From the NCBI RefSeq assembly GCF_008001015.1, contig NZ_CP042862.1, positions 2,356,001-2,420,000 on the forward strand: 64,000 nucleotides of DNA, given 5' to 3'. A model generated the notes under the pieces. The model had not been told where the DNA came from, did not search any database, and was given only the letters and a program-made list of their open reading frames with translations. The stretch is from Serinicoccus profundi (lineage in GTDB: Bacteria; Actinomycetota; Actinomycetes; Actinomycetales; Dermatophilaceae). Below are positions 1 to 64,000 of the stretch, piece after piece; positions within the stretch are counted from its first letter, which is position 1; every line of letters begins with the position of its first letter. The position numbers and the translations under genes are program-made.

Positions 1-1121
1 CGCAGCATGCGCTCCAGCGCCTCGACCGGACCGTTGCCACCGGTGAGCCGGGTGGCGCGTCCGGTGAGGTCGTCGTAGGCGGAGGCGACGCGCACGATCC
101 GGGAGGCAACCGAGACGTCCCCCCGCTCCTCGGCCCGGTGGTGCGCGAGCCCGACGTCCGAGACGACCGAGGCCAGCCGCGAGAGCTCGGCGGTCCGGCC
201 CAGGATCGAGGAACCGGTCGAGGCGATCTGGCGCTGGTCGCGGGCCGAGATCTCCACCGTCGCACCGCCCGGGACCGGACGAGGTATGCCGACCTGACCG
301 ATGTCGTGCAGCAGGGCCGCCGCCTCGACGTCCGGCAGGTCGGCCGCCTCGACACCGAGGTCCCGCGCGATGGGCACGGCCAGCGCGGCCACGCGGGCGC
401 CATGGCCGGCGGCGGTGAGACCGGCCTCCTCGGGCAGCCGGGCCAGCGCGAAGAGCGTCTGCCGCTGGGCGAGCCGGGTCTCGCGCTGCCGACTCACGGC
501 CGGCTGGAGCACAAGCAAGGGCACGAGGAAGAGCACCAGGCTGATCGGGCCCAGGGCGGTGAGCGCCAGTGCGGTCACGACCGCCGTCGACGCGCCGGCG
601 AGGGCCACCGGCCCCTGGCGCCCGATCTCTCCGGCCAGGTTGGCCCAGATCTGGCCCTGCCCGCGAGCGGCGGCCCGGACGGCGCGCGGCACCCAGGGCA
701 CGGCCACGGCGACGACCGCGACGACGAGCAGGGCGAGGGCGATGAGCACCGTCTCGTCGCCGTGGTCCCAGATGCTCTCGATCAGGGTATCGCCACCGGG
801 TCCGGGCAGCCGCACGAGCAGGCCTGCGACGACGACCGAGGTGCCGAGACGCAGCATGTCCTTGGGCACCTGCCCCAGGCGCTGCCGCCACATCGCGACG
901 AGCAGGACCGCGGACGAGGCCAGCACCAGCGGGCCGAGGAGCCCGACCACGGACCCGTCGCTGCCCGGGCCGACCGGCCAGGCTGTCGCCATGGCCAGCG
1001 CCATCGCCGTCGCCTGGGACAACGGTGCCTCGCCACCCGGAGCCGCGGACCGTTGGCGCCAGGCCTCGCTGAGAAGCATCGTCAGCAGCCCCACGAGGGC
1101 CAGGGACCACGTGAGGCTCAT
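1..1121 (-). CDS. Membrane protein with degenerate HD-GYP domain (3' end outside window)
   Basis: The N-terminal part (about residues 1-210 of 373 visible) is a run of hydrophobic helices; the C-terminal part is an HD-type phosphohydrolase domain with LLHDIG near residue 271. The family hydrolyses cyclic di-GMP. The second signature is altered: where a canonical HD-GYP has HHExxDGxGYP, this protein reads HHRAEERG (near residue 327), so the GYP loop is missing, and it may be a sensor or an inactive paralogue. The start is the ATG at 1121. It lies 25 bp downstream of a second membrane HD-GYP gene and is probably co-transcribed with it. The C-terminus runs off base 1 of the window. The domain call is firm; catalytic activity is doubtful. 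Confidence 0.8.
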   Translation of the reverse strand, partial: MSLTWSLALVGLLTMLLSEAWRQRSAAPGGEAPLSQATAMALAMATAWPVGPGSDGSVVGLLGPLVLASSAVLLVAMWRQRLGQVPKDMLRLGTSVVVAGLLVRLPGPGGDTLIESIWDHGDETVLIALALLVVAVVAVAVPWVPRAVRAAARGQGQIWANLAGEIGRQGPVALAGASTAVVTALALTALGPISLVLFLVPLLVLQPAVSRQRETRLAQRQTLFALARLPEEAGLTAAGHGARVAALAVPIARDLGVEAADLPDVEAAALLHDIGQVGIPRPVPGGATVEISARDQRQIASTGSSILGRTAELSRLASVVSDVGLAHHRAEERGDVSVASRIVRVASAYDDLTGRATRLTGGNGPVEALERML

Positions 1122-1146
1122 GCGCCGGCACCCCCCGCCAGCCCGC

Positions 1147-2511
1147 TCATACGGTCTCCACGCTCTCCGGCTGCCACTCCGCGTAGGCGTCGATCACCGA
1201 GGGGTGGTCGTGGTCGGGCAACCGGGCCTGACGGGCGGCGACAGCCGCGCCGTTGGGTCGGCCCCGCCAGGCCTCCGGTGAGCGCCCGACGACGACCGTG
1301 AGGGCCCGGACCACCTGGGGGTCCAGGTGGCTCCCCGCCCTCTCCTGCAGCAGCGTTACGGCGTCGGCGGCATCCAGCTCCGGCGCGGAGGCTCCCGAGG
1401 TCAGGGCCTCGAAGGCATCGGCCACCGCGATGATCCGAGCAGCGAGCGGGATCTCCTCCCCGTGGAGCCCGGCCGGGTAGCCGCGCCCGTCCCACCGCTC
1501 GTGGTGGTGGGCGATCCCCGGGAGTGAGCCCTTGAGGAAGGCCAGGCCGGACAGGATGTTGGCACCCGCCTGGGGGTGGCCGATGAGGGCGGTGAGGTAG
1601 TCGACGTCGTCCGCCTGGGCCTCGGTGGGCAGCTCGGGCCGGACGACGACCATCCCGATGTCGTGCAGGAGCGCGGCATACCGCAGCTCCTCGGCGTCCC
1701 GCACACCCACGCCGAGCTCTCCCCCGAGGGCCTCGGCGAGGTCGGCCACCCGCGCACTGTGCCCCACGGAGGCGGGATCGGCCTCCTCAAGCGCGGCGAC
1801 GAAGGAGGTGACGGTCTCCCGATGCTCTCGCCGCGCCAGGGCCTCCCGACCGATCGCCCAGTGGGCGATGAGCAGCGGGCCGAGCACGAAGAGCGCCGAC
1901 CCGGGACCCAGACCGACCGGTCCCCAGAGCAGGACGAAGAGGAACCCGATGACGACGTGCGCGAGATAGCCCCAGCCGAGGCTGCGCAGGACCGTCCGCG
2001 CCACGGGCAGCACCCGGGTGCGCCGGGTCACCGCCGACACGAGACCGATGCAGAGGACGTTGACCGCGATCATCACCACGTAGGCGATGAGCAACGGGCC
2101 ACCGACCCGCAGCAGCAGCCCTCCGGGGCTCGCCGGCATGTCCTGTACGAGCACACCACCGGACAGGAGATAGACGAGCGAGCCGGCGGCTCCCATGGTC
2201 GCGGTCATCGCACCGTTGAAGACACGATTCTCCCACTTCTTGACCTGCAGATCGCTGAGGCTGGACAATCCTCCTGCGATGGTCGCCCCCATCGGCCCGG
2301 CGATCGGGATAGCGGCGGCTAGCACGACGGTGGTGACTGACACACTCCAGAGTCCAATCGCGCCTCCCTCCCGCAACTGCACCCCCACGGTGGCGAGCAC
2401 CAGGAGAAGGATCACCACCCTCAGGTCCGCCGCCGAGTGAGGAAGCAGCAGAGTCCCGATGCCGACCAGCCCACCGGCGCCGAGCGCGAGGATCCCGGCC
2501 AGCACCGCCAC
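1147..2511 (-). CDS. Seven-helix membrane HD-GYP protein, probable cyclic di-GMP phosphodiesterase
   Basis: A protein of about 454 residues. Roughly seven membrane helices fill residues 1-220, followed by an HD-GYP domain with HD at about 283-284 and an intact HHERWDGRGYP signature at 336-346, as expected of an active cyclic di-GMP hydrolase. The membrane half is presumably a sensor, but I do not recognise the sensor family. The start is uncertain: the frame stays open upstream, a GTG at 2511 lies just past a strong hairpin (2521-2555), and another in-frame GTG near 2586 overlaps the end of the small upstream peptide gene. Neither has a clear ribosome site. With the gene at 1-1121 it forms a tandem pair, and the peptide gene at 2574-2660 precedes both. 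Confidence 0.85.
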   Translation of the reverse strand: MAVLAGILALGAGGLVGIGTLLLPHSAADLRVVILLLVLATVGVQLREGGAIGLWSVSVTTVVLAAAIPIAGPMGATIAGGLSSLSDLQVKKWENRVFNGAMTATMGAAGSLVYLLSGGVLVQDMPASPGGLLLRVGGPLLIAYVVMIAVNVLCIGLVSAVTRRTRVLPVARTVLRSLGWGYLAHVVIGFLFVLLWGPVGLGPGSALFVLGPLLIAHWAIGREALARREHRETVTSFVAALEEADPASVGHSARVADLAEALGGELGVGVRDAEELRYAALLHDIGMVVVRPELPTEAQADDVDYLTALIGHPQAGANILSGLAFLKGSLPGIAHHHERWDGRGYPAGLHGEEIPLAARIIAVADAFEALTSGASAPELDAADAVTLLQERAGSHLDPQVVRALTVVVGRSPEAWRGRPNGAAVAARQARLPDHDHPSVIDAYAEWQPESVETV

Positions 2512-2520
2512 AGGCAGTGA

Positions 2521-2555
2521 CGAAGGGCGCGGATCGGTTCGATCCGCGCCCTTCG
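2521..2555 (-). terminator. Perfect 15-bp hairpin between peptide gene and HD-GYP gene
   Basis: The arms CGAAGGGCGCGGATC (2521-2535) and GATCCGCGCCCTTCG (2541-2555) are exact inverted repeats around a 5-base loop. No T-run follows. Lying directly after the peptide stop and before the HD-GYP gene, it could act as an intrinsic terminator or attenuator giving much peptide and little receptor mRNA, or as a processing/stabilising element. Confidence 0.7.
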
Positions 2556-2573
2556 ATGAGTGAGTGGGTCGGC

Positions 2574-2660
2574 TCAGCCGTTCCACAGAACGACGTCGAT
2601 GAAGCCGATCAGGCCGCTGAAGAAACCGGAGCCGAGCACGGCGGTGATGAACTGCAACAT
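2574..2660 (-). CDS. 28-residue hydrophobic peptide upstream of membrane HD-GYP genes
   Basis: ATG at 2660, preceded at good spacing by the strong ribosome site GGAAGGAC; stop at 2574. The 28-residue product begins MLQFITAVLG, continues through glycine/serine-rich SGFFSGLIG and ends FIDVVLWNG. It is almost entirely hydrophobic, with one Asp and no Lys or Arg, so it is likely to sit in or cross the membrane. There is no leader, lipobox or Cys. The 5' region is unusually AT-rich for this genome and holds an 18-bp palindrome. Its place ahead of two membrane HD-domain proteins suggests a signal, modulator or subunit for them; a leaderless bacteriocin-like, modulin-like or type I toxin-like peptide is also possible. 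The reading frame and ribosome site are seen; the function is inference. Confidence 0.6.
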   Translation of the reverse strand: MLQFITAVLGSGFFSGLIGFIDVVLWNG

Positions 2661-2724
2661 GATAATGTCCTTCCGTCGATGACGCTCCGTGGCGGGAGGA
2701 GCGTGTGCCGGGGAGACGTCCGGC

Positions 2725-2742
2725 GTGGCACAAATGTGCCAC
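2725..2742. promoter_or_regulatory. 18-bp palindrome, candidate operator
   Basis: GTGGCACAAATGTGCCAC is a palindrome with 8-bp arms around a central AA, lying 65-82 bases upstream of the peptide start at 2660. It is symmetrical enough for a dimeric repressor or activator, but I cannot name the protein. A role as an RNA hairpin in the leader is the alternative. Confidence 0.45.
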
Positions 2743-2809
2743 AGGTCACTGCCCCGTCCGTACTCGGGGTGCCCAAAAATGCAAAACTTGAACAAACCTT
2801 TACCATTTG

Positions 2810-2825
2810 CGTGACGTGGGTCACA
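2810..2825 (-). promoter_or_regulatory. CRP/GlxR-like site in the divergent intergenic region
   Basis: The minus strand reads TGTGACCCACGTCACG, which matches the actinobacterial CRP/GlxR pattern TGTGA-N6-TCACA except for the last base. It lies between the minus-strand peptide/HD-GYP genes and the plus-strand bL37 gene, beside an AT-rich tract (about 2773-2810). It could control either side. Confidence 0.35.
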
Positions 2826-2890
2826 TGACGCTGGCTCCGGACCGCTGTGGGATGATGGGCCAGGAAAGCCATCGAGCCCCGGAGGACGAC

Positions 2891-2965
2891 ATGAGCAAGC
2901 GAGCACGCAAGCGTCGCGACCGCAAGAAGAAGGCCGCCAACCACGGCCGCAAGCCCAACGCCTGA
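2891..2965 (+). CDS. 50S ribosomal protein bL37 (AURKAIP1/COX24-type), 24 residues
   Basis: An ATG preceded by GGAGGAC encodes 24 residues, starting MSKRARKRRDRKKKAANHG and ending RKPNA. The pattern (very basic, ending in NHG-[RK]-[RK]-PN) is that of the tiny actinobacterial large-subunit protein bL37 known from mycobacterial ribosomes; about half the residues are Lys or Arg. A clean terminator follows at 2981-3012, so this is a monocistronic gene. Genes this short are routinely skipped by gene callers. Confidence 0.9.
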   Translation: MSKRARKRRDRKKKAANHGRKPNA

Positions 2966-2980
2966 CCCCAGCACCACCGA

Positions 2981-3012
2981 GAAAGGCCGACCGGAGGACC
3001 GGTCGGCCTTTC
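2981..3012 (+). terminator. Intrinsic terminator of bL37 gene
   Basis: The 14-bp arms GAAAGGCCGACCGG and CCGGTCGGCCTTTC flank the 4-base loop AGGA, ending in a short TTTCGT run. It lies 15 bases past the bL37 stop and faces the end of rsrA, so it may stop transcription from both sides. Confidence 0.85.
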
Positions 3013-3043
3013 GTCGTCGTACGGCGTCGAATGGTGGCCGGGA

Positions 3044-3337
3044 TCAGCCCTCGGTGCGCCGGACCACCGTGACGTGCGTGCTCGTGATCCGCGTGAGGAT
3101 CTGGCTGCGCAGCCCCTCGGGGGCGCTCTGCCGGGCACAGGCCCGACGCACGAGGGCCTTGAGCAGCAGGTCCCGGTCGTACTCCGCCAGGCAGGACCCG
3201 CACTCGTCGAGGTGGGCCTGGATGCGCGCCTTGTCGACCGGCTCGGTCTCGTTGTCGACGAACTCGAACAACCGGAGCAGCACGCTCGCGCAGTCGACCG
3301 ACGCCTCTGCGTTGCTCCCCCGCAGGTCGCGCCCCAT
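3044..3337 (-). CDS. rsrA: Zinc anti-sigma factor RsrA (redox-sensing)
   Basis: About 97 residues with the ZAS motif HLDECGSC: His and two Cys that, with an upstream Cys (in VDCASVL), bind zinc. In this family thiol oxidation releases zinc and frees the partner sigma factor. The gene overlaps the end of sigR. ATG 3337 has GGGAGGAG at proper spacing; a GTG three bases upstream is too close to that site. Translational coupling with sigR keeps sigma and anti-sigma near stoichiometric. A Cys after CARQS near the C-terminal third may also take part. Confidence 0.9.
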   Translation of the reverse strand: MGRDLRGSNAEASVDCASVLLRLFEFVDNETEPVDKARIQAHLDECGSCLAEYDRDLLLKALVRRACARQSAPEGLRSQILTRITSTHVTVVRRTEG

Positions 3338-3990
3338 CACGACTCCTCCCCCGCTCGCACGAAGCCACGCTCGGCGGCGTAGTCGGTGAGCAGCTCACGC
3401 AACTGCTTGCGTCCCCGGTGGAGCCGGGACATGACGGTCCCGATCGGGGTGTCCATGATGTCGGCGATCTCCTTGTAGGAGAAGCCCTCGACATCGGCGA
3501 GGTAGACCGCCATCCGGAAGTCCTCCCCGATCGAGGCCAGGGCACGCGTCACGTCGCTGTCCGGAAGGTGGTCCAGCGCCTCGGCCTCGGCGGACCGCAG
3601 CCCGGAGGAGGAGTGCGAGGCGGCCCGGGCCAGCTGGTAGTCCTCGACCTCGGCAGCGTCCGACTCCAACGGCTGCCGCTGCTTCTTGCGGTAGATGTTG
3701 ATGTAGGAGTTGGTGAGGATGCGGTACATCCAGGCGCGCAGGTTGGTCCCCGGGCGGTACTGGTGGAACGCGGCGAACGCCTTGGCGTAGGTCTCCTGGA
3801 CGAGATCCTCGGCGTCGGTCGGGTTGCGGGTCGTGCGGAGCGCGGCGCTGTACATCTGGTCCAGCAGCGGCATCGCCTCGCGCTCGAAGCGCGCGGCACG
3901 CTCCTGCGGGGACTCGCTCGCGACATCGACGCTCGCGTCGGCGGCTGCCTGGGCGTCGATCTCCTCGACGGCCGGTTGGTCAGTAGTCAT
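3337..3990 (-). CDS. sigR: ECF sigma factor SigR/SigH (thiol-oxidative stress)
   Basis: A 217-residue group IV sigma factor. Region 2 includes [17 protein letters not shown] and [19 protein letters not shown]; region 4 includes [28 protein letters not shown] split across its helix-turn-helix. It matches actinobacterial SigR/SigH, which controls thioredoxin, mycothiol and protease genes and is held by RsrA, encoded immediately after. ATG 3990 has GGAGGG directly upstream. A second, longer start (GTG 4071) also has a strong ribosome site; see the N-terminal extension and promoter entries, which suggest a stress-specific isoform and autoregulation. Confidence 0.93.
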
Positions 3991-4071
3991 CACCCTCCAG
4001 CCTAGCCCGTGCGGGCTGGCCACGGCGAAGTCCCCGACCCGCTCGCCGGGAGCGATGGTGGTCCTCAGCAC
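3991..4071 (-). other. Possible 27-residue N-terminal extension of SigR (SigR-prime isoform)
   Basis: The sigR frame is open back to a GTG at 4071 that has GGAGGAG six bases upstream, at least as good a ribosome site as that of the shorter start. The SigR-type promoter at 4116-4146 would start RNA about 40 bases before this GTG. In Streptomyces coelicolor an equivalent SigR-made transcript yields a longer, unstable isoform; the same layout here suggests the same feedback device, with a shorter extension. Confidence 0.55.
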
Positions 4072-4115
4072 TCTCGTCTCCTCCGCTCTCCTGCGCCTGT
4101 CCTGCGAACTGCCGG

Positions 4116-4146
4116 GTCAACGCGGTGATCGGGCGCGCGCATTCCC
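4116..4146 (-). promoter_or_regulatory. SigR-type promoter upstream of sigR
   Basis: On the minus strand GGGAAT (4146-4141) and CGTTGAC (4122-4116) are separated by 18 bases. This fits the SigR/SigH consensus GGGAAY-N-(16-17)-CGTT and predicts positive autoregulation of sigR-rsrA. Confidence 0.6.
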
Positions 4147-4187
4147 GGCTCCGCGCCGTCGGGTGCCCAGGATGGGACGATGGAGGG

Positions 4188-5432
4188 GTGAACCCGAGCA
4201 CGCGCACCTACCGACGTCGCCCGCTGACGCAGCCGGCGAAGCTGCAGAACGTCCTCTACGAGATCCGTGGGCCGGTGGCCGCCCGGGCCGCCGCCCTCGA
4301 GGCCGAGGGGCACCGGATCCTCAAGCTCAACATCGGCAACCCGGCGCCCTTCGGGTTCGAGGCACCGGACATCATCCTTCAGGACATGATCGCGGCCCTG
4401 CCCACCGCGCAGGGCTACTCGGAGTCCAAGGGGATCCTCTCCGCGCGCCGCGCCGTCGTCTCCCGCTACCAGGACGAGCCGGGGTTCCCCCCGCTGGACG
4501 TCGATCACGTCTACCTCGGCAACGGGGTCTCCGAGCTCATCATGATGACCCTCAACGCCCTCCTCGACCCCGGCGACGAGGTGCTCGTCCCGGCTCCCGA
4601 CTACCCGCTGTGGACCGCGGCCACGAGCCTGGCCGGTGGCATACCCCGGCACTACTTGTGCGACGAGACCGACGGCTGGAACCCCCAGGTCGAGGACATC
4701 CGGGCCAAGATCACCCCGCGCACCAAGGCGCTGGTGATCATCAACCCCAACAACCCGACCGGCGCCGTCTACTCGCGCGAGGTGCTGGAGCAGATCACCG
4801 AGCTGGCGCGCGAGCACTCGCTGCTGCTGCTCGCCGACGAGATCTACGACCGCATCGTCTACGACGACGCCCGGCACGTCTCGATCGCCTCGCTGGCGCC
4901 CGACCTGCTGTGCCTCACCTTCAACGGGTTGTCCAAGACCTACCGCGTGGCCGGGTACCGCGCCGGGTGGGTCGCCATCACCGGACCCACCGACCACGCC
5001 AAGGGCTTCCTCGAGGGGATCGAGCTGCTCGCCTCGACCCGCCTGTGCCCCAACGTCCCCGCCCAGCACGCGATCCAGGTGGCGGTCTCCGGTCACCAGA
5101 GCATCGAGGAGCTCATCGCGCCGGGCGGGCGCCTGGCCGAGCAGCGCGACGTGGCGACGAGCATGCTCAACGCGATGGACGGCGTGAGCTGCGTGGAGCC
5201 CCGGGGCGCCCTCTACGTCTTCCCACGGCTGGATCCCGAGGTCCACGAGATCCACGACGATGTGAAGTTGTGCCTCGACCTGCTGGAGCGGGAGAAGATC
5301 CTCGTCGTGCACGGCACCGGGTTCAACTGGCCGACCCCCGACCACCTGCGCGTCGTCACCCTGCCGTGGGGCTCGGACCTGCGCGCCGCCCTGGACCGGA
5401 TGGGCAACTTCCTCTCCTCCTACCGTCAGTGA
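4188..5432 (+). CDS. Class I/II PLP-dependent aminotransferase (alanine aminotransferase-like)
   Basis: A fold-type I aminotransferase of 414 residues. Visible motifs are the substrate/PLP loop NPNNPTGAVYS, LLADEIYDRIVYD with the PLP-binding Asp and Tyr, and SKTYRVAGYRAGW with the Schiff-base Lys. Length and motifs resemble the AlaA/AlaT group that moves amino groups between alanine and glutamate; aspartate specificity cannot be excluded. The GTG at 4188 has the hexamer GACGAT six bases upstream, so a leaderless mRNA is possible. A GGAGGG is present but too close to act normally. It is followed 10 bp later by the SRAP gene. Confidence 0.88.
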   Translation: MNPSTRTYRRRPLTQPAKLQNVLYEIRGPVAARAAALEAEGHRILKLNIGNPAPFGFEAPDIILQDMIAALPTAQGYSESKGILSARRAVVSRYQDEPGFPPLDVDHVYLGNGVSELIMMTLNALLDPGDEVLVPAPDYPLWTAATSLAGGIPRHYLCDETDGWNPQVEDIRAKITPRTKALVIINPNNPTGAVYSREVLEQITELAREHSLLLLADEIYDRIVYDDARHVSIASLAPDLLCLTFNGLSKTYRVAGYRAGWVAITGPTDHAKGFLEGIELLASTRLCPNVPAQHAIQVAVSGHQSIEELIAPGGRLAEQRDVATSMLNAMDGVSCVEPRGALYVFPRLDPEVHEIHDDVKLCLDLLEREKILVVHGTGFNWPTPDHLRVVTLPWGSDLRAALDRMGNFLSSYRQ

Positions 5433-5442
5433 GGACGGGCTG

Positions 5443-6315
5443 ATGTGCGGACGGTATGCCGCGAGCGCCCACCCGGACGAGCTCGTCGAGGCCTACGACG
5501 TGGAGCTCGACGCCACGGCCGAGCGGTCGATGAGCGTGCTCAAGAACCCTCAGCAGCCGGCCCCGGGAGAGCCCGACTACAACGTCGCCCCGAGCAAGCA
5601 GGCGCCGGTGGTGCTCACCCGCGCGCCCCGCCGGAGCGCCGAGGACGACGAGAAGGGCGAGAACGGCGAGGAGCACGCCGCGGTACGCCAGCTCCGCCTG
5701 CTCACCTGGGGCCTCGTGCCGTCGTGGGCCAAGGACCCCTCGGTCGGGACGCGGATGATCAACGCCCGTCAGGAGACGGTGCTCGACAAGCCGGCCTTCG
5801 CCCGTGCCGCCCTCTCGCGCCGCTGCCTCGTGCCCATCAGCGGGTGGTACGAGTGGCAGGTCAGCCCGGTCGCGACCGACGCCAAGGGCAAGCCCCGCAA
5901 GCAGCCGTTCTACGTCACCCGGGCCGATGACGTGCCCCTGGCCCTGGCGGGGCTCTACGCGTTCTGGAAGAGCCCGGAGCCGAGCCCGCAGGCCGGCGGG
6001 GAGGACACGTGGCTCGTGTCCTACACGATCCTCACCACTGCCGCTGAGCCTGGCCTCGAGCGCATCCATGAGCGCCAGCCCCTGGCCCTCGAGCCGGAGC
6101 AGTGGGACGACTGGTTGGATCCGCGGCTCACCGACGCCGACGACGTCCGGTCGCTGCTCGGGGCTGCTCATGTGGCGGGCCGCTTCACGGCGTGGCCCGT
6201 GAGCCGCGCCGTCGGCAACGCCGCGTCCAACGGAGAGGGACTCGTGCAACCCTTGCCGCGCACCGATCTGGTGGGGGTGGTCGATCCTGCGACCGGAGAA
6301 GTGATCGGCGGGTGA
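5443..6315 (+). CDS. SRAP-domain protein (YedK/HMCES family), abasic-site DNA crosslinker
   Basis: 290 residues starting MCGRY. Cys2 becomes the N-terminal nucleophile that forms a stable thiazolidine link with abasic sites in single-stranded DNA. Other family landmarks are present: NVAPS near residue 46, WGLVPSWAKD, MINARQETV, the GWYEW glutamate, and an H-x-R motif (IHERQP). It is longer than E. coli YedK because of an acidic insert (EDDEKGENGEE region). It protects replication forks and sits in a conserved neighbourhood with aroA and rsgA. Confidence 0.92.
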   Translation: MCGRYAASAHPDELVEAYDVELDATAERSMSVLKNPQQPAPGEPDYNVAPSKQAPVVLTRAPRRSAEDDEKGENGEEHAAVRQLRLLTWGLVPSWAKDPSVGTRMINARQETVLDKPAFARAALSRRCLVPISGWYEWQVSPVATDAKGKPRKQPFYVTRADDVPLALAGLYAFWKSPEPSPQAGGEDTWLVSYTILTTAAEPGLERIHERQPLALEPEQWDDWLDPRLTDADDVRSLLGAAHVAGRFTAWPVSRAVGNAASNGEGLVQPLPRTDLVGVVDPATGEVIGG

Positions 6316-6322
6316 CCCCCTG

Positions 6323-7545
6323 ATGAGGGTCGTGGTGGCCGCCATCGGGAGCAGGGGTGACGTCCTGCCCTTCACCCACCTGGCCAGACGGTTCGCGACC
6401 GAGGGGCACGACGTCACCCTCGTCACGCACGGGACGCTGGTCGACGAGCTCGCCCCCGGCCTGAGCGTGGTCGAGGTGGGGAGCGACCCCGGGGAGCTGC
6501 TGGCCGGACCCGCGGCTCGCGCCGTCCGACGCGGGAGCCCACGACAGCTGAGCCGCACCAGGCAGCTCTTCGCTGACTTCGTCGACTCCGCGTACCGACC
6601 CGCACGGGTGGCCCTGGACGGCGCGGACGTCCTCGTCGCGTCCACCTTCGCCATCGCCGCCGTGCACGAGGCCTTGGAGCGGTCCGTGCCGGTCGTGCGG
6701 GCACACATGTGGCCCGAGTATCCCGACCTGCGGGGTCCCATGCCCCTGCTGCCCTATTCGTGGTGGATCCCCGGGCCTGGGCGGCGCCTCGCCCGACGCG
6801 GGCTGCGCCGCGTCGAGCACTACCTGGGCGGCGTGCACGGCGGCTGGCGTCGTGGTCGGCTCCACCTGGTCGCCCACCACCCGGTGACGCTGACCGCCTC
6901 CACCCACGGCTCGCTCTACGCCTTCAGCCCGGAGCTCGTGCCCGGCAGCCCCACGGACGGCACCGTGACCGGGTGGTGGACGGCGCGCGGACCCTCGCGG
7001 GCGCTCTCGGCACCCGTGGCCGAGGCCCTCGACGACGGTCGCGAGTGGATCTACGTCGGCTTCGGATCGATGCACCAGGCCGACCCAGACGCCCTGGTGG
7101 GCCGTCTGGAGGAGGTCTGCGCCCGGCTCGGGGTTCACGCCCTCGTGCAGGTCGCGGGAGCGGACACCCGCCGCCACCCGCACCTGCTGGCCATCTCGCA
7201 GGAACCCCACGACGAGCTGTTCGGGCGGGTGCGGGCCGTCGTTCACCACGGCGGCGCCGGCACGACGGGTGCCGCCGTCCGGGCAGGTACGCCGTCGGTC
7301 GTCGTTCCGCACTTCGCCGACCAGTTCTACTGGGGCCGTCGACTGCACGTCCTGGGGGTGGCGCCCCGCCCCGTCCCCCGCGCGATGGCCTCCCCCGGTG
7401 GCTGGAGGGGGCTCTTGAGGAGGCCCTGTCGGCACCCCTGCGACACCGAGCCGTCGACCTCGCGCGCAGGGTCGAGGGTGAGGACGGGTGCGGGCTCGCC
7501 GTCCGACAGGTCGAGGAGTGGCTGTCCCCCACGGAGCACCGGTGA
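6323..7545 (+). pseudogene. UGT/GT28-type glycosyltransferase, broken by a one-base frameshift
   Basis: The first frame encodes a GT-B glycosyltransferase: the N-terminal GSRGDVLPFTHLARRF pocket, then the nucleotide-sugar motif HHGGAGTTGAAVRAGTPSVV and PHFADQFYWGRRL, as in sterol/macrolide-type UDP- or dTDP-sugar transferases. After about 7370 the frame loses family similarity, while the next frame continues properly (LPRWLEGALEEALSAPLRH to the stop at 7545). One base appears to be missing in a C-rich stretch (about 7355-7400). Either a sequencing error or a real lesion is possible. The restored stop overlaps the GTG of the next gene by four bases, which supports the correction. Confidence 0.75.
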
Positions 7546-8981
7546 GATCCAGTGCTGGAGGCGACGGCCAGCCCAGCCCGCTTCGGGTGGCGTGGCCTCC
7601 CATGGTGGCTGTGGCATTGGTGCTGCTCATCGCCGCACCTCGCTACGGGCCCCACTGGGACGAGCTCTACTTCGGGATGCTGCCGCCCCGGTGGTGGTAC
7701 GAGGACCAGCCTCCGCTGACCGTCTGGATCACCTGGGTCCTGGGCCGGTTCAGCGACGCCCTGTGGGTGCAGCGCCTACCCGGCGTCGCGGTCGCCGTGG
7801 TCGGGGCCCTCGTGGCCACCCTCTACCCCCGCACGCTCGGGGCCGGTGAGCAGGTCCAGCGCCTGGCGGGGTGGGCGCACGCCTTCACCGTCTACCCGCT
7901 CATCATGGGTCACCTGTTCACCACCTCGAGCATCGACCTGCTGGCCTGGCAGGTCGTCATCCTGTGCGTCCTGCGCGCGACCGTAGGTCACCCGCACGGA
8001 CTGCTCTGGGCCGGGACCGTCGCCGGGCTGGCCTGCTGGAACAAGCTGCTGGTCGTCGTCCTCGCGTCGGCCCTGCTCGTCGGGCTGCTGCTGACTTGCC
8101 GCAGCGTCCTGCTCACCCGGGACGCGCTCCTGGGCTCCCTGGTCTTCGTGCTGCTCGGGGCTCCCCAGGTCCTGCTGCAGCTCGCCCACGGCCTACCCAT
8201 GAGCCAGGTGTCCAGCGGCCTGGTCGACCAGCAGGGTGATCTCGTCCGCCTCGCCCTGCTCCCCGCGCTGGCGCTGTTCGTCGGACCTCCGCTGCTGCTC
8301 GTCTGGGTGGGTGCCCTGATCGCGCCGTGGCGCGAGGACCGTCCGGGACGCTTCCTGCTCCCGACCGCCGCAGTCGTGCTGCTCTGGACCCTCGCCAACC
8401 CCTCCCAGCCCTACTACCCGGTCGGCGTCCTTCTGCCGGCCCTGGCCGTGGGCTGGGTGACGTCGGGGGTGGTCGCGCGGTGGAGCCCGCGCAGGAGGTC
8501 TGCGGTGGTCGCTACCAACGGGCTCGTCGCGTGCCTGGTCTGCCTGCCGCTCCTGCCGCCCGGGGAGCCCTGGCTGTCCACCCTGTCGCGGGTCAACCCC
8601 ACCATCCGCGACCAGGTGGGATGGCCCGGACTGGCACAGCAGATCTCCTCGCTGCGCAGGCCCGGCGAGGACGTCGTGGTCGACACCTACGCCCTGGCCG
8701 GTGCCGTGCACCGCTACGGCACCCCCTCGGACCGGGCGTCGGTGCACTCCGGGCACAACGCGCTGTGGGACCTGGGTCCTCCCTCGAGCGACCTGGTGCT
8801 GCTCGTCGGCGAGGACGCGGTGCGCCAGCGTGACGCCTTCGACAGCTGCAGTCCGGCCGGGACCCTGGAGACGAGCCCGGTGGTCCACCCCCAGCTCGTG
8901 GACGTGCCGGTGTTCCACTGCGAGGGTCCCGTCTCGGACTGGCGCACCCTGTGGCCACGCTTTCGTCGGCTCACCGGCTGA
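7542..8981 (+). CDS. GT39/ArnT-like integral membrane glycosyltransferase
   Basis: 479 residues with 8-10 hydrophobic helices, typical of the polyprenyl-phosphate-sugar-dependent GT-C family. The first periplasmic loop holds HWDELYF, which carries the conserved Asp-Glu pair, and YEDQPPLTVW is another family landmark. GTG 7542 overlaps the restored stop of the preceding glycosyltransferase and has GGAG upstream, indicating translational coupling. The two probably act together in glycosylating a lipid or cell-surface molecule; the acceptor is unknown. Confidence 0.8.
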   Translation: MRSSAGGDGQPSPLRVAWPPMVAVALVLLIAAPRYGPHWDELYFGMLPPRWWYEDQPPLTVWITWVLGRFSDALWVQRLPGVAVAVVGALVATLYPRTLGAGEQVQRLAGWAHAFTVYPLIMGHLFTTSSIDLLAWQVVILCVLRATVGHPHGLLWAGTVAGLACWNKLLVVVLASALLVGLLLTCRSVLLTRDALLGSLVFVLLGAPQVLLQLAHGLPMSQVSSGLVDQQGDLVRLALLPALALFVGPPLLLVWVGALIAPWREDRPGRFLLPTAAVVLLWTLANPSQPYYPVGVLLPALAVGWVTSGVVARWSPRRRSAVVATNGLVACLVCLPLLPPGEPWLSTLSRVNPTIRDQVGWPGLAQQISSLRRPGEDVVVDTYALAGAVHRYGTPSDRASVHSGHNALWDLGPPSSDLVLLVGEDAVRQRDAFDSCSPAGTLETSPVVHPQLVDVPVFHCEGPVSDWRTLWPRFRRLTG

Positions 8982-9003
8982 CCGGACGTCCCGTGAGAGC
9001 GGC

Positions 9004-9630
9004 TCAGCCCGAGCTGCGGACCAGGACCTGCACCGACTCCACGACCAGGGCGAGGAGCAGGCAGCAGACGATGATGATCTGCCCGGTCCCCTCCTGCACC
9101 AGTGCCGGGGGCACGCGGTTCTCCGCGCAGAAGACGAGGGCCACCGCCGCCAGCGCGCCCCGGGGCAGACGCCCACGCTCCAGCCAGGCCGTCTCGGGCC
9201 GCACGGCCGACAGCAGGAGGCCACCGGCCGGCACCACCAGGGCCAGGATCACGCCGGTCAGGTGCAGGGCCCCGGTGTCCCCTGCGGGGAACACGGCGGC
9301 GATGACCAGGCCCAGTCCCATCACCGCCACGCTGCCGGAGAGCCATCGGCCCCACCGGGCGGTGAGAAAGAGTGCCGCTGCGCCCAGCAGCACCCCGGTC
9401 AGTAGCAGCCCCACGTTGAAGGCCGCTGCGCCGGGCGAGCAGATCCACCGCCCGTCCCGAGAGCGGCACGCCCCGTCGCCCAGGTCGCTGATCATGTTGA
9501 CCGACCAGACGAAGGTCGTCCCGCTGGTATGGAGCGCGGCCGCCATCGTGACGGCGAACAGCAGCACCGCGGACAGCACGCCTGCTGCACCCAAGGCGGC
9601 ACGACGGTTCGACACCGGGGAGCGAGTCAT
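9004..9630 (-). CDS. DUF998 family membrane protein
   Basis: 208 residues with about six membrane helices; the second loop reads SVNMISDLGDGAC, where family members have an N-x-(I/Y)-S-D-LG pattern. Function unknown. ATG 9630 with AAGGAC eight bases upstream was chosen over the longer open frame beginning near 9711. It is convergent with the glycosyltransferase before it and divergent from aroA, with 201 bp between. Confidence 0.75.
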   Translation of the reverse strand: MTRSPVSNRRAALGAAGVLSAVLLFAVTMAAALHTSGTTFVWSVNMISDLGDGACRSRDGRWICSPGAAAFNVGLLLTGVLLGAAALFLTARWGRWLSGSVAVMGLGLVIAAVFPAGDTGALHLTGVILALVVPAGGLLLSAVRPETAWLERGRLPRGALAAVALVFCAENRVPPALVQEGTGQIIIVCCLLLALVVESVQVLVRSSG

Positions 9631-9831
9631 CTCGGGCAGTCCTTCGGCCTCGTCCGGCCAGGGTGAGCGTCGGGCAGGTCCGCCGGCCGGGGACGGGTCG
9701 GGCTGGACCATCCGGGTGCATCAGGAGGGACGGCGACCCACCGACCGATGCCGGAACGGTAGCACCGCAGGCCCGGCTGGCCGACGCAGCCGCTAGGTTT
9801 GACCGCAGACCACGACGAGGAGCCATCTGCC

Positions 9832-11175
9832 ATGACCGACGCCCGGCCCTGGGCCGCGCCCCGTGCCGACAGCCCGATCGACGCCCGGGTGAGGGTGCCC
9901 GGGAGCAAGTCGCTGACCAACCGCTGGCTCGTGCTCGCCCTGCTCGCCGAGGGGACCAGCGTCCTGCGCCACCCCTTGCGCTCGGACGACAGCGAGCGGA
10001 TGGTGGGCGCGCTGCGGGCTCTGGGTGCCGAGGTGGACGACGAGGATCCGGCCGTCTGGGTGGTCAGCCCGCCGGCCGGTCGGCTGCGCGGGGGCATCGA
10101 CATCGACTGCGGCCAGGCCGGCACGGTCATGCGTTTCGTGCCGCCGGTGGCGGCGCTCGCCGACGGCCCGGTGCGCTTCGACGGACACCCGAGCGCCCGG
10201 TCCAGGCCGGTCGGCCCCCTGCTCCAGGCCCTGGGCGACGTCGGCGTGACGGTCCGTGAGGAGGGCCGGGGCACCCTGCCCTTCGAGGTGCTCGGACCCC
10301 TCCCCGCGACCTCCGGTGCCGAGCCCCCCCACGTGGGCATCGACGCCTCGGCCAGCTCGCAGTTCGTCTCTGCCCTCCTGCTCGCCGCAGCGGCATACCC
10401 CCGCGGCCTGCGGCTGGAGCACACGGGCCCCACGCTGCCGAGCCTGCCGCACATCGAGATGACCCTGGACGTCCTGGCCTCGGTCGGGGTGCGGGTCGAC
10501 CGGCCGGACGCCACCAGCTGGCTGGTGCACCCGGGGCCGGTGCGCGCCGTTGACGTCACCGTCGAGCCCGACCTCTCCTCGGCGGCGCCCTTCCTCGCGC
10601 TGGCCGCCGCGACCGGTGGCCGGGTGCTCGTCGCGGACTGGCCGGAGACGACGACCCAGCCGGGTGAGCGGATGCGTGAGGTGCTCGCGGCGATGGGGGC
10701 ACGCACCGACCTCACCGCCGCGGGGCTGCTGGCGTCCGGGGCCCCGGACGGTCGGTTGCGGGGGGTGGACCTCGACCTGTCGGAGGTCGGTGAGCTCACC
10801 CCGGTCATCGCCGCGCTGTGCGCCCTGGCCGACTCCCCCAGCCGGCTGCGCGGGGTCGGGCACCTGCGCGGGCACGAGACCGACCGCCTCGCGGCGCTCG
10901 TCACCGAGCTCACCCGGCTGGGCGCCGGGGCGCGAGAGCTGCCGGACGGCCTGGCGATCGAGCCCCGACCGCTGGTCGGCGCCCCCGTCCGGACCTACCA
11001 CGACCACCGGATGGCGATGTTCGGCGCCGTCCTGGGCGTCGCCGTCCCGGGCCTGGAGGTCGAGGACGTCGCGACCGCCGGCAAGACCTTCCCCGGCTTC
11101 GACCTGGCGTGGGAGGAGGCGGTGCGCAGCGCCGCCCCGACCCAGGCGTCGGCCTCACCGACGGGGCACCCGTGA
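9832..11175 (+). CDS. aroA: 3-phosphoshikimate 1-carboxyvinyltransferase (EPSP synthase)
   Basis: 447 residues. Joins PEP to shikimate-3-phosphate in the shikimate pathway to aromatic amino acids. Signatures: VPGSKSLTNRWLVLALLAEG near the N-terminus, the QAGTVMRFVPP loop, DASASSQFVSALLLAA, and RGHETDRLAAL near the C-terminus, followed by DHRMAMFGAVLG. ATG 9832 has GAGGAG nine bases upstream; a -10-like TAGGTT lies at 9794-9799. The stop overlaps the GTG of rsgA, a coupling common in actinobacteria. Confidence 0.97.
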   Translation: MTDARPWAAPRADSPIDARVRVPGSKSLTNRWLVLALLAEGTSVLRHPLRSDDSERMVGALRALGAEVDDEDPAVWVVSPPAGRLRGGIDIDCGQAGTVMRFVPPVAALADGPVRFDGHPSARSRPVGPLLQALGDVGVTVREEGRGTLPFEVLGPLPATSGAEPPHVGIDASASSQFVSALLLAAAAYPRGLRLEHTGPTLPSLPHIEMTLDVLASVGVRVDRPDATSWLVHPGPVRAVDVTVEPDLSSAAPFLALAAATGGRVLVADWPETTTQPGERMREVLAAMGARTDLTAAGLLASGAPDGRLRGVDLDLSEVGELTPVIAALCALADSPSRLRGVGHLRGHETDRLAALVTELTRLGAGARELPDGLAIEPRPLVGAPVRTYHDHRMAMFGAVLGVAVPGLEVEDVATAGKTFPGFDLAWEEAVRSAAPTQASASPTGHP

Positions 11176-12200
11176 GCGGCCGCTACGACCACCTCGACGA
11201 GTCCGACGTCCGCGTCCGCGCCTCGCGCAAGGGCTCCCGCCCCCGGACCAAGGAGCGGCCCGCCCACGAGGACGCCGTCCTCGGCGTCGTGACGACCGTC
11301 GACCGGGGGCGCTACACCACCCGGGTGGACGACCGCTCGGTCATCGCCATGCGGGCCCGGGAGCTGGGCCGCGCCCGCATCGTCGTCGGCGACCGGGTGG
11401 GGATGGTGGGCGACACCTCGGGGCGAGCGGACACGCTGGCCCGCATCGTGCGGGTGGAGGAGCGGCGGACCGTGCTGCGCCGCAGCGCCGACGACTCCGA
11501 CACGGTGGAGCGCGTCATCGTCGCCAACGCCGACCAGCTCGTCATCGTCACCGCCCTCGCCGACCCCGAGCCCCGGGCGCGGATGGTCGACCGGTGCCTG
11601 GTCGCCGCCTACGACGCCGGTCTGGACCCCCTCCTGGTCCTCACCAAGGCCGACCTCGCCTCCCCGGCCGAGTTCCTCCAGCACTACACCGCCCTCGACG
11701 TGCCGGCCGTCGTCACCGCCAGCGTCGTCGACGGCGAGCGCCTCACCGTCGACGCCGACGACCTCGAGCGGGTCCGGGAGGCGCTGCAGGGCCGCACGAG
11801 CGTGCTCGTCGGCCACTCCGGTGTCGGCAAGTCGACCCTGGTCAACGCCCTCGTGCCCCACGCGGCCCGCGCGACCGGCGTGGTCAACGCGGTCACCGGG
11901 CGCGGGCGGCATACCTCCACCTCCGCGATCGCGCTCGAGCTGGCCGAGGGCGGGTGGGTCGTCGACACCCCGGGGGTGCGGTCCTTCGGCCTCGGGCACG
12001 TCGACCCGGCGACCTTCGTCCAGCACTTCGAGGATCTCGCCGCGGGCACGGCCGGCTGCCCGCGCGGGTGCAGCCACGACGAGCCCGAGTGCGCGCTCGA
12101 CGCCTGGGTCGAGCAGGGGCATGCCGGTCCCGCCGGGCCCGCCCGCCTGGAGTCGCTGCGCCGGCTGCTGCGCAGCCGCACCGGCGAGGAGCACGGCTGA
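11172..12200 (+). CDS. rsgA: Ribosome small-subunit biogenesis GTPase RsgA
   Basis: 342 residues. An N-terminal OB-fold domain is followed by a circularly permuted GTPase: LTKADL (G4) comes before GHSGVGKSTLVNAL (G1), RGRHTSTS (G2) and DTPGVRSFGL (G3). The C-terminal zinc knuckle is CPRGCSHDEPECAL. It binds immature 30S subunits and uses GTP to release assembly factors. It overlaps aroA by four bases and is followed by hisN. Confidence 0.96.
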   Translation: MSGRYDHLDESDVRVRASRKGSRPRTKERPAHEDAVLGVVTTVDRGRYTTRVDDRSVIAMRARELGRARIVVGDRVGMVGDTSGRADTLARIVRVEERRTVLRRSADDSDTVERVIVANADQLVIVTALADPEPRARMVDRCLVAAYDAGLDPLLVLTKADLASPAEFLQHYTALDVPAVVTASVVDGERLTVDADDLERVREALQGRTSVLVGHSGVGKSTLVNALVPHAARATGVVNAVTGRGRHTSTSAIALELAEGGWVVDTPGVRSFGLGHVDPATFVQHFEDLAAGTAGCPRGCSHDEPECALDAWVEQGHAGPAGPARLESLRRLLRSRTGEEHG

Positions 12201-12227
12201 GCGCTGACCAGCGGCTACGGTGAGCGG

Positions 12228-13049
12228 GTGCCTGGCTACGACGACGACCTGAGACTCGCCCACGTCCTCGCTGACGCGGTCGAGCGCACCTCTCTCGAGC
12301 TCTTCGGCTCCCTGCAGGAGGAGGTGCAGGTCGGTCCGGACGGCGCGCTCACCACCCCTGCGGCGACGAGGCTCGAGGAGCTGCTGAGGCACCAGCTCCA
12401 CCGGACCCGGCCTCGCGACCGGGTGGAGGGGCGCACCCTGGACCCCACCGGGCACGGCGCCCGGCGGTGGGTGGTCGACGCGATCGACGGCGCCGCCAAC
12501 TACGTCCGCGGGGTGCCGGTCTGGGCGACGCTCATCTCCCTCGTCGTCGAGGACGAGCCGGTGCTGGGCCTCGTGTCCGCACCGCACCTCGCGCGCCGGT
12601 GGTGGGCGGGGGTGGGATCGGGCGCCTGGACCGGCAGGACCCTCTCCCGGGCCCGCCGCATCGAGGTGTCCCGGACCGGTGTGCTCTCCCACGCCTCGGT
12701 GTCGACCGACGACGTCGCCGGGTGGCTGCACGGCGACCGCGGCGCCGGGTTCGCCGCGCTAACCGACCGAGTCTGGCGCACCCGCGCCTACGGCGAGTTC
12801 TGGAGCCACGCCCTCGTCGCTGAGGGAGCCGCCGACATCGCCCTCTCGGCCTGGAGCGACCAGTACCAGCTGGCGACCCTGGTGCCCCTGCTGCGGGAGG
12901 CGGGCGGCACCGTCACCGACCTCAGCGGGGCACCGGCCGCCTCACCGCTGGCCCCGCAGGGCGCTGCTCACCCGGTCCTGGCCACCAACGGGCTCGTGCA
13001 CGAGGAGGTCCTCATGACTCTGGGTCAGGCGGCAGCGGCCGAGGGCTGA
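12228..13049 (+). CDS. hisN: Inositol monophosphatase-family protein, HisN-like but with altered metal site
   Basis: 273 residues, placed directly after rsgA where actinobacteria usually encode histidinol-phosphatase HisN. The fold is recognisable: VVDAIDGAANYVRGVPVWATL, RWWAGVGSGAW, RTRAYGEFWSHALVAEGAADIAL, REAGGTVTDLSG. Several metal ligands look changed: GEE is VEG, DGT is DGA, and the WDxA aspartate position aligns with Gln in QYQLATLVP. The PVTDAD region is also lost. It may be inactive or have changed substrate. The GTG start has TACGGT six bases upstream (leaderless type). The last 38 bases overlap the opposing M16 gene. Confidence 0.75.
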   Translation: MPGYDDDLRLAHVLADAVERTSLELFGSLQEEVQVGPDGALTTPAATRLEELLRHQLHRTRPRDRVEGRTLDPTGHGARRWVVDAIDGAANYVRGVPVWATLISLVVEDEPVLGLVSAPHLARRWWAGVGSGAWTGRTLSRARRIEVSRTGVLSHASVSTDDVAGWLHGDRGAGFAALTDRVWRTRAYGEFWSHALVAEGAADIALSAWSDQYQLATLVPLLREAGGTVTDLSGAPAASPLAPQGAAHPVLATNGLVHEEVLMTLGQAAAAEG

Positions 13050-14421
13050 CCTCCGGGTCGACCACACGCACCGGGCCGAGGTCGTCCGCGTCCTGCAGTT
13101 CCTGGACCTGCTCCGGGTCGCCCACGAGGACCACGGTCCACGCCGGGCCGGTCCGGACCTCCTCCCACGCCTGCGCCGCCTGGGCAGGCGTGAGCTCCCG
13201 CACCTGCTGCAGGGTCCGCGTCACCGTGCCCGGATCGAGTCCGTCGCTGGCCAACGAGACCAGCTCGTCGGCGACGCTGTCCGCGGTGAGGTACCGGCCG
13301 GGCGCGGTCATCGCCACGAAGTCGGCCGCCTCCCTGACCTCCTGCTCCGCCAGCTCCGCACCTGGGGTGTCGAGGATGCGGAGCGTCTCCCGCAGGGCCG
13401 GCACGGTGGCGTCGGCACGCACCGCGCCACCGACGACGCACTGGCCGCCGACCTGACGCGGTCGGAATCCGAGCCGCATGCCGTAGGTGTAGCCGCGCTC
13501 CTCGCGCAGCACACGGTCCAGGCGGGCGTGCGGGGCGCCACCGAAGAGCATCGCCAGCGCCTGGTAGGTGCCCCACCCGTGCGGCGTCCGCCGGTCCGGG
13601 CCGGGCCGGCCCAGCAGCAGCTCGGTCTGCGCGGCGCCCGGCCTCGGCACGATGAGCACCTGCCCGGCGTCCGCGGCCCGCCCTGCCGGACGCCGCTCGC
13701 CACCCGGCACCGTGCCGTCGGCGCCCTCCCACGAGCCCACCGTGCTCGACAGCAGACCCACCGGATCCTCGAGCGTCGAGAGGTCTCCGGTGAGCACGAC
13801 CACGCCACCGCCGGGCGAGAGCGTGGCGTGACGCTCGCGCAGCACCTCCGGGGTCAGGGCGGCGACCGTGGTGGCGGTTCCGCCCAGCGGCAGGCGGGCG
13901 CGCTCGGCGGCATCGAAGTAGGCCTGGCGCAGCTCGCGGTGGGCCCGCCCGGTGGGGTCCGCGAGCTCGTGGGCGATGTCCGTGGCCCGGTGTCGCACCA
14001 GGCGCGCCACCTCGGTCTCGGGGAAGGTCGGCTCCCCCAGGAGCTCGACGAGGAGGTCGAGCGCGACCCCGAGGTGACGGCCGGTGACCTCGAGCCCGAG
14101 GTGCATCCCGCGCTCCCCGGCCCCGGCGCCGAAGGCGATCCCGTGCCGCTCGAGCAGCTCGGCGAGCTCGGTCGAGGTGCGCGACCGTGTCCCCTCGTCC
14201 AGGCAGCGCGCCATCATGAGCGTGGATCCCTCGGTGCCGGGCCGCTCCCGGGCGACGGGGGCGACGAGGGACACCCGCAGGGACAGGACATGCTGGCCAG
14301 GAAGGTCGACGAGCAGCGCCTGCAGACCGTTCGGCAGCTGCGCGTGGACCGGCTCCGGGAAGTGCCAGACCGGTGGTTGCCCCACCTCGGGGCGTCGGCG
14401 CACGCGTGCGGGGCCGCTCAT
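13012..14421 (-). CDS. M16 peptidase family, non-catalytic subunit
   Basis: 469 residues of the pitrilysin/processing-peptidase fold. The zinc motif HxxEH is absent: the region where it belongs reads LMMARCLDEGTRSRTSTEL. The C-terminal arginine/tyrosine landmark is kept (REERGYTYGMRLGFRP). Such subunits pair with a catalytic partner, encoded immediately upstream (14418-15698) with a four-base ATGA overlap. Together they should form a PqqL-like or mitochondrial-processing-peptidase-like heterodimer; the substrate is unknown. Confidence 0.88.
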   Translation of the reverse strand: MSGPARVRRRPEVGQPPVWHFPEPVHAQLPNGLQALLVDLPGQHVLSLRVSLVAPVARERPGTEGSTLMMARCLDEGTRSRTSTELAELLERHGIAFGAGAGERGMHLGLEVTGRHLGVALDLLVELLGEPTFPETEVARLVRHRATDIAHELADPTGRAHRELRQAYFDAAERARLPLGGTATTVAALTPEVLRERHATLSPGGGVVVLTGDLSTLEDPVGLLSSTVGSWEGADGTVPGGERRPAGRAADAGQVLIVPRPGAAQTELLLGRPGPDRRTPHGWGTYQALAMLFGGAPHARLDRVLREERGYTYGMRLGFRPRQVGGQCVVGGAVRADATVPALRETLRILDTPGAELAEQEVREAADFVAMTAPGRYLTADSVADELVSLASDGLDPGTVTRTLQQVRELTPAQAAQAWEEVRTGPAWTVVLVGDPEQVQELQDADDLGPVRVVDPEVSPRPLPPDPES

Positions 14422-15698
14422 GCCTCCTCCTCCCAGCGGTAGACCAACGTGGCCATGACCTCGGGCACGAGGTGGCGGGCGGCCGCCTGGCGCACCTGCT
14501 CGGCCGTGACCGACAGGACCTGGTCGACGTAGCGGTTGACCTGGTCGGGGTCGTCGAAGAGCAGGGTGGCGCGGCTGAGCAGGTCGGCCCGCTCGTCGTA
14601 GCCGGCCAATGCCTCGAGCCAGGCGCGTTCGGTGTCCGCCCGCGACGCCTCCAGCTCCACGGCCCGGGGACCGGTGGTGGCGAACTCCTGGAGGATGTCC
14701 GCGAGCCGCTGCTCGACGACACGCGGGTCGACCCCCTCGGTGACGTCGACGACGAGCAGCCCGAGCGAGGTGCCGTCACGCAGCCCCAGAGCGCTGGCCG
14801 AGGCGCCGCTGACGAGCTCGGCCTCCCGGAGCAGGCGCTCGTGCACGCGCGAGATGGTCAGCGAGGCCAGGGCGTCGAGGGCCAGCGCGCAGGCGACGAA
14901 GTCCGGGTCGGTGACGGCCGGCAGCCGGGCGGCGAGATAGAGCCGCTCGGAGGGGATCTGCGCCCCGGCCACGACCACCTCACGGACCGCGGAGGGCAGA
15001 GGGGGCAGCGGCCTACCCGGCGGGGGGCGCGGCACGGTGGCGTCCTCGAGATGGCCGAAGTAGCGATCGGCCAGCTGGAAGGCCTCCTGCTCGGCGACAT
15101 CCCCCACCAGGGTCAGCACGCTCGTCCGGGGGCCGTAGTGCGCGCGGTAGAAGGCGTGCGCGTCCTCCAGGGTCGCCGCCCTCAGGTCCTCCATGGAGCC
15201 GATCGTGGGGTGGCGGTAGGGGTGCCCCTCCGGGAAGACCAGCTCCCCCACCCGGGCGAACGCGGTGCCGTAGGGCACGGTGTCGTAACGCTGCCGCTTC
15301 TCCTCCACGACGACGTCCCGCTGGTTGTCGAGGTTGTCCTGGGTGAGCGCCGGCAGGAGGTGACCCTGGCGGTCGGCCTCCATCCACAGCGCCAGCTCCA
15401 GGACGTTGCTGGGGACCGACTGGACGTATGCCGTGCGGTCGAAGGAGGTGGTGGCATTGGCGCGGCCTCCCCGTGCCATGAGGGCGGCCATGTGCTCCCC
15501 CTCCGTGACGAGCTCGCTGCCCTGGAACATCAGGTGCTCGAAGAGGTGGGCCAGGCCGGTGCGCCCGTGCTCCTCGTGACGCGAGCCCACGTCCACCCAG
15601 AGGTTGATGCTCACGCTGGGCACCGCGTGATCCTCGCTGACGACGACGCGCAAGCCGTTGGCGAGGGTGCGGGAGGCGACCGGGAGGGCTAGAGGCAT
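14418..15698 (-). CDS. M16 zinc metallopeptidase, catalytic subunit
   Basis: 426 residues. The inverted zinc motif HLFEH (in LAHLFEHLMFQGS) with the distal glutamate in VVVEEKRQRYD defines an active M16 peptidase. Only one of the two R/Y substrate-binding landmarks is obvious. It is coupled by ATGA overlap to the non-catalytic partner downstream. ATG 15698 has a -10-like TAGGGT nine bases upstream, so the leader is absent or very short. Confidence 0.9.
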   Translation of the reverse strand: MPLALPVASRTLANGLRVVVSEDHAVPSVSINLWVDVGSRHEEHGRTGLAHLFEHLMFQGSELVTEGEHMAALMARGGRANATTSFDRTAYVQSVPSNVLELALWMEADRQGHLLPALTQDNLDNQRDVVVEEKRQRYDTVPYGTAFARVGELVFPEGHPYRHPTIGSMEDLRAATLEDAHAFYRAHYGPRTSVLTLVGDVAEQEAFQLADRYFGHLEDATVPRPPPGRPLPPLPSAVREVVVAGAQIPSERLYLAARLPAVTDPDFVACALALDALASLTISRVHERLLREAELVSGASASALGLRDGTSLGLLVVDVTEGVDPRVVEQRLADILQEFATTGPRAVELEASRADTERAWLEALAGYDERADLLSRATLLFDDPDQVNRYVDQVLSVTAEQVRQAAARHLVPEVMATLVYRWEEEA

Positions 15699-15757
15699 AG
15701 GAGCGTCACCCTATGCCGCGCGACCAGCGGGACCAGCAGCGAGGTCGCCTGAGGACG

Positions 15758-15792
15758 ACGAAGGCCCGGACCGTGATGGTCCGGGCCTTCGT
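15758..15792 (-). terminator. Terminator of the initiator tRNA gene
   Basis: A 15-bp stem made of ACGAAGGCCCGGACC and GGTCCGGGCCTTCGT with a 5-base loop. It lies 20 bases past the 3' end of the tRNA on the minus strand, separating it from the M16 genes. Confidence 0.8.
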
Positions 15793-15811
15793 GCGCGCTC
15801 GACGCGATGCG

Positions 15812-15885
15812 TAGCGGGGGCAGGATTTGAACCTGCGACCTCCGGGTTATGAGCCCGGCGAGCTACCGAACTGCTCCACCCCGCG
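15812..15885 (-). tRNA. Initiator tRNA-fMet (CAT anticodon)
   Basis: A cloverleaf of 74 bases without encoded CCA. The acceptor starts CGCGGGG; the anticodon arm GGGCTCATAACCC has three G-C pairs, the hallmark of initiator tRNA; the T arm contains GGTTCAAATCC. Position 1 (C) faces T at position 72, so the first pair is mismatched, as initiators require to avoid elongation use (E. coli has C1-A72). It has its own promoter (15900-15928) and terminator (15758-15792). Confidence 0.97.
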
Positions 15886-15899
15886 TCGTGGTGAGCACT

Positions 15900-15928
15900 A
15901 CTTTACGTGATGGGGAAGCACTCACCAA
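15900..15928 (-). promoter_or_regulatory. Promoter of tRNA-fMet
   Basis: Minus strand TTGGTG (15928-15923), a 17-base spacer, and TAAAGT (15905-15900). The expected RNA start is about 8 bases before the mature tRNA 5' end. This is one of the clearest housekeeping promoters in the window. Confidence 0.75.
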
Positions 15929-15961
15929 ATCGCGGTTCTCCACCTCGTCGTCCAGGCCGGA

Positions 15962-18900
15962 TCAGGGCTCCGCCGTCTGCGTGGCCTCGTCGGTGTCGTC
16001 GCCGTCGACGCTGACCGACCCACCGGAGGGATCGGCCTCGACCGCGCGGTCGATGGCCTCGCGGAGCCGCTCCTGGGCCTGGCCGTAGGCCTCCCAGTCG
16101 CTCTCGGCGAGGGCAGCCTGGCCCTCGTCGTAGGCGGCCTGGATGTCGGCCAGCGCCTGCGCCAGGGCGTCAGCGTCCACGTCGCCGGACCCGGTGCCGC
16201 CACCGGTCTCGCCGCCGTCGCCCTCGCCGCCGGGGTCACCCTCGGTGGGCCCGGAGTCGCCGGCATCGCCGGCCGTCGCCCCGGAGTCGCCGCCGAAGAG
16301 CTCGTCGAGGGCCCCGTCGAGGGTGTCCGACCAGGCGAGGTCGTTGCCGAAGGCCACCACGACGATGCGCTGCAGCGGGTAGGCGTTGTTGCCCTGGGCC
16401 TGGACGTAGACCGGCTCGACGTAGAGCAGCCCACCGCCCACCGGCAGGGTCAGCAGGTTGCCCAGCCGCACCGTGGAGTCCTCGCTGCTGTTGAGGTTGA
16501 GGAACTGCGACAGCGTCTGGCTGAAGGCCTCGGAGTTGGCATCCGAGGAGTTGATGTCGTTCTGGAACTGCCCGGGGCCGCGCACGGTCGTGTCACGCGG
16601 GAGCACGAGCATCCGCATCTGGCCGTAGCCCTCCCGGCGCTCCCCCGACTCGCTGCCCGCGTCGGCGTCCACGGCGAGGTAACCCGTGAGGTTCTGCCGC
16701 TGGTTGCCTCGAGGGATGTAGGTCGTCGTGAGGCTGAAGGTCGGGTCCTCCTGGCCTGGCATCGCGACCGAGAGGTAGTGCGGCGGCATGTCCGGCGGGT
16801 TCTCCCCGCCCACGCTCGGGTCCTCGGAGACCGCCCAGAAGTCCTGGCCGGTGAAGAAGGACCCGGCATCCTGCACGTGGTAGCGCGACAGGATCTCGCG
16901 CTGGACCTTGAAGAGGTCCTCGGGGTAGCGCAGGTGCTCCATGAGCTCGCCGTCGATCTCCGAGAGCGGCCGGATGCTGTTGTCGAAGGCCGCCGACCAG
17001 GCCTGGAGCAGGGGGTCCTCCTCGTCCCAGGCATACAGCTCGACCGACCCGTCATAGGCGTCCACGGTGGCCTTGACCGAGTTGCGGATGTAGTTGACCT
17101 GCCCGCCGCCGATGGAGGCGACGTTGGAGGCGGTCTGCAGCGAGTCGGCGGTGACCTCCCCCAGCTCCTCCATCTGGCTGTAGGGGTAGCGGTCGGTGAC
17201 GGTGTAGCCGTCGACGATCCACTTGACCCGACCGTCGACCACCGCGGGGTAGGGGTTGCCGTCCAGCCGCAGCCACGGGGCGACCCGCTCGACGCGGTCG
17301 CGCGGCTTGCGGTAGTCGAGCATGCGGGACTCGCTGTTGACCGAGTCCGAGAGCATGATCTCGATCTGGCGGTACTTGATGGCGTAGGCCGCCCGGCGCG
17401 CGACGTTGCCCATGGCCACCCCACCGCCACCGCTGTAGGTGTTGCGCACCTCGCCGGTGTCCTGGCCGCTGGCGGGGTAGTCGAGCTCACGCGGAGCCTG
17501 GTCCTCGGGGGCCCCGACGATGGAGTACTGCGGGGAGGACTCACCGAAGTAGATCCGCGGCTCGTAGTCCCCCAGCCCCCCGACCGGAGGGATGTTGCGC
17601 TCGTAGAAGATCGGCTCGCCCTCCTCCGAACGACGGTTGCCGTAGCCGGCGACGACACCGAACCCGTGGGTGTAGACCGTGTGGTCGTTGACCCAGTTGC
17701 GCTGCCCCTCGGAGATGCCGTCGAGGTTGAGCTCGCGCACGGCGATGACCGTGTCGACGGTCTCTCCGTCGACCTGGTACCGGTCGACGTCGAGCGCCTC
17801 GGGGAACTGGTAGTAGTTGCGGACACCCTGCAGCTGCCGGAAGGTCGGCGAGACCACGGAGGGGTCGACGATGCGGATGCCGGGGATGGTGTCGGCGTCG
17901 CTGCGCAGCTGGCCGGGGGCCGCCTCGGTCTCGGCGTCGTAGTCCGTCATCTCCGCGCCCTCCAGGTTGTAGGCCTGGAGGGTGGAGTCGATCGCGCGCT
18001 GGATGAAGGGCGCCTCCAGCTGGGCCTCCGAGGGCCGCACCCGGAACTGCTGGACCAACGAGGGGTAGGCACCCCCGAGCACCAGGGCGACGACGAGCAG
18101 GCCGGCCAGGCTCACCACCGGCAGCCGCCAGGAGCGGGTCCAGATCGTGGAGATGAAGAAGGCGGCGCACAGCAGCGCGGCGATCGCCAGGATGCTGCGG
18201 GTCGGGAGCAGTGCGTTGACGTCGGTGTACGTCATACCGGTGATGCGCTCGTGCTGCGTCATCGACAGCGTGTAGCGCTCGATCCAGTAGCCGGCGGCAC
18301 GCACAACGAGGATGAGCCCGAGCAGCACCGCGAGGTGGATCCGCGCGGCCGTCGTCGTGCGCTGCCCCTGCGCCCCGCCCTGCAGCTGGATGCCGCCGTA
18401 GATGTAGTGCGTGAGCAGGGCACCGATGAGGCTGAGCCCCAGCACCAGCGTGCCGAAGGAGATGACCAGCTGCCAGAACGGCAGGCTGAAGACGAAGAAG
18501 CCGACGTCGATCTGGTGGTGGGGGTCGACCTCGCCGAACGGCCGGCGGTGCAGGAAGAGCAGCACGGTCTGCCACTGGGCCGCTGCGGCCGTGCCGGCGA
18601 ACAGGCCGAGCACGACGGGGACGGCGATGAAGACCAGTCGGCGCACCGGGTCCAGGGCGCTGCGGTAGCGGTCGAGCGACGCCTGCTCCGGGGTGGAGGG
18701 GGCGTAGATGGGGCGGTGCCGCCACGCCAGCCACAGACCCGACCACACGATGAGCGAGGTGAGGATCGCGGCGAGCAGGAAGAGACCGACCTGGGTGACC
18801 AGCCGGGTGACCAAGACCTGCCGGAACCCGACGGACTCGAACCACAGCAGGTCGGTCCACAAGTTGGCGCCCCACCCGATGAGGCTGAGCAGGGCCAGGA

Positions 18901-19111
18901 CCACGAGCACGGTCGGCAGGACCCTGCCCCGAGGAAGGCCTCCGCGGCCGCGGCCGGACGGACGGGGCGTGCGGCCACCGCCCCCACCACGACCGCCGCC
19001 ACCAGCGGGGCGTCCCCGAGGGACACCCTGACCGGCCGGACCACCCGCAGCGGCGCCCCCACCGCCGCTCTCGTCGGGGTCCGGGCCGGGCTCAGGCTCG
19101 CGCTCGCTCAC
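15962..19111 (-). CDS. UPF0182 family large membrane protein
   Basis: 1,049 residues. A Gly/Pro/Arg-rich cytoplasmic N-terminus (about 90 residues) is followed by seven membrane helices (about 95-400), including the conserved WTDLLWFESVGF, and a large extracytoplasmic domain with RNSVKATVDAYDG and LPRDTTVRGPGQFQN. The tail (about the last 130 residues) is acidic, with Gly/Asp/Thr repeats. The family is conserved across actinobacteria (Rv3193c in M. tuberculosis) with no agreed function. GTG 19111 has TACGCT six bases upstream, suggesting leaderless transcription. Confidence 0.93.
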   Translation of the reverse strand: MSEREPEPGPDPDESGGGGAAAGGPAGQGVPRGRPAGGGGRGGGGGRTPRPSGRGRGGLPRGRVLPTVLVVLALLSLIGWGANLWTDLLWFESVGFRQVLVTRLVTQVGLFLLAAILTSLIVWSGLWLAWRHRPIYAPSTPEQASLDRYRSALDPVRRLVFIAVPVVLGLFAGTAAAAQWQTVLLFLHRRPFGEVDPHHQIDVGFFVFSLPFWQLVISFGTLVLGLSLIGALLTHYIYGGIQLQGGAQGQRTTTAARIHLAVLLGLILVVRAAGYWIERYTLSMTQHERITGMTYTDVNALLPTRSILAIAALLCAAFFISTIWTRSWRLPVVSLAGLLVVALVLGGAYPSLVQQFRVRPSEAQLEAPFIQRAIDSTLQAYNLEGAEMTDYDAETEAAPGQLRSDADTIPGIRIVDPSVVSPTFRQLQGVRNYYQFPEALDVDRYQVDGETVDTVIAVRELNLDGISEGQRNWVNDHTVYTHGFGVVAGYGNRRSEEGEPIFYERNIPPVGGLGDYEPRIYFGESSPQYSIVGAPEDQAPRELDYPASGQDTGEVRNTYSGGGGVAMGNVARRAAYAIKYRQIEIMLSDSVNSESRMLDYRKPRDRVERVAPWLRLDGNPYPAVVDGRVKWIVDGYTVTDRYPYSQMEELGEVTADSLQTASNVASIGGGQVNYIRNSVKATVDAYDGSVELYAWDEEDPLLQAWSAAFDNSIRPLSEIDGELMEHLRYPEDLFKVQREILSRYHVQDAGSFFTGQDFWAVSEDPSVGGENPPDMPPHYLSVAMPGQEDPTFSLTTTYIPRGNQRQNLTGYLAVDADAGSESGERREGYGQMRMLVLPRDTTVRGPGQFQNDINSSDANSEAFSQTLSQFLNLNSSEDSTVRLGNLLTLPVGGGLLYVEPVYVQAQGNNAYPLQRIVVVAFGNDLAWSDTLDGALDELFGGDSGATAGDAGDSGPTEGDPGGEGDGGETGGGTGSGDVDADALAQALADIQAAYDEGQAALAESDWEAYGQAQERLREAIDRAVEADPSGGSVSVDGDDTDEATQTAEP

Positions 19112-19173
19112 CGTGCCAGCGTAACTGCCGTGGGCGTGCGTCCCGACGGCGACCCGGATGCGACCATGGCAGC

Positions 19174-19737
19174 GTGTCCACCACCGACCCTCATGCCACC
19201 GACACCGCCGACGCCCGCCGACCGGACCCGCTCCTGCGGGCTGCCGTCGACACCGAGAAGCACGTCGCCCGCGGCGGCTGGGACCAGCCGCCGCGCCTCT
19301 TCGCGCTGGTCCGCACACGGCTGCTGCGGGATCGCGAACCCACCCTCGTGGGTCAGCTGAACGACCCCGAGGACGACGGCTTCACCGCGGTCGAGCAGGA
19401 CCGCCTGCCCCCGACCGCCGACCTGGAGTCGCTGCTGGGCCGGATGGCCTGGCCTCCTGACGTCGAGGGCGTGGCCCTCGCTGTCGAGCGCATCGTCGTC
19501 CCCCCCGAGGCGGAGCGCGACCTGCCCGACGGCCGTCGTGAGGCGACCGATGCGTTGATGGCCCACCCGGCCCGCAAGGACGTCCGGCTGCTGGCGGCGT
19601 GCCTGCGGGACGGGACGCGGACCTGCCTGCTGCGCCAGCGGGACTTCGACGAGGACGACGCGGTCGCCGTCGGGCAGGACATCGCGCCGGGGCTGACCCA
19701 CGCGCTCGCCGCCACCCTCGCCGAGGACGCGGAGTAG
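19174..19737 (+). CDS. PPA1309-family conserved actinobacterial protein
   Basis: 187 residues, soluble and acidic, with a central GMAWPPDVEGVALAVER-like stretch and a C-terminal DVRLLAACLRDGTRTCLLR motif typical of this small actinobacterial family. Function unknown. It is divergent from UPF0182 with only 62 bp between, and the GTG start has GACCAT six bases upstream, so both genes may be leaderless from overlapping promoters. It is convergent with the PDZ/Lon protease gene, separated by one base. Confidence 0.7.
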   Translation: MSTTDPHATDTADARRPDPLLRAAVDTEKHVARGGWDQPPRLFALVRTRLLRDREPTLVGQLNDPEDDGFTAVEQDRLPPTADLESLLGRMAWPPDVEGVALAVERIVVPPEAERDLPDGRREATDALMAHPARKDVRLLAACLRDGTRTCLLRQRDFDEDDAVAVGQDIAPGLTHALAATLAEDAE

Positions 19738-19738
19738 C

Positions 19739-20899
19739 TCAGCCCGTCTGCTCCGCGTCGTCCGCGAGGTACTCCTGGCAGGTGGGCAGCGAGAGCTCGT
19801 CGGCCGACTCCTGCGGTGACCCCTCGAGCTCCTCGATGGTCTGCAGGGCGTCGTCGAAGGTCGTCACCGGGACGACGGTGATCCCGCGCGGGTCGCTGTC
19901 GACGACCTCCGTGCAGTTGTCGCTCGGCGCGAAGAAGACCTCGGCGCCGGCCTCGCGGGCGGCATACATCTTCTGCGTGATCCCGCCGATCCCCCCGACG
20001 TCACCGGCGCCGGTGATGGTCCCGGTGCCCGCGATCGAGCGGCCCCCGGTCAGCGCCCCCGGGGTGATCTCGTCGTAGACGGCGAGCGAGAACATGAGGC
20101 CCGCGCTCGGCCCGCCCACGTTGCCGGCGTCGATCGTCACCTCGTAGGGGTTGTCGTAGACCGGTGCGAGGTAGACGCCGACGATGGTGCGCCCGGTCTC
20201 CTCATCGAGGCGGGTCGGCACGTCGAGCTCGATCTCCTCGCCCGCCCGCAGGACCGTGACCGGGACCTGCTCCCCCGGGTCGACGCCCTGGATCTGCTCA
20301 CGGACCGCGGCGGTGTCGCTCACCGCCTCCCCGGCGACGCGCACGATCTCGTCCTCCACCTCCAGCACCCCGTCGGCCGGAGCATCGGCGATGACCTGGG
20401 CCACCAGCACGCTCTCCTCGATCTGCACGCCCTGGGCGCGCAGGGCGACGACAGCCGCGTCGTCCTGGGAGTGCTGCATGAGCTCGGTGTTCTGCTCCCG
20501 CACCTGGTCCGCGGTGACGTCCTCGGGGAAGACCTCCTCACGCGGCACTACCGTGGTCGAGGGGTCGATCATCGCCCGCAGCGCGTCCCAGGCCGAGACC
20601 GAGTCACCTGGCCCCCCGTCGAGGCGGATCGTCGTGAAGTAGAGGTGGCCGTCGGTGTCGTCGTAGCTCTCGAGCTCCTCATCGACGCTCACGACGTCGG
20701 CGCCGTCGATCTTCCCGAGGGTGTCGTAGACCGGGCCCGGGAGATAGATCACCCGTTGCACGGTGATGAGGTTGAGCAGGCTGCCGGTGAGCACCCCGGC
20801 GGCCACGACGAGCAGCAGGGCAGCGGATGTCCACCCGACACGGGTGTGCGGCGGCTGAGCCGGTCGCCCGGCCGGTGCAGTCTCCACCTGGTCGCTCAC
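19739..20899 (-). CDS. Membrane-anchored PDZ and Lon-type serine protease (YlbL family)
   Basis: 386 residues. One N-terminal membrane helix (about 25-47), a PDZ domain (about 150-235), then a Lon-like S16 domain with catalytic Ser in GGPSAGLMFSLAVYD and catalytic Lys in GGITQKMYAAREAGAEVFF. The active site should face outside. The GTG start overlaps the moaE stop, so the two are translationally coupled, although their functions are not obviously linked. Orthologues lie next to UPF0182 in other actinobacteria (Rv3194c). Confidence 0.92.
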   Translation of the reverse strand: MSDQVETAPAGRPAQPPHTRVGWTSAALLLVVAAGVLTGSLLNLITVQRVIYLPGPVYDTLGKIDGADVVSVDEELESYDDTDGHLYFTTIRLDGGPGDSVSAWDALRAMIDPSTTVVPREEVFPEDVTADQVREQNTELMQHSQDDAAVVALRAQGVQIEESVLVAQVIADAPADGVLEVEDEIVRVAGEAVSDTAAVREQIQGVDPGEQVPVTVLRAGEEIELDVPTRLDEETGRTIVGVYLAPVYDNPYEVTIDAGNVGGPSAGLMFSLAVYDEITPGALTGGRSIAGTGTITGAGDVGGIGGITQKMYAAREAGAEVFFAPSDNCTEVVDSDPRGITVVPVTTFDDALQTIEELEGSPQESADELSLPTCQEYLADDAEQTG

Positions 20900-21342
20900 A
20901 GGCCCACCCACTCGTGCTCCTGGCCGTCGAACTCCTGCCGCTTCCAGATCGGTATGCCGCTCTTGAGCTCCTCGATGAGCCTGCGGCCGGCGTCGAAGGC
21001 CTCGGCGCGGTGCTCGGCCGAGACCGCGCAGACGACCGCCAGGTCACCGACCGTCAGCTCACCGACCCGGTGCACGGCATACACGCCGTGGATCTGCGCC
21101 CCCTCGGCCACCGAGGTGACGAGTGCCGTCAGCCGCTCGGCCGCCTCCGGATGGGCGGAGTAGTCGAGGCGGGTCACCCCGGCACGTCCACCGTCGTGGT
21201 CGCGGACGATCCCGACGAAGATGGTCACCGCCCCGGCCTGCGGGTGCCGCACCGCCTGCAGAGCCTCATCGACGGACAGGGGTTCGTCCCGCACCCCGGC
21301 GACGATCGTCTGGTCCTCGGTCACCGCGTCATCATGCCGCAT
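20896..21342 (-). CDS. moaE: Molybdopterin synthase large subunit MoaE
   Basis: About 148 residues. MoaE with MoaD converts precursor Z to molybdopterin. Family marks are GAVTIFVGIVRDHD, the LDYSAHPEAAER region, IHGVYAVHRVGEL and the catalytic-lysine stretch ELKSGIPIWKRQEF. The start is uncertain: ATG 21342 is used, and a GTG 18 bases later is the alternative. No other molybdenum-cofactor gene is in the window, so moaD and the rest must be elsewhere. Confidence 0.93.
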   Translation of the reverse strand: MRHDDAVTEDQTIVAGVRDEPLSVDEALQAVRHPQAGAVTIFVGIVRDHDGGRAGVTRLDYSAHPEAAERLTALVTSVAEGAQIHGVYAVHRVGELTVGDLAVVCAVSAEHRAEAFDAGRRLIEELKSGIPIWKRQEFDGQEHEWVGL

Positions 21343-21509
21343 CGTCCTGACCGTCCCCTGACCCACCCTGGACCGACCCGTCAGGGAACTCTGCGGCCGG
21401 TGCCGGTGTTGACAGGAGGCAAGGCTCGACGGCGACCATGGGTCGGCGTGGCGCACCGCCGCGTGACAGGCTGGGTCGTCGGCATCCCCGAAGGAGAAGG
21501 ACGAGGACC

Positions 21510-22913
21510 GTGTCAGATCAGGAGAACCCGGAGCGCCGTGACGAGCCCGACCCGCTCGAGGCGTTGTTCGGTGGGCCCGTCCCGCCCGAGCTGCGAGAGA
21601 CCCTCAGCTCGATGGGCCTGGCCGACCTCGGCCCCGACCAGGTCGCGCAGATGCGCTCCCAGCTCGAGATGCTCATGGGTGGCAGCGGGGGCGATGGCCC
21701 GGTGAACTCCGAGCTGGCCCGTGATGTGGCGCGCCAGGCCGTCTCCGCGGCCGGCGACTCCAGCATCGGCGAGGCCACCCGCCGCGACGTGGAGCAGGTC
21801 GTGCAGGTCGCCACGCTGTGGCTGGACCAGGTCACCGACCTCCCGCGTCCCGACGGCGGCGCCCTGGCCCTCAGCCGGTCGGAGTGGGTCGAGCGGACCC
21901 TCCCCCTCTGGGAGCAGCTGACCACGCCCGTGGCCGAGGGCCTGCAGGCGGCGATGACCTCGGCCATGGAGCAGCAGCTCGGCCAGCTGGGTGAGGAGGG
22001 TGCACCGCCCATCCCCGGTCTGCCGCCCGGGATGAACCCGGCCGCCATGATGAGCCAGATGGCGCCGATGGTGCGCCGGATGTCGGCCAGCATGTTCGGC
22101 GGCCAGGTCGGGCAGGCGGTGGGCACGTTGGCGGGCGAGGTGCTCTCCGGCACCGAGGTCGGGCTGCCCATCCTGGGCGAGGAGAGCGTCGCCATCCTGC
22201 CCGCCAACGTCGCGGACTTCGCCGACGGTCTCGAGGTGGACGGCGGGGAGGTCCACCTCTATCTCGCCGTGCGCGAGGCGGCGCGTGTCCGCCTGTTCGC
22301 CGGTGTGCCGTGGCTGGGACCACAGCTGCTCACCGCGGTCGAGGAGTATGCCCGCGACATCCGGATCAACACCGAGGGCATCGAGGAGGCCGTCCGTCAG
22401 GTGGACCCGCAGAACCCCGAGGCCATGCAGGACGCGCTGGGCGACAACCTTTTCTCGGCCGAGCCGAGCGCGGCCCAGCAGGCCGCGCTCACCCGGCTCG
22501 AGACCTTGCTCGCCCTCGTCGAGGGGTGGGTCGACGTCGTGGCGGCCCAGGCCGTGGACAAGCACCTGCCGCACGCTGAGGCCTTGGCCGAGGCGGTCCG
22601 CCGGCGTCGGGCGACCGGCGGACCGGCGGAGCGGACCTTCGCCTCCCTCGTCGGCCTGGAGCTGCGTCCGCGGCGGCTGCGCGATGCGGCGAACCTCTGG
22701 GCGGCGCTGGAGTCCGCGCACGGGCGCGACGCCCGCGACGAGGCCTGGGGCCACCCGGACATCGCTCCTACCGGCGCCGACCTGGACGACCCCCTGGGCT
22801 TCGTCGAGCGGCACGGTGCCCTCTCCGCAGACCTCACGGTCACCGACGAGGACATCGAACGCCTGTTGACCGAGGGCGACTCCGGACGCGAAGGCCCCTC
22901 CACCACGACCTGA
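21510..22913 (+). CDS. DUF2342 zinc-metalloprotease-like protein (TIGR03624 family)
   Basis: 467 residues, a family found in almost all actinobacteria (Rv3195) and described as a zinc-dependent metalloprotease fold. The helix expected to hold a zinc His reads AVREAARVRLFAGVPWL, with Arg where I expect His from relatives; the second site EGWVDVVAAQAVDKHLP is intact. The protein may therefore lack full metal binding. The N-terminus is Met-rich around the PGMNPAAMMSQMAPM region. The GTG start follows an AGGA-rich ribosome site. The ThiF-like gene follows 72 bp downstream. Confidence 0.8.
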   Translation: MSDQENPERRDEPDPLEALFGGPVPPELRETLSSMGLADLGPDQVAQMRSQLEMLMGGSGGDGPVNSELARDVARQAVSAAGDSSIGEATRRDVEQVVQVATLWLDQVTDLPRPDGGALALSRSEWVERTLPLWEQLTTPVAEGLQAAMTSAMEQQLGQLGEEGAPPIPGLPPGMNPAAMMSQMAPMVRRMSASMFGGQVGQAVGTLAGEVLSGTEVGLPILGEESVAILPANVADFADGLEVDGGEVHLYLAVREAARVRLFAGVPWLGPQLLTAVEEYARDIRINTEGIEEAVRQVDPQNPEAMQDALGDNLFSAEPSAAQQAALTRLETLLALVEGWVDVVAAQAVDKHLPHAEALAEAVRRRRATGGPAERTFASLVGLELRPRRLRDAANLWAALESAHGRDARDEAWGHPDIAPTGADLDDPLGFVERHGALSADLTVTDEDIERLLTEGDSGREGPSTTT

Positions 22914-22985
22914 GCGCCGTCCCCGCACGACCCTGCCTGTGGACAGCCACCCTGCCCGACACGCCGCGCGTGGCAGGGTCGGTCC

Positions 22986-23774
22986 ATGGGTGAGGGACGA
23001 GGGGGAAACGGACCGCCGGACTGGTGGCCCACCGACGCCGACGGCGCACTGCGGCTCGGGGTGGGCCCCGGCGCCTGGGTGGTGCGGGGCGGGCTCGGTG
23101 CGCCGCGGACGGACGCCCTGGACCGACGCCTCCTCCGTCGCCTCGCGGCCGGCTCCTCCCGCCTGCCCCGTGACCCGGCCGAGGTGGAGGTCCTCGGTCC
23201 GGGCCAGCTGACCGCCACCCTGCGCGCCGCCCTCGGCGCGGACGCGGCCACGGCAGTGGGCGAGGGCCGCGGGACGTCCGAGGCTGGGGGCCTGGGGTCG
23301 GGCCCGGCGCACGGGCCACGTGGGTGTCGCAGGGCGCCATCCCCGGTGCAGTCCGCGGTCGTGACGGTTCACGACCACCTCGTGCCCGTGGGCTCGGCGC
23401 GGCGGCCCTCCCTCGCCGGTCGGCCCGTCCTGCCCGTGGTCGCCCAGACGGCCCGCGTGGTCATCGGCCCCTGGACCGGACTCCCCGCCGGGCCGTGCCT
23501 GCACTGCCTCGACCTGCACCGCCGCGATCGGGACCCGACCTGGCCGTCGACCGCGGCGTCCCTGGAGGATCCCTTGACGGCGCCGCTGCCACCGGCACTC
23601 TCCCGCGAGGTGGTCGCGGCGGTCACCGCGCTCACGGTCCTGCTCACCGCGCGGGTCCCTCGCGTCGGGACCGGCGCGGCCCACGAGGTAGGTCCCTGGC
23701 CTCCCTACCTCGTGACCCGCCGCTGGACCCTGCACCCAGAGTGCCCCTGGCACACCGCGGCGGGGAGCCGGTGA
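22986..23774 (+). CDS. ThiF/cyclodehydratase-like protein (TOMM leader-binding type)
   Basis: 262 residues. The second half resembles the SagC/ThiF-type cyclodehydratase docking proteins: VAQTARVVIGPW, then GPCLHCLDLHRRDRDPTWP with a CxxC, and a terminal HPECPWH that can complete a zinc site. No adenylation motif is visible. Actinobacteria keep such a gene between DUF2342 and whiB7 without any peptide substrate or YcaO partner nearby, so a RiPP role is unproven; a ubiquitin-like activating-enzyme relic is another reading. The region around residues 85-115 is low complexity. Confidence 0.6.
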   Translation: MGEGRGGNGPPDWWPTDADGALRLGVGPGAWVVRGGLGAPRTDALDRRLLRRLAAGSSRLPRDPAEVEVLGPGQLTATLRAALGADAATAVGEGRGTSEAGGLGSGPAHGPRGCRRAPSPVQSAVVTVHDHLVPVGSARRPSLAGRPVLPVVAQTARVVIGPWTGLPAGPCLHCLDLHRRDRDPTWPSTAASLEDPLTAPLPPALSREVVAAVTALTVLLTARVPRVGTGAAHEVGPWPPYLVTRRWTLHPECPWHTAAGSR

Positions 23775-23778
23775 GCGC

Positions 23779-24138
23779 TCAGGCGGCGACCTCGTCCTTG
23801 CGCGGCCGGCCACGGGGCCTCTTGCGGGCCACCACCTGGCCCTGGAGGAACAGCTGGCCACCCCATACCCCCCACGGCTCGCGTCGGTCGAGGGCTCCGG
23901 CGAGGCACTGCTCGCGCATCGGGCAGGGCCCGCACAGCTCCTTGGCGTGCTCCACCTCGGCGGGGAGCTCGGCGAACCACAGGTCCGCCGGGTGCTCGTG
24001 GCAGGGCAGTGCCGCCGGGGTCCGGACCAGGTGGGGTCCGAGGGAGTTCTGGTCGTCCTCGTGCTCTCGGCGCGGTGCGGGATACACGGCAGGTCCTTCC
24101 TGATGTCGATGCGGATGCGGTCTGGTGTTGGTCGTCAT
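23779..24138 (-). CDS. whiB7: WhiB7-type iron-sulfur transcription factor, antibiotic resistance regulator
   Basis: 119 residues. Four Cys (46, 69, 72, 78) ligate a [4Fe-4S] cluster; the beta-turn EPWGVWGG (about 87-94) binds sigma region 4; the C-terminal AT-hook KRPRGRPRK (106-114) identifies the WhiB7 subclass. WhiB7 works with the housekeeping sigma factor at promoters with an AT-rich element just before -35 and switches on intrinsic drug resistance. The gene has a 320-base leader with promoter, upstream ORF and attenuator hairpin. The ribosome site is weak, consistent with leader control. Confidence 0.93.
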   Translation of the reverse strand: MTTNTRPHPHRHQEGPAVYPAPRREHEDDQNSLGPHLVRTPAALPCHEHPADLWFAELPAEVEHAKELCGPCPMREQCLAGALDRREPWGVWGGQLFLQGQVVARKRPRGRPRKDEVAA

Positions 24139-24209
24139 GGCGTCTCGATTCCGAACGGATCGGATCCGGGGGCCGCCCATGACGCCGGGTGACCGGCGAG
24201 CAACGAGAA

Positions 24210-24243
24210 CGGCCGCGGATCCTCTGGCGAGGACTCGCGGCCG
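24210..24243 (-). terminator. Attenuator hairpin in the whiB7 leader
   Basis: The arms CGGCCGCGAGTCCTC and GAGGATCCGCGGCCG pair except for a two-base internal mismatch, with loop GCCA, followed by a T-rich TTCTCGTT on the minus strand. It begins about 20 bases after the upstream ORF stop. A further GGATCCG copy downstream could pair alternatively with the 3' arm and act as antiterminator. Confidence 0.7.
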
Positions 24244-24263
24244 GAACAGGAAGGGAATGCCTT

Positions 24264-24461
24264 CTAGGTCGTCCGTGCTGAGCCCAGGCCCTGGGAGGGG
24301 TCGGCAACATGCGGGAACGGCGTCGCGACTCGGGAGCCGAACAGCTCCGACGCGGCCACTCCCGACAGGAGGACCGTGGCCCGGGGGCGGACGGTCCGGA
24401 GGGTGAACGCGGCGTGAGTCGCTCGCTGTGCGAGTCCGCCGGTGACGATCATGTTCTCCAT
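24264..24461 (-). CDS. Upstream leader ORF of whiB7 (65 codons)
   Basis: ATG 24461 follows the strong ribosome site AAAGGAGG; the stop TAG is at 24264. The product begins MENMIVTGGLAQRATHAAF and contains RTVRPRATVLLSG. In mycobacteria and Streptomyces, whiB7 is preceded by such an ORF: drugs that stall the ribosome on it prevent formation of the terminator downstream. The layout here (promoter, ORF, hairpin, whiB7) is complete. The peptide itself probably has no function beyond sensing translation. It is too short and regulatory to appear in most annotations. Confidence 0.8.
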   Translation of the reverse strand: MENMIVTGGLAQRATHAAFTLRTVRPRATVLLSGVAASELFGSRVATPFPHVADPSQGLGSARTT

Positions 24462-24528
24462 CGTGGTCCACCCTCCTTTCATGTGTGCGTGACCCCAGGC
24501 ACCGAGGGGCCGTGGGCTTGACTCCGAC

Positions 24529-24568
24529 ACTGTATGCCCCCCCGCCAAGCACCGCAACGCCTTTTCTC
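24529..24568 (-). promoter_or_regulatory. whiB7 autoregulated promoter with AT-rich WhiB7 element
   Basis: Minus strand GAGAAAAG (24568-24561) immediately precedes -35 TTGCGG (24557-24552); a 17-base spacer leads to -10 TACAGT (24534-24529). The A-run just upstream of -35 is the known target of the WhiB7 AT-hook, so WhiB7 likely activates itself. The expected leader before the upstream ORF is about 60 bases. Confidence 0.75.
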
Positions 24569-24601
24569 GGCGCGTCCGCACCCCGGTCCGGCGAGGCCTG
24601 C

Positions 24602-26704
24602 TCAGCCCGCCGAACGTGGGGTCGAGGCGAGGATGTCGAGCACCGCGTCGCCGTAGAGCTCGAGCTTGCGCTCCCCCACCCCGGAGATCGTGGTCAGCGC
24701 GGCCCGGTCGGCGGGCTCGTGCTCGGCGATGGCGATGAGGGTCGCATCGGTGAAGACCACGAAGGCGGGGACGGAGCTCTCCGCGGCCACCCCGCGACGC
24801 CACTCCCGGAGCGCCGCGAAGACCGCCTCGTCGTAGGTGGCCGGGCAGTCCTTGCACCGACCGATCTTGCGCTCGGCGGCTGTCGCGAGGATGACCCCGC
24901 ACGTGCGGCACGTCCGCGGGGGCGCGGGGGTCCGGCGACGGCGGTCGCGACGGACCGACGGGCCGCGCGCCGCCTGGGCCCCCGACCCGAGCACCCCCGC
25001 CGCGGGCGCGAGGAAGCGCGAGACGGAGCGGCTCGCCCGACCCCCGGGGTTGCGCGCCCCGGCCCAGCTCAGGGCCAGCTGACGCCGGGCCCGGGTCAGG
25101 CCGACGTAGAGGAGACGGCGCTCCTCCTCCACCCGCTCGGCGGTGTCGGCCAGCGTGATGGGCAGCAGCCCCTCGCTGCACCCGACGAGGAAGACGGCGT
25201 CCCACTCCAGCCCCTTGGCCGCGTGGAGGGAGGCGAGGGTGATCCCCTGCACCGGCGGTGCGTGCTGCTCGGCCGCCCTGCGGTCGAGCTCGGCGACGAG
25301 GTCAGCGACCCGGGCCCCCGGGCTCTGCGCCGCCAGACCGTCGGCGAGCAGGGCCAGGGCCTGCAGGCTCTCCCACCGCTCGCGCACGGCGCCGGACCCG
25401 TCAGGCGGGGAGGGCGCCCATCCGGCGCCGGCCAGGACGTGGCGGACGGTGTCGCCGAGGACCGTCGTGCCGTCGTCGGAGCGCACCGCCCCCCGGAGCA
25501 GGACGATCGCGTTGCGCACCTCGGCCCGGGAGAAGAAGCGCTCGCCTCCCCGCACGAGGTAGGGGATCCCCGCCCGGGCGAGGGCGGTCTCCAGCACCTC
25601 GGACTGGCCGTTGGTGCGGTAGAGCACGGCGATCTCGCTGGCGTCCTGGCCCCCGTCCAGGAGGCCACGGATGCTGTCGGCGACCCCGGCACCCTCGGCC
25701 TCGTCATCGGCATACGCCGTGAGCAGCGGCGCGGCCCCCTCCCCGGCCTGGGCCACGAGGTCCCCGGCGGCATCCCGCTTCTGACCGGCCCCCAGGACCA
25801 AGTTGGCCAGGTGCACGATCTGCGGGCTGCTGCGGTAGTTGCGGATGAGGCGGACCCGGCGCGCAGCGGGGTGGAGACGGGAGAAGTCGAGCAGGTGGTC
25901 GGCGCTGGCCCCGGTGAAGGAGTAGATGGACTGCGCCGGGTCACCCACGACGCAGACGTCCTCGCGCTGCCCCCGCCACAGCTCGAGCAGCTGCTGCTGG
26001 AGCGGGTTGACGTCCTGGTACTCGTCGACGACGAAGTGGCGGTACTGGTCGTGGATCGTGGCGGCGATCTGAGGGTGCTCGTCGAGCATGCCGACGGTGA
26101 GCAGGAGCACGTCCTCGAAGTCGATGACATGACGTTCGGCGCAGACCTCGTGGTAGGCCTCGAGGAGACGGGCCATCGCGGTCGGGTCGAGGTCGGCGAC
26201 CCCCCGGCCCAGGGCTCGGGCCCGCGCGGCGTAGGTCTGGGAGGTGAGCATCGAGACCTTGGCCCACTCGATCTCGGCCGCCACGTCCCGCATGGCGGCC
26301 CGGTCGAAGCGCAGCCGCAGACGTCCGGCCGCCTCGGCGACCGCGGGGGCCTTGTGGGCGACGACGGTCGGAGGGGGGCCACCCACCGCCTGCGGCCAGA
26401 AGAACTGCAGCTGGCGCAGCGCCGCGGCGTGGAAGGTGCGCGCCTGCACCCCGCGCACGCCCAGGGAGCGCAGCCGGGTCCTCATCTCCCCTGCGGCGCG
26501 GGCGGTGAAGGTGACCGCCAGGACGCGGTTCGGCGGGTATGCCCCTCTCGCGACGCCATACGCGATCCGGTGGGTGATGGCCCGGGTCTTGCCCGTGCCG
26601 GCACCCGCGAGGACGACCATCGGCCCCAGCGGCGCGGCCGCGACCTCGCGCTGCTCGGGGTCCAGTCCGTCCAGCAGCAGGTCGGGGTCGGGTGCGCCGT
26701 TCAC
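24602..26704 (-). CDS. uvrD2: ATP-dependent DNA helicase UvrD2
   Basis: 700 residues, SF1A helicase. Walker A AGAGTGKT ends at residue 40; the Walker B region is FVVDEYQDVNPLQ; later motifs are GDPAQSIYSFTGA, IRNYRSS, LHAAKGLEWD and LLYVGLTRAR. After the motor come a tetracysteine motif (Cys at about 599, 602, 617, 620) and a C-terminal HRDC domain (about 632-695), the layout of mycobacterial UvrD2, which is essential there. GTG 26704 overlaps the nudC stop. Its position beside whiB7 is conserved (Rv3197A-Rv3198c). Confidence 0.95.
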   Translation of the reverse strand: MNGAPDPDLLLDGLDPEQREVAAAPLGPMVVLAGAGTGKTRAITHRIAYGVARGAYPPNRVLAVTFTARAAGEMRTRLRSLGVRGVQARTFHAAALRQLQFFWPQAVGGPPPTVVAHKAPAVAEAAGRLRLRFDRAAMRDVAAEIEWAKVSMLTSQTYAARARALGRGVADLDPTAMARLLEAYHEVCAERHVIDFEDVLLLTVGMLDEHPQIAATIHDQYRHFVVDEYQDVNPLQQQLLELWRGQREDVCVVGDPAQSIYSFTGASADHLLDFSRLHPAARRVRLIRNYRSSPQIVHLANLVLGAGQKRDAAGDLVAQAGEGAAPLLTAYADDEAEGAGVADSIRGLLDGGQDASEIAVLYRTNGQSEVLETALARAGIPYLVRGGERFFSRAEVRNAIVLLRGAVRSDDGTTVLGDTVRHVLAGAGWAPSPPDGSGAVRERWESLQALALLADGLAAQSPGARVADLVAELDRRAAEQHAPPVQGITLASLHAAKGLEWDAVFLVGCSEGLLPITLADTAERVEEERRLLYVGLTRARRQLALSWAGARNPGGRASRSVSRFLAPAAGVLGSGAQAARGPSVRRDRRRRTPAPPRTCRTCGVILATAAERKIGRCKDCPATYDEAVFAALREWRRGVAAESSVPAFVVFTDATLIAIAEHEPADRAALTTISGVGERKLELYGDAVLDILASTPRSAG

Positions 26705-27669
26705 CGCGGCACCGCGGGGCCGTGCCCCGGGAGCGGGCCGCCGAACCATTCCTCGATGAGGCGGTGGGCGATCGAGACCCGCGACGGCAGGGTGAGGCGC
26801 CCCTCGCGGAGCCCCTGCGCGAGCTCCTGACGGGTGTACCACCCCGCGGAGCGCAGCTCGCTCTCCTGGATGCGCAGGTCCGTCCCCTCGGCCTGCCCCC
26901 GGTAGGCCAGCATGAGGGAGCCGGGGAAGGGCCAGGGCTGGTTGCCGCGGTAGACCAGGTGGCCGACCCGGACCCCCACCTCCTCCTCGACCTCCCGCAC
27001 CACGGCCGCCTCCAGCGACTCACCCGCCTCGACGAAGCCCGCGAGGACGGACAGTCGCCCCTGCGACCACGGCAGGCCGGTGGCCAGGAGCAGCCGGTCC
27101 GCCGGGTCGGTGATCGCCATGATGACGGCCGGGTCGGTGCGGGGGTGGTGTTCGGAACCGTCCTGCGGGCACCGGCGCAGCCACCCGCCCTGCACGACCT
27201 GGGTGGCCGCGCCGCAGCGGGGGCAGTGTCCGTGCCGGTCGTGCCAGGCGCGCAGCGCCGTCGCCGCGGTGAGCAGTCCGGCGTCCCGGTCGTCGAGGTC
27301 CGCACCGACCTCGCGCAGCCCGACCCAGGTCGTGGCGCCGGTCGCCGGCGCGCGCCCGTCGGCTGCGTCGCCCGGGGCCTGGCGGGCGTCGGCCCCCGCG
27401 CCCACCGTCACGGCCACGTAGTCGACACCGTCCTCGCGGCCGAGGAACCACACCTCGCCCTGCGCATCCTCCGGACGGGGCGCCCGCAGGAGCAGCCGGG
27501 GCGGGTCGGGGAGCACGGCCGCCGTGTCGGCCCGCAGCTCGATGACGCGGGTGCTTCCCCGCTGCAGCAGGGCCGCGAGCTCCGCGTCGTCGGTGCGCAC
27601 CCGCGCGAGCCGGTCCACGCGTGACCGGGAGAGGGCGAGGTCGAGATAGGTCTCGTCGGCGGTGGTCAC
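26701..27669 (-). CDS. nudC: NADH pyrophosphatase / RNA de-NADding enzyme NudC
   Basis: 322 residues. The zinc-ribbon area reads CPRCGAATQVV then RRCPQDGSEHHPRTDP; the fourth expected Cys is not seen, with His/Asp nearby instead, a pattern I believe is usual in actinobacterial NudC. The NUDIX box is GFVEAGESLEAAVVREVEEE followed by VGV, and the NudC-specific SQPWPFPxS motif is represented by NQPWPFPGSLML. It hydrolyses NADH and NAD-capped RNA. GTG 27669 has TACAGT six bases upstream, so it is likely leaderless, and it is coupled to uvrD2 by a GTGA overlap. Confidence 0.94.
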   Translation of the reverse strand: MTTADETYLDLALSRSRVDRLARVRTDDAELAALLQRGSTRVIELRADTAAVLPDPPRLLLRAPRPEDAQGEVWFLGREDGVDYVAVTVGAGADARQAPGDAADGRAPATGATTWVGLREVGADLDDRDAGLLTAATALRAWHDRHGHCPRCGAATQVVQGGWLRRCPQDGSEHHPRTDPAVIMAITDPADRLLLATGLPWSQGRLSVLAGFVEAGESLEAAVVREVEEEVGVRVGHLVYRGNQPWPFPGSLMLAYRGQAEGTDLRIQESELRSAGWYTRQELAQGLREGRLTLPSRVSIAHRLIEEWFGGPLPGHGPAVPR

Positions 27670-27759
27670 CCGGCCACTGTAGGTGCCGGGGCTGACCGCT
27701 TTGGTGACGTGCCGGTCGAATACCGCCCTGGGTGGACGGCACCGCATACGGTGGGGTGC

Positions 27760-29427
27760 GTGAAGCGCACCGACCTGGCTCTGGCAGCCCTCGCGAGTGC
27801 CGCCGTCCCCGGCATGAAACCGGTGGCCGTGGCGCGTCTGAGCGTCGAGACGGGAGCGGAGTCCGAGCTCCAACAGGCGGTGGTCGAGGACGCCACCGGC
27901 CGACGGTGGTTGGTCAGGTCCCCGCTCACGGCGATCGCCGGCGCACGTCTGCAGCGCAACGACGAGCTCGTCCGCCAGCTGGCCCGGCACCTGCCGTTCA
28001 AGGTGCCCGCCGCCGCGGGGTATGCCGCCGTGGGGATCGAGGGCCACGCCGCGGTCTACCCGCACGTCGAGGGTGCGACCCTGGACTTCACGCGGCTCCC
28101 TGCCGGGGCGGGACTGGCCCACGCGGTCGGCCGCGCCATCGCCGCCATCCACAACATCCCCGCCCCCGTCTTCGAGCAGCAGGATGTCCCGTCCTTCGAC
28201 GCCGCCGGATGCCGGCAGCGACTGATCGCCGAGGTCGACCGCGCCGCGGAGACCGGCCGCGTGCCGACCCGGCTCCTGGCCCGGTGGGAGGAGGCCTTCG
28301 ACGCCGCGGCGCTGTGGCAGTTCGCCGGCACGCCGGTCCACGGCTCCTTCCGTGGGGCCACGGTGGTGGTGGCCTTCGCCGATCAGGAGGCCGACAGCGG
28401 GCGCGTCGTCGCGATCACCGACTGGGACGAAGCCATGGTGGGCGATCCCGCGGCAGATTTCGCCGACCTCTACGCCCAGGCCTCCCCGCAGACGTGGGAG
28501 TCGGTGCTGGACAGCTATGCCCTGACCAGGGCGCAGCGGCCCGACCCCTACCTCCATGCCCGGGCTCGACTGCTCTCCGAGACCTGTCGGGTGCGTGGCC
28601 TCGCACTGCACGTGTCCGCCGGGGAGGAGGAGTCGGCCCGCCGGATCGTCGAGGCCCTGCGGCGCATGGACCGGCTGACCGAGGACGAGGACTCGCTCGT
28701 GCCCGCGACCGCGCGGGGAGCAGCGGCCAGCTCTGCGGCGACCGTCCCGCCGGTCGCGCCCGCTGCCGCCGGGGCGGACCCTCAGCCTGCGGAGACCCAC
28801 GACATCGACGACATCCACGACACTGACGAGTCCGATGCACACTCCTCCCCCGCCGACGAGCCCGCGACGGGCCCGTCCTGGGAGACGTCGGTGGACGCCC
28901 CCGTCGACGACGGGGACCGCTGGGGCACCGACGCCGACACCTCGACGGATGACCTCGACGACGAGGACCGCTGGGGCACCGATGCCGACACCTCGACGGA
29001 CGACCTCGACGACAGGGACGACCTCGACGACGGGGACGACCTCGATGACGTCCAGGAGCCCCCGGCTGCTGCGGACCCCTTCCTCGACGACGGAGACCCC
29101 GACCCGCACCCCGACGACGCGACGGATCGTGGCGACGGCGACGAGGCCGTGCACGTTCCTCACGCTGCTGACACGGACATCACCGCGGACATCCCCGTGG
29201 TGACCCCGGCAGTGCAGGAGTCCTCCGCCCCGGCCCAGGCGGACGAGGCTGGCGAGCCGGAGGAGGGGACCGCCGAGCCGGGTGAGGGGACCACCGAGCC
29301 GCAGGAGGGGACCGCCGAGCCGGGGCAGTCCTCGATGCCTGCGCCGACCGACACCGACCTCCTCGACGACGACACGCGGCTGCACGAGCTCTACGGCATG
29401 CCGCCGGCGGACGACCCGAGGACCTGA
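27760..29427 (+). CDS. Kinase-fold phosphotransferase-like protein with acidic tail, catalytic motif altered
   Basis: 555 residues. The first 310 form an aminoglycoside/macrolide phosphotransferase-like fold, with ITDWDEAMVGDPAADFADL in the metal loop. The Brenner motif, normally HGD-x5-N, reads HGSFRGAT, so the catalytic Asp is Ser; the usual ATP Lys appears to be Arg (WLVRSP). The remaining 245 residues are a disordered Asp/Glu/Pro/Thr-rich tail with a 17-residue tandem repeat (GDRWGTDADTSTDDLDD-like) and EEGTAEPGEGT repeats. Likely a pseudokinase. GTG 27760 has TACGGT seven bases upstream (leaderless type). It overlaps the opposing helicase gene end by 37 bases. Confidence 0.75.
   Translation: MKRTDLALAALASAAVPGMKPVAVARLSVETGAESELQQAVVEDATGRRWLVRSPLTAIAGARLQRNDELVRQLARHLPFKVPAAAGYAAVGIEGHAAVYPHVEGATLDFTRLPAGAGLAHAVGRAIAAIHNIPAPVFEQQDVPSFDAAGCRQRLIAEVDRAAETGRVPTRLLARWEEAFDAAALWQFAGTPVHGSFRGATVVVAFADQEADSGRVVAITDWDEAMVGDPAADFADLYAQASPQTWESVLDSYALTRAQRPDPYLHARARLLSETCRVRGLALHVSAGEEESARRIVEALRRMDRLTEDEDSLVPATARGAAASSAATVPPVAPAAAGADPQPAETHDIDDIHDTDESDAHSSPADEPATGPSWETSVDAPVDDGDRWGTDADTSTDDLDDEDRWGTDADTSTDDLDDRDDLDDGDDLDDVQEPPAAADPFLDDGDPDPHPDDATDRGDGDEAVHVPHAADTDITADIPVVTPAVQESSAPAQADEAGEPEEGTAEPGEGTTEPQEGTAEPGQSSMPAPTDTDLLDDDTRLHELYGMPPADDPRT
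28915..29013 (+). repeat. 51-bp in-frame tandem duplication in the acidic tail
   Basis: Two 48-base copies (28915-28962 and 28966-29013) separated by one GAG codon differ at two positions by my alignment. They encode DRWGTDADTSTDDLDD twice, then decay into shorter DDLDD units up to about 29050. Confidence 0.85.
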
Positions 29428-32400
29428 GAGGCGAGAACCTGACCTGAGATCTCGTCGGCCGCGAGGACCTGACCTGAGGTCTCGTCGGCCGCGAGGATCT
29501 CGGTGAGCTCGTCCTCTCCCAGGAGCGAGGGCCGGACCGTCGTCCCGGTGGCGGCGTAGAAGAACGCCGCACGCACCTCCTCGACGGGTCGACCGCTCAA
29601 CCGGGCATACGCCAGGCGGTAGACCGCGAGCTGGATCGCGCGCACCCGCTGCTGGGCGGGGCTCCCGGGGGCACCGGTCTTCCAGTCCACCACCGTCACT
29701 CCCCCGTCCGGATCGGCGAACACCGCATCGAGGCGGCCGGCGATGGTGCGCCCGCCGAGGGTGGTCTGCAGGGGCACCTCGACGGCCAGCGGTGTGCGGT
29801 CCGACCACTCGCTCGCGAGGAAGTGGCGCTGCAGCCCGGCGAGCTCGGTGCCGTGGTCAGCCGGGTCAGCGCCTGCGTCGAGGTCGTGCAGGTCGACGAG
29901 GGTCGCCTCGGCGTAGTGCTGCTCCACCCAGGCGTGGAAAGCCGTCCCGACCCGGGTCCGGGGTGCCGGCGGCGTGGGCAGGGGGCGGCGCAGGTCGCGC
30001 AGGAACCCCTCACGGTCTCCCGCGAGGGCGACCAGGGCCGAGGTCGAGAGGTGGCCCGGGAGGTCGACCTCGGCGGGGTGGTCCTGCCGGCGGGAGCGCT
30101 CGGCCAGCAGCAGGTCGACCGTCTCGACCCAGGGGGCCGCCGACCCTGGTGACGGGCTCTCGTCGGGTCGGCCCGCCGCTCGCGCGGACAGCAGGGCCGC
30201 GGCCACGTCACGGACGACGTCGCGCCGGTCGTCGCGCAGCACCGGCCAGGTCGCGCCCTCCTGCTCACCGAGGCGGGGATTGACCATCTGCTCCTCCACC
30301 GTCGGGTCGGGCATGTCCGCCCACGGGCCGAGCCGCACACCGGGCAGGTCACGCACCTCGGCGAGGAAGCGGGAGGTGACCCGCGGCTGCTTGCCGGTCG
30401 ACCAGACGGGAGCAGTCAGGAGCAGTCGGTGCCGCGCCCTGGTGAACGCGACGTAGGCCAACCGGCGCTCCTCCTCGATGGCGAAGCTGCCCTGCTCGAG
30501 GGCGAGCCGGCCCAACGCCTCACGCAGGGCTCGGGTGTCCTCGATCCGCGCCCAGTCGAGGTCCGGGCGCCCGTCGCGGTCGCCCCGCAGGGGGGTGGGC
30601 AGGCGGCCGATGCCGGCGAGCCACCCCTTGTCGCTGCGCTCCTTGGTCCGCCACTCACCCTCCGCGTGCTCCGCCGTGGCGCGCCCTGCGGGGAAGGTCC
30701 CCTCGACCAGGCCCGGGACCGCGACGGCATCCCACTCCAGGCCCTTGGCGGCGTGCACCGTGAGGACCTGGACCGCGGCGGTGTCGACCGACACCTCGGC
30801 CAGCTCCGGCACCTCGGCGTCCTCGAGCCCGCGCTCGTGCTCCCGTGCGGCGTCCAACCAGTCGAGGAAGCCGCCCAGGCTCGCGCGGTCCGCCCCGTGC
30901 GCGAATCCCGCCGCCACCTCGACGAGGGCGTCGAGCGGAGCGCGCCCCCAGCTGGGGTGCAGATCGGGGTCCGCGGCCACCTCGACGTCCAGGCCCAGGA
31001 GACGCTCCGCCTCGGCCACGAGGTCGGGGAGGGGGAGTCCGCTGAGCGAGCGCACGCGACGGAGCACCTCCGCCAGCCGAGCGACGCGTGCCCGAGCCTC
31101 CTCGGAGAGCCGCTCGCCCTGCTGGCCGGTCCACGCGGGCGAGGGGATGTGCTCCAGGGCCTCGGCCAGCACCGGCGCGTGCTCACGCTCGTGGGACACC
31201 TCTCGACCGGGGCCGCGCGCCAGTTCCACCGCCCGCGCCCAGAGGGCATCCAGGTCGGCGGCGCCGAGCCGTCCGACGGGGCCGGCCAGCAGACGCATCA
31301 CCTGGTCTCCCCGGGTGGGCTCCTGCGCCACCCAGAGCAGGGCGACGAGGTCGAGCACCTCCGGGGTGTCGAGCAGCCCCCCGAGACCGACCACCTCGAC
31401 CGGCAGCCCGCGACGCCGCAACGCATCGACGACCGGGCCGAACTGCGCGCGGGTGCGGCACAGGACCGCGGCGCTCGAGGCGGGGGCGGCCTCTCTCAGG
31501 GCCCGGATCCAGCGCGCCACGTGCTCGGCCTCGGCGACGTGGTCGGGCAGGCGGGCCACCTCGAGGCGTCCCTCCCCCGCCCCGGGTCGTGGTCGCAGGG
31601 TCGCCACCGGCACCGCGGTCTGCTCGCGCAGCGGGGCGGAGACGACATTGGCGGCCTCGAGGACGGCGCGGTCGTTGCGCCACGACGTGCTGAGCTGGAG
31701 CACCGCCGACGGCTCCCCGCCGACCGCGAAGTCCTGGGGGAAGCGCGTCAGGGTCGTGGCGCTGGCCCCGCGCCAGCCGTAGATCGACTGGTGCGGGTCG
31801 CCGACGGCGGTGACGGGCACCGAGCTGCCGGCGAAGAGCGAGGTCAGCAGGACCAGTTGCGCCTCGGAGGTGTCCTGGAACTCATCGAGCAGCACCGCGG
31901 AGTAGCGGCTGCGCTCGGTGGCCCCGACGACGGGCACGTCCCGGGCCAGCCGTGCGGCGAGCGCCATCTGATCGCCGAAGTCGAGGGCCCCACGGGCCGC
32001 CTTGGCACGGCGGTAGGCGACCACCAGGGGGTAGAGGAGGGCCTGCTGACGCAGCATGGCCGCGAGGTCCTGGCCCGACTTGAGCGCTCTGCCGTCGTGC
32101 GGAAGGTCGGCGAAGCGCTCGGCCAGCCCGAGCAGCATGCTCTCCGCCTCCTCCGGCTCCACCAGGTGCTCGCCGAGCTCGCCGGCCAGCGCGATGACCG
32201 AGCGCACCACCGTGCTCGGTGCCCGCTGCATCCCCGTCATGTCACCGTCGTAACGGGTGACCACGTCGTGCGCGAGCTGCCAGCACGCGGCCTCCGAGAG
32301 CAGCACCGCGTCGGGCTCCACCCCCAGCCGGAGGCCGTGCTCACTCACCAGGCGCCCGGCGTAGGCGTGGTAGGTGGAGATCGTGGGGAGGTCGAAGCCG

Positions 32401-32762
32401 TCGGCCGACACGGCGGCCGCGCCCGGATCGTCGCCGCGCGAGGGGCCGGCCTCGACCCACAACCCGACCTCCCGGAGTCGGCGGAGCTTGCCGGTGAGGC
32501 GCGCCGACAGCTCCAGCGACGCCTTGCGGGTGAAGGTCAGGCCGAGCACGTCCTGCGGAGCGACGAGGCCGTTGGCCACCAACCACAGCACCCTGGAGGC
32601 CATGGTCTCGGTCTTGCCGGAGCCCGCCCCGGCCACGACGACGTCGGGCAGCAGGGGCGCCGTGATGACCGCAGCCTGCTCGGGGGTCGGCTCGGGGGTG
32701 CCGAGAGCCGAGGCGAGGTCGTTCGGGGAGTACCTCGCCCCGGCCGCGCCTGTCGGGCTCAC
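29391..32762 (-). CDS. UvrD/AddA-like helicase with C-terminal PD-(D/E)XK nuclease (Rv3201c-type)
   Basis: 1,123 residues. SF1A motor: Walker A VAGAGSGKTETMASRV, LTFTRKASLELSARL, Walker B LLDEFQDTSEAQL, GDPHQSIYGWRGA, STSWRND, VHAAKGLEWDAVAVPG, AYVAFTRARHRLLLTAP. The C-terminal nuclease reads GTAFHAWVEQHY, then AGRLDAVFADPDGGVTVVDWKTG with the conserved D and DWK. It pairs with the gene at 32759-35965 (four-base overlap) as an actinobacterial helicase-nuclease acting on DNA ends, distinct from RecBCD and AdnAB. The extreme C-terminus is built from a 30-bp tandem repeat. Confidence 0.9.
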   Translation of the reverse strand: MSPTGAAGARYSPNDLASALGTPEPTPEQAAVITAPLLPDVVVAGAGSGKTETMASRVLWLVANGLVAPQDVLGLTFTRKASLELSARLTGKLRRLREVGLWVEAGPSRGDDPGAAAVSADGFDLPTISTYHAYAGRLVSEHGLRLGVEPDAVLLSEAACWQLAHDVVTRYDGDMTGMQRAPSTVVRSVIALAGELGEHLVEPEEAESMLLGLAERFADLPHDGRALKSGQDLAAMLRQQALLYPLVVAYRRAKAARGALDFGDQMALAARLARDVPVVGATERSRYSAVLLDEFQDTSEAQLVLLTSLFAGSSVPVTAVGDPHQSIYGWRGASATTLTRFPQDFAVGGEPSAVLQLSTSWRNDRAVLEAANVVSAPLREQTAVPVATLRPRPGAGEGRLEVARLPDHVAEAEHVARWIRALREAAPASSAAVLCRTRAQFGPVVDALRRRGLPVEVVGLGGLLDTPEVLDLVALLWVAQEPTRGDQVMRLLAGPVGRLGAADLDALWARAVELARGPGREVSHEREHAPVLAEALEHIPSPAWTGQQGERLSEEARARVARLAEVLRRVRSLSGLPLPDLVAEAERLLGLDVEVAADPDLHPSWGRAPLDALVEVAAGFAHGADRASLGGFLDWLDAAREHERGLEDAEVPELAEVSVDTAAVQVLTVHAAKGLEWDAVAVPGLVEGTFPAGRATAEHAEGEWRTKERSDKGWLAGIGRLPTPLRGDRDGRPDLDWARIEDTRALREALGRLALEQGSFAIEEERRLAYVAFTRARHRLLLTAPVWSTGKQPRVTSRFLAEVRDLPGVRLGPWADMPDPTVEEQMVNPRLGEQEGATWPVLRDDRRDVVRDVAAALLSARAAGRPDESPSPGSAAPWVETVDLLLAERSRRQDHPAEVDLPGHLSTSALVALAGDREGFLRDLRRPLPTPPAPRTRVGTAFHAWVEQHYAEATLVDLHDLDAGADPADHGTELAGLQRHFLASEWSDRTPLAVEVPLQTTLGGRTIAGRLDAVFADPDGGVTVVDWKTGAPGSPAQQRVRAIQLAVYRLAYARLSGRPVEEVRAAFFYAATGTTVRPSLLGEDELTEILAADETSGQVLAADEISGQVLASQVLGSSAGGMP
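29431..29490. repeat. 30-bp tandem repeat at the convergent gene ends
   Basis: Two copies of GCGAG[AG]ACCTGACCTGAG[AG]TCTCGTCGGCC (29431-29460, 29461-29490), with a partial third at 29491 and a degenerate start in the opposing gene. In the helicase frame they code for LAADE-[TI]-SGQV units. Confidence 0.85.
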
Positions 32763-35700
32763 CGCTGGCTCCCTTCCGGCTGCAGCGGGCACGCGAAGCG
32801 CGCCGGGCACCGCCGGCACCGCCGCGCGAGATCAGTCGCCGTGAACTGCGCCCCGGCCATGCCGGAGGCCGCCTGCTGGATGGTGGTGAGCGCCCAGTCG
32901 AGGTCCTCGGAGTCCGTGAGCGGCTCCTGCGCCTGCTCCACCGACCCGGAGGTGCCCAGCTGCACGAGCCGGGCCCCGGCGCTCGTCGTGCCGAGGTCGG
33001 GGAAGGCTCCGTGCGTGACCGCGACCTGGTATGCCGCCAGCTGGGCGTGCCGGGCGACGTCGGCCCGAGGCACCGGCGTGCTGCCGGTCTTGAGGTCCGC
33101 GACGACGAGGCCGCCGTCGGCATCCCGCTCGAGCCGGTCCACCGCACCCGCGAGACGGGCCTCGCGGGATCCCTCGCCCTCCCCCGCGGGCAGGGACACC
33201 GACAGGTCCAGCTCGACGCCCACGAGCTCGCGGCCGGCATCCCGCGCGTCCCGGACGTAGGAGGTGTAACGCTCGACCATCCGGTGGGCGTCCGCACGGC
33301 GCCGGTCGGACACCCAGCCGTCCACGAGGCCGAGGTCGGGCCATCGGCGGTCGAGCTCCGCGACGAGGTCGGCGACCGGCGCGTCCGGGCTCTCGGCGAC
33401 CACCTCGTGGACGAGGGTGCCCAGGGCGGCACCCGCAGCCTCACCGGTCTCGGCCCCCCGCGAGGTGAGGAACCACCTGAGCTCGCAGTCGAGGAAGGTC
33501 TGGAGCCGCGACGGTGACACCCGGACCGGCCCCTGCGGCCTCAGGGCCGCCGCGCTCGACACGTCCCGAAGGTCCCACCAGCGCAGCGGGTCGGCCCCGG
33601 GCACCCCCTCGTCGGCCAGGCGCAGCAGCTGGTCGAGCGCCGCGTCACGCGTGCGGAGGTCGCCCTGCCGCTGGGCCTGCACGGCGGCGCGTCGCAGCTC
33701 CCCCGCCACCCCCCGCAACGTCATCGGGGCCGGCACGTCCACCGGCGGGTGGTCGCGGAAGTCGGGGTCGACGAGATCCAGCAACCCCGAGGGCTGGTCG
33801 TCGGTGCTGGACGTCGCGGTCACCAGGAGCTCGTCGCGAGCTCTCGTGACGGCGAGGTGGAACTGCCGCAGCTCATCGGAGCGCACCGCCGCCTGCGCCT
33901 GCCGCCAGGCCTGGGTGCCGGAGACCGGCCGCCCCTCGATGGCCGCCACCAGGGCCTGCGCCCCCAGTAGCGTGTCGCGCAGCCGCAGGTCGGGCCATAC
34001 CCCTTCCTGCACGCCGACGACCGCGACCCGGCTCCACCGCCGCCCCGCGGCGGCGTGCGGGGTGAGGATCTCGACGGCCTCGGTCCGCTGGGCCCCGACG
34101 ACGAGGGTGTCGGCCGCGACGGTGGCGCCGCGCACGCTGTCGAGGAAGGAGCGCGCCCGAGACCCGGGCCGGCGTTCGACATGGGCCTCGGCGGCGGCGA
34201 AGAGCACGAGGACGGCATCGAGGTCCCGGTCGGCCCGGGCTCCCAGGGCCCCGCCGGCTAGGGCCTGTCGTGCCCAGCTGCGCGCCAGGCCGCTCTGGGA
34301 CCACAACGCCCAGAGGATGGCGTCCGGGCCGGACGCGCCCTGACCTGCGGTCGGCGACTCGAGGTGCGGCCCCACCGCAGGCTCGTCCACCACGACGTCG
34401 CGTCCCGCCTGGAGCACGAGGGCGACCCGGCGCAGCGGCTCCAGCTCGCTCGCGACCTCGTCGGCCGCCTGGCGCCGCAGGTCGGGGTCGGAGAGTCGCA
34501 GGGCGAGGAGCTCGTCGGCCCCGCGTCGTCCACCGTCCGCCAGCTCCTGGGCGCGCAGCCGGCGGCGCAACCGGCGCAGGCCGACCGGGTCGAGACCACC
34601 GAGCGGGCTCGACACCAGCTCCACCGCGTCGTCCGGGCCCACCGACCACTTCGGGTCGTCGTCGGCTCCCCGGGTCACCACGTCGAGCGCCAGCAGGAGT
34701 GGTGCGACAGCCGGGTCGGAGCCCAGGGGGACCGAGGAACGGTCGACCCGCACGGGCACCCCGCCGGAGGACAGCGCCCGGCGGATCGTCTCCTGCTGGG
34801 CGCGGCTGCGCGCCACGACGGCCAGCTCCTGCCACGGGACGCCGTCGATGAGGTGGGCGTGGCGCAGCCATCGCGCCACCAGCGCGGCCTCCTGGGCGGC
34901 CCCTCGGGTCAGCCGCACCCACGCGGCGCCGGCGGCCGGGCCGGCGGCCGGCCGGCGGTGCCCCGCTCCCCCCACCACCCCGATCCGCTCCGCCACGCGG
35001 TCGGCCACGGCTCCCACCGCCGCGGACACCCCGTGCCGGGTACGCAGGGTGATGGTGCTCGGGCGGTCCGTCCCCGACCAGCGCTCGGCGAGCTCCAGGA
35101 ACCGACCGGGGACGGCCCCGCGGAATCCGAGGACGGCCGCGTCCGGGTCACCGGCGAGCAGCGCATCGGTGCCCGGCCCTCGCACGGCGTCGAGCAGCCG
35201 CGCGGCCGACGCGGTGAGCTCCTGGGCGTCGTCCACCGCCACGAAGCCCACCCGGGCGTGCACCAGCGACCGCAGCTCGTCGTCGACCTCCAGCGCGTCG
35301 GCGGCGGCGGTGCAGATCCAGGCCGGGTCGTAGCTGCCCGGCTCGGACAGCGCCGTCACCTGGTCGTACTCCTCCAGCAGCTCCCCGGCGCAGGCCCACT
35401 CCGGCCGGTCGTGGCGCTGCGCCAGCAGCTCGAGGTCCTCGCGACCCACCCCGTGCTCGACCGCGCGCATGAGGAGGTCACGCAGCTGACCACGGAAGCC
35501 GTCGGTCCGCCGCGCCTGGTCCAGCTCGACCGGCCACCGCGGGCCGGTGCCGCTCGCCTCGTGCCCGGCCAGCAGCTCGCGCAGGACGGCGTCCTGCTCG
35601 GCACCGGAGATGAGGCGCGGGAGGGGCTCGCCGTCTCGCGCGGCGGCGATGCGCAGCACCGAGAAGGCCAGCGAGGCGGCGGTGCGCGCGAGCGGCTCGG

Positions 35701-35965
35701 TATGGGTGGCCTGAAGTCCGTGCCCGACGGCCGCCCGGAGACGACCCGCCGCCTGGCGCGTCGGGGCGATGACGAGGCACCGATCAGGCGCCAGGCCTTG
35801 CCGAAGACGGGCCTGCACATGCTGGATCAGCACGCTCGTGCGGCCGGTCCCCGGGGCCCCCAGGACCAGCAGCACCCCGCCGCGATGCTCGATCGCGGAC
35901 CGCTGGTCGGGATCGTCGACCGCGTCGCCGTGTCGGGGCTGAGCGAGAAGGGGCATGGGACACAT
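32759..35965 (-). CDS. AddB/UvrD-like helicase-nuclease subunit with Fe-S cluster (Rv3202c-type)
   Basis: 1,068 residues. The N-terminal P-loop reads GAPGTGRTSVL, with Arg in place of the Walker Lys; the Walker B-like box is FVAVDDAQEL; helicase remnants include FHLAVTRARDELLVTAT. The C-terminal PD-(D/E)XK nuclease (SRLQTFLDCELRWFL, GTLVHEVV, ADLKTGSTPVP) ends with CRRCPARFACPL, which with the first Cys forms an AddB-style [4Fe-4S] site. It is probably the scaffold/nuclease partner of the adjacent helicase. The start is uncertain (ATG 35965 or 35956; neither has a strong ribosome site). Confidence 0.88.
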   Translation of the reverse strand: MCPMPLLAQPRHGDAVDDPDQRSAIEHRGGVLLVLGAPGTGRTSVLIQHVQARLRQGLAPDRCLVIAPTRQAAGRLRAAVGHGLQATHTEPLARTAASLAFSVLRIAAARDGEPLPRLISGAEQDAVLRELLAGHEASGTGPRWPVELDQARRTDGFRGQLRDLLMRAVEHGVGREDLELLAQRHDRPEWACAGELLEEYDQVTALSEPGSYDPAWICTAAADALEVDDELRSLVHARVGFVAVDDAQELTASAARLLDAVRGPGTDALLAGDPDAAVLGFRGAVPGRFLELAERWSGTDRPSTITLRTRHGVSAAVGAVADRVAERIGVVGGAGHRRPAAGPAAGAAWVRLTRGAAQEAALVARWLRHAHLIDGVPWQELAVVARSRAQQETIRRALSSGGVPVRVDRSSVPLGSDPAVAPLLLALDVVTRGADDDPKWSVGPDDAVELVSSPLGGLDPVGLRRLRRRLRAQELADGGRRGADELLALRLSDPDLRRQAADEVASELEPLRRVALVLQAGRDVVVDEPAVGPHLESPTAGQGASGPDAILWALWSQSGLARSWARQALAGGALGARADRDLDAVLVLFAAAEAHVERRPGSRARSFLDSVRGATVAADTLVVGAQRTEAVEILTPHAAAGRRWSRVAVVGVQEGVWPDLRLRDTLLGAQALVAAIEGRPVSGTQAWRQAQAAVRSDELRQFHLAVTRARDELLVTATSSTDDQPSGLLDLVDPDFRDHPPVDVPAPMTLRGVAGELRRAAVQAQRQGDLRTRDAALDQLLRLADEGVPGADPLRWWDLRDVSSAAALRPQGPVRVSPSRLQTFLDCELRWFLTSRGAETGEAAGAALGTLVHEVVAESPDAPVADLVAELDRRWPDLGLVDGWVSDRRRADAHRMVERYTSYVRDARDAGRELVGVELDLSVSLPAGEGEGSREARLAGAVDRLERDADGGLVVADLKTGSTPVPRADVARHAQLAAYQVAVTHGAFPDLGTTSAGARLVQLGTSGSVEQAQEPLTDSEDLDWALTTIQQAASGMAGAQFTATDLARRCRRCPARFACPLQPEGSQR

Positions 35966-36043
35966 CTCATCACCCGGGCCCGACAGACCTGCCGAGACGG
36001 GGCGCTGGGCCTAGCATAGGAGGATCGAGAAGGAGGGAGCCCC

Positions 36044-36682
36044 GTGACCAGCCCCCCGACCCCCGACCGACGCGTCCGCCTGCCCCGTGGAGAACGTCGA
36101 GCGCAACTGCTCGGCGCCGCACTCGCAGCCTTCGCCGAGTCGGGGTTCCACGCGACCGCCATGGACGACATCGCCGTCCGTGCCGGCGTGAGCAAACCCG
36201 TCCTCTACCAGCACTTCGACAGCAAGCTGGACCTCTACCTCGCCATCGCCGAGTCGGTGGCCGAGGAGGTGGTCCAACGGATCGAGGGAGTGCTGGACTC
36301 CACGGAGAGCAACCATGCCCGGATCTCCGGGTGCCTGAGCAGCTTCTTCGAGTTCGTCGAGCAGCCGTCCTCCGGCTACCCCGTGCTCTTCCGCTCCGAC
36401 ATGGCCTCCGACCCCGCCGTCGCCACCATCCTGGAACGCACCCGCCGTGCCTGTGGCGAGTCGATGGGGCGGGTGCTCGCCGAGGAGACCGAGCTCAGCT
36501 GGGACGAGTGCGTGCTGCTCGGCACGACGATGGCCGGTATGGCGCAGGCTGCTGCGGTGTCGTGGTACGACCGCCGCGGGACGATGACGCGCGAGCGGGT
36601 CCTGGAGCTGCTCTCGACCATCGCCTGGCGCGGCCTGGGAGCGGTGCCCCCGCGCAGCAGCCCGCTCGCCCTCCCGGGCTAG
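36044..36682 (+). CDS. TetR-family transcriptional regulator
   Basis: 212 residues. The N-terminal helix-turn-helix is LLGAALAAFAESGFHATAMD followed by DIAVRAGVSKPVLYQHFDSKLDLYLA. The ligand domain carries an FRSDMASDPAVA stretch typical of the Rv3208-type regulator that sits beside DUF3107 across actinobacteria. GTG 36044 has GGAGG seven bases upstream. A -10-like TAGCAT occurs at 36012-36017, overlapping the region before the divergent helicase operon, so it may control that operon as well as itself; the target is inferred only. Confidence 0.88.
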   Translation: MTSPPTPDRRVRLPRGERRAQLLGAALAAFAESGFHATAMDDIAVRAGVSKPVLYQHFDSKLDLYLAIAESVAEEVVQRIEGVLDSTESNHARISGCLSSFFEFVEQPSSGYPVLFRSDMASDPAVATILERTRRACGESMGRVLAEETELSWDECVLLGTTMAGMAQAAAVSWYDRRGTMTRERVLELLSTIAWRGLGAVPPRSSPLALPG

Positions 36683-36747
36683 GCTGGCGCCGACGGTCCC
36701 GCACCGGGGCCGTGCGTCACCACCCATCGTCATGGAGGTATCCCACC

Positions 36748-36975
36748 GTGGAGGTCCGCATCGGAATCCGGGACGTCGGGCGCGAGGTCGCCTTCGAGTC
36801 GGCGCAGACACCGGCCGCCGTCCGGCAGACCGTGACCGAGGCGCTGAGCGCCGAGTCGAAGGTCATCGAGCTCGAGGACGAGAAGGGTCAGACCATCATC
36901 GTCCCGACGGCGACCCTCGCCTACGTGGAGATCGGGATCCAGGAGAAGGGCCGCGTCGGCTTCGGGACCCACTGA
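36748..36975 (+). CDS. DUF3107 small conserved actinobacterial protein
   Basis: 75 residues: VEVRIGIRDVGREVAFES at the start, ELEDEKGQTIIVPTATLAYVE in the middle, and a KGRVGFGTH end. This is the TB9.4/Rv3208A family, widely conserved and of unknown function. GTG 36748 has GGAGGT eight bases upstream. It follows the TetR gene by 65 bp, the usual arrangement. Confidence 0.88.
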   Translation: MEVRIGIRDVGREVAFESAQTPAAVRQTVTEALSAESKVIELEDEKGQTIIVPTATLAYVEIGIQEKGRVGFGTH

Positions 36976-36989
36976 GCCCGGCCCCTCGA

Positions 36990-37009
36990 TCGTGACGTGA
37001 GCATCACGA
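36990..37009. promoter_or_regulatory. Inverted repeat, candidate operator
   Basis: TCGTGA (36990-36995) and TCACGA (37004-37009) are exact inverted repeats 8 bases apart, 35 bases upstream of the -35 of the GlsB-like gene. They could be a regulator site. Confidence 0.3.
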
Positions 37010-37043
37010 GAAGGTCACGAATTGAGCGTTGATGTCGTGTCGA

Positions 37044-37073
37044 TTGGCATGTGACGCCGCGGCTCTTTACTGT
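37044..37073 (+). promoter_or_regulatory. Promoter of the GlsB-like gene
   Basis: TTGGCA (37044-37049), an 18-base spacer, TACTGT (37068-37073). The predicted leader of about 80 bases ends with AAAGGG before ATG 37163. The surrounding AT-rich region supports a promoter. Confidence 0.5.
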
Positions 37074-37162
37074 GATGCCGATTGTCGAACGGCACCCGCC
37101 GCGCGTCGATCACCCAGAGGGCTCTCCCCTCCTGGGCTGACTTGTGCGAAAGGGTCATACCC

Positions 37163-37432
37163 ATGATCACCACCATCATCGTCGCTCTCATCGTCGGCTG
37201 CATCGTCGGCCCCCTGGCCCGGCTCATCCTGCCGGGTGACCAGAACATCTCGGTCCCCATGACCATCCTCCTGGGCGCCGTCGGCTCGCTCGTCGGCTCC
37301 TGGATCGGTGCCAACTTCCTCCGCACCAGCGGTGACCAGTTCAGCTTCTGGGGCCTCATCCTCGGCACGATCTTCGCGATCGTCGCCGTCATGGGCTACA
37401 TCGCGGTCACGCGCCGCAAGGCTGTGCGCTGA
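37163..37432 (+). CDS. GlsB/YeaQ/YmgE stress-response membrane protein
   Basis: 89 residues with three membrane helices: IIVALIVGCIVGPLARLILPG, MTILLGAVGSLVGSWIGANF and WGLILGTIFAIVAVMGYIAV. The G-x-LARL-hinge after helix 1 is the family mark (transglycosylase-associated protein family). Members are induced by general stress; the molecular role is unknown. ATG 37163 follows AAAGGG. It has its own promoter (37044) and terminator (37456). Confidence 0.88.
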   Translation: MITTIIVALIVGCIVGPLARLILPGDQNISVPMTILLGAVGSLVGSWIGANFLRTSGDQFSFWGLILGTIFAIVAVMGYIAVTRRKAVR

Positions 37433-37455
37433 CCAGGCGCTGAGCCCAGCACGTC

Positions 37456-37497
37456 CCGGACGGCGCGCACTCCCTGCGGGGAGGGCGCGCCGTCCGG
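37456..37497 (+). terminator. Terminator after GlsB-like gene
   Basis: CCGGACGGCGCGC and GCGCGCCGTCCGG are exact 13-bp arms around a 16-base loop that can itself pair (CTCCC/GGGAG). It separates the GlsB-like gene from the DEAD-box gene leader. Confidence 0.75.
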
Positions 37498-37702
37498 TGC
37501 GTCCGGGCCCGGGACGCCGCTCGGGTATCCTCAAGGGCGTACACCGGTGCCCGGTCGGCCGTCCTGCCACGATGGTCAGACGGTTGTTCGCGGGTCGGGC
37601 GAGTCGCCCGGCCCCTTTCATCGCCTCGTTCCCGATCGGCCCGGACCGCCCCGACGACACCTCGTCGGGAGTCGGCCGCACTCACCCGATCAGGGAGTAC
37701 CC

Positions 37703-39229
37703 ATGCAGGAGACCCGCACCTTCGCCGACTTCGGCCTGCACCCGGACATCGTCCGGGCGCTCGCCGACGGCGGCATCACCCACCCCTTCCCCATCCAGGC
37801 GATGACCCTGCCGGTCGCGCTGGGCCGGCACGACATCATCGGGCAGGCCAAGACCGGCACCGGCAAGACCCTGGGTTTCGGCCTGCCGCTGCTGCACAAC
37901 GTGGTCGGCCCGCAGGACGAGGGGTTCGCCGACCTGGGCAAGCCGGGCGCCCCCCAGGCCCTGGTGGTCGCCCCCACCCGTGAGCTCGCGGTCCAGGTGG
38001 CCGGCGACCTGTCCAAGGCCGCCGCGCACCGCTCGGCCCGCATCTTCACCGTCTACGGTGGCCGCGCCTACGAGCCCCAGATCGAGGCGCTGAACCGCGG
38101 CGTCGAGATCGTCGTCGGCACCCCGGGTCGGTTGCTCGACCTCGCCTCCAAGGGGCACCTCGACCTCGGCCACGCCCGGACCGTCGTGCTGGACGAGGCG
38201 GACGAGATGCTCGACCTCGGCTTCCTGCCGGACGTCGAGAAGATGCTCGCCCTCACCCCGGCCGGTCGTCAGACGATGCTCTTCTCCGCCACGATGCCCG
38301 GCGCCGTGGTCTCCCTGGCTCGCAGCTACATGACCCAGCCGACGCACATCCGTGCCGTCAGCGACGACGACGACGGCCGCCAGACCGTCGCGGCCGTCGA
38401 GCAGTTCGCCTACCGCGCGCACGCCATGGACAAGATCGAGATGGTCGCCCGCATCCTGCAGGCCGAGGGCCGGGGTCTGACCATCATCTTCGCCCGGACC
38501 AAGCGCACCGCCGCCAAGGTGGCCGACGAGCTCGCCGACCGCGGCTTCGCCTCCGCCGCCATCCACGGCGACCTCGGTCAGGGCGCCCGCGAGCAGGCGC
38601 TGCGCGCGTTCCGCTCCGGCAAGGTCGACGTCCTCGTCGCCACCGACGTCGCCGCCCGCGGCATCGATGTCGAAGCCGTCACCCACGTCATCAACTACCA
38701 GTGCCCGGAGGATGAGAAGACCTACCTCCACCGGATCGGGCGCACCGGCCGCGCCGGAGCGACGGGGGTCGCCGTCACCTTCGTCGACTGGGACGACATG
38801 CCCCGCTGGGGCCTCATCAACAAGGCTCTCGACCTGGGATACCCCGAGCCCGAGGAGACCTACTCCTCCAGCCCGCACCTCTTCGAGCAGCTGAGCATCC
38901 CGGAGGGCACGCGCGGCACGCTGCCGCGCTCGGCCCGCACGCGTGCTGGCCTGGACGCCGAGCGGGTGGAGGACATCGAGGGTGACGCCGGGCGTGAGCG
39001 CGGCAGCAGCCGCGGACGCGGCCGGGGCGGGCGCCCCACCCGCGGCGGCCAGGGCGGCGGCCAGGGCGGCGGTCGACGTGGACGCCACGGCGACGGTGCG
39101 TCACCGGCCGAGGCCCCCGCGGGGCGCTCCCGCAGCCGGACCAGCACGAGCGAGTCCGCCGAGGCGGGCCAGCGACGCCGCCGTCGCCGGCGGACGAGCA
39201 CCGGTCAGAGCGAGGCGCCCAGCAGCTGA
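37703..39229 (+). CDS. DEAD-box ATP-dependent RNA helicase (RhlE-like)
   Basis: 508 residues. Motifs in order: Q motif FADFGLHPDIVRAL...PFPIQ, AKTGTGKT (I), PTRELAVQV (Ia), TPGRLLDL (Ib), VLDEADEMLDLGF (II), FSATMP (III), IIFARTKRTAAKVADEL (IV), TDVAARGIDV (V), HRIGRTGRAGATG (VI). The C-terminal 100 residues are Arg/Gly-rich and basic (RGRGRGGRPTRGGQGGG, RRRRRRR), an RNA-binding tail. It corresponds to Rv3211 by position. The leader is about 200 bases with no ORF of its own, so cold-shock style leader regulation is possible. Confidence 0.95.
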   Translation: MQETRTFADFGLHPDIVRALADGGITHPFPIQAMTLPVALGRHDIIGQAKTGTGKTLGFGLPLLHNVVGPQDEGFADLGKPGAPQALVVAPTRELAVQVAGDLSKAAAHRSARIFTVYGGRAYEPQIEALNRGVEIVVGTPGRLLDLASKGHLDLGHARTVVLDEADEMLDLGFLPDVEKMLALTPAGRQTMLFSATMPGAVVSLARSYMTQPTHIRAVSDDDDGRQTVAAVEQFAYRAHAMDKIEMVARILQAEGRGLTIIFARTKRTAAKVADELADRGFASAAIHGDLGQGAREQALRAFRSGKVDVLVATDVAARGIDVEAVTHVINYQCPEDEKTYLHRIGRTGRAGATGVAVTFVDWDDMPRWGLINKALDLGYPEPEETYSSSPHLFEQLSIPEGTRGTLPRSARTRAGLDAERVEDIEGDAGRERGSSRGRGRGGRPTRGGQGGGQGGGRRGRHGDGASPAEAPAGRSRSRTSTSESAEAGQRRRRRRRTSTGQSEAPSS

Positions 39230-40077
39230 CCGCCGGTCCGGTCCAGCAGCCGGGTGAGCACCTCGGCGGAGGTCGTGTGCTCCCCGAGACGGTTGGGCTT
39301 GCCCGCGCCGTGGTAGTCGCTGGACCCCGTGCGCACCAGTCCGAGCCGCTGGGCGAGCGCGGCAGCGCGGTCCCGGTCGGCCGGGCCGTGGTCGCGGTGG
39401 TCGACCTCCAGGCCCGTGAGCCCTGCGGCGGCCAGCTCCTCGACCAGCTCGACGGGCACGGTATGTCCGCGCGCCGAGGCGAAGGGATGCGCGAGCACCG
39501 CCGCACCGCCGGCCTCGAGCACCAGCTCGACCGCCCGCCGGGGGTGCGGGGCGTAGTGGGCCACGTGGAAGCGGCTGCTGGAGTGCAGGACCTCGGCGAA
39601 GGCAGCGTCACGGTCGGGGTACCGGCCGTGAGCCACGAGGACGTCGGCGACGTGGGGTCGCCCCAGCGAGGCACCCGCCGACGCCTGGGCCAGCACCTCC
39701 TCCCAGCTCACCGGGAAGCCGGCCGCGGCCAGCGTGTCGACCATGCGTCGGAGCCGTCCGTCACGGCTCCGACGCGTGCGTTCGAGCTCGGACCGCAGGG
39801 ACGTGTCGTCCGGGTTGACGAAGTAGCCCAGGAGGTGGACCGAGGACCCGGCGGCGCTGCACGACATCTCCACCCCGGGCACCACCGCGACCCCGTGCTC
39901 GTGCCCTGCCCGGTCAGCCTCCGCCCAGCCGGAGACCGCGTCGTGGTCGGTGAGGCCGACGACGTCGAGCCCGGCCCTGCTCGCCTGACGCACCACCTCG
40001 GCCGGAGGCTCGGTGCCGTCGCTGTGCGTCGAGTGCGCGTGCAGGTCGATGCGGGCAGTCGGGGCGAGACGGGGCAT
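39205..40077 (-). CDS. PHP-domain metal-dependent phosphoesterase (RNase AM / YciV-like)
   Basis: 290 residues. The PHP motifs are RIDLHAHSTHSDG (I), VVGLTDHDAVSGW (II), VVPGVEMSC (III), AVLAHPFA, and TGSSDYHGAGKP near the C-terminus. The trinuclear site should hydrolyse nucleotides or nucleic-acid ends; 3',5'-bisphosphate nucleotidase or 5'-3' RNA trimming activity is known for relatives. ATG 40077 has TACGGT six bases upstream (leaderless type), which decides this start over one at 40107. Its end overlaps the DEAD-box gene by 25 bases. Confidence 0.9.
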   Translation of the reverse strand: MPRLAPTARIDLHAHSTHSDGTEPPAEVVRQASRAGLDVVGLTDHDAVSGWAEADRAGHEHGVAVVPGVEMSCSAAGSSVHLLGYFVNPDDTSLRSELERTRRSRDGRLRRMVDTLAAAGFPVSWEEVLAQASAGASLGRPHVADVLVAHGRYPDRDAAFAEVLHSSSRFHVAHYAPHPRRAVELVLEAGGAAVLAHPFASARGHTVPVELVEELAAAGLTGLEVDHRDHGPADRDRAAALAQRLGLVRTGSSDYHGAGKPNRLGEHTTSAEVLTRLLDRTGGQLLGASL

Positions 40078-40175
40078 GAGGCCACCGTAGGTCCTGACCT
40101 TCGGCATACTAGAACTTCACTCCCCCACCCGCCGCGTGCCGCGAGCGCGACCGGCACCCGACCCCGAGGAGAAGC

Positions 40176-40892
40176 ATGACCACGACCCGAGCCTCGCTCC
40201 GGACCGCAGGAGCCGCGACCGTGCTCGCGGTGCTGGCCCTCGCCGGCTGCGCCGAGGAGGAGCCCATCGCCGAGCCGCCGGCCACGAGCACCGCCACCGA
40301 GGACTCCACCGAGGAGGACCCGAGCGACGACGCCGCGACGACGAGCGGGAGCGAGGACGCGCAGGAGCAGACCTCGCCCCCCGACGACGGCGCCACCCAG
40401 ACCGAGGAGGCCGCGACGACCAGCGCGCCCGAGGAGCCGGAGGAGCTCGCGCTCAGTGCCAGCGACGACTCCTTCTCGGTCACCCTGCCCGGCACGTGGG
40501 AGGACGCCACGTCCACCGCGCAGGAGCAGACGGAGACCGCCGTCCTCGCGGCGCGCGACAGCGAGCGGGTCGACTCCTTCTACAGCAACATCGTCATCAC
40601 CGAGGAGGAGTACGTCGGCAACCTCACCTCGGCGGTCGAGAACGCGGCGGAGGAGCTGGCCGGGGAGGACGGCGAGTACGAGCTGCTCGAGCCTGCGGAG
40701 GTGGACGGCAACCGCGCGCCCGGCTACACGCTGGTGCGCGAGGTCCAGGACACGACGGTCCACCAGACCCAGCGCTGGGTGTCCCACGAGGGCACGCTCT
40801 ACGTCGTGACGCTCTCGGCCGTGGAGAGCCAGGCGGAGGACGCCGCCCCGGTCCTGGACGACCTGCTGGCCAGCTGGTCCTGGAACGACTGA
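40176..40892 (+). CDS. Secreted lipoprotein, function unknown
   Basis: 238 residues. A signal peptide with lipobox LALAGC (Cys at about residue 25) is followed by an 85-residue Glu/Asp/Ser/Thr-rich linker and a compact C-terminal domain (about 110-238) starting ASDDSFSVTLPGTWED and ending WSWND. The C-terminal domain resembles PsbP/LpqN-type folds found in actinobacterial lipoproteins, but this is weak. ATG 40176 has GAGGAG at ideal spacing. Confidence 0.8.
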   Translation: MTTTRASLRTAGAATVLAVLALAGCAEEEPIAEPPATSTATEDSTEEDPSDDAATTSGSEDAQEQTSPPDDGATQTEEAATTSAPEEPEELALSASDDSFSVTLPGTWEDATSTAQEQTETAVLAARDSERVDSFYSNIVITEEEYVGNLTSAVENAAEELAGEDGEYELLEPAEVDGNRAPGYTLVREVQDTTVHQTQRWVSHEGTLYVVTLSAVESQAEDAAPVLDDLLASWSWND

Positions 40893-40934
40893 GCACCCTC
40901 GGCGTCCGCCGCGGCGGACCGCCCGCTCCCCCAC

Positions 40935-40968
40935 CGAGCCCTGGTCCGCCGCAGCGGATCAGGGCTCG
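40935..40968. terminator. Bidirectional terminator between lipoprotein and thrE
   Basis: CGAGCCCTG and CAGGGCTCG form a 9-bp stem, continued after a one-base interruption by TCCGC/GCGGA with loop CGCA. It overlaps the thrE stop codon and can serve both convergent genes. A 16-bp palindrome, GTCCGCCGCGGCGGAC, lies at 40904-40919. Confidence 0.65.
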
Positions 40969-42461
40969 GCGACGTAGGTGCCCCGGGAGCGGCGCCGCGC
41001 CCGCATCGCCGCGCGGTCCAGACCGAACTTGCGGCGTGCGAGGAAGCCACCAATGGCCAGACCGCCCGCCAGGCCGAGCCCGGTGGCGATCGCGTCGACG
41101 AAGTAGATCACCGCTTCGGAGACGGTCGCCGGGTCGTTCTGCATGATGACGTAGATCGCGCGGTAGACCGCGAGGCCCGGCAGCAGCGAGACGATCCCGG
41201 CCGTCGCGATGGCCGCCTCCGGCACGTGGAGGGTCCGGAACGCGGCGTAGGCGAGCGCCCCGACGAGCGCCGCCGCGAACGCGACACCGACGGGAGTCGC
41301 CAGCCCCACGAAGAGTCCGACCTCGAGCACCAGCCAGGCCGGCACGGCGACCCCCACGCTGATGAGCGTGGCACGGGTGCCGGAGTAGGTGCTGAGGCAG
41401 AACCCCAGGGCGATGAGCATCGCTCCGACCGTCGAGATGAGCGGGGTGCCACCCAGCATGACGATGGGTGAGACCTCCATCGACACCCCGAACCACCGGG
41501 AGATCCCCATGACCATCGCGACCCCGACCGCGATGCCCAGGGTCATCATGACGACCTCGAGACCACGGGCGCCGGCCGTCACGTAGTAGCCGTCGATCGC
41601 GTCCTGCGCGGCGCCCAGGACCCCCAGCCCCGCCAGGAGGACGACGATGCCGGAGATGACGACCACCGAGGGTGTCTCCCGGCCGACGGCATACATGATG
41701 AGCGCGATGCCGGTGGGGATGGCCGCGCTGAGGACCTGGGTGAAGAAGGCGGCGATCCCCCAGATGTAGAGGACGCGCTGCACCCGGTCGACGACGGCCG
41801 CCGAGACGGCCGCCACGGCCCACATCAGCGGGCCGGCCCCGAAGAGCATGACGACGCCGACCGACATGATCGCCGCGCCCGCGGTGACGACCCAGCGGCG
41901 GTACGGGTGGGGCGAGGAGAGCAGCGACGTGAGCTGGGCCCGGGCGGAGTCGACGTCCATCGAGGGACCCTCGCTGCTGGCCTCGGCCGAGCGGATGATG
42001 GAGTCGATGTGCTCCTGCACGGCCTCGAGCCGGGTGTAGTCCGGCGCCCGGTCGGTGATGACGCGCATGACGGTGAGGGAGTCCTCGTCCACGCCGCGGT
42101 GCACCGACACCGAGATCGAGGTGTAGGTGATGTCGATGTGCATCGAGCGGATGCCGTAGGCGTGCCCGAGCCGCAGGACGATGGCCACCGTGTCGGCGGC
42201 CGAGGCACCGGTGGACAGCAGCGCCTCGCCGACGCGCAGCGCGAGGTCGCAGACGGCTCGGGCGTGCCGTTGGCTGGCCTGATCGGCATCGGTCCGGATG
42301 CCCAGCGCCTTGGTCGGCGGCGAGCTGGACCGGACGACGTGCACGGCGGCATCCTTGAGGTGCCGACCGAGACGGGCTGCGGGGATCAGTTGCGGGCGGG
42401 CGATCCGCTGGGGACCGGTCACCTCGCCGGGCATGCTGGTCAGAGGGGTGTACTCGCTCAT
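40959..42461 (-). CDS. thrE: ThrE-type threonine/serine exporter
   Basis: 500 residues. An N-terminal ThrE domain (about 65-320) with DLALRVGEALLSTGASAADT and the conserved MHIDITYTSISVS strand precedes about ten membrane helices; the C-terminal half is the second ThrE_2/DUF3815 unit. Both units are fused in one chain, as in Corynebacterium ThrE. It exports small hydroxylated amino acids by proton exchange. ATG 42461 has TAGGCT eight bases upstream, so the leader is minimal. Confidence 0.9.
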   Translation of the reverse strand: MSEYTPLTSMPGEVTGPQRIARPQLIPAARLGRHLKDAAVHVVRSSSPPTKALGIRTDADQASQRHARAVCDLALRVGEALLSTGASAADTVAIVLRLGHAYGIRSMHIDITYTSISVSVHRGVDEDSLTVMRVITDRAPDYTRLEAVQEHIDSIIRSAEASSEGPSMDVDSARAQLTSLLSSPHPYRRWVVTAGAAIMSVGVVMLFGAGPLMWAVAAVSAAVVDRVQRVLYIWGIAAFFTQVLSAAIPTGIALIMYAVGRETPSVVVISGIVVLLAGLGVLGAAQDAIDGYYVTAGARGLEVVMMTLGIAVGVAMVMGISRWFGVSMEVSPIVMLGGTPLISTVGAMLIALGFCLSTYSGTRATLISVGVAVPAWLVLEVGLFVGLATPVGVAFAAALVGALAYAAFRTLHVPEAAIATAGIVSLLPGLAVYRAIYVIMQNDPATVSEAVIYFVDAIATGLGLAGGLAIGGFLARRKFGLDRAAMRARRRSRGTYVAEP

Positions 42462-42532
42462 CGGGGACCAGCCTAGGGCTCCCGGCTGACCGTCCGCTCG
42501 GTGATCCCTGGGCACCACCTACGATGAGCCGG

Positions 42533-44047
42533 GTGAGTGAGAAGCAGCACAAGGCAGAGCACCGGAACCGTCCGACGGGCGAGGCCTTCATGGCCTTCAT
42601 GCGCGAGGGGTGGGCACCCCGCGGGAGCGACCTCCCCGAGCTGACCCAGGCGGCGCGGTATGCCGCCGACCGGCGTCGCGCGGTCTCCACCGCCTTCCCC
42701 GGCGAGCGTCTGGTCATCCCCGCGGGCGGCCTGAAGATCCGCAGCAACGACACCGACTACGTCTTCCGCCCGCACAGCGCGTTCGCCCACCTCACCGGGC
42801 TCGGGGCGGACCGCGAGCCCGATGCCGTGCTCGTGCTCGACCCGCTGCCCTCCGGCGAGGGGCACGAGGCGACCCTCTTCTTCCTCCCGCTCGCCGACCG
42901 TGACAGCGAGGAGTTCTTCGCCGACTCGCGCTCCGGCGAGTTCTGGGTGGGCTCGCGCCCCACGCTCGCCTCCGCCGCCGCCGAGCTCGGCCTGGCCACC
43001 CGGCACCTGTCGGAGCTCCCCGACGCGGTGGCCAAGGACGTCGGCCCCTCCAATCTGGCCCTCCGGGTGGTCCGGGACGCCGACCGGGAGGTGGCAGCCA
43101 CCGTCGACCGGGTGCGTGAGCAGTCGGGGCTCGGCGCGCAGGGTGAGGTGGAGGCCCTCGAGGAGGCCGACCTCGAGCTGACCCGGAGCCTGTCGACCAT
43201 GCGGATGGTCAAGGACGCCTGGGAGGTCGAGCAGATGCAGGAGGCCGTCGACGCGACGGCCGTCGCCTTCGACGCCGTGCTCGAGAATCTCCCCGAGGCG
43301 GTCCGCCGGGGCCGCGGCGAGCGCTGGGTGGAGGGCGTCTTCGGGCTGCACGCACGGCATACCGGCAACGGGGTGGGGTATGACTCGATCTGCGCGGCCG
43401 GTGACCATGCGACGACGCTGCACTGGATCCGCAACACCGGCGAGATCCACGAGGGCGAGCTGCTGCTGCTCGACGCCGGCGTGGAGACCGATGCGCTCTA
43501 CACCGCCGACGTCACCCGCACCGTGCCGGTGTCGGGCCGTTTCACCGAGCCGCAGCGACGGGTCTACGAGGCCGTCCTGGAGGCGCAGGAGGCCGGCCTG
43601 GCCGCCGTGCGGCCCGGCAACCGCTTCAAGGACGTCCACGCGGCCGCCATCGAGGTCATCGCCCGCCACCTGCTGGAGTGGGGCCTGCTGCCGGACGACG
43701 TCACGCTCGAGCAGACCCTGGACGCCGAGCAGGGGCAGTTCCACCGCCGGTGGATGGTCCACGGCACCAGCCACCACCTGGGCATCGACGTGCACGACTG
43801 CGCGCAGGCGCTGCGGGAGGACTACGTCGACGCCGAGCTGCGCGAGGGCATGGTGCTGACCGTGGAGCCCGGGCTGTACTTCAAGGCCGACGACCTGCTC
43901 GTCCCGGAGGAGCTGCGCGGGATCGGCGTCCGCATCGAGGACGACGTCGTCGTCACCGCGGACGGTATGCGCAACCTCTCGGCCATGCTGCCGCGCACGG
44001 TGCCCGAGGTCGAGGCCTGGGTCCAGGCCGGCGGCCGACGGGACTGA
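42533..44047 (+). CDS. pepP: Xaa-Pro aminopeptidase (M24B, PepP)
   Basis: About 504 residues. An N-terminal aminopeptidase-P domain (RSNDTDYVFRPHSAFAHLTG) is followed by a pita-bread catalytic domain with the dimetal ligands in LLLLDAGVETDALYTADVTRT (two Asp), HHLGIDVHD (His), MVLTVEPGLYF (Glu) and RIEDDVVVT (Glu). It removes residues N-terminal to proline. GTG 42533 lies seven bases after TACGAT and is preferred as a leaderless start; an ATG nine bases upstream is inside that element. Confidence 0.94.
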   Translation: MSEKQHKAEHRNRPTGEAFMAFMREGWAPRGSDLPELTQAARYAADRRRAVSTAFPGERLVIPAGGLKIRSNDTDYVFRPHSAFAHLTGLGADREPDAVLVLDPLPSGEGHEATLFFLPLADRDSEEFFADSRSGEFWVGSRPTLASAAAELGLATRHLSELPDAVAKDVGPSNLALRVVRDADREVAATVDRVREQSGLGAQGEVEALEEADLELTRSLSTMRMVKDAWEVEQMQEAVDATAVAFDAVLENLPEAVRRGRGERWVEGVFGLHARHTGNGVGYDSICAAGDHATTLHWIRNTGEIHEGELLLLDAGVETDALYTADVTRTVPVSGRFTEPQRRVYEAVLEAQEAGLAAVRPGNRFKDVHAAAIEVIARHLLEWGLLPDDVTLEQTLDAEQGQFHRRWMVHGTSHHLGIDVHDCAQALREDYVDAELREGMVLTVEPGLYFKADDLLVPEELRGIGVRIEDDVVVTADGMRNLSAMLPRTVPEVEAWVQAGGRRD

Positions 44048-44054
44048 GGGCGGC

Positions 44055-44552
44055 TCAGGCCAGCCCGCGGCGGTCGAGCAGGTCACGCGCCTGCTCCAGG
44101 AGCTTGTGCTCGGTGAGCACCTCGTAGCGGGTGGCGACGACCTGCGTCACCGAGGTGAAGTCGCGGCGACCGCGGGTGAAGGCATAGCCGATGAGGCCCC
44201 AGACCAGCCCGAAGACGGCACCGAACACGGCGGTCCAGAGGACGGTCATGAGGGCGTCCTGCGGTGCCGCGAAGAGGGCGAAGATGAGACCGACGAAGAG
44301 CCCGAGCCAGACTCCGGACAGCGCACCGCCCAGCGCCACCCGCCCGGTGGTGAGGCGGCCGGTCACGCGCTCGACCTGCTTGAGGTCGGTCCCGACGATG
44401 AGCACCTGGTCGACCGGGAACTCCTGGTCGGAGAGGTAGTCGACGGCCTCCTGGGCCTGGTCGTAGCGCTCGAAGACCCCGATGCTCTTGGGGTAGTCGA
44501 GGTCGAGGGTCGGCCGGGGCAGCGGACGACGGGCGCCGGTGGGAGTAGTCAC
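44055..44552 (-). CDS. General stress protein 17M-like membrane protein
   Basis: 165 residues. The N-terminal domain (YPKSIGVFERYDQAQEAVD to VERVTGRLT) matches the general-stress-protein 17M-type fold (PF11181), followed by a glycine-rich two-helix membrane segment (about 78-130) and a short C-terminal tail with VATRYEVL. Function unknown; relatives are stress induced. GTG 44552 has CACAAT six bases upstream. It is convergent with pepP, seven bases apart. Confidence 0.8.
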   Translation of the reverse strand: MTTPTGARRPLPRPTLDLDYPKSIGVFERYDQAQEAVDYLSDQEFPVDQVLIVGTDLKQVERVTGRLTTGRVALGGALSGVWLGLFVGLIFALFAAPQDALMTVLWTAVFGAVFGLVWGLIGYAFTRGRRDFTSVTQVVATRYEVLTEHKLLEQARDLLDRRGLA

Positions 44553-44643
44553 CTGCTCATTGTGCCTACGCCTGGGCCCCCTGCGCCATCCCGGTCGCCT
44601 CGGCTGAACTCCCGGAGCAGGCCCGCGACGTATCCTTCCTGGG

Positions 44644-45927
44644 GTGAGCACCCACCGCGTCTTCGTCGCCCGACTGAACGGCTTGAGCGTCTTCGACCCG
44701 CTGGGCGACGAGGTCGGACGCGTGCGCGACATCGTCGTGACGCTCACCACGCGGTCGGCCTCGCAGGGCCCCCGGGTCATCGGCCTGGTCGTCGAGGTGC
44801 CGGGCCGCCGCCGCGTGTTCGTGCCCATCACCCGGGTGACCTCCATCGACGCCGGACAGGTGATCACGACCGGGCTGGTCAACATGCGACGTTTCGAGCA
44901 GCGGGCCGGTGAGACCCTGGTCGTCGGTGAGCTCTTCGACCGCCAGGTCACCGTGAGCGACGGCGAGGACCGCCACCCGGCCGTGGTCGAGGACATGGCG
45001 ATGGACCAGCAGCGGGGCGGCGACTGGCGGATCACCAAGATCTTCGTCCGCAAGGGCCGGGACGAGGCACCCCGCCGCGGCCTGCTGCGGCGTCGACGTG
45101 GCGAGACGCTGCTGGCTGACATCGAGGCCGTGGACGGGCTGCAGGAGCAGGGGCCGCCCCAGGCGGCGACCGCCCTGCTCGAGGCCTACGAGGACCTCAA
45201 GCCGCAGGACCTCGCCGAGGCGATCCACGACCTGTCCGCGAAGCGCCGGGCGGAGGTGGCCGACGCGCTGGACGACGAGACCCTCGCCGACGTGCTGGAG
45301 GAGCTGCCCGACGACGACCGGATGGAGATCCTCACCCACCTGCCGACCGAGCGCGCCGCGGACATCCTCGAGGTGATGCAGCCCGACGACGCGACCGACC
45401 TGCTCTCCGACCTCCCCGAGGCGGTCCAGGAGGAGCTGCTCGCCCTCATGGAGCCCGACGAGGCCGCCGACCTGCGCCGCCTGCTGACCTACGACGAGAA
45501 CACCGCGGGCGGTCTCATGACCACCGAGCCGGTCATCCTCGGGCCGGAGGCCAGCATCGCCGAGGCGCTGGCCCTGGTCCGGCGCGAGGAGCTGCACCCC
45601 GCGACCGCCTCGCTCGTTTACGTCACCCGTCCGCCCCACGAGACCCCCACCGGGCGTCTCCTCGGCAGCATCCACATCCAGCGGCTGCTGCGCGAGGCTC
45701 CGCACCAGCCGGTCGGCTCGATCCTCGACACCGACATCGACCCCGTCTCCCCCGGCGCGAGCCTGGGTATGGTCACCCGCGCCCTGGCGACCTACAACCT
45801 CGTGGCACTCCCGGTGGCCGACCCCGAGGGTCGGCTGCTGGGCGCGGTCACGGTCGATGACGTGCTGGACCACATCCTCCCCGACGACTGGCGCGAGGCC
45901 GACCTGACGGAGGCCGAGGATGTCTGA
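44644..45927 (+). CDS. MgtE N-domain and CBS-pair protein without transport domain
   Basis: 427 residues. A PRC-barrel-like start (GDEVGRVRDIVV), a superhelical MgtE N domain (about 180-285) with repeating ELPDDDRMEIL, LPTERAADILEVM and LPEAVQEELL units, then two CBS domains (ENTAGGLMTTEPVIL and SLGMVTRALATYNLVALPV). The five-helix Mg channel of true MgtE is missing; by position it matches Rv1232c. It is likely a Mg or nucleotide sensor, perhaps for the DUF1003 protein encoded next with an 8-base overlap. GTG 44644 has TATCCT seven bases upstream (leaderless type). Confidence 0.9.
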   Translation: MSTHRVFVARLNGLSVFDPLGDEVGRVRDIVVTLTTRSASQGPRVIGLVVEVPGRRRVFVPITRVTSIDAGQVITTGLVNMRRFEQRAGETLVVGELFDRQVTVSDGEDRHPAVVEDMAMDQQRGGDWRITKIFVRKGRDEAPRRGLLRRRRGETLLADIEAVDGLQEQGPPQAATALLEAYEDLKPQDLAEAIHDLSAKRRAEVADALDDETLADVLEELPDDDRMEILTHLPTERAADILEVMQPDDATDLLSDLPEAVQEELLALMEPDEAADLRRLLTYDENTAGGLMTTEPVILGPEASIAEALALVRREELHPATASLVYVTRPPHETPTGRLLGSIHIQRLLREAPHQPVGSILDTDIDPVSPGASLGMVTRALATYNLVALPVADPEGRLLGAVTVDDVLDHILPDDWREADLTEAEDV

Positions 45928-46534
45928 GCCCACCCGTCACACCGCGCGCTCGCGCGGGGGCAGCCGCAGCGCGGCCGAGGCCAAGACCAGCGGCCCCCGG
46001 CTGGACCAGCCGCTGGTCAAGCAGTCCCGATGGATGCCGCAGGCGCGGATGGACCCCGAGGTCTTCGGCGCCTTCGCCGAGCGCTTCGCCCGGTTCATGG
46101 GCACCGCGCGCTTCCTGGTCTGGATGACGTTGTTCGTCCTCGTCTGGATCGCCTGGAACACCGTGCTGCCCGCCGGCGCGCGCTTCGACCCCTACGCCTT
46201 CATCTTCCTCACCCTCATGCTGAGCCTCCAGGCCTCCTACGCCGCGCCGCTGATCCTGCTGGCGCAGAACCGTCAGGACGACCGGGACAAGGTGCAGATG
46301 GGTCAGGACCGCGCCCGCGACGAGCGCACCCAGGCCGACACCGAGTTCCTCACCCGCGAGGTCGCCGCGCTGCGACTCGCGATGCGGGACGTCGCCACCC
46401 GTGACTTCGTCCGCTCCGAGCTGCGCGACCTGCTCGAGGAGCTGCGGGAGCAGGACCGCGCCGAGGCCGAGGACCCCCGCGGGCAGGACGCCGGTGATCG
46501 CGACCCCGGCGGCCGTCGGGGTCGCTCCGGCTGA
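45920..46534 (+). CDS. DUF1003 membrane protein
   Basis: 204 residues. Two close membrane helices (FLVWMTLFVLVWIAWNTVL and FIFLTLMLSLQASYAAPLIL) are followed by QNRQDDRDKVQ and a charged coiled-coil tail, the family layout. Function unknown; some relatives are called cyclic-nucleotide-binding or magnesium-linked. The ATG overlaps the end of the MgtE-N/CBS gene by 8 bases, so the two are translationally coupled and probably one system. Confidence 0.88.
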   Translation: MSEPTRHTARSRGGSRSAAEAKTSGPRLDQPLVKQSRWMPQARMDPEVFGAFAERFARFMGTARFLVWMTLFVLVWIAWNTVLPAGARFDPYAFIFLTLMLSLQASYAAPLILLAQNRQDDRDKVQMGQDRARDERTQADTEFLTREVAALRLAMRDVATRDFVRSELRDLLEELREQDRAEAEDPRGQDAGDRDPGGRRGRSG

Positions 46535-46593
46535 GGCCGCACGGCACCGACCGGGCGTCGGGCCGGCCCGGACCGGCGCCTACCATGGTGGGT

Positions 46594-47739
46594 ATGCCCG
46601 TCCCCAGCACCGACGCCCTGCACGCTGCCCTCGCCCGTGTCAACGACCCCGAGATCAAGAAGCCGATCACCGAGCTCGGGATGCTCGAGGCCGTGGACGC
46701 CACCGAGGACGGGCACGTCCAGGTCACCGTGCTGCTCACCGTCCCGGGCTGCCCGCTCAAGGACACCATCACCCGTGACGTCACGGCTGCGGTGAGCGAG
46801 GTCGAGCACGTGACCGGCGTCGACGTCCGGCTCGGGGTCATGAGCGATGAGCAGCGCGGCGCCCTGCGCGACCAGCTGCGGGGCGGCCAGGCCGAGCGGG
46901 AGATCCCCTTCGCCCGGCCCGACTCCCTCACCACGGTGTATGCCGTCGCCTCCGGCAAGGGTGGCGTCGGGAAGTCGTCGGTGACGGTCAACCTGGCGGT
47001 GGCCCTCGCCGACGAAGGGCTGCGGGTCGGCGTCGTGGACGCCGACATCTACGGCTTCTCCGTGCCGCGCATGATGGGCATCACCCAGCCCCCGACCCAG
47101 GTCGACGACATGATCCTGCCGCCGGTCGCCGAGCCGAGCGGGGTCAAGGTCATCTCCATCGGGATGTTCGTCCCCGGCAACCAGCCCGTCGTGTGGCGTG
47201 GTCCCATGCTGCACCGCGCCATGCAGCAGTTCCTCGGCGACGTCTACTGGGGCGACCTCGACGTGCTCCTGCTCGACCTCCCGCCGGGCACCGGCGACAT
47301 CGCGATCACGGTGGCCCAGCTGCTGCCGAGCAGCGAGCTGCTCGTGGTCACGACCCCGCAGCAGGCTGCCGCCGAGGTCGCCGAGCGCGCGGGCGCCATC
47401 GCGCTGCAGACCCACCAGCGGCTGGCCGGGGTCATCGAGAACATGTCCTGGCTCGAGCTGCCCGACGGCACGCGGACCGAGCTCTTCGGCAGCGGTGGGG
47501 GCCAGGCCGTCGCCAACTCCCTCTCCCGCTCGATCGGTGCGCAGGTGCCCCTGCTGGGTCAGATCCCCCTGGACGTGGCCCTTCGCGAGGGCGGTGACCA
47601 CGGCGCGCCCGTCGTCGCGACGGACGGCCCCGACTCCCCCGCCGCCACCGCGTTGCGCGGCGTCGCCCGTCAGCTGGCCCGCCGCGGCCGTGGGCTCGCC
47701 GGCCGCAAGCTCGGCATCACCCCCACCGTCCGGGCCTGA
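46594..47739 (+). CDS. mrp: Iron-sulfur carrier ATPase Mrp/ApbC
   Basis: About 381 residues. The N-terminal MIP18/DUF59 domain (PEIKKPITELGMLEAV; VLLTVPGCPLKDTI) is fused to a deviant Walker A P-loop ATPase (SGKGGVGKSSVTVNLAVALA), with VVDADIYGFSVPRMMG and LLLDLPPGTGDIAI. The usual C-terminal CxxC is not evident: the region reads GVIENMSWLELPDGT, as is common in actinobacterial Mrp. It transfers Fe-S clusters to apoproteins. ATG 46594 has TACCAT seven bases upstream (leaderless type); an ATG at 46585 lies inside that element. Confidence 0.93.
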   Translation: MPVPSTDALHAALARVNDPEIKKPITELGMLEAVDATEDGHVQVTVLLTVPGCPLKDTITRDVTAAVSEVEHVTGVDVRLGVMSDEQRGALRDQLRGGQAEREIPFARPDSLTTVYAVASGKGGVGKSSVTVNLAVALADEGLRVGVVDADIYGFSVPRMMGITQPPTQVDDMILPPVAEPSGVKVISIGMFVPGNQPVVWRGPMLHRAMQQFLGDVYWGDLDVLLLDLPPGTGDIAITVAQLLPSSELLVVTTPQQAAAEVAERAGAIALQTHQRLAGVIENMSWLELPDGTRTELFGSGGGQAVANSLSRSIGAQVPLLGQIPLDVALREGGDHGAPVVATDGPDSPAATALRGVARQLARRGRGLAGRKLGITPTVRA

Positions 47740-47854
47740 TCCATACCGGGGCGGCGGGCCTGCCCCGTGCACGAGCGCGCCCGCCTGCGGCCGGGCTAGT
47801 GCAGCTCGACCTCCCAGTCCTCGAGCTCAGGAACTACCGCGCCCACACACCCGG

Positions 47855-48259
47855 TCAGGTCGCGTCGGTGTCGTAGGGCGTGGGCCTCGTCGGGTCGAAG
47901 CGCGTGCCGGAGGCCGGGGCCATGCGGGCCGAGACCGGTTTGACCGACGGTTGCGCCTTCGCGCTCGTCGAGGCCGTGGTCGAGGAGCTCGCGGACGAGC
48001 TCCTCGGCTCGGTCAGGGCCTCCCGGACGATCCGCCGCGGGTCATACTGCCGAGGGTCCAGCTGCTGCCAGTCGATGTCGTCGAAACCGGGCCCGAGCTC
48101 GTCACGCAGCTGCCCCTTGGCCCCCTCGGCGAGGTCCCGCAGGTAGCGCACGCCCTGGCCGAGCTTGGCGGCATACCCGGGCAGCCGGGTCGGGCCGAGG
48201 ATGATGAGCGCGGCCAGGATGAGCAGCAGGATCTCGCCACCCGCGAAGTTGCCGATCAC
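47855..48259 (-). CDS. tatB: Twin-arginine translocase subunit TatB
   Basis: 134 residues. One N-terminal membrane helix (EILLLILAALIILGPTRLPGYAAKLG) with the TatB FG/LGP hinge, then an amphipathic helix LRDLAEGAKGQLRDELGP and a Ser/Thr-rich disordered tail. It works with TatA and TatC to export folded proteins. GTG 48259 follows GGAGGAG. The order sigE-htrA-tatB is the classical actinobacterial one. Confidence 0.93.
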   Translation of the reverse strand: MIGNFAGGEILLLILAALIILGPTRLPGYAAKLGQGVRYLRDLAEGAKGQLRDELGPGFDDIDWQQLDPRQYDPRRIVREALTEPRSSSASSSTTASTSAKAQPSVKPVSARMAPASGTRFDPTRPTPYDTDAT

Positions 48260-48320
48260 GCCGCTCCTCCGCTCGCCGGGCCGCGTCGTCCGGCCCGACG
48301 CGCTGTCGCGCCCACCCTAC

Positions 48321-49538
48321 CTAGTCCCCCGAGCCGACCAGCGCGATGCTCACCGTGCGCTCTCGGTCGTCGGCGGTGCGCAGTTCCATCTCCACGGTGT
48401 CGCCGACAGCGTAGGAGCGCAGCACGACGATGAGGTGCTGGGAGTCGCGGATGGTCGTCCCGTCCACGGACACGATGACGTCACCGGGTCGGACACCGGC
48501 GAGGTCGGCGGGCCCGCCAGGGACGACCGGCGGGGCCTCCCCGGCGCTCCCCGACTGGACCCGTGCGCCGTCCCCGGTGTAGGTGAGGTCGACGAGGACC
48601 CCCATGACGGGGTACTCGCTGGTGCCGGTCTCGATGAGCTGGGTGGCCGTGCGGTCGGCCTGCTCGGCCGGGATGGCGAAGCCCAGTCCGATGCTGCCCG
48701 AGGGCCCCCCGAACCCGGCCGCCTGCGGCACCTGCGCGATGGCCGAGTTGACCCCGACGACCTGGCGGGACAGGTCGAGCAGCGGCCCGCCGGAGTTGCC
48801 GGGGTTGATCGCCGCGTCGGTCTGGATGGCGCTGATGTAGCTCGTGCTCTCCTGGGTGTCCCCGGCCACGACCGGTCGGTCCAGCGCCGAGACGATGCCG
48901 CTGGTGACCGTGCTGTCGAGCCCGAGCGGGGCGCCCACCGCGACCACGGTCTGCCCCACCTCGACCTCGTCGGAGTCCGCGAAGGCCAGGGGGGTAAGGT
49001 CGTCGCGCTCCACCTGCAGGACGGCGATGTCGTAGGCCTGATCCGATCCGACCACCTCCGCCTCGAGCGGCTCCTCGCCGGGGAACTCCACGACGATGGG
49101 GTCGTCCTCCCCGGCGGCCTCGATGACGTGGTGGTTGGTGACGAGGTAGCCATCGGCCCGGACGACGAAGCCCGACCCCAGCCCGAGCTCACCGTCCTGA
49201 CCGATCGAGATGAGGGCGACGCTGGGCAGCACGGCCCGGGACAGCCCGCTGATCGTGCCGTCGGACTCCACGGGCTCGACGACGGGGGCGCTGGGCGCGG
49301 CGTCCGCCGACGAGGCGTCGTCCACAGGCTCCGCTGGGCTGGCCTGCGACTGCTCCGGGTCGAGCCGGTCGGCCAGGACGGCACCACCCAGCCCCCCGAT
49401 GAGCCCGCTGATGACCGCGACCAGGACCACCGGGAGGAGGGAGCGGCGGGGAGACCGCCGCGCGACCGGTCGGCTCGGTCCCGGCCCGGGCGGGCGGGGG
49501 GCGCTCTCGACAGCCTGTGGCGCGGTGGGGTCGGTCAT
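48321..49538 (-). CDS. htrA: HtrA/DegP-type membrane serine protease with PDZ domain
   Basis: 405 residues. A cytoplasmic basic N-terminus, one membrane helix (about 33-56), an acidic linker, then a trypsin-like domain with His in VTNHHVIEA, Asp in YDIAVLQV and Ser in NPGNSGGPLLD, and a PDZ domain (GPADLAGVRPGDVIVSVDG). It degrades or refolds damaged envelope proteins. It follows the sigE-like gene by 26 bp. In mycobacteria an anti-sigma gene (rseA) lies between these two; it is absent here. Confidence 0.95.
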   Translation of the reverse strand: MTDPTAPQAVESAPRPPGPGPSRPVARRSPRRSLLPVVLVAVISGLIGGLGGAVLADRLDPEQSQASPAEPVDDASSADAAPSAPVVEPVESDGTISGLSRAVLPSVALISIGQDGELGLGSGFVVRADGYLVTNHHVIEAAGEDDPIVVEFPGEEPLEAEVVGSDQAYDIAVLQVERDDLTPLAFADSDEVEVGQTVVAVGAPLGLDSTVTSGIVSALDRPVVAGDTQESTSYISAIQTDAAINPGNSGGPLLDLSRQVVGVNSAIAQVPQAAGFGGPSGSIGLGFAIPAEQADRTATQLIETGTSEYPVMGVLVDLTYTGDGARVQSGSAGEAPPVVPGGPADLAGVRPGDVIVSVDGTTIRDSQHLIVVLRSYAVGDTVEMELRTADDRERTVSIALVGSGD

Positions 49539-49564
49539 GCCTGCCGATTCTGCCAGCGTCGCCC

Positions 49565-50149
49565 TCAGCCCATCGCAGCGGCCGGTCGGCCGAGGCCGGC
49601 GCCGCTCGCGCGAGCACCCGGGGTCGGCCGACGGTGGGCCAGCGACTGCCGCAGCAGGGCGCGACCGCGGTGGATGCGGGAGCGCACGGTGCCCATCTTG
49701 ATGCCCAGGGTCTGGGCGACCTCCTCATAGGAGTAGCCCTCGATGTCGGAGAGCACCACGGCAGCCCGGAACTGCGGCGGCAGCGCGTTGAGGGCGTCCT
49801 GGATCTCCCCGTCGAGGTGGGTCATGGCGTAGACCTGCTCGGGATCCGTGCCCGTCGCACGCAGCGGCAACCGGGCCGACAGCTCATCGGTGAGGGCGTC
49901 GAAGCGGATGCGCTGACGCCGCCGCACCTTGTCCAGGAAGAGGTTGGTGGTGATGCGGTGCAGCCACCCCTCGAAGGTGCCGGGGCGGAAGGAGTCGAGG
50001 GAGCGGAACACGCGAACGAAGACATCCTGCGTGAGGTCCTCCGCCTCGTGCGGGTCGCCGGTCAGCCGGTAGGCCAGCCGATAGACCCGGGGCGAGTGCT
50101 CGCGCACGATGTCCTCCCAGCTGGGAGGGACCCAGTCCGACGTCGACAT
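49565..50149 (-). CDS. sigE: ECF sigma factor SigE-like, without adjacent anti-sigma
   Basis: 194 residues. Region 2 ([20 protein letters not shown] to [17 protein letters not shown], then [18 protein letters not shown]) and region 4 ([20 protein letters not shown] to [11 protein letters not shown]) match the SigE/RpoE envelope-stress group. It precedes htrA and tatB. No zinc anti-sigma ORF lies in the 26-base gap to htrA or upstream, so control must come from elsewhere or from the sigma factor itself. The region 4 tail after [13 protein letters not shown] is short and flexible. Confidence 0.93.
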
Positions 50150-50214
50150 GGGTCAAGGCTGCCAGGAGCGGCTGGGAGGAGGCTGGACGATGCGGGCGGG
50201 ATAGGCTACGGCCC

Positions 50215-50847
50215 ATGGCAGCACCCAAGGCATCCTCGGTCGCCTACGCCGAGGACTTCATCGCCCCCCATCCCGTCATCGAGTCGGCCCAGCGCCGCGG
50301 CGAGGAGCTCGGCGCGACCCCGCTCGGCAACGGGGCCGGCGCCACGCTGCGGCTGCTGGCCGCGGCCGTGCAGGCGGCGCACGTCGTGGAGGTCGGCACC
50401 GGCGCGGGGAGCTCAGGCCTGTGGCTGCTGCAGGGCATGCCGCGCGACGGCATCCTCACGACGATCGACAGCGACCCGGAGCACCAGCGCGCGGCCCGTG
50501 AGGCGTATGCCGCGGCCGGCATCCCCCCGCAGCGCACCCGCGTCATCAGCGGCGACGCGGCCGCGGTCCTCGGTCGCCTCACCGACGGCGCCTACGACCT
50601 CGTCCTCGTGGACGCCGACAAGGACGGCTACCCGGTCTACGTGGAAGCCGCCCTGCGGCTGCTGCGGCCGGGCGGGCTGCTCATCCTCGACAACATGCTG
50701 TGGCACGACAAGGTGGCCGACCCGGCCGCCCGCGACGAAACCACGACCATCCTGCGCGACCTCGGCAAGAGCCTGCGCGACGAGGACGGCCTCGTGCCGG
50801 CCCTGCTGCCCGTGGGGGACGGGCTCTTCGTCGCCGTCAAGCGATGA
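50215..50847 (+). CDS. SAM-dependent O-methyltransferase (CCoAOMT-like)
   Basis: 210 residues, class I methyltransferase. The SAM site is VVEVGTGAGSSGLWLL; the metal-binding part LVLVDADKDGYPVYVEAALRLLRPGGLLI followed by DNMLWHDKV is typical of cation-dependent catechol/CoA-ester O-methyltransferases. It matches Rv1220c by position, divergent from sigE. Substrate unknown. ATG 50215 has TAGGCT seven bases upstream (leaderless type). Confidence 0.92.
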   Translation: MAAPKASSVAYAEDFIAPHPVIESAQRRGEELGATPLGNGAGATLRLLAAAVQAAHVVEVGTGAGSSGLWLLQGMPRDGILTTIDSDPEHQRAAREAYAAAGIPPQRTRVISGDAAAVLGRLTDGAYDLVLVDADKDGYPVYVEAALRLLRPGGLLILDNMLWHDKVADPAARDETTTILRDLGKSLRDEDGLVPALLPVGDGLFVAVKR

Positions 50848-50855
50848 GCAACGCA

Positions 50856-50890
50856 AGAGCCCCCGGACGACACCCGCGTCCAGGGGCTCT
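50856..50890. terminator. Bidirectional terminator between methyltransferase and DUF3117 genes
   Basis: AGAGCCCC and GGGGCTCT pair, with an inner GGACG/CGTCC stem. It lies 9 bases after the methyltransferase stop and faces the end of the DUF3117 gene. Confidence 0.7.
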
Positions 50891-50922
50891 GCTGTGCCGA
50901 CAGTGCTGCGGCGACGTCGGTC

Positions 50923-51090
50923 TCAGCCGACGCAGTCCTTGATGGCATCACCGAGGGCACTGGCTTCCTCGGCGTTCATCTCGACGACGAGCCGGCCACC
51001 GCCTTCTAGAGGCATCCGCAGGACGATGCCGCGGCCCTCCTTGGTCACTTCCAGCGGACCGTCCCCGGTGCGAGGCTTCATTGCTGCCAT
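50923..51090 (-). CDS. DUF3117 small conserved actinobacterial protein
   Basis: 55 residues, beginning MAAMKPRTGDGPLEVTKEGR and containing MPLEGGGRLVVEMNAEEA. This is an almost invariant actinobacterial protein of unknown function, always about this size. ATG 51090 follows GAGGAAGGG. It is monocistronic, with a shared terminator at 50856-50890. Confidence 0.93.
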   Translation of the reverse strand: MAAMKPRTGDGPLEVTKEGRGIVLRMPLEGGGRLVVEMNAEEASALGDAIKDCVG

Positions 51091-51223
51091 GGTTGCCCTT
51101 CCTCGTGGCGCGGCCTGAGCCGCTCGTCCGCCGCGGTGTCGACGGAGCCATTCCCCCACGATTATCCCCCCTCGCTCGCGCCGTGCCTAATCGGGGTGGC
51201 CCGGTGTGGGGCACACTGTCACC

Positions 51224-52012
51224 GTGCACGCCCGCTCCGCCGTCGTCGATCTTTTCGGCGACCACCTGCGGCGACGTGGCTGGTGGGCCCCGGTGTCGGC
51301 GCTGCTCGCCCTCACCGCGACGGTCGACGTGGCGGGCCCGGCGACCCGCACCGCGATCTCCCGGCTCGTGGCCCAGGGGTGGCTCGAGGCGCGCTCTGAG
51401 TCGGGGGTGCGGGGGTATGCCGCGAGCGCGCGGGCGCGCCAGCGCTGGGAGCGGGCGCACGACCGTGTCTACGCCACCGCACCGCCCGCCTGGGACGGAC
51501 AGTGGCACATGGTGCACGTCGACTCCGGGGGCGACCGTCGCCGTCGCGAACAGGTGACCCGGACCCTGACCTACCTCGGGTACGGCCGGCTGGGGTCCGG
51601 CGGCTGGGTCAGTCCCCGCCCCAGCCCAGAGCTCGAGCCCTCGCTCGCCCCCCTCGGGGTGGGCTGGGTGGCGGTGCACGGCGCCCTGACCCCCGCGCAG
51701 CACGCGGCCGGGCTGGCCGACCGCGTGTGGGACCTGGGCGGCCTCGCGCAGGAGCACCGGCGTTTCGCCGCAGGTCTCGCTCCCCCCTCAGGGGTGACTG
51801 GCCTCGGCCCCGAGCGCGCCTACCGCGAGCGCACGATCCTCGTCCACGAGTGGCGACGCTTCCTCTTCCGGGACCCCGACCTGCCGCCAGAGGTGCTCCC
51901 CCACGACTGGCCCGGCCACCAGGCCCGTCGCCACTTCCTGGCCCTGGCGGCCGCGCTGGCCCCGGCCGCCGACCGCCACGTCGATGACGTGCTCGACGCG
52001 GCGAGCCGATAG
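51224..52012 (+). CDS. paaX: PaaX-family transcriptional regulator
   Basis: About 262 residues. The N-terminal winged-helix reads ARSAVVDLFGDHLRRRGWW then LLALTATVDVAGPATRTAIS; the middle domain has WDGQWHMVHVD, and the C-terminal part has LVHEWRRFLFRDPDLPPEVLP, all PaaX landmarks. PaaX represses phenylacetate genes until phenylacetyl-CoA binds. GTG 51224 is favoured (a CACACT hexamer six bases upstream suggests a leaderless start); GTG 51206 is the alternative. An enoyl-CoA hydratase gene starts 9 bases later, a plausible target. Confidence 0.87.
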   Translation: MHARSAVVDLFGDHLRRRGWWAPVSALLALTATVDVAGPATRTAISRLVAQGWLEARSESGVRGYAASARARQRWERAHDRVYATAPPAWDGQWHMVHVDSGGDRRRREQVTRTLTYLGYGRLGSGGWVSPRPSPELEPSLAPLGVGWVAVHGALTPAQHAAGLADRVWDLGGLAQEHRRFAAGLAPPSGVTGLGPERAYRERTILVHEWRRFLFRDPDLPPEVLPHDWPGHQARRHFLALAAALAPAADRHVDDVLDAASR

Positions 52013-52021
52013 GTTGACCGG

Positions 52022-52826
52022 ATGAGCACCGCTGCCTCACCCGTCCAGGTCGAGCGCGACGCCGACACCGGTGTCGCGGTCGTCCGGCTCGACCGCCCCG
52101 ACGCGATGAACTCCCTCGACGTGGCGACCAAGGAAGCCCTCCTCGCGGCACTGCACGCGGTTGCCGAGGACGCCGACGTCCGCTGCGTGGTCCTCACCGG
52201 GACCGGCCGGGCCTTCTGCGTCGGGCAGGACCTCAAGGAGCACGTCACCCTGCTGGCCGAGGACGCCGAGGCGTTGTGGCGCACGGTCGCCGAGCACTAC
52301 AACCCTGTGGTGGAGCTGCTGGCGACCATGGACAAGCCGGTCCTCGCGGCGGTCAACGGCGTGGCCGCCGGCGCGGGCGCGGCCTTCGCCTTCGCCTGCG
52401 ACCTGCGCTACGTCGCGGACTCCGCCGGGTTCAACCTCGCCTTCACCGGCATCGCCCTCTCCTGCGACTCCGGCACCTCCTGGTCCCTCCCGCGGCTCAT
52501 CGGCACCGCCCGCGCCAAGGAGCTCCTGCTCTTCCCCCGGACGGTCCCCTCGCAGGAGGCGCTCACCCTCGGGCTCGCCACCGAGGTCGTCCCGGACGAG
52601 GACCTCATGGGCCGGGTGATGGAGGTCGCGCGCCGGCTGGCGGCCGGTCCGACGCTCGCCTACGGCGCCGTGCGGCGGGCGGTCGCCTTCTCCGCCGGGC
52701 ACGGCCTCGCCGAGTCGCTCGAGGTCGAGGAGTCGCTCATGACCAGGACGGGCACGAGCGCCGACCATCGCGCCGCCGTCGCGGCCCTTCCTGGCCAAGG
52801 AGAAGCCGGTCTTCTCGGGCCGCTGA
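52022..52826 (+). pseudogene. Enoyl-CoA hydratase/isomerase (PaaG-like) with a 3' frameshift
   Basis: A crotonase of about 268 residues if repaired. The oxyanion-hole motifs GRAFCVGQDLKEH and NGVAAGAGAAFAFACDLRYV are intact, as is SCDSGTSWSLPRLIG of the PaaG/isomerase group. At 52785-52787 (run CCC) one extra C moves the frame; as read, the ORF continues to 52873 with an atypical tail. Removing one C restores the usual crotonase ending FLAKEKPVFSGR with its stop at 52826 and removes an overlap with the next gene. ATG 52022 has TAGGTT six bases upstream. Confidence 0.8.
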
Positions 52827-52838
52827 CCCCCTCCCCGG

Positions 52839-54084
52839 TCATGGCGGGTAGTCGCTGGGTGGCTCGAACCTGAAGAGGTACCACCCCCACCACACCTGCC
52901 AGCCGATCATGAGCCCCGCCAGCACGACGGTGCGGACGACGAGCAGCCACCTGGGGGTGTCCCGCCCGGTGCCCGGCGCCCACCCCGCCCCCGCGAGCAC
53001 GACGAAGAGCGGGAAGAGCAGCATGAGGTAGCGGTAGAGGCTCGTCCACGGGTCGAGGGCCGCGAAGAGGTAGAACGCGTAGCCCAGGCACCACGTGCGC
53101 AGGGGCCAGGCCGAGCCCGGCGGCCCACGGCCCCAGCACGGCGAGCACGAGCAGCCCGAGGCCCGCCGCGAGGACCACGAGGCCCAGGAGGTCGCCCCAG
53201 AGCCACTGCGCACGCTCGATGCTCGGCAGGAAGGGCTGCACATCCTCGCCGCCGCGCCAGGCGGACATGGTCGAGGTGTAGGCGTCCGCGCGGCCCGTCC
53301 GCAGCCAGGCGATGCCCGGCCACACCAGGCCCGCGAGCCCGCACCCCACCAGGGCGGCCGCCATCCCGGCATACTCCCGGGGCGACACGGGTCGACTCCC
53401 CCGCCGCCTCCACCGGGCGACCACGACCACGAGGGCCACGAGCCCCAGCGGCAGGGCGACCGGCCGCGCCAGACCGGTGAGCAGGGCCACCACCCCGGCC
53501 GCCCACCAGCGCTCCCGCACGAGCAGCCACAGGGCGGCCGCGAGCACGAGCAGCGCGAGCGACTCGGTGTAGGCGACCTGGAAGGTCGGGGAGCTCGGGT
53601 AGGCGCCGAGGAGCGCCACCCCGGCCAGGGCACCAGCGGCGCCGACCCGCTCGCGGAGCAGGCCGGCGACGACGAGAGCGGCGGCATACCCCAGGAGCGT
53701 GGCGACGACCGGGCCGGCGACCGCGAACGGCCACCCGGTGAGCGCCATGAGACCGCGGGCCAGGAGCGGGAAGGTCGGGTAGAAGGCCCACGGGTTCTGC
53801 CGGACCTCCCCGTCGGCGCCCACCGGCAGGTCGTCGGGATAGCCCTCGGTGGCGATCCGCTCGTACCACTGCCCGTCCCACAGGGTCGCGAACTGGAAGT
53901 AGAGCCCCACCCCCGGGTCGTCGTAGACGGACGGGTCCTGGTGGTCGTGGGCCAACCGCACGAGGATCACCGTGCTGATGCCCCGCAGCACCGTCCACAG
54001 GAGCAGGACGGCCCCGGCGAAGCGCAGGGTCCCGCGGTGGCGGGCGACCCTCCCCGGTGCCCGCCCGGGGGCGGCCAGGGTCAT
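52839..54084 (-). pseudogene. GT-C family membrane mannosyltransferase (PIG-V-like), frameshifted
   Basis: About 415 residues if repaired, with 8-9 membrane helices. LWDGQWYERIATEGYP near residue 70 and NPWAFYPTFPLLARGL are typical of PIG-V/GT76-like mannosyltransferases of actinobacteria. At the run GGGG (53102-53105, plus strand) an extra base moves the frame after GLGLA; the correct frame continues with RTWCLGYAFYLFAALDPW, SLYRYLMLLFPLFVVLAG and ends PSDYPP at 52839. A sequencing error or real inactivation is possible. ATG 54084 overlaps the tag stop (ATGA). Confidence 0.78.
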
Positions 54085-54716
54085 GAGGTCGCGCGCATCT
54101 CCGGCAGCCGGGCCCCGGACCGGGAGGAACCCGCCCGGAAGCATCCGACGAGATGGTCATCGACGAGTCCGCAGGCCTGCATGGCGGCATACAGCGTCGT
54201 GGGGCCCACCTGCTCGAAGCCGACCTTGCGCAGCCGCTTGGCGAGCAGCTCGGACTCCGTCGTCTGGGTGGGGACGTCGGCGAAGACGCGGGGGCGCGGC
54301 GTCGGCTCAGGAGCGTGGGTCCACAGGAGCTCCTCGAGCCCGCCGTGCTCGCGCAGCTCCAGGGTCGCCCGGGCGTTGGCGACGGTGGCCTCGATCTTGC
54401 GCCGGTTGCGGACGATGGACTCGTCGGTGAGCAGCCGCTGCACGTCGGCCTCGGTATACCGGGCCACGACCTCGGCGTCGAAGTCGGCGAAAGCGCGGCG
54501 GAAGCCCGGTCGCTTGCGCAGGATCACCAGCCAGGACAGCCCGGTCTGGAAGCCCTCCAGGCACAGCCGCTCCAGCAACGCCGCCTCGCCGTGCACGGGC
54601 TTGCCCCACTCACGGTCGTGGTAGTCGCGGTAGTCCGCATGGTGGATCCCGGGCCACCCGCACCGGGTCACCCCGTCCGGACCGACCGTGAGATCCGGCT
54701 GTCGCACGTCGTTCAT
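54081..54716 (-). CDS. tag: DNA-3-methyladenine glycosylase I
   Basis: 211 residues. The family pattern is clear: RCGWPGIHHADYRDYHDREW, HGEAALLERLCLEGFQTGLS then WLVILRKRPGFRRAF, IVRNRRKIEATVANA, FADVPTQTTESELLAKRLRK and GFEQVGPTTLYAAMQACGLV followed by DDHLVGCF, which supplies the zinc ligands. It excises 3-methyladenine from alkylated DNA. It is coupled by ATGA overlaps to the DivIVA-like gene before and the GT-C gene after. Confidence 0.96.
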   Translation of the reverse strand: MNDVRQPDLTVGPDGVTRCGWPGIHHADYRDYHDREWGKPVHGEAALLERLCLEGFQTGLSWLVILRKRPGFRRAFADFDAEVVARYTEADVQRLLTDESIVRNRRKIEATVANARATLELREHGGLEELLWTHAPEPTPRPRVFADVPTQTTESELLAKRLRKVGFEQVGPTTLYAAMQACGLVDDHLVGCFRAGSSRSGARLPEMRATS

Positions 54717-55048
54717 CGCTCCCCCTCGGCCGTCGTCGCGCGGTGCTCCGCGGCGGGCCGTGCCCCCCGGAGCCGGTCGATCTCGGCGTCCCGTTCTGCC
54801 AGTTCCTCCACGAGCCGCTCCAGGGCGGCGTCCACCTGGTGCATGCGATATCCCCGCAGTGCCTGGTCGAAGCGCAGCGCGCGGACGTCGTGCGGTCCCA
54901 CCGGCCCGGCCCCCAGCCCTCGTGCGGACTGCGTGTCGACCCCGGCAGGCACGCCGGGCACCTCACGGCGGGTGACCGCCCACGCCAGCAGCGCGCCGAG
55001 GACGACCACCGCGGAGACGACCCCGAGGATGATCACGGCACAGATCAT
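54713..55048 (-). CDS. DivIVA-domain membrane protein
   Basis: 111 residues. One N-terminal membrane helix (MICAVIILGVVSAVVVLGAL), then a single DivIVA repeat, DVRALRFDQALRGYRMHQVD, followed by a short coiled coil (AALERLVEELAERDAEIDRL). The VRxLRFxxALRGYRxxQVD pattern is common in short actinobacterial DivIVA-like proteins of unknown role, possibly at poles or septum. ATGA overlap with tag. Confidence 0.85.
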   Translation of the reverse strand: MICAVIILGVVSAVVVLGALLAWAVTRREVPGVPAGVDTQSARGLGAGPVGPHDVRALRFDQALRGYRMHQVDAALERLVEELAERDAEIDRLRGARPAAEHRATTAEGER

Positions 55049-55094
55049 GGCACGTCAGGAGGGTGGTGACGGACACCGCCCCCGGTCGGCGCCC

Positions 55095-55850
55095 TCAGAC
55101 GTCGCGTCGCTCCGGCGCCGGGCGTCGCTGGCGACGGGTCGTGACCCAGCGCACCACCTCGTCGACGTCATCGGTGACCTGCAGAAGGTCCAGGTCACCC
55201 GGGGAGATCATGCCCTCGGCGAGCAGCGTCGCCTCCAACCAGTCGAGCAGCGGCGCCCAGTAGTCGCGCCCCACGAGCACGATCGGGAAGTTGGTCACCT
55301 TGCCGGTCTGGATGAGGGTGACGGCCTCGAAGAGCTCGTCGAGCGTGCCGACCCCGCCGGGCAGCACGACGAAGCCCTCGGAATACTTGACGAACATCGT
55401 CTTGCGGACGAAGAAGTAGCGGAAGTTGACGCCCAGGTCGACGAAGTCGTTGAGGCCCGTCTCGAAGGGAAGCTCGATGCCCAGCCCGACCGAGGTCCCG
55501 CCCGCCGCGGACGCACCCTTGTTGGCCGCCTCCATGGCGCCCGGGCCACCGCCGGTGATGACGGCATACCCCGCCTCCACGAGCGCCCGGCCGACCCGCT
55601 CGCCGAGCGCGTAGTAGGGGTGGTCGACCGGGGTCCGCGCCGAACCGAAGACCGCGACCGCCGGGCCGATCTCGGCCAGGGCGCCGAACCCCTCGACGAA
55701 CTCCGCCTGGATCCGCATGACCCGCCACGGGTCGGAGTGCACCCAGTCGGCGGGGCCGGCGTCGTCCAGGAGCCGTTGGTCGGTCGTGGTCTGCGGGACC
55801 TGCGTGCCCCGGAGGGTCACCGGTCCCTTGTGGTAGTCACGGCGGGTCAC
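55095..55850 (-). CDS. LOG-family (TIGR00730) Rossmann protein, probable nucleotide 5'-monophosphate phosphoribohydrolase
   Basis: 251 residues. GGGPGAMEAANKGASAAGGT and PGGVGTLDELFEAVTLIQTG are the two LOG signatures, with the catalytic Arg/Glu pattern. Relatives release cytokinin-like bases from nucleotides or act as purine/pyrimidine nucleotidases. The N-terminal 60 residues (RRDYHKGPVTLRGTQVP) are typical of the larger actinobacterial form. GTG 55850 has TAGGGT seven bases upstream (leaderless type). Confidence 0.9.
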   Translation of the reverse strand: MTRRDYHKGPVTLRGTQVPQTTTDQRLLDDAGPADWVHSDPWRVMRIQAEFVEGFGALAEIGPAVAVFGSARTPVDHPYYALGERVGRALVEAGYAVITGGGPGAMEAANKGASAAGGTSVGLGIELPFETGLNDFVDLGVNFRYFFVRKTMFVKYSEGFVVLPGGVGTLDELFEAVTLIQTGKVTNFPIVLVGRDYWAPLLDWLEATLLAEGMISPGDLDLLQVTDDVDEVVRWVTTRRQRRPAPERRDV

Positions 55851-55907
55851 CCCACCGACCCTACGCCAGTGCCGGGAGGCGGGCAGGTGCCCTCCTAGAC
55901 TGGTGCG

Positions 55908-56753
55908 GTGCCTCGTTCGACGACCGCCCGTCTGCTGATCCCCGCGCTCGTCATCGGGGGCAGCGCGACCGCTGCGGTGCTCGGCACGCGCTGGGTCGCC
56001 AGCGAGCTCGCGCCGCAGCACTGCACCTTCGTCGCGGCCGACCAGGAGGTCCGGCTCACGCCGGAGCAGGCGGCCAACGCCGCCACCATCGCCGCCGTGT
56101 CGGTGCAGAGGGGCCTGCCCCCACGCGCCGCCACCATCGCCCTGGCCACCGCGATCCAGGAGAGCAAGCTGCGCAACCTGCGCTACGGCGATGCCGACAG
56201 CCAGGGCCTGTTCCAGCAGCGCCCGAGCCAGGGATGGGGCACGGTCGAGCAGATCACCGACCCGGTCTACGCCAGCAACGCCTTCTACGACGAGCTCATC
56301 GAGGTGCAGGGGTGGGACGAGGGCGTGGTCACCGAGGTGGCGCAGGAGGTGCAGCGCAGCGCCTTCCCCGACGCGTATGCCGACCACGAGTGGGAGGGCC
56401 GCGTGCTCGCCTCCGTCCTCACCGGGCAGGAGGGCACGGCGACCGACCTACGCTGCCGCCTCGGCGACACCGCGGGAGGGGGATCAGCGGGCCAGGTGGC
56501 CGACAAGGCGGCCACGCAGCTCGGGATCACGGGCACGATCGAGGGTGCGCTGGTGCGCCTGGAGGCCGGCGACCCCGCACGCGCCTGGGCCGCCGCGACC
56601 TGGGCGGTGAGCCACGCGCAGGCCGAGGACGTCATCAGCGTGCAGGTGCAGGATCGCACCTGGGAACGCTCGTCCGGGGAGTGGTCGCAGAACGCCGATG
56701 ACGACGGGGCGGCGAGCACGTCGCCGACCACCGTCGTCATCGAGATGGGCTGA
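55908..56753 (+). CDS. Secreted lysozyme/transglycosylase-like protein (often mislabelled heavy metal transporter)
   Basis: 281 residues. One N-terminal membrane helix or signal anchor (about 8-27). The core, ATIALATAIQESKLRNLRYG then DSQGLFQQRPSQGWGT and DPVYASNAFYDELIEVQGWD, has the lysozyme-fold pattern: a Glu in AIQESKL and the SxGLFQxRPSxGWG loop seen in actinobacterial muralytic proteins. The C-terminal domain (about 190-281) has no recognised motif. GTG 55908 has TAGACT six bases upstream (leaderless type). It is convergent with gltA, 6 bases apart. Confidence 0.75.
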   Translation: MPRSTTARLLIPALVIGGSATAAVLGTRWVASELAPQHCTFVAADQEVRLTPEQAANAATIAAVSVQRGLPPRAATIALATAIQESKLRNLRYGDADSQGLFQQRPSQGWGTVEQITDPVYASNAFYDELIEVQGWDEGVVTEVAQEVQRSAFPDAYADHEWEGRVLASVLTGQEGTATDLRCRLGDTAGGGSAGQVADKAATQLGITGTIEGALVRLEAGDPARAWAAATWAVSHAQAEDVISVQVQDRTWERSSGEWSQNADDDGAASTSPTTVVIEMG

Positions 56754-56759
56754 GCGGGC

Positions 56760-58061
<1,302 letters not shown>

Positions 58062-58101
58062 GAGGTCCTCCTGGTCGGGGTGGGCCGGGCGAGGGTGCGG
58101 G

Positions 58102-58428
58102 TCACTCGTCGTGCGACTGCGGCGGCAGCGCGGCGACGATCGGGTGGTCCTTGGCGATGACGCCCATCTTGGCGGCACCACCCGGGCTGCCCAGGTCGTC
58201 AAAGAACTCGACGTTGGCCTTGTAGTAGTCCGCCCACTCCTCCGGGACGTCGTCCTCGTAGTAGATCGCCTCGACCGGGCAGACCGGCTCGCAGGCACCA
58301 CAGTCCACGCACTCGTCCGGGTGGATGTAGAGGGAGCGTTCACCCTCGTAGATGCAGTCGACCGGGCACTCCTCGATGCAGGCCTTGTCCTTCAGGTCTA
58401 CGCAGGGCTGGGCGATCACGTAGGTCAT
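58102..58428 (-). CDS. fdxA: 7Fe ferredoxin FdxA
   Basis: 108 residues. The first cluster site is [20 protein letters not shown]; the second CxxCxxCxxxCP motif is [16 protein letters not shown]. This is the 3Fe-4S/4Fe-4S ferredoxin pattern with an actinobacterial C-terminal extension. ATG 58428 lies six bases after TAGTCT, so the mRNA is probably leaderless; an in-frame GTG at 58434 falls between and is not favoured. Actinobacteria usually have dapC next to fdxA; here citrate synthase follows. Confidence 0.95.
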
Positions 58429-58503
58429 GGGCACAGACTACGGCGTCCCGGCGCCCGGTCACCTCACGGGGTTGCCCGGCGCCGCAGCCCGGCCGTCGAG
58501 GGC

Positions 58504-60318
58504 TCAGCGACCCGGCGCCGAGGGGTTGGTGCACACGATCTCGTCGGCCGGCTCGTAGGTCGTGGTGAAGTCGTCGCGGCGGACCTCCTCACCGCCCTGG
58601 AGCAGGACCCGGATGTTGCGGATCGTGAATCCGTCCTCGGGGGCCTGGGTGACGCACTCCTCGCCGTCGTCCTCGCGGCGCTCCCCCTCGGTGATGTTCT
58701 GCCGCTCCCCGTCGATGGTGCGCACGGTGTAGCGCCGGTCCCCGAGGAAGACCATGTGGATCTCGTCGCCGCTGATCCACGTGCGCACGACCACCGGGGT
58801 GTCCGTGTCGTTGGTCCAGAGGTTGTCGATGTAGGGGATGGCGAGGGTCGCCTCGCGCCCGGCCGGGTAGCGCGGGATGTAGAACGTGTGGGTGGTGTGC
58901 GCGTCCAGCTGGACGCCGGCGAACCACGAGGCGTTGAAGACGACCGTGGAGATCTGCGACAGCCCCCCGCCCAGGCCCATGACCAGCTGCCCGTCGACGA
59001 TGACGGGAGCCTCGGCATACCCCGCCTCCTCGCTGATCTCCCCGAGCGCGGCGCCGAGGCTGAACTGCTCCCCCGGCATGACGACCGTGCCGTTGACGTT
59101 GGTGACGCCGGCCCGCAGGTTGGCCGTGCGCGCCTCGTAGTCCGGGCCGCTGGGGAACTGGGAGACGAAGGAGGACATCTCCGAGAAGCTCCACCCGCGG
59201 GCGGTCTCGTTGGAGATCTGGGGTCGGACGGTGTCGATCGTCGCCGCCACGGTCCGCCCCTCCCCGGTCTCCTGCAGCGCCGCCTCGACAGCGTCGACCA
59301 GGCCGTCCTCGGCCAGGGCGTAGCCGACCTGGCCCCGGACCACCTCGACCGAGGAGCCGGCGAGGCGCACGCTGGCGTCCCGCGGGCCACGCTCCAGCCG
59401 ACCCAGGTCCTGGCGGATCCGCGCCAGGGTGGCCTCCTCGTCGATGACGAGGGAGAGGGCGCCCTCGCTCTGCTCGACGCTCAGGAGCCCGAGCAGGTCG
59501 CGACGGGCCAGCTCGGCGGTCGCCTCCCGCTCCCCGTCGCCATCGCCACGGGTGGCCTCGACGACCACCGGGGCGTCGAGGGCCGGGTCGAGGACCTCGG
59601 CGGTGAACCGGTCGATCTCCTCGGAGGTCAGGTCGGGGCGCTGCCCGGTGGCGACCGCGGGCAGGGTGCGGCTCTCGAGGTCCTCGTCGTCCCAGACCTG
59701 CTCGACCCAGGCCTGCTCGAGCTCTTCGACGGTCGGGGCGACCTCCAGCGTCCGCCCGTCGCGGGCCTGTGCGACCTCGACGCCGTCCGCCGTGAGGGCG
59801 AGCTCGCCGTCCACCGGCTCGGTGTCGTAGTCCTCGGCGAGCCGGGTGACCTGGGCCTTCAGTGCCGCACGGTCGACGGCGCCGTAGAGCGGCAGGTCAC
59901 GGTCGGCGCCCGCGACGTGGTCCCACAGCCGGGCGGGGTGGAAGGACAGCCCGGTGACCCCGCGCAGCGTGCGGTCGAGGTCGAGCGAGAGCCCAGCGTC
60001 CTCCGGGACGACCTCGAGCTGCTCGGCGTCCTCCGCCGGGACTCCGTCGGGGCGCAGGGTGAGCGTGATCGGCTCCGTCGTGCGGTCGGCGAACTCGCGC
60101 GTCAGCTCGGCGCGGGCCTCGTCCTCGGTGAGCGACCCGATCTCCACCCCGGCCACGCTGACCCCCGCTGGTGGGCGGTCCTGGAAGTAGAAGGCGGCAC
60201 CGACGTAGATGACCCCGAGCACGAGCAGCGCAGCGGCCAACCGGCCCACGACGGCCCACCAGCCGCGGCCGTCGCCCTCCTCACGGAGGGTTCCTGGTCG
60301 ATCGGTGGCGTCAGCCAT
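58504..60318 (-). CDS. VanW-family cell-wall-associated protein with peptidoglycan-binding-like repeats
   Basis: 604 residues. One membrane helix (about 25-45), two PG_binding_4-type repeats (about 80-190 and 215-350), then the VanW domain: NLRAGVTNVNGTVVMPGEQF, GYAEAPVIVDGQLVMGLGGG and LSQISTVVFNASWFAGV. The C-terminal part holds EDDGEECVTQAPEDG. VanW proteins are linked to cell-wall metabolism, but biochemistry is not settled; the domain faces outside. ATG 60318 has GGAG nearby. Confidence 0.9.
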   Translation of the reverse strand: MADATDRPGTLREEGDGRGWWAVVGRLAAALLVLGVIYVGAAFYFQDRPPAGVSVAGVEIGSLTEDEARAELTREFADRTTEPITLTLRPDGVPAEDAEQLEVVPEDAGLSLDLDRTLRGVTGLSFHPARLWDHVAGADRDLPLYGAVDRAALKAQVTRLAEDYDTEPVDGELALTADGVEVAQARDGRTLEVAPTVEELEQAWVEQVWDDEDLESRTLPAVATGQRPDLTSEEIDRFTAEVLDPALDAPVVVEATRGDGDGEREATAELARRDLLGLLSVEQSEGALSLVIDEEATLARIRQDLGRLERGPRDASVRLAGSSVEVVRGQVGYALAEDGLVDAVEAALQETGEGRTVAATIDTVRPQISNETARGWSFSEMSSFVSQFPSGPDYEARTANLRAGVTNVNGTVVMPGEQFSLGAALGEISEEAGYAEAPVIVDGQLVMGLGGGLSQISTVVFNASWFAGVQLDAHTTHTFYIPRYPAGREATLAIPYIDNLWTNDTDTPVVVRTWISGDEIHMVFLGDRRYTVRTIDGERQNITEGERREDDGEECVTQAPEDGFTIRNIRVLLQGGEEVRRDDFTTTYEPADEIVCTNPSAPGR

Positions 60319-60374
60319 CTGCGCTCCGTCCCTGTGGTGCGGTCCCTGTCACGGTGGTGCCGCCGACCACCCGG

Positions 60375-60896
60375 TCACCGCAGCTCACCCAGCCGTCCAC
60401 GGTAGTGCACGAGGGCGTGGACGTCGGTCGGGCGCGCCTCCAGGGCCAGCACCTCGGCCAGCACCAGGTGGTGGTCCCCCGCCTCCCGGATGTCCACGGG
60501 CCGGCACTCGAAGGTCGCCAGCGCCTGGTCCACCAGGGCCGTCCCCGTCGCGGGACCCCGGTGATGGGCCACCCGCCCCAGCTGGTCGTGCAGGGGGCGG
60601 CCGGTCTCGCCGAGCCACTCGGCGACCCCCCGCTGGGTCGAGGTGAGCACGCTCACCCCGAGGTCGGACCCCTCCTGCAGCCCTTCCAGCACCCGCGCCT
60701 CCGGGTGCAGGCTCACCAGGAGCAGCACCGGGTCCAGGGAGACGCTGGTCAGCGAGTCGACGGTGAGTGCGACGTCGTGCCCGCGCAGCCGCGCCGTGAC
60801 GACCGCCACACCGCTCGCGAAACGCCCCATCGCCAGGCGGTAGACGGCAGGATCCACGGGCTCGGGGGCGACCTGGTCAGGGTGCTCCTCGGTCAT
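60375..60896 (-). CDS. Flavin reductase-like FMN-binding protein
   Basis: 173 residues. YRLAMGRFASGVAVVTAR, VALTVDSLTSVSLDPVLLLV and FECRPVDIREAGDHHLVLAE are the flavin-reductase-domain landmarks (HpaC/NmoB-like short-chain reductases). It probably supplies reduced flavin to a monooxygenase not present here, or acts in sulfur or thiol metabolism with MshB. ATG 60896 overlaps the mshB stop (ATGA). Confidence 0.88.
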   Translation of the reverse strand: MTEEHPDQVAPEPVDPAVYRLAMGRFASGVAVVTARLRGHDVALTVDSLTSVSLDPVLLLVSLHPEARVLEGLQEGSDLGVSVLTSTQRGVAEWLGETGRPLHDQLGRVAHHRGPATGTALVDQALATFECRPVDIREAGDHHLVLAEVLALEARPTDVHALVHYRGRLGELR

Positions 60897-61810
60897 GCCG
60901 GCGGCACCCCCTGCAGCCGGGCGAGCGTGTCCTGGGCGGCCGGCCAGGCGGCATACCCCTCGCGTCCGGGGAGGCGGGCCGCCACGTCGTTGGAGAGCGT
61001 GAACCACCCGTCGTGCAGCGTCACCTGGGTGGGGTGCTCGCTCAGCGCCGCCCGCTGCCGGGGCAGCGCGGCAGGGTCCTCGACGGTATGCGTGACGACG
61101 GCGTCGTCCACGACGCCCGGTGGGTAGGGCTCGTCGGCGGTGGGCACCCGCGCCGGGCCACCGGCCGGGCTGCGCACATCGTCCGGGACGTGCTCGGCCA
61201 GCCACCGACGGTCCTCCTGCGCCCAGGACGTCGGGGTGAGGACGACGTAGAGGCGCGGTGGGGGCGCACCCGTCCCGCCCGCGGCCTCGGCGAGCAGCTC
61301 CATGGCGCGCACGGTCACCCGGTGCGTCTGGACGTGGTCGGGGTGGCCGTAGCCGCCCCACGGGTCGTAGGTGAGGACGACGTCGGGCTCGAGGGCGGCC
61401 AGCTGCGTCGCCAGGAGCCCGGCAGCCTCCTCGACGTCGGCCCCCGCGAAGGCCCGCGGGTGCCCCGCGGCCTGCGACCCGGCCATCCCGCTGTCGCGCC
61501 ACCGGGGCGACGCGCCACCGAGGAAGTGGTGCTGAACCCCCAGCCGGCGCATGGCCGCCGCCAGCTCGCCCCGCCGGTGCTCGGCCAGCTCCTCGCCGCG
61601 ACCCTCCAGGTCGGCGTGCGCCGGGGTGATGACCTCGCCCTCCTCACCGAGGGTGCAGGTGACGACGTGCACGACGTCACCTGCCTCGACGTGGTGGGCC
61701 AGGGTCAGGCCGGTCGCGAGGGTCTCGTCGTCGGGGTGCGCGTGCACCGCGACCAGGCGCACCGGCCGGCCACCGGCCAGCCCGTCACGCAGGTCGGGTC
61801 GCGCCGACAC
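60893..61810 (-). CDS. mshB: Mycothiol biosynthesis deacetylase MshB
   Basis: 305 residues, PIG-L/LmbE deacetylase fold. Zinc motif AHPDDETLATG, then GGYGHPDHVQTHRVTVRAME with the second His; TCTLGEEGEVITPAHADLEG is characteristic of MshB rather than the conjugate amidase Mca. It deacetylates GlcNAc-inositol in mycothiol synthesis. GTG 61810 lies 3 bases after the typA stop. The typA-mshB-flavin reductase order forms one unit. Confidence 0.93.
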   Translation of the reverse strand: MSARPDLRDGLAGGRPVRLVAVHAHPDDETLATGLTLAHHVEAGDVVHVVTCTLGEEGEVITPAHADLEGRGEELAEHRRGELAAAMRRLGVQHHFLGGASPRWRDSGMAGSQAAGHPRAFAGADVEEAAGLLATQLAALEPDVVLTYDPWGGYGHPDHVQTHRVTVRAMELLAEAAGGTGAPPPRLYVVLTPTSWAQEDRRWLAEHVPDDVRSPAGGPARVPTADEPYPPGVVDDAVVTHTVEDPAALPRQRAALSEHPTQVTLHDGWFTLSNDVAARLPGREGYAAWPAAQDTLARLQGVPPA

Positions 61811-61813
61811 CGC

Positions 61814-63730
<1,917 letters not shown>

Positions 63731-63793
63731 GCCCCCAGTGTCTCACCCTCCGGGCCCCGGACCGCATCTCACGGCCCGCGGGGGCGGGCACCC

Positions 63794-64000
63794 TCAGCGG
63801 TGGAGGAGGCCGGCGACGAGGCGGGCGATGGGCACGTCGTGCTCCAACCAGGCCAGGTCGGCCAGCTCCCCGACGCCCAGCCACCGCAGCTCGCTGTGGT
63901 CCTCCAGGGGCCGAGGTCCGGGCTGGTCGGCCACCGGCACCGCCCACCACAGCCGCATGGCCCACGGGTGCTGGAGCGGCCAGTCGTCCCCGATCCGCGG
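63794..64000 (-). CDS. NUDIX hydrolase (MutT-like), C-terminal part only
   Basis: 68 residues before the stop at 63794; the start lies beyond base 64000. The visible part, WAMRLWWAVPVADQPGPRPL followed by EDHSELRWLGVGELADLAWL and HDVPIARLVAGLL, matches the end of MutT/NUDIX pyrophosphohydrolases. The NUDIX box itself is outside the window, so the activity cannot be judged. 63 bases separate it from typA. Confidence 0.75.
   Translation of the reverse strand, partial: PRIGDDWPLQHPWAMRLWWAVPVADQPGPRPLEDHSELRWLGVGELADLAWLEHDVPIARLVAGLLHR

Follow-up and report, generated by a model that had tools for sequence, protein, structure and literature searches.

The closest described counterpart of the locus studied here is the HdgA/HdgB pair of Streptomyces (vnz24090/vnz24095), which, in the available parts of two reports, consists of a membrane-bound 6TM-HD-GYP protein and a membrane-bound 6TM protein with a degenerate HD-GYP domain, very likely encoded in one operon (PMC6205966, PMC13232838). 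Within the same excerpts, deletion of HdgA/HdgB has no effect on standard medium; the authors suppose that the activating signals, whose nature is unknown to them, are missing under these conditions (PMC6205966, PMC13232838). The pair that we found in our window, i.e., the whole stretch of 64,000 nucleotides of the Serinicoccus profundi genome that was analyzed, is likened to HdgA/HdgB by architecture: a membrane HD-GYP protein (HD1) and then a membrane protein with a degenerate domain (HD2). The HD1-type membrane domain itself occurs in ten Streptomyces-type loci, two of which have, by eye, an RsrA-like C-terminus just upstream; no Trp ORF was found upstream in any of these ten loci. Furthermore, Streptomyces has c-di-GMP, according to the same portions of the reports, whereas the window genome has no GGDEF match. 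Our locus points to a type of signal that may act on the relatives of HdgA/HdgB and can be tested with synthetic peptides.

As far as the accessible text of the respective articles goes, a small precursor gene beside the receptor gene is characteristic of the RRNPPA systems of Bacillota (Phr, SHP, ComS/XIP, LCP) (PMC10075063), and some Bacillota propeptides hold several pheromone copies (PMC11343458). The present system shares with those described there the multi-copy precursors and the small precursor gene next to a receptor gene, putative in our case; however, the RRNPPA receptors are cytoplasmic, whereas here the partner would be a membrane S-component-like domain carried by an HD-GYP protein. 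No TPR-type receptor is found among the adjacent genes, and HD families are the only Pfam matches of HD1 and HD2. In Agr/AgrD and other peptide-histidine kinase systems, an amphipathic or Sec-led precursor is paired with a membrane receptor. Both traits are proposed for our locus; on the other hand, no AgrB-like protease or histidine kinase is present among the genes read beside the module, and Cys occurs in only 6 of 120 precursors. By title and abstract, no paper describing a peptide together with an HD-GYP pair was found in a full-text literature collection without preprints and most subscription journals, and the Micrococcus competence papers accessible there yield no link to an HD protein or a peptide. 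A review from 2022 on the inputs of c-di-GMP signalling mentions the term peptide a single time in its available text, and the term pheromone not at all (PMC8846402).

We propose, with a probability of about three in four, that the short ORF upstream of HD1 encodes the precursor of a short secreted Trp signal peptide, which would be sensed by the membrane domain of HD1 and change the output of this protein together with HD2. The proposal is built from sequence features, namely the conserved peptide gene with its Trp core, the repeats and Sec-like signals of the relatives, the HD1-HD2 linkage, the covariation with the membrane domain, the hairpin and the promoter elements; secretion and processing in the window species, as well as binding, are steps that we infer. 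As in peptide pheromone systems, a small precursor gene is linked to a putative receptor gene, and this combination of a tiny gene with a membrane pair suggests an undescribed way of bacterial communication in this bacterium and many relatives.

Organization of the locus in the genus

Table 1. Features of the peptide-HD1-HD2 locus and of its flanking genes (positions in the window).
Feature	Positions	Strand	Remarks
HD2, membrane protein with degenerate HD domain	1..1121	-	runs about 106 nt past the window start
HD1, S-component-like membrane domain + HD-GYP domain	1147..2586	-	two possible starts: GTG 2511, or GTG 2586 with overlap into the peptide gene
Hairpin 3' of the peptide stop, 16 bp, terminator-/attenuator-like, without T-run	2521..2555	-	score at least 10 in 23/27 loci
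Peptide ORF, 28 codons, predicted Trp-peptide precursor: MLQFITAVLGSGFFSGLIGFIDVVLWNG	2574..2660	-	ATG 2660 to TGA 2574
Ribosome-binding site GGAAGGA	2668..2674	-	AAGGA/GAGGA-type site at the same position in 27 same-genus loci
18-bp palindrome of the preliminary description	2725..2742		overlaps the -10-like element; 8-bp arms; symmetry not conserved
Extended -10-like element TGTGGCACATT	2733..2743	-	putative role; relatives have a comparable TG box in the alignment
Tandem motif GGTAAAGGTTTGTTCAAG, 11-bp repeat	2787..2804	-	putative activator site of the peptide promoter; genus alignment
Site TGTGACCCACGTCAC, presumably CRP/GlxR-like	2811..2825		flanked by the divergent promoters of bL37 and of the peptide gene; seen by eye, not throughout the genus
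Ribosomal protein bL37, 24 aa, divergent landmark gene	2891..2965	+	NCBIfam NF047428
Anti-sigma factor (zf-HC2), which we take to be RsrA-like, landmark	3044..3340	-	Pfam
Sigma factor, which we take to be SigR-like, landmark	3337..3990	-	Pfam

The genome carrying the window is complete (single contig, 3.48 Mb) and contains one match to the peptide ORF. The short ORF with a good ribosome site reported in the preliminary description was confirmed on the minus strand. HD1 is present in 29 of the 31 same-genus genomes (Serinicoccus group), that of the window included; G019 gives no match, and the only one in G005 is weak and of the HD2 type; the match is split in two pieces in G003, G004 and G009. 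We looked for relatives that keep the HD pair and have lost the peptide frame: in all 29 genomes with HD1 the ORF is in place (27 picked by ribosome site and place, those of G020 and G009 added separately), so that the claimed tie between the peptide gene and the membrane HD pair holds. The genus peptides are 24-32 residues long and carry a Trp near the C-terminus, with a SWED or WNG end in 20 of 29 (in one case with three residues more); across the 14 distinct 28-codon forms this Trp is invariant. Variability over the three codon positions is.448/.225/.362, with the minimum at position 2. The synonymous bias suggested earlier as a check was not seen, as pN/pS does not favour the coding frame (0.86 in frame vs 0.58 and 1.70 in the shifted frames), a test weakened by the confounding constraint on GC3. 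The peptides match no Pfam or NCBIfam family model above cut-off, and Rfam gives two matches over positions 2300-3100 of the window, both far below the gathering scores.

The hairpin had been described as a perfect 15-bp structure directly after the stop, which would set a high peptide-to-receptor ratio. It is real, although it has 16 bp and a 3-nt loop and lies 19 nt past the stop; the score given in Table 1 is reached by 12 of 540 shuffles, and among the genus loci the sequence varies while the hairpin stays. In 16 of the 27 genus loci, the reading frame of HD1 runs uninterrupted through the peptide stop (offset 2), so that translational coupling would be possible. We weighed, and rejected, a fusion of the two products by frameshifting: other relatives have their own HD1 start past the stop, and the open frame is therefore read as a possible stop-start overlap. 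Both the hairpin and the open frame would also suit a leader peptide, with attenuation or stalling during its translation governing read-through past the hairpin into HD1. However, tandem repeats and Sec-like signals, present in relatives (see below), have no role in stalling, and the peptides diverge strongly and still follow the HD1 membrane domain; a leader peptide is thus very improbable.

Upstream of the ORF, the alignment of the 27 genus loci shows a shared ribosome site and a -10-like box led by TG. The palindrome noted earlier exists, yet the relatives keep only the part of it inside the TG box. A GTAAA-led tandem motif is aligned in all 27 loci, 135-158 nt 5' of the peptide start; it scores at least 12/14 in 18 of them vs 1 of 810 shuffles, with GGTAAAGACTTGTTCAAG as its best form. 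Outside the genus, just 7 of 84 loci attain this score (shuffles: 7 of 2520). Searched as a 16-base pattern allowing 1 mismatch at most, the motif has no other site in this genome. No regulon emerged: matches were found in 9 of 11 genomes, and five of these show this locus type alone or single extra sites.

Candidate Trp-containing precursors beyond the genus

The membrane-domain model A2 matched 166 of 186 family genomes and 33 of 396 order-sample genomes, 29 of these 33 belonging to the same family. From the 170 HD1-positive genomes (166 from the family and 4 from others), 121 loci hand-chosen to span genera were read. Outside the genus, a Trp-bearing short ORF was found at 91 of 92 inspected HD1 loci. 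All eight outgroup loci have a candidate (less clear in L053, without clear SD in L054), and among the 84 others L094 has no precursor. When an ORF was required automatically to have an SD, a length of 13-80 aa and a Trp among its 14 C-terminal residues, in about 330 nt of upstream sequence, 73 of the 84 loci qualified; on the reverse strand 9 did so, and 6.1 would be expected from dinucleotide shuffles. This rule and the aromatic-tail rule applied to the distant loci were fixed after the ORFs had been viewed, and the controls were run under the same rules. At ten of the 84 loci the rule missed the precursor (e.g., one with ten NVDWA copies), some of these having a weak SD or an unusual start. 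As for the HD1-negative genomes, bL37 was located in 16 of 22, and a 700-nt scan yielded Trp-ending ORFs in 8 of these 16, with starts 327-588 nt away and none precursor-like by eye. It could be argued that GC-rich intergenic DNA, in which frames are easily open, yields Trp-ending short frames by chance, and the pN/pS values fit this view. Nevertheless, the excess over reverse strand and shuffles, seen again at the distant loci, together with the repeats and the Sec-like signals, reduces the likelihood of chance ORFs to almost nil.

The anatomy of the ORFs was analyzed in 120 curated precursors (29 + 8 + 83), each located in its own locus. Trp is present in all 120, having been a selection criterion outside the genus; the start codons were hand-chosen, those of L155 (CTG), L156, L121, L123, L136, L159 and L054 without clear SD. 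Tandem repeats, in which a Trp unit of 4-7 residues is present two to ten times, were found in 21 of the 120 (e.g., NVDWA x10, NIDWA x6, SVLTWRP x4, YHNWEPK x5, GYTWQG x4), WxW in 64, and Sec-like signals in 20, the latter identified by our own regular expression rather than SignalP. Some precursors have 13-19 aa and no hydrophobic segment, e.g., MTAARCWWWTPSF. Short repeat units behind a signal sequence would fit a peptide cut from a precursor, and not a leader peptide or a membrane subunit. Therefore, the ORF may be regarded as a precursor and not as a 28-residue ligand: the ligand role advanced in the preliminary description is supported, while the full 28-residue product is replaced by a part of it.

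Alternatively, the product could be a membrane-resident small subunit or modulator of HD1/HD2 that carries no signal between cells. The ORFs of the genus and of other phyla indeed consist of a hydrophobic stretch of 20-32 aa with a short polar or aromatic tail, and the peptide covaries with the HD1 membrane domain. The Sec-like signals, the tandem Trp repeats and the precursors devoid of a hydrophobic segment stand against this possibility, which we consider unlikely.

If the ORF encodes a secreted signal, its active part would be the C-terminal Trp-containing stretch, here about IDVVLWNG. The precursor of the window species has neither a Sec-like signal nor repeats, so its reading as a precursor rests on the relatives, and the hydrophobic N-terminus would serve as the export part. 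Outside the cell, the peptide would bind the seven-helix S-component-like membrane domain of HD1, and binding may shift the state of the cytoplasmic HD-GYP domain, jointly with the degenerate HD2, in one direction or the other. The Trp core, like the repeats and Sec-like signals of the relatives, had escaped the preliminary description; its conserved peptide gene and ligand role are supported, its c-di-GMP signalling is not supported in this organism, and neither is a role for the palindrome as such.

In L158 (G140) and L160 (G142), two loci of one genus, several tandem peptide genes lie between bL37 and HD1. These genes end in near-identical cores (VSIWGWGG; AWSWGPQS), as if the signal gene were being multiplied.

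Covariation with the membrane domain and distant loci

Peptide similarity tracks the HD1 membrane domain after correction for the HD domain of HD1, HD2, SigR or RsrA (56 loci of alignment A4; 55 for HD2, 48 for SigR and 49 for RsrA). HD-GYP proteins sharing the same membrane domain are also found in Bacillota, Atribacteria, Symbiobacterium and other actinobacterial classes, and in these distant loci a hydrophobic ORF of 20-30 aa lies just upstream, with tails such as AGGAGIRW, GGGAGWRW and AGGASVQWGW. A hydrophobic aromatic-tailed peptide was scored at 21 of 31 distant loci (16 named and 15 of 27 others); the reverse strand gave 0 of 31, and 0.35 would be expected from shuffles. The same peptide type without the aromatic tail, present in L198, L212, L217 and L238, was counted as a miss. 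The unscored loci are L192, L195, L199, L201, L203, L206, L209, L210, L213, L215, L216 and L218, of which L209, L210 and L218 show a hydrophobic aromatic-tailed peptide. Among 76 further named loci, three of them too short to score, an ORF with a Trp in its last six residues occurs in 12 of 30 with the domain vs 3 of 43 without it. In L276 and L279, both from actinobacterial MAGs, a second possible peptide start, or a second copy, is seen upstream of HD1.

On balance, we lean towards an undescribed class of peptide signalling spread over several phyla, in which a secreted aromatic-tailed peptide, often multi-copy, would be sensed by an S-component-like/HD-GYP receptor with HD2, a receptor that in the family of the window species would have been rewired off c-di-GMP. 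If true, this would be a new receptor class for peptide signalling, and a group of actinobacteria would possess numerous, varied peptide signals.

HD1, HD2 and the output of the pair

A search of PDB sequences with HD1 matched its HD part only. The membrane domain has seven helices and probably the fold of the S-components of ECF transporters, to which its identity (FolT, RibU, ThiT) is 9-15%; here the S-component-like domain is fused to a signalling enzyme. HD1 has the HD and GYP motifs and keeps the presumed metal-ligand positions. Both proteins had been described as membrane HD-GYP-type. They are indeed HD proteins by Pfam; HD2, however, is degenerate. An HD2-like ORF was found in 96 of 98 loci searched (95 genomes; ORFs with the HHE motif excluded), and in a separate comparison the HHE..DG.GY motif is absent from all HD2-like ORFs listed, so that HD1 alone is a true HD-GYP protein.

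The proposed c-di-GMP signalling does not hold for this organism. No GGDEF match was found in its complete genome, the same search being positive in 8 of 14 control genomes, and the lysine of the HDIGK motif is replaced in HD1 (HDIGM). Therefore, c-di-GMP hydrolysis would be an unlikely output of HD1 here. Since the genome contains a DAC domain (c-di-AMP synthase), c-di-AMP is one candidate nucleotide; judging from these domains and motifs, the output should be another nucleotide, possibly c-di-AMP, or a protein contact with HD2 or another partner. None of 11 same-genus rows has the lysine, compared with 11 of 45 further rows from the order (one same-genus) and 15 of 16 from other lineages. 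Its presence is associated with that of GGDEF, which 8 of the 11 K-bearing genomes and 6 of the 45 K-less ones contain (p 2.4e-4, phylogeny uncorrected). The ancestral output was probably c-di-GMP hydrolysis. Across the module-carrying genomes, GGDEF is present in 14 of 56 and absent in 42, which suggests a receptor that was kept but rewired away from c-di-GMP; if true, this would be an example of an HD-GYP protein outliving c-di-GMP. A ligand position is lost in 15 of the 42 GGDEF-less genomes, with the peptide still kept; the difference from the 3 of 14 genomes with GGDEF is not significant (p 0.51). In one genus of the same family (g30, G062-G066), five genomes are without HD1, and the two that were searched hold 16 and 18 GGDEF.

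The gene after HD2 differs among the four lineages examined: in the window genome it is tsaB, followed by rimI; G057 and G036 have a T2SSE ATPase, and G192 has a malic enzyme. A modified or antimicrobial peptide (RiPP or bacteriocin) merely located beside HD1 would also be made from a short, Trp-rich precursor with repeated cores; with such a variable gene at this position, and no modifying enzyme seen in these lineages, we rate it as a very poor candidate. The T2SSE-family ATPase that follows HD2 in these two other families (L187 of G057 and L190 of G036), presumably PilT-like, hints at a possible link with pili.
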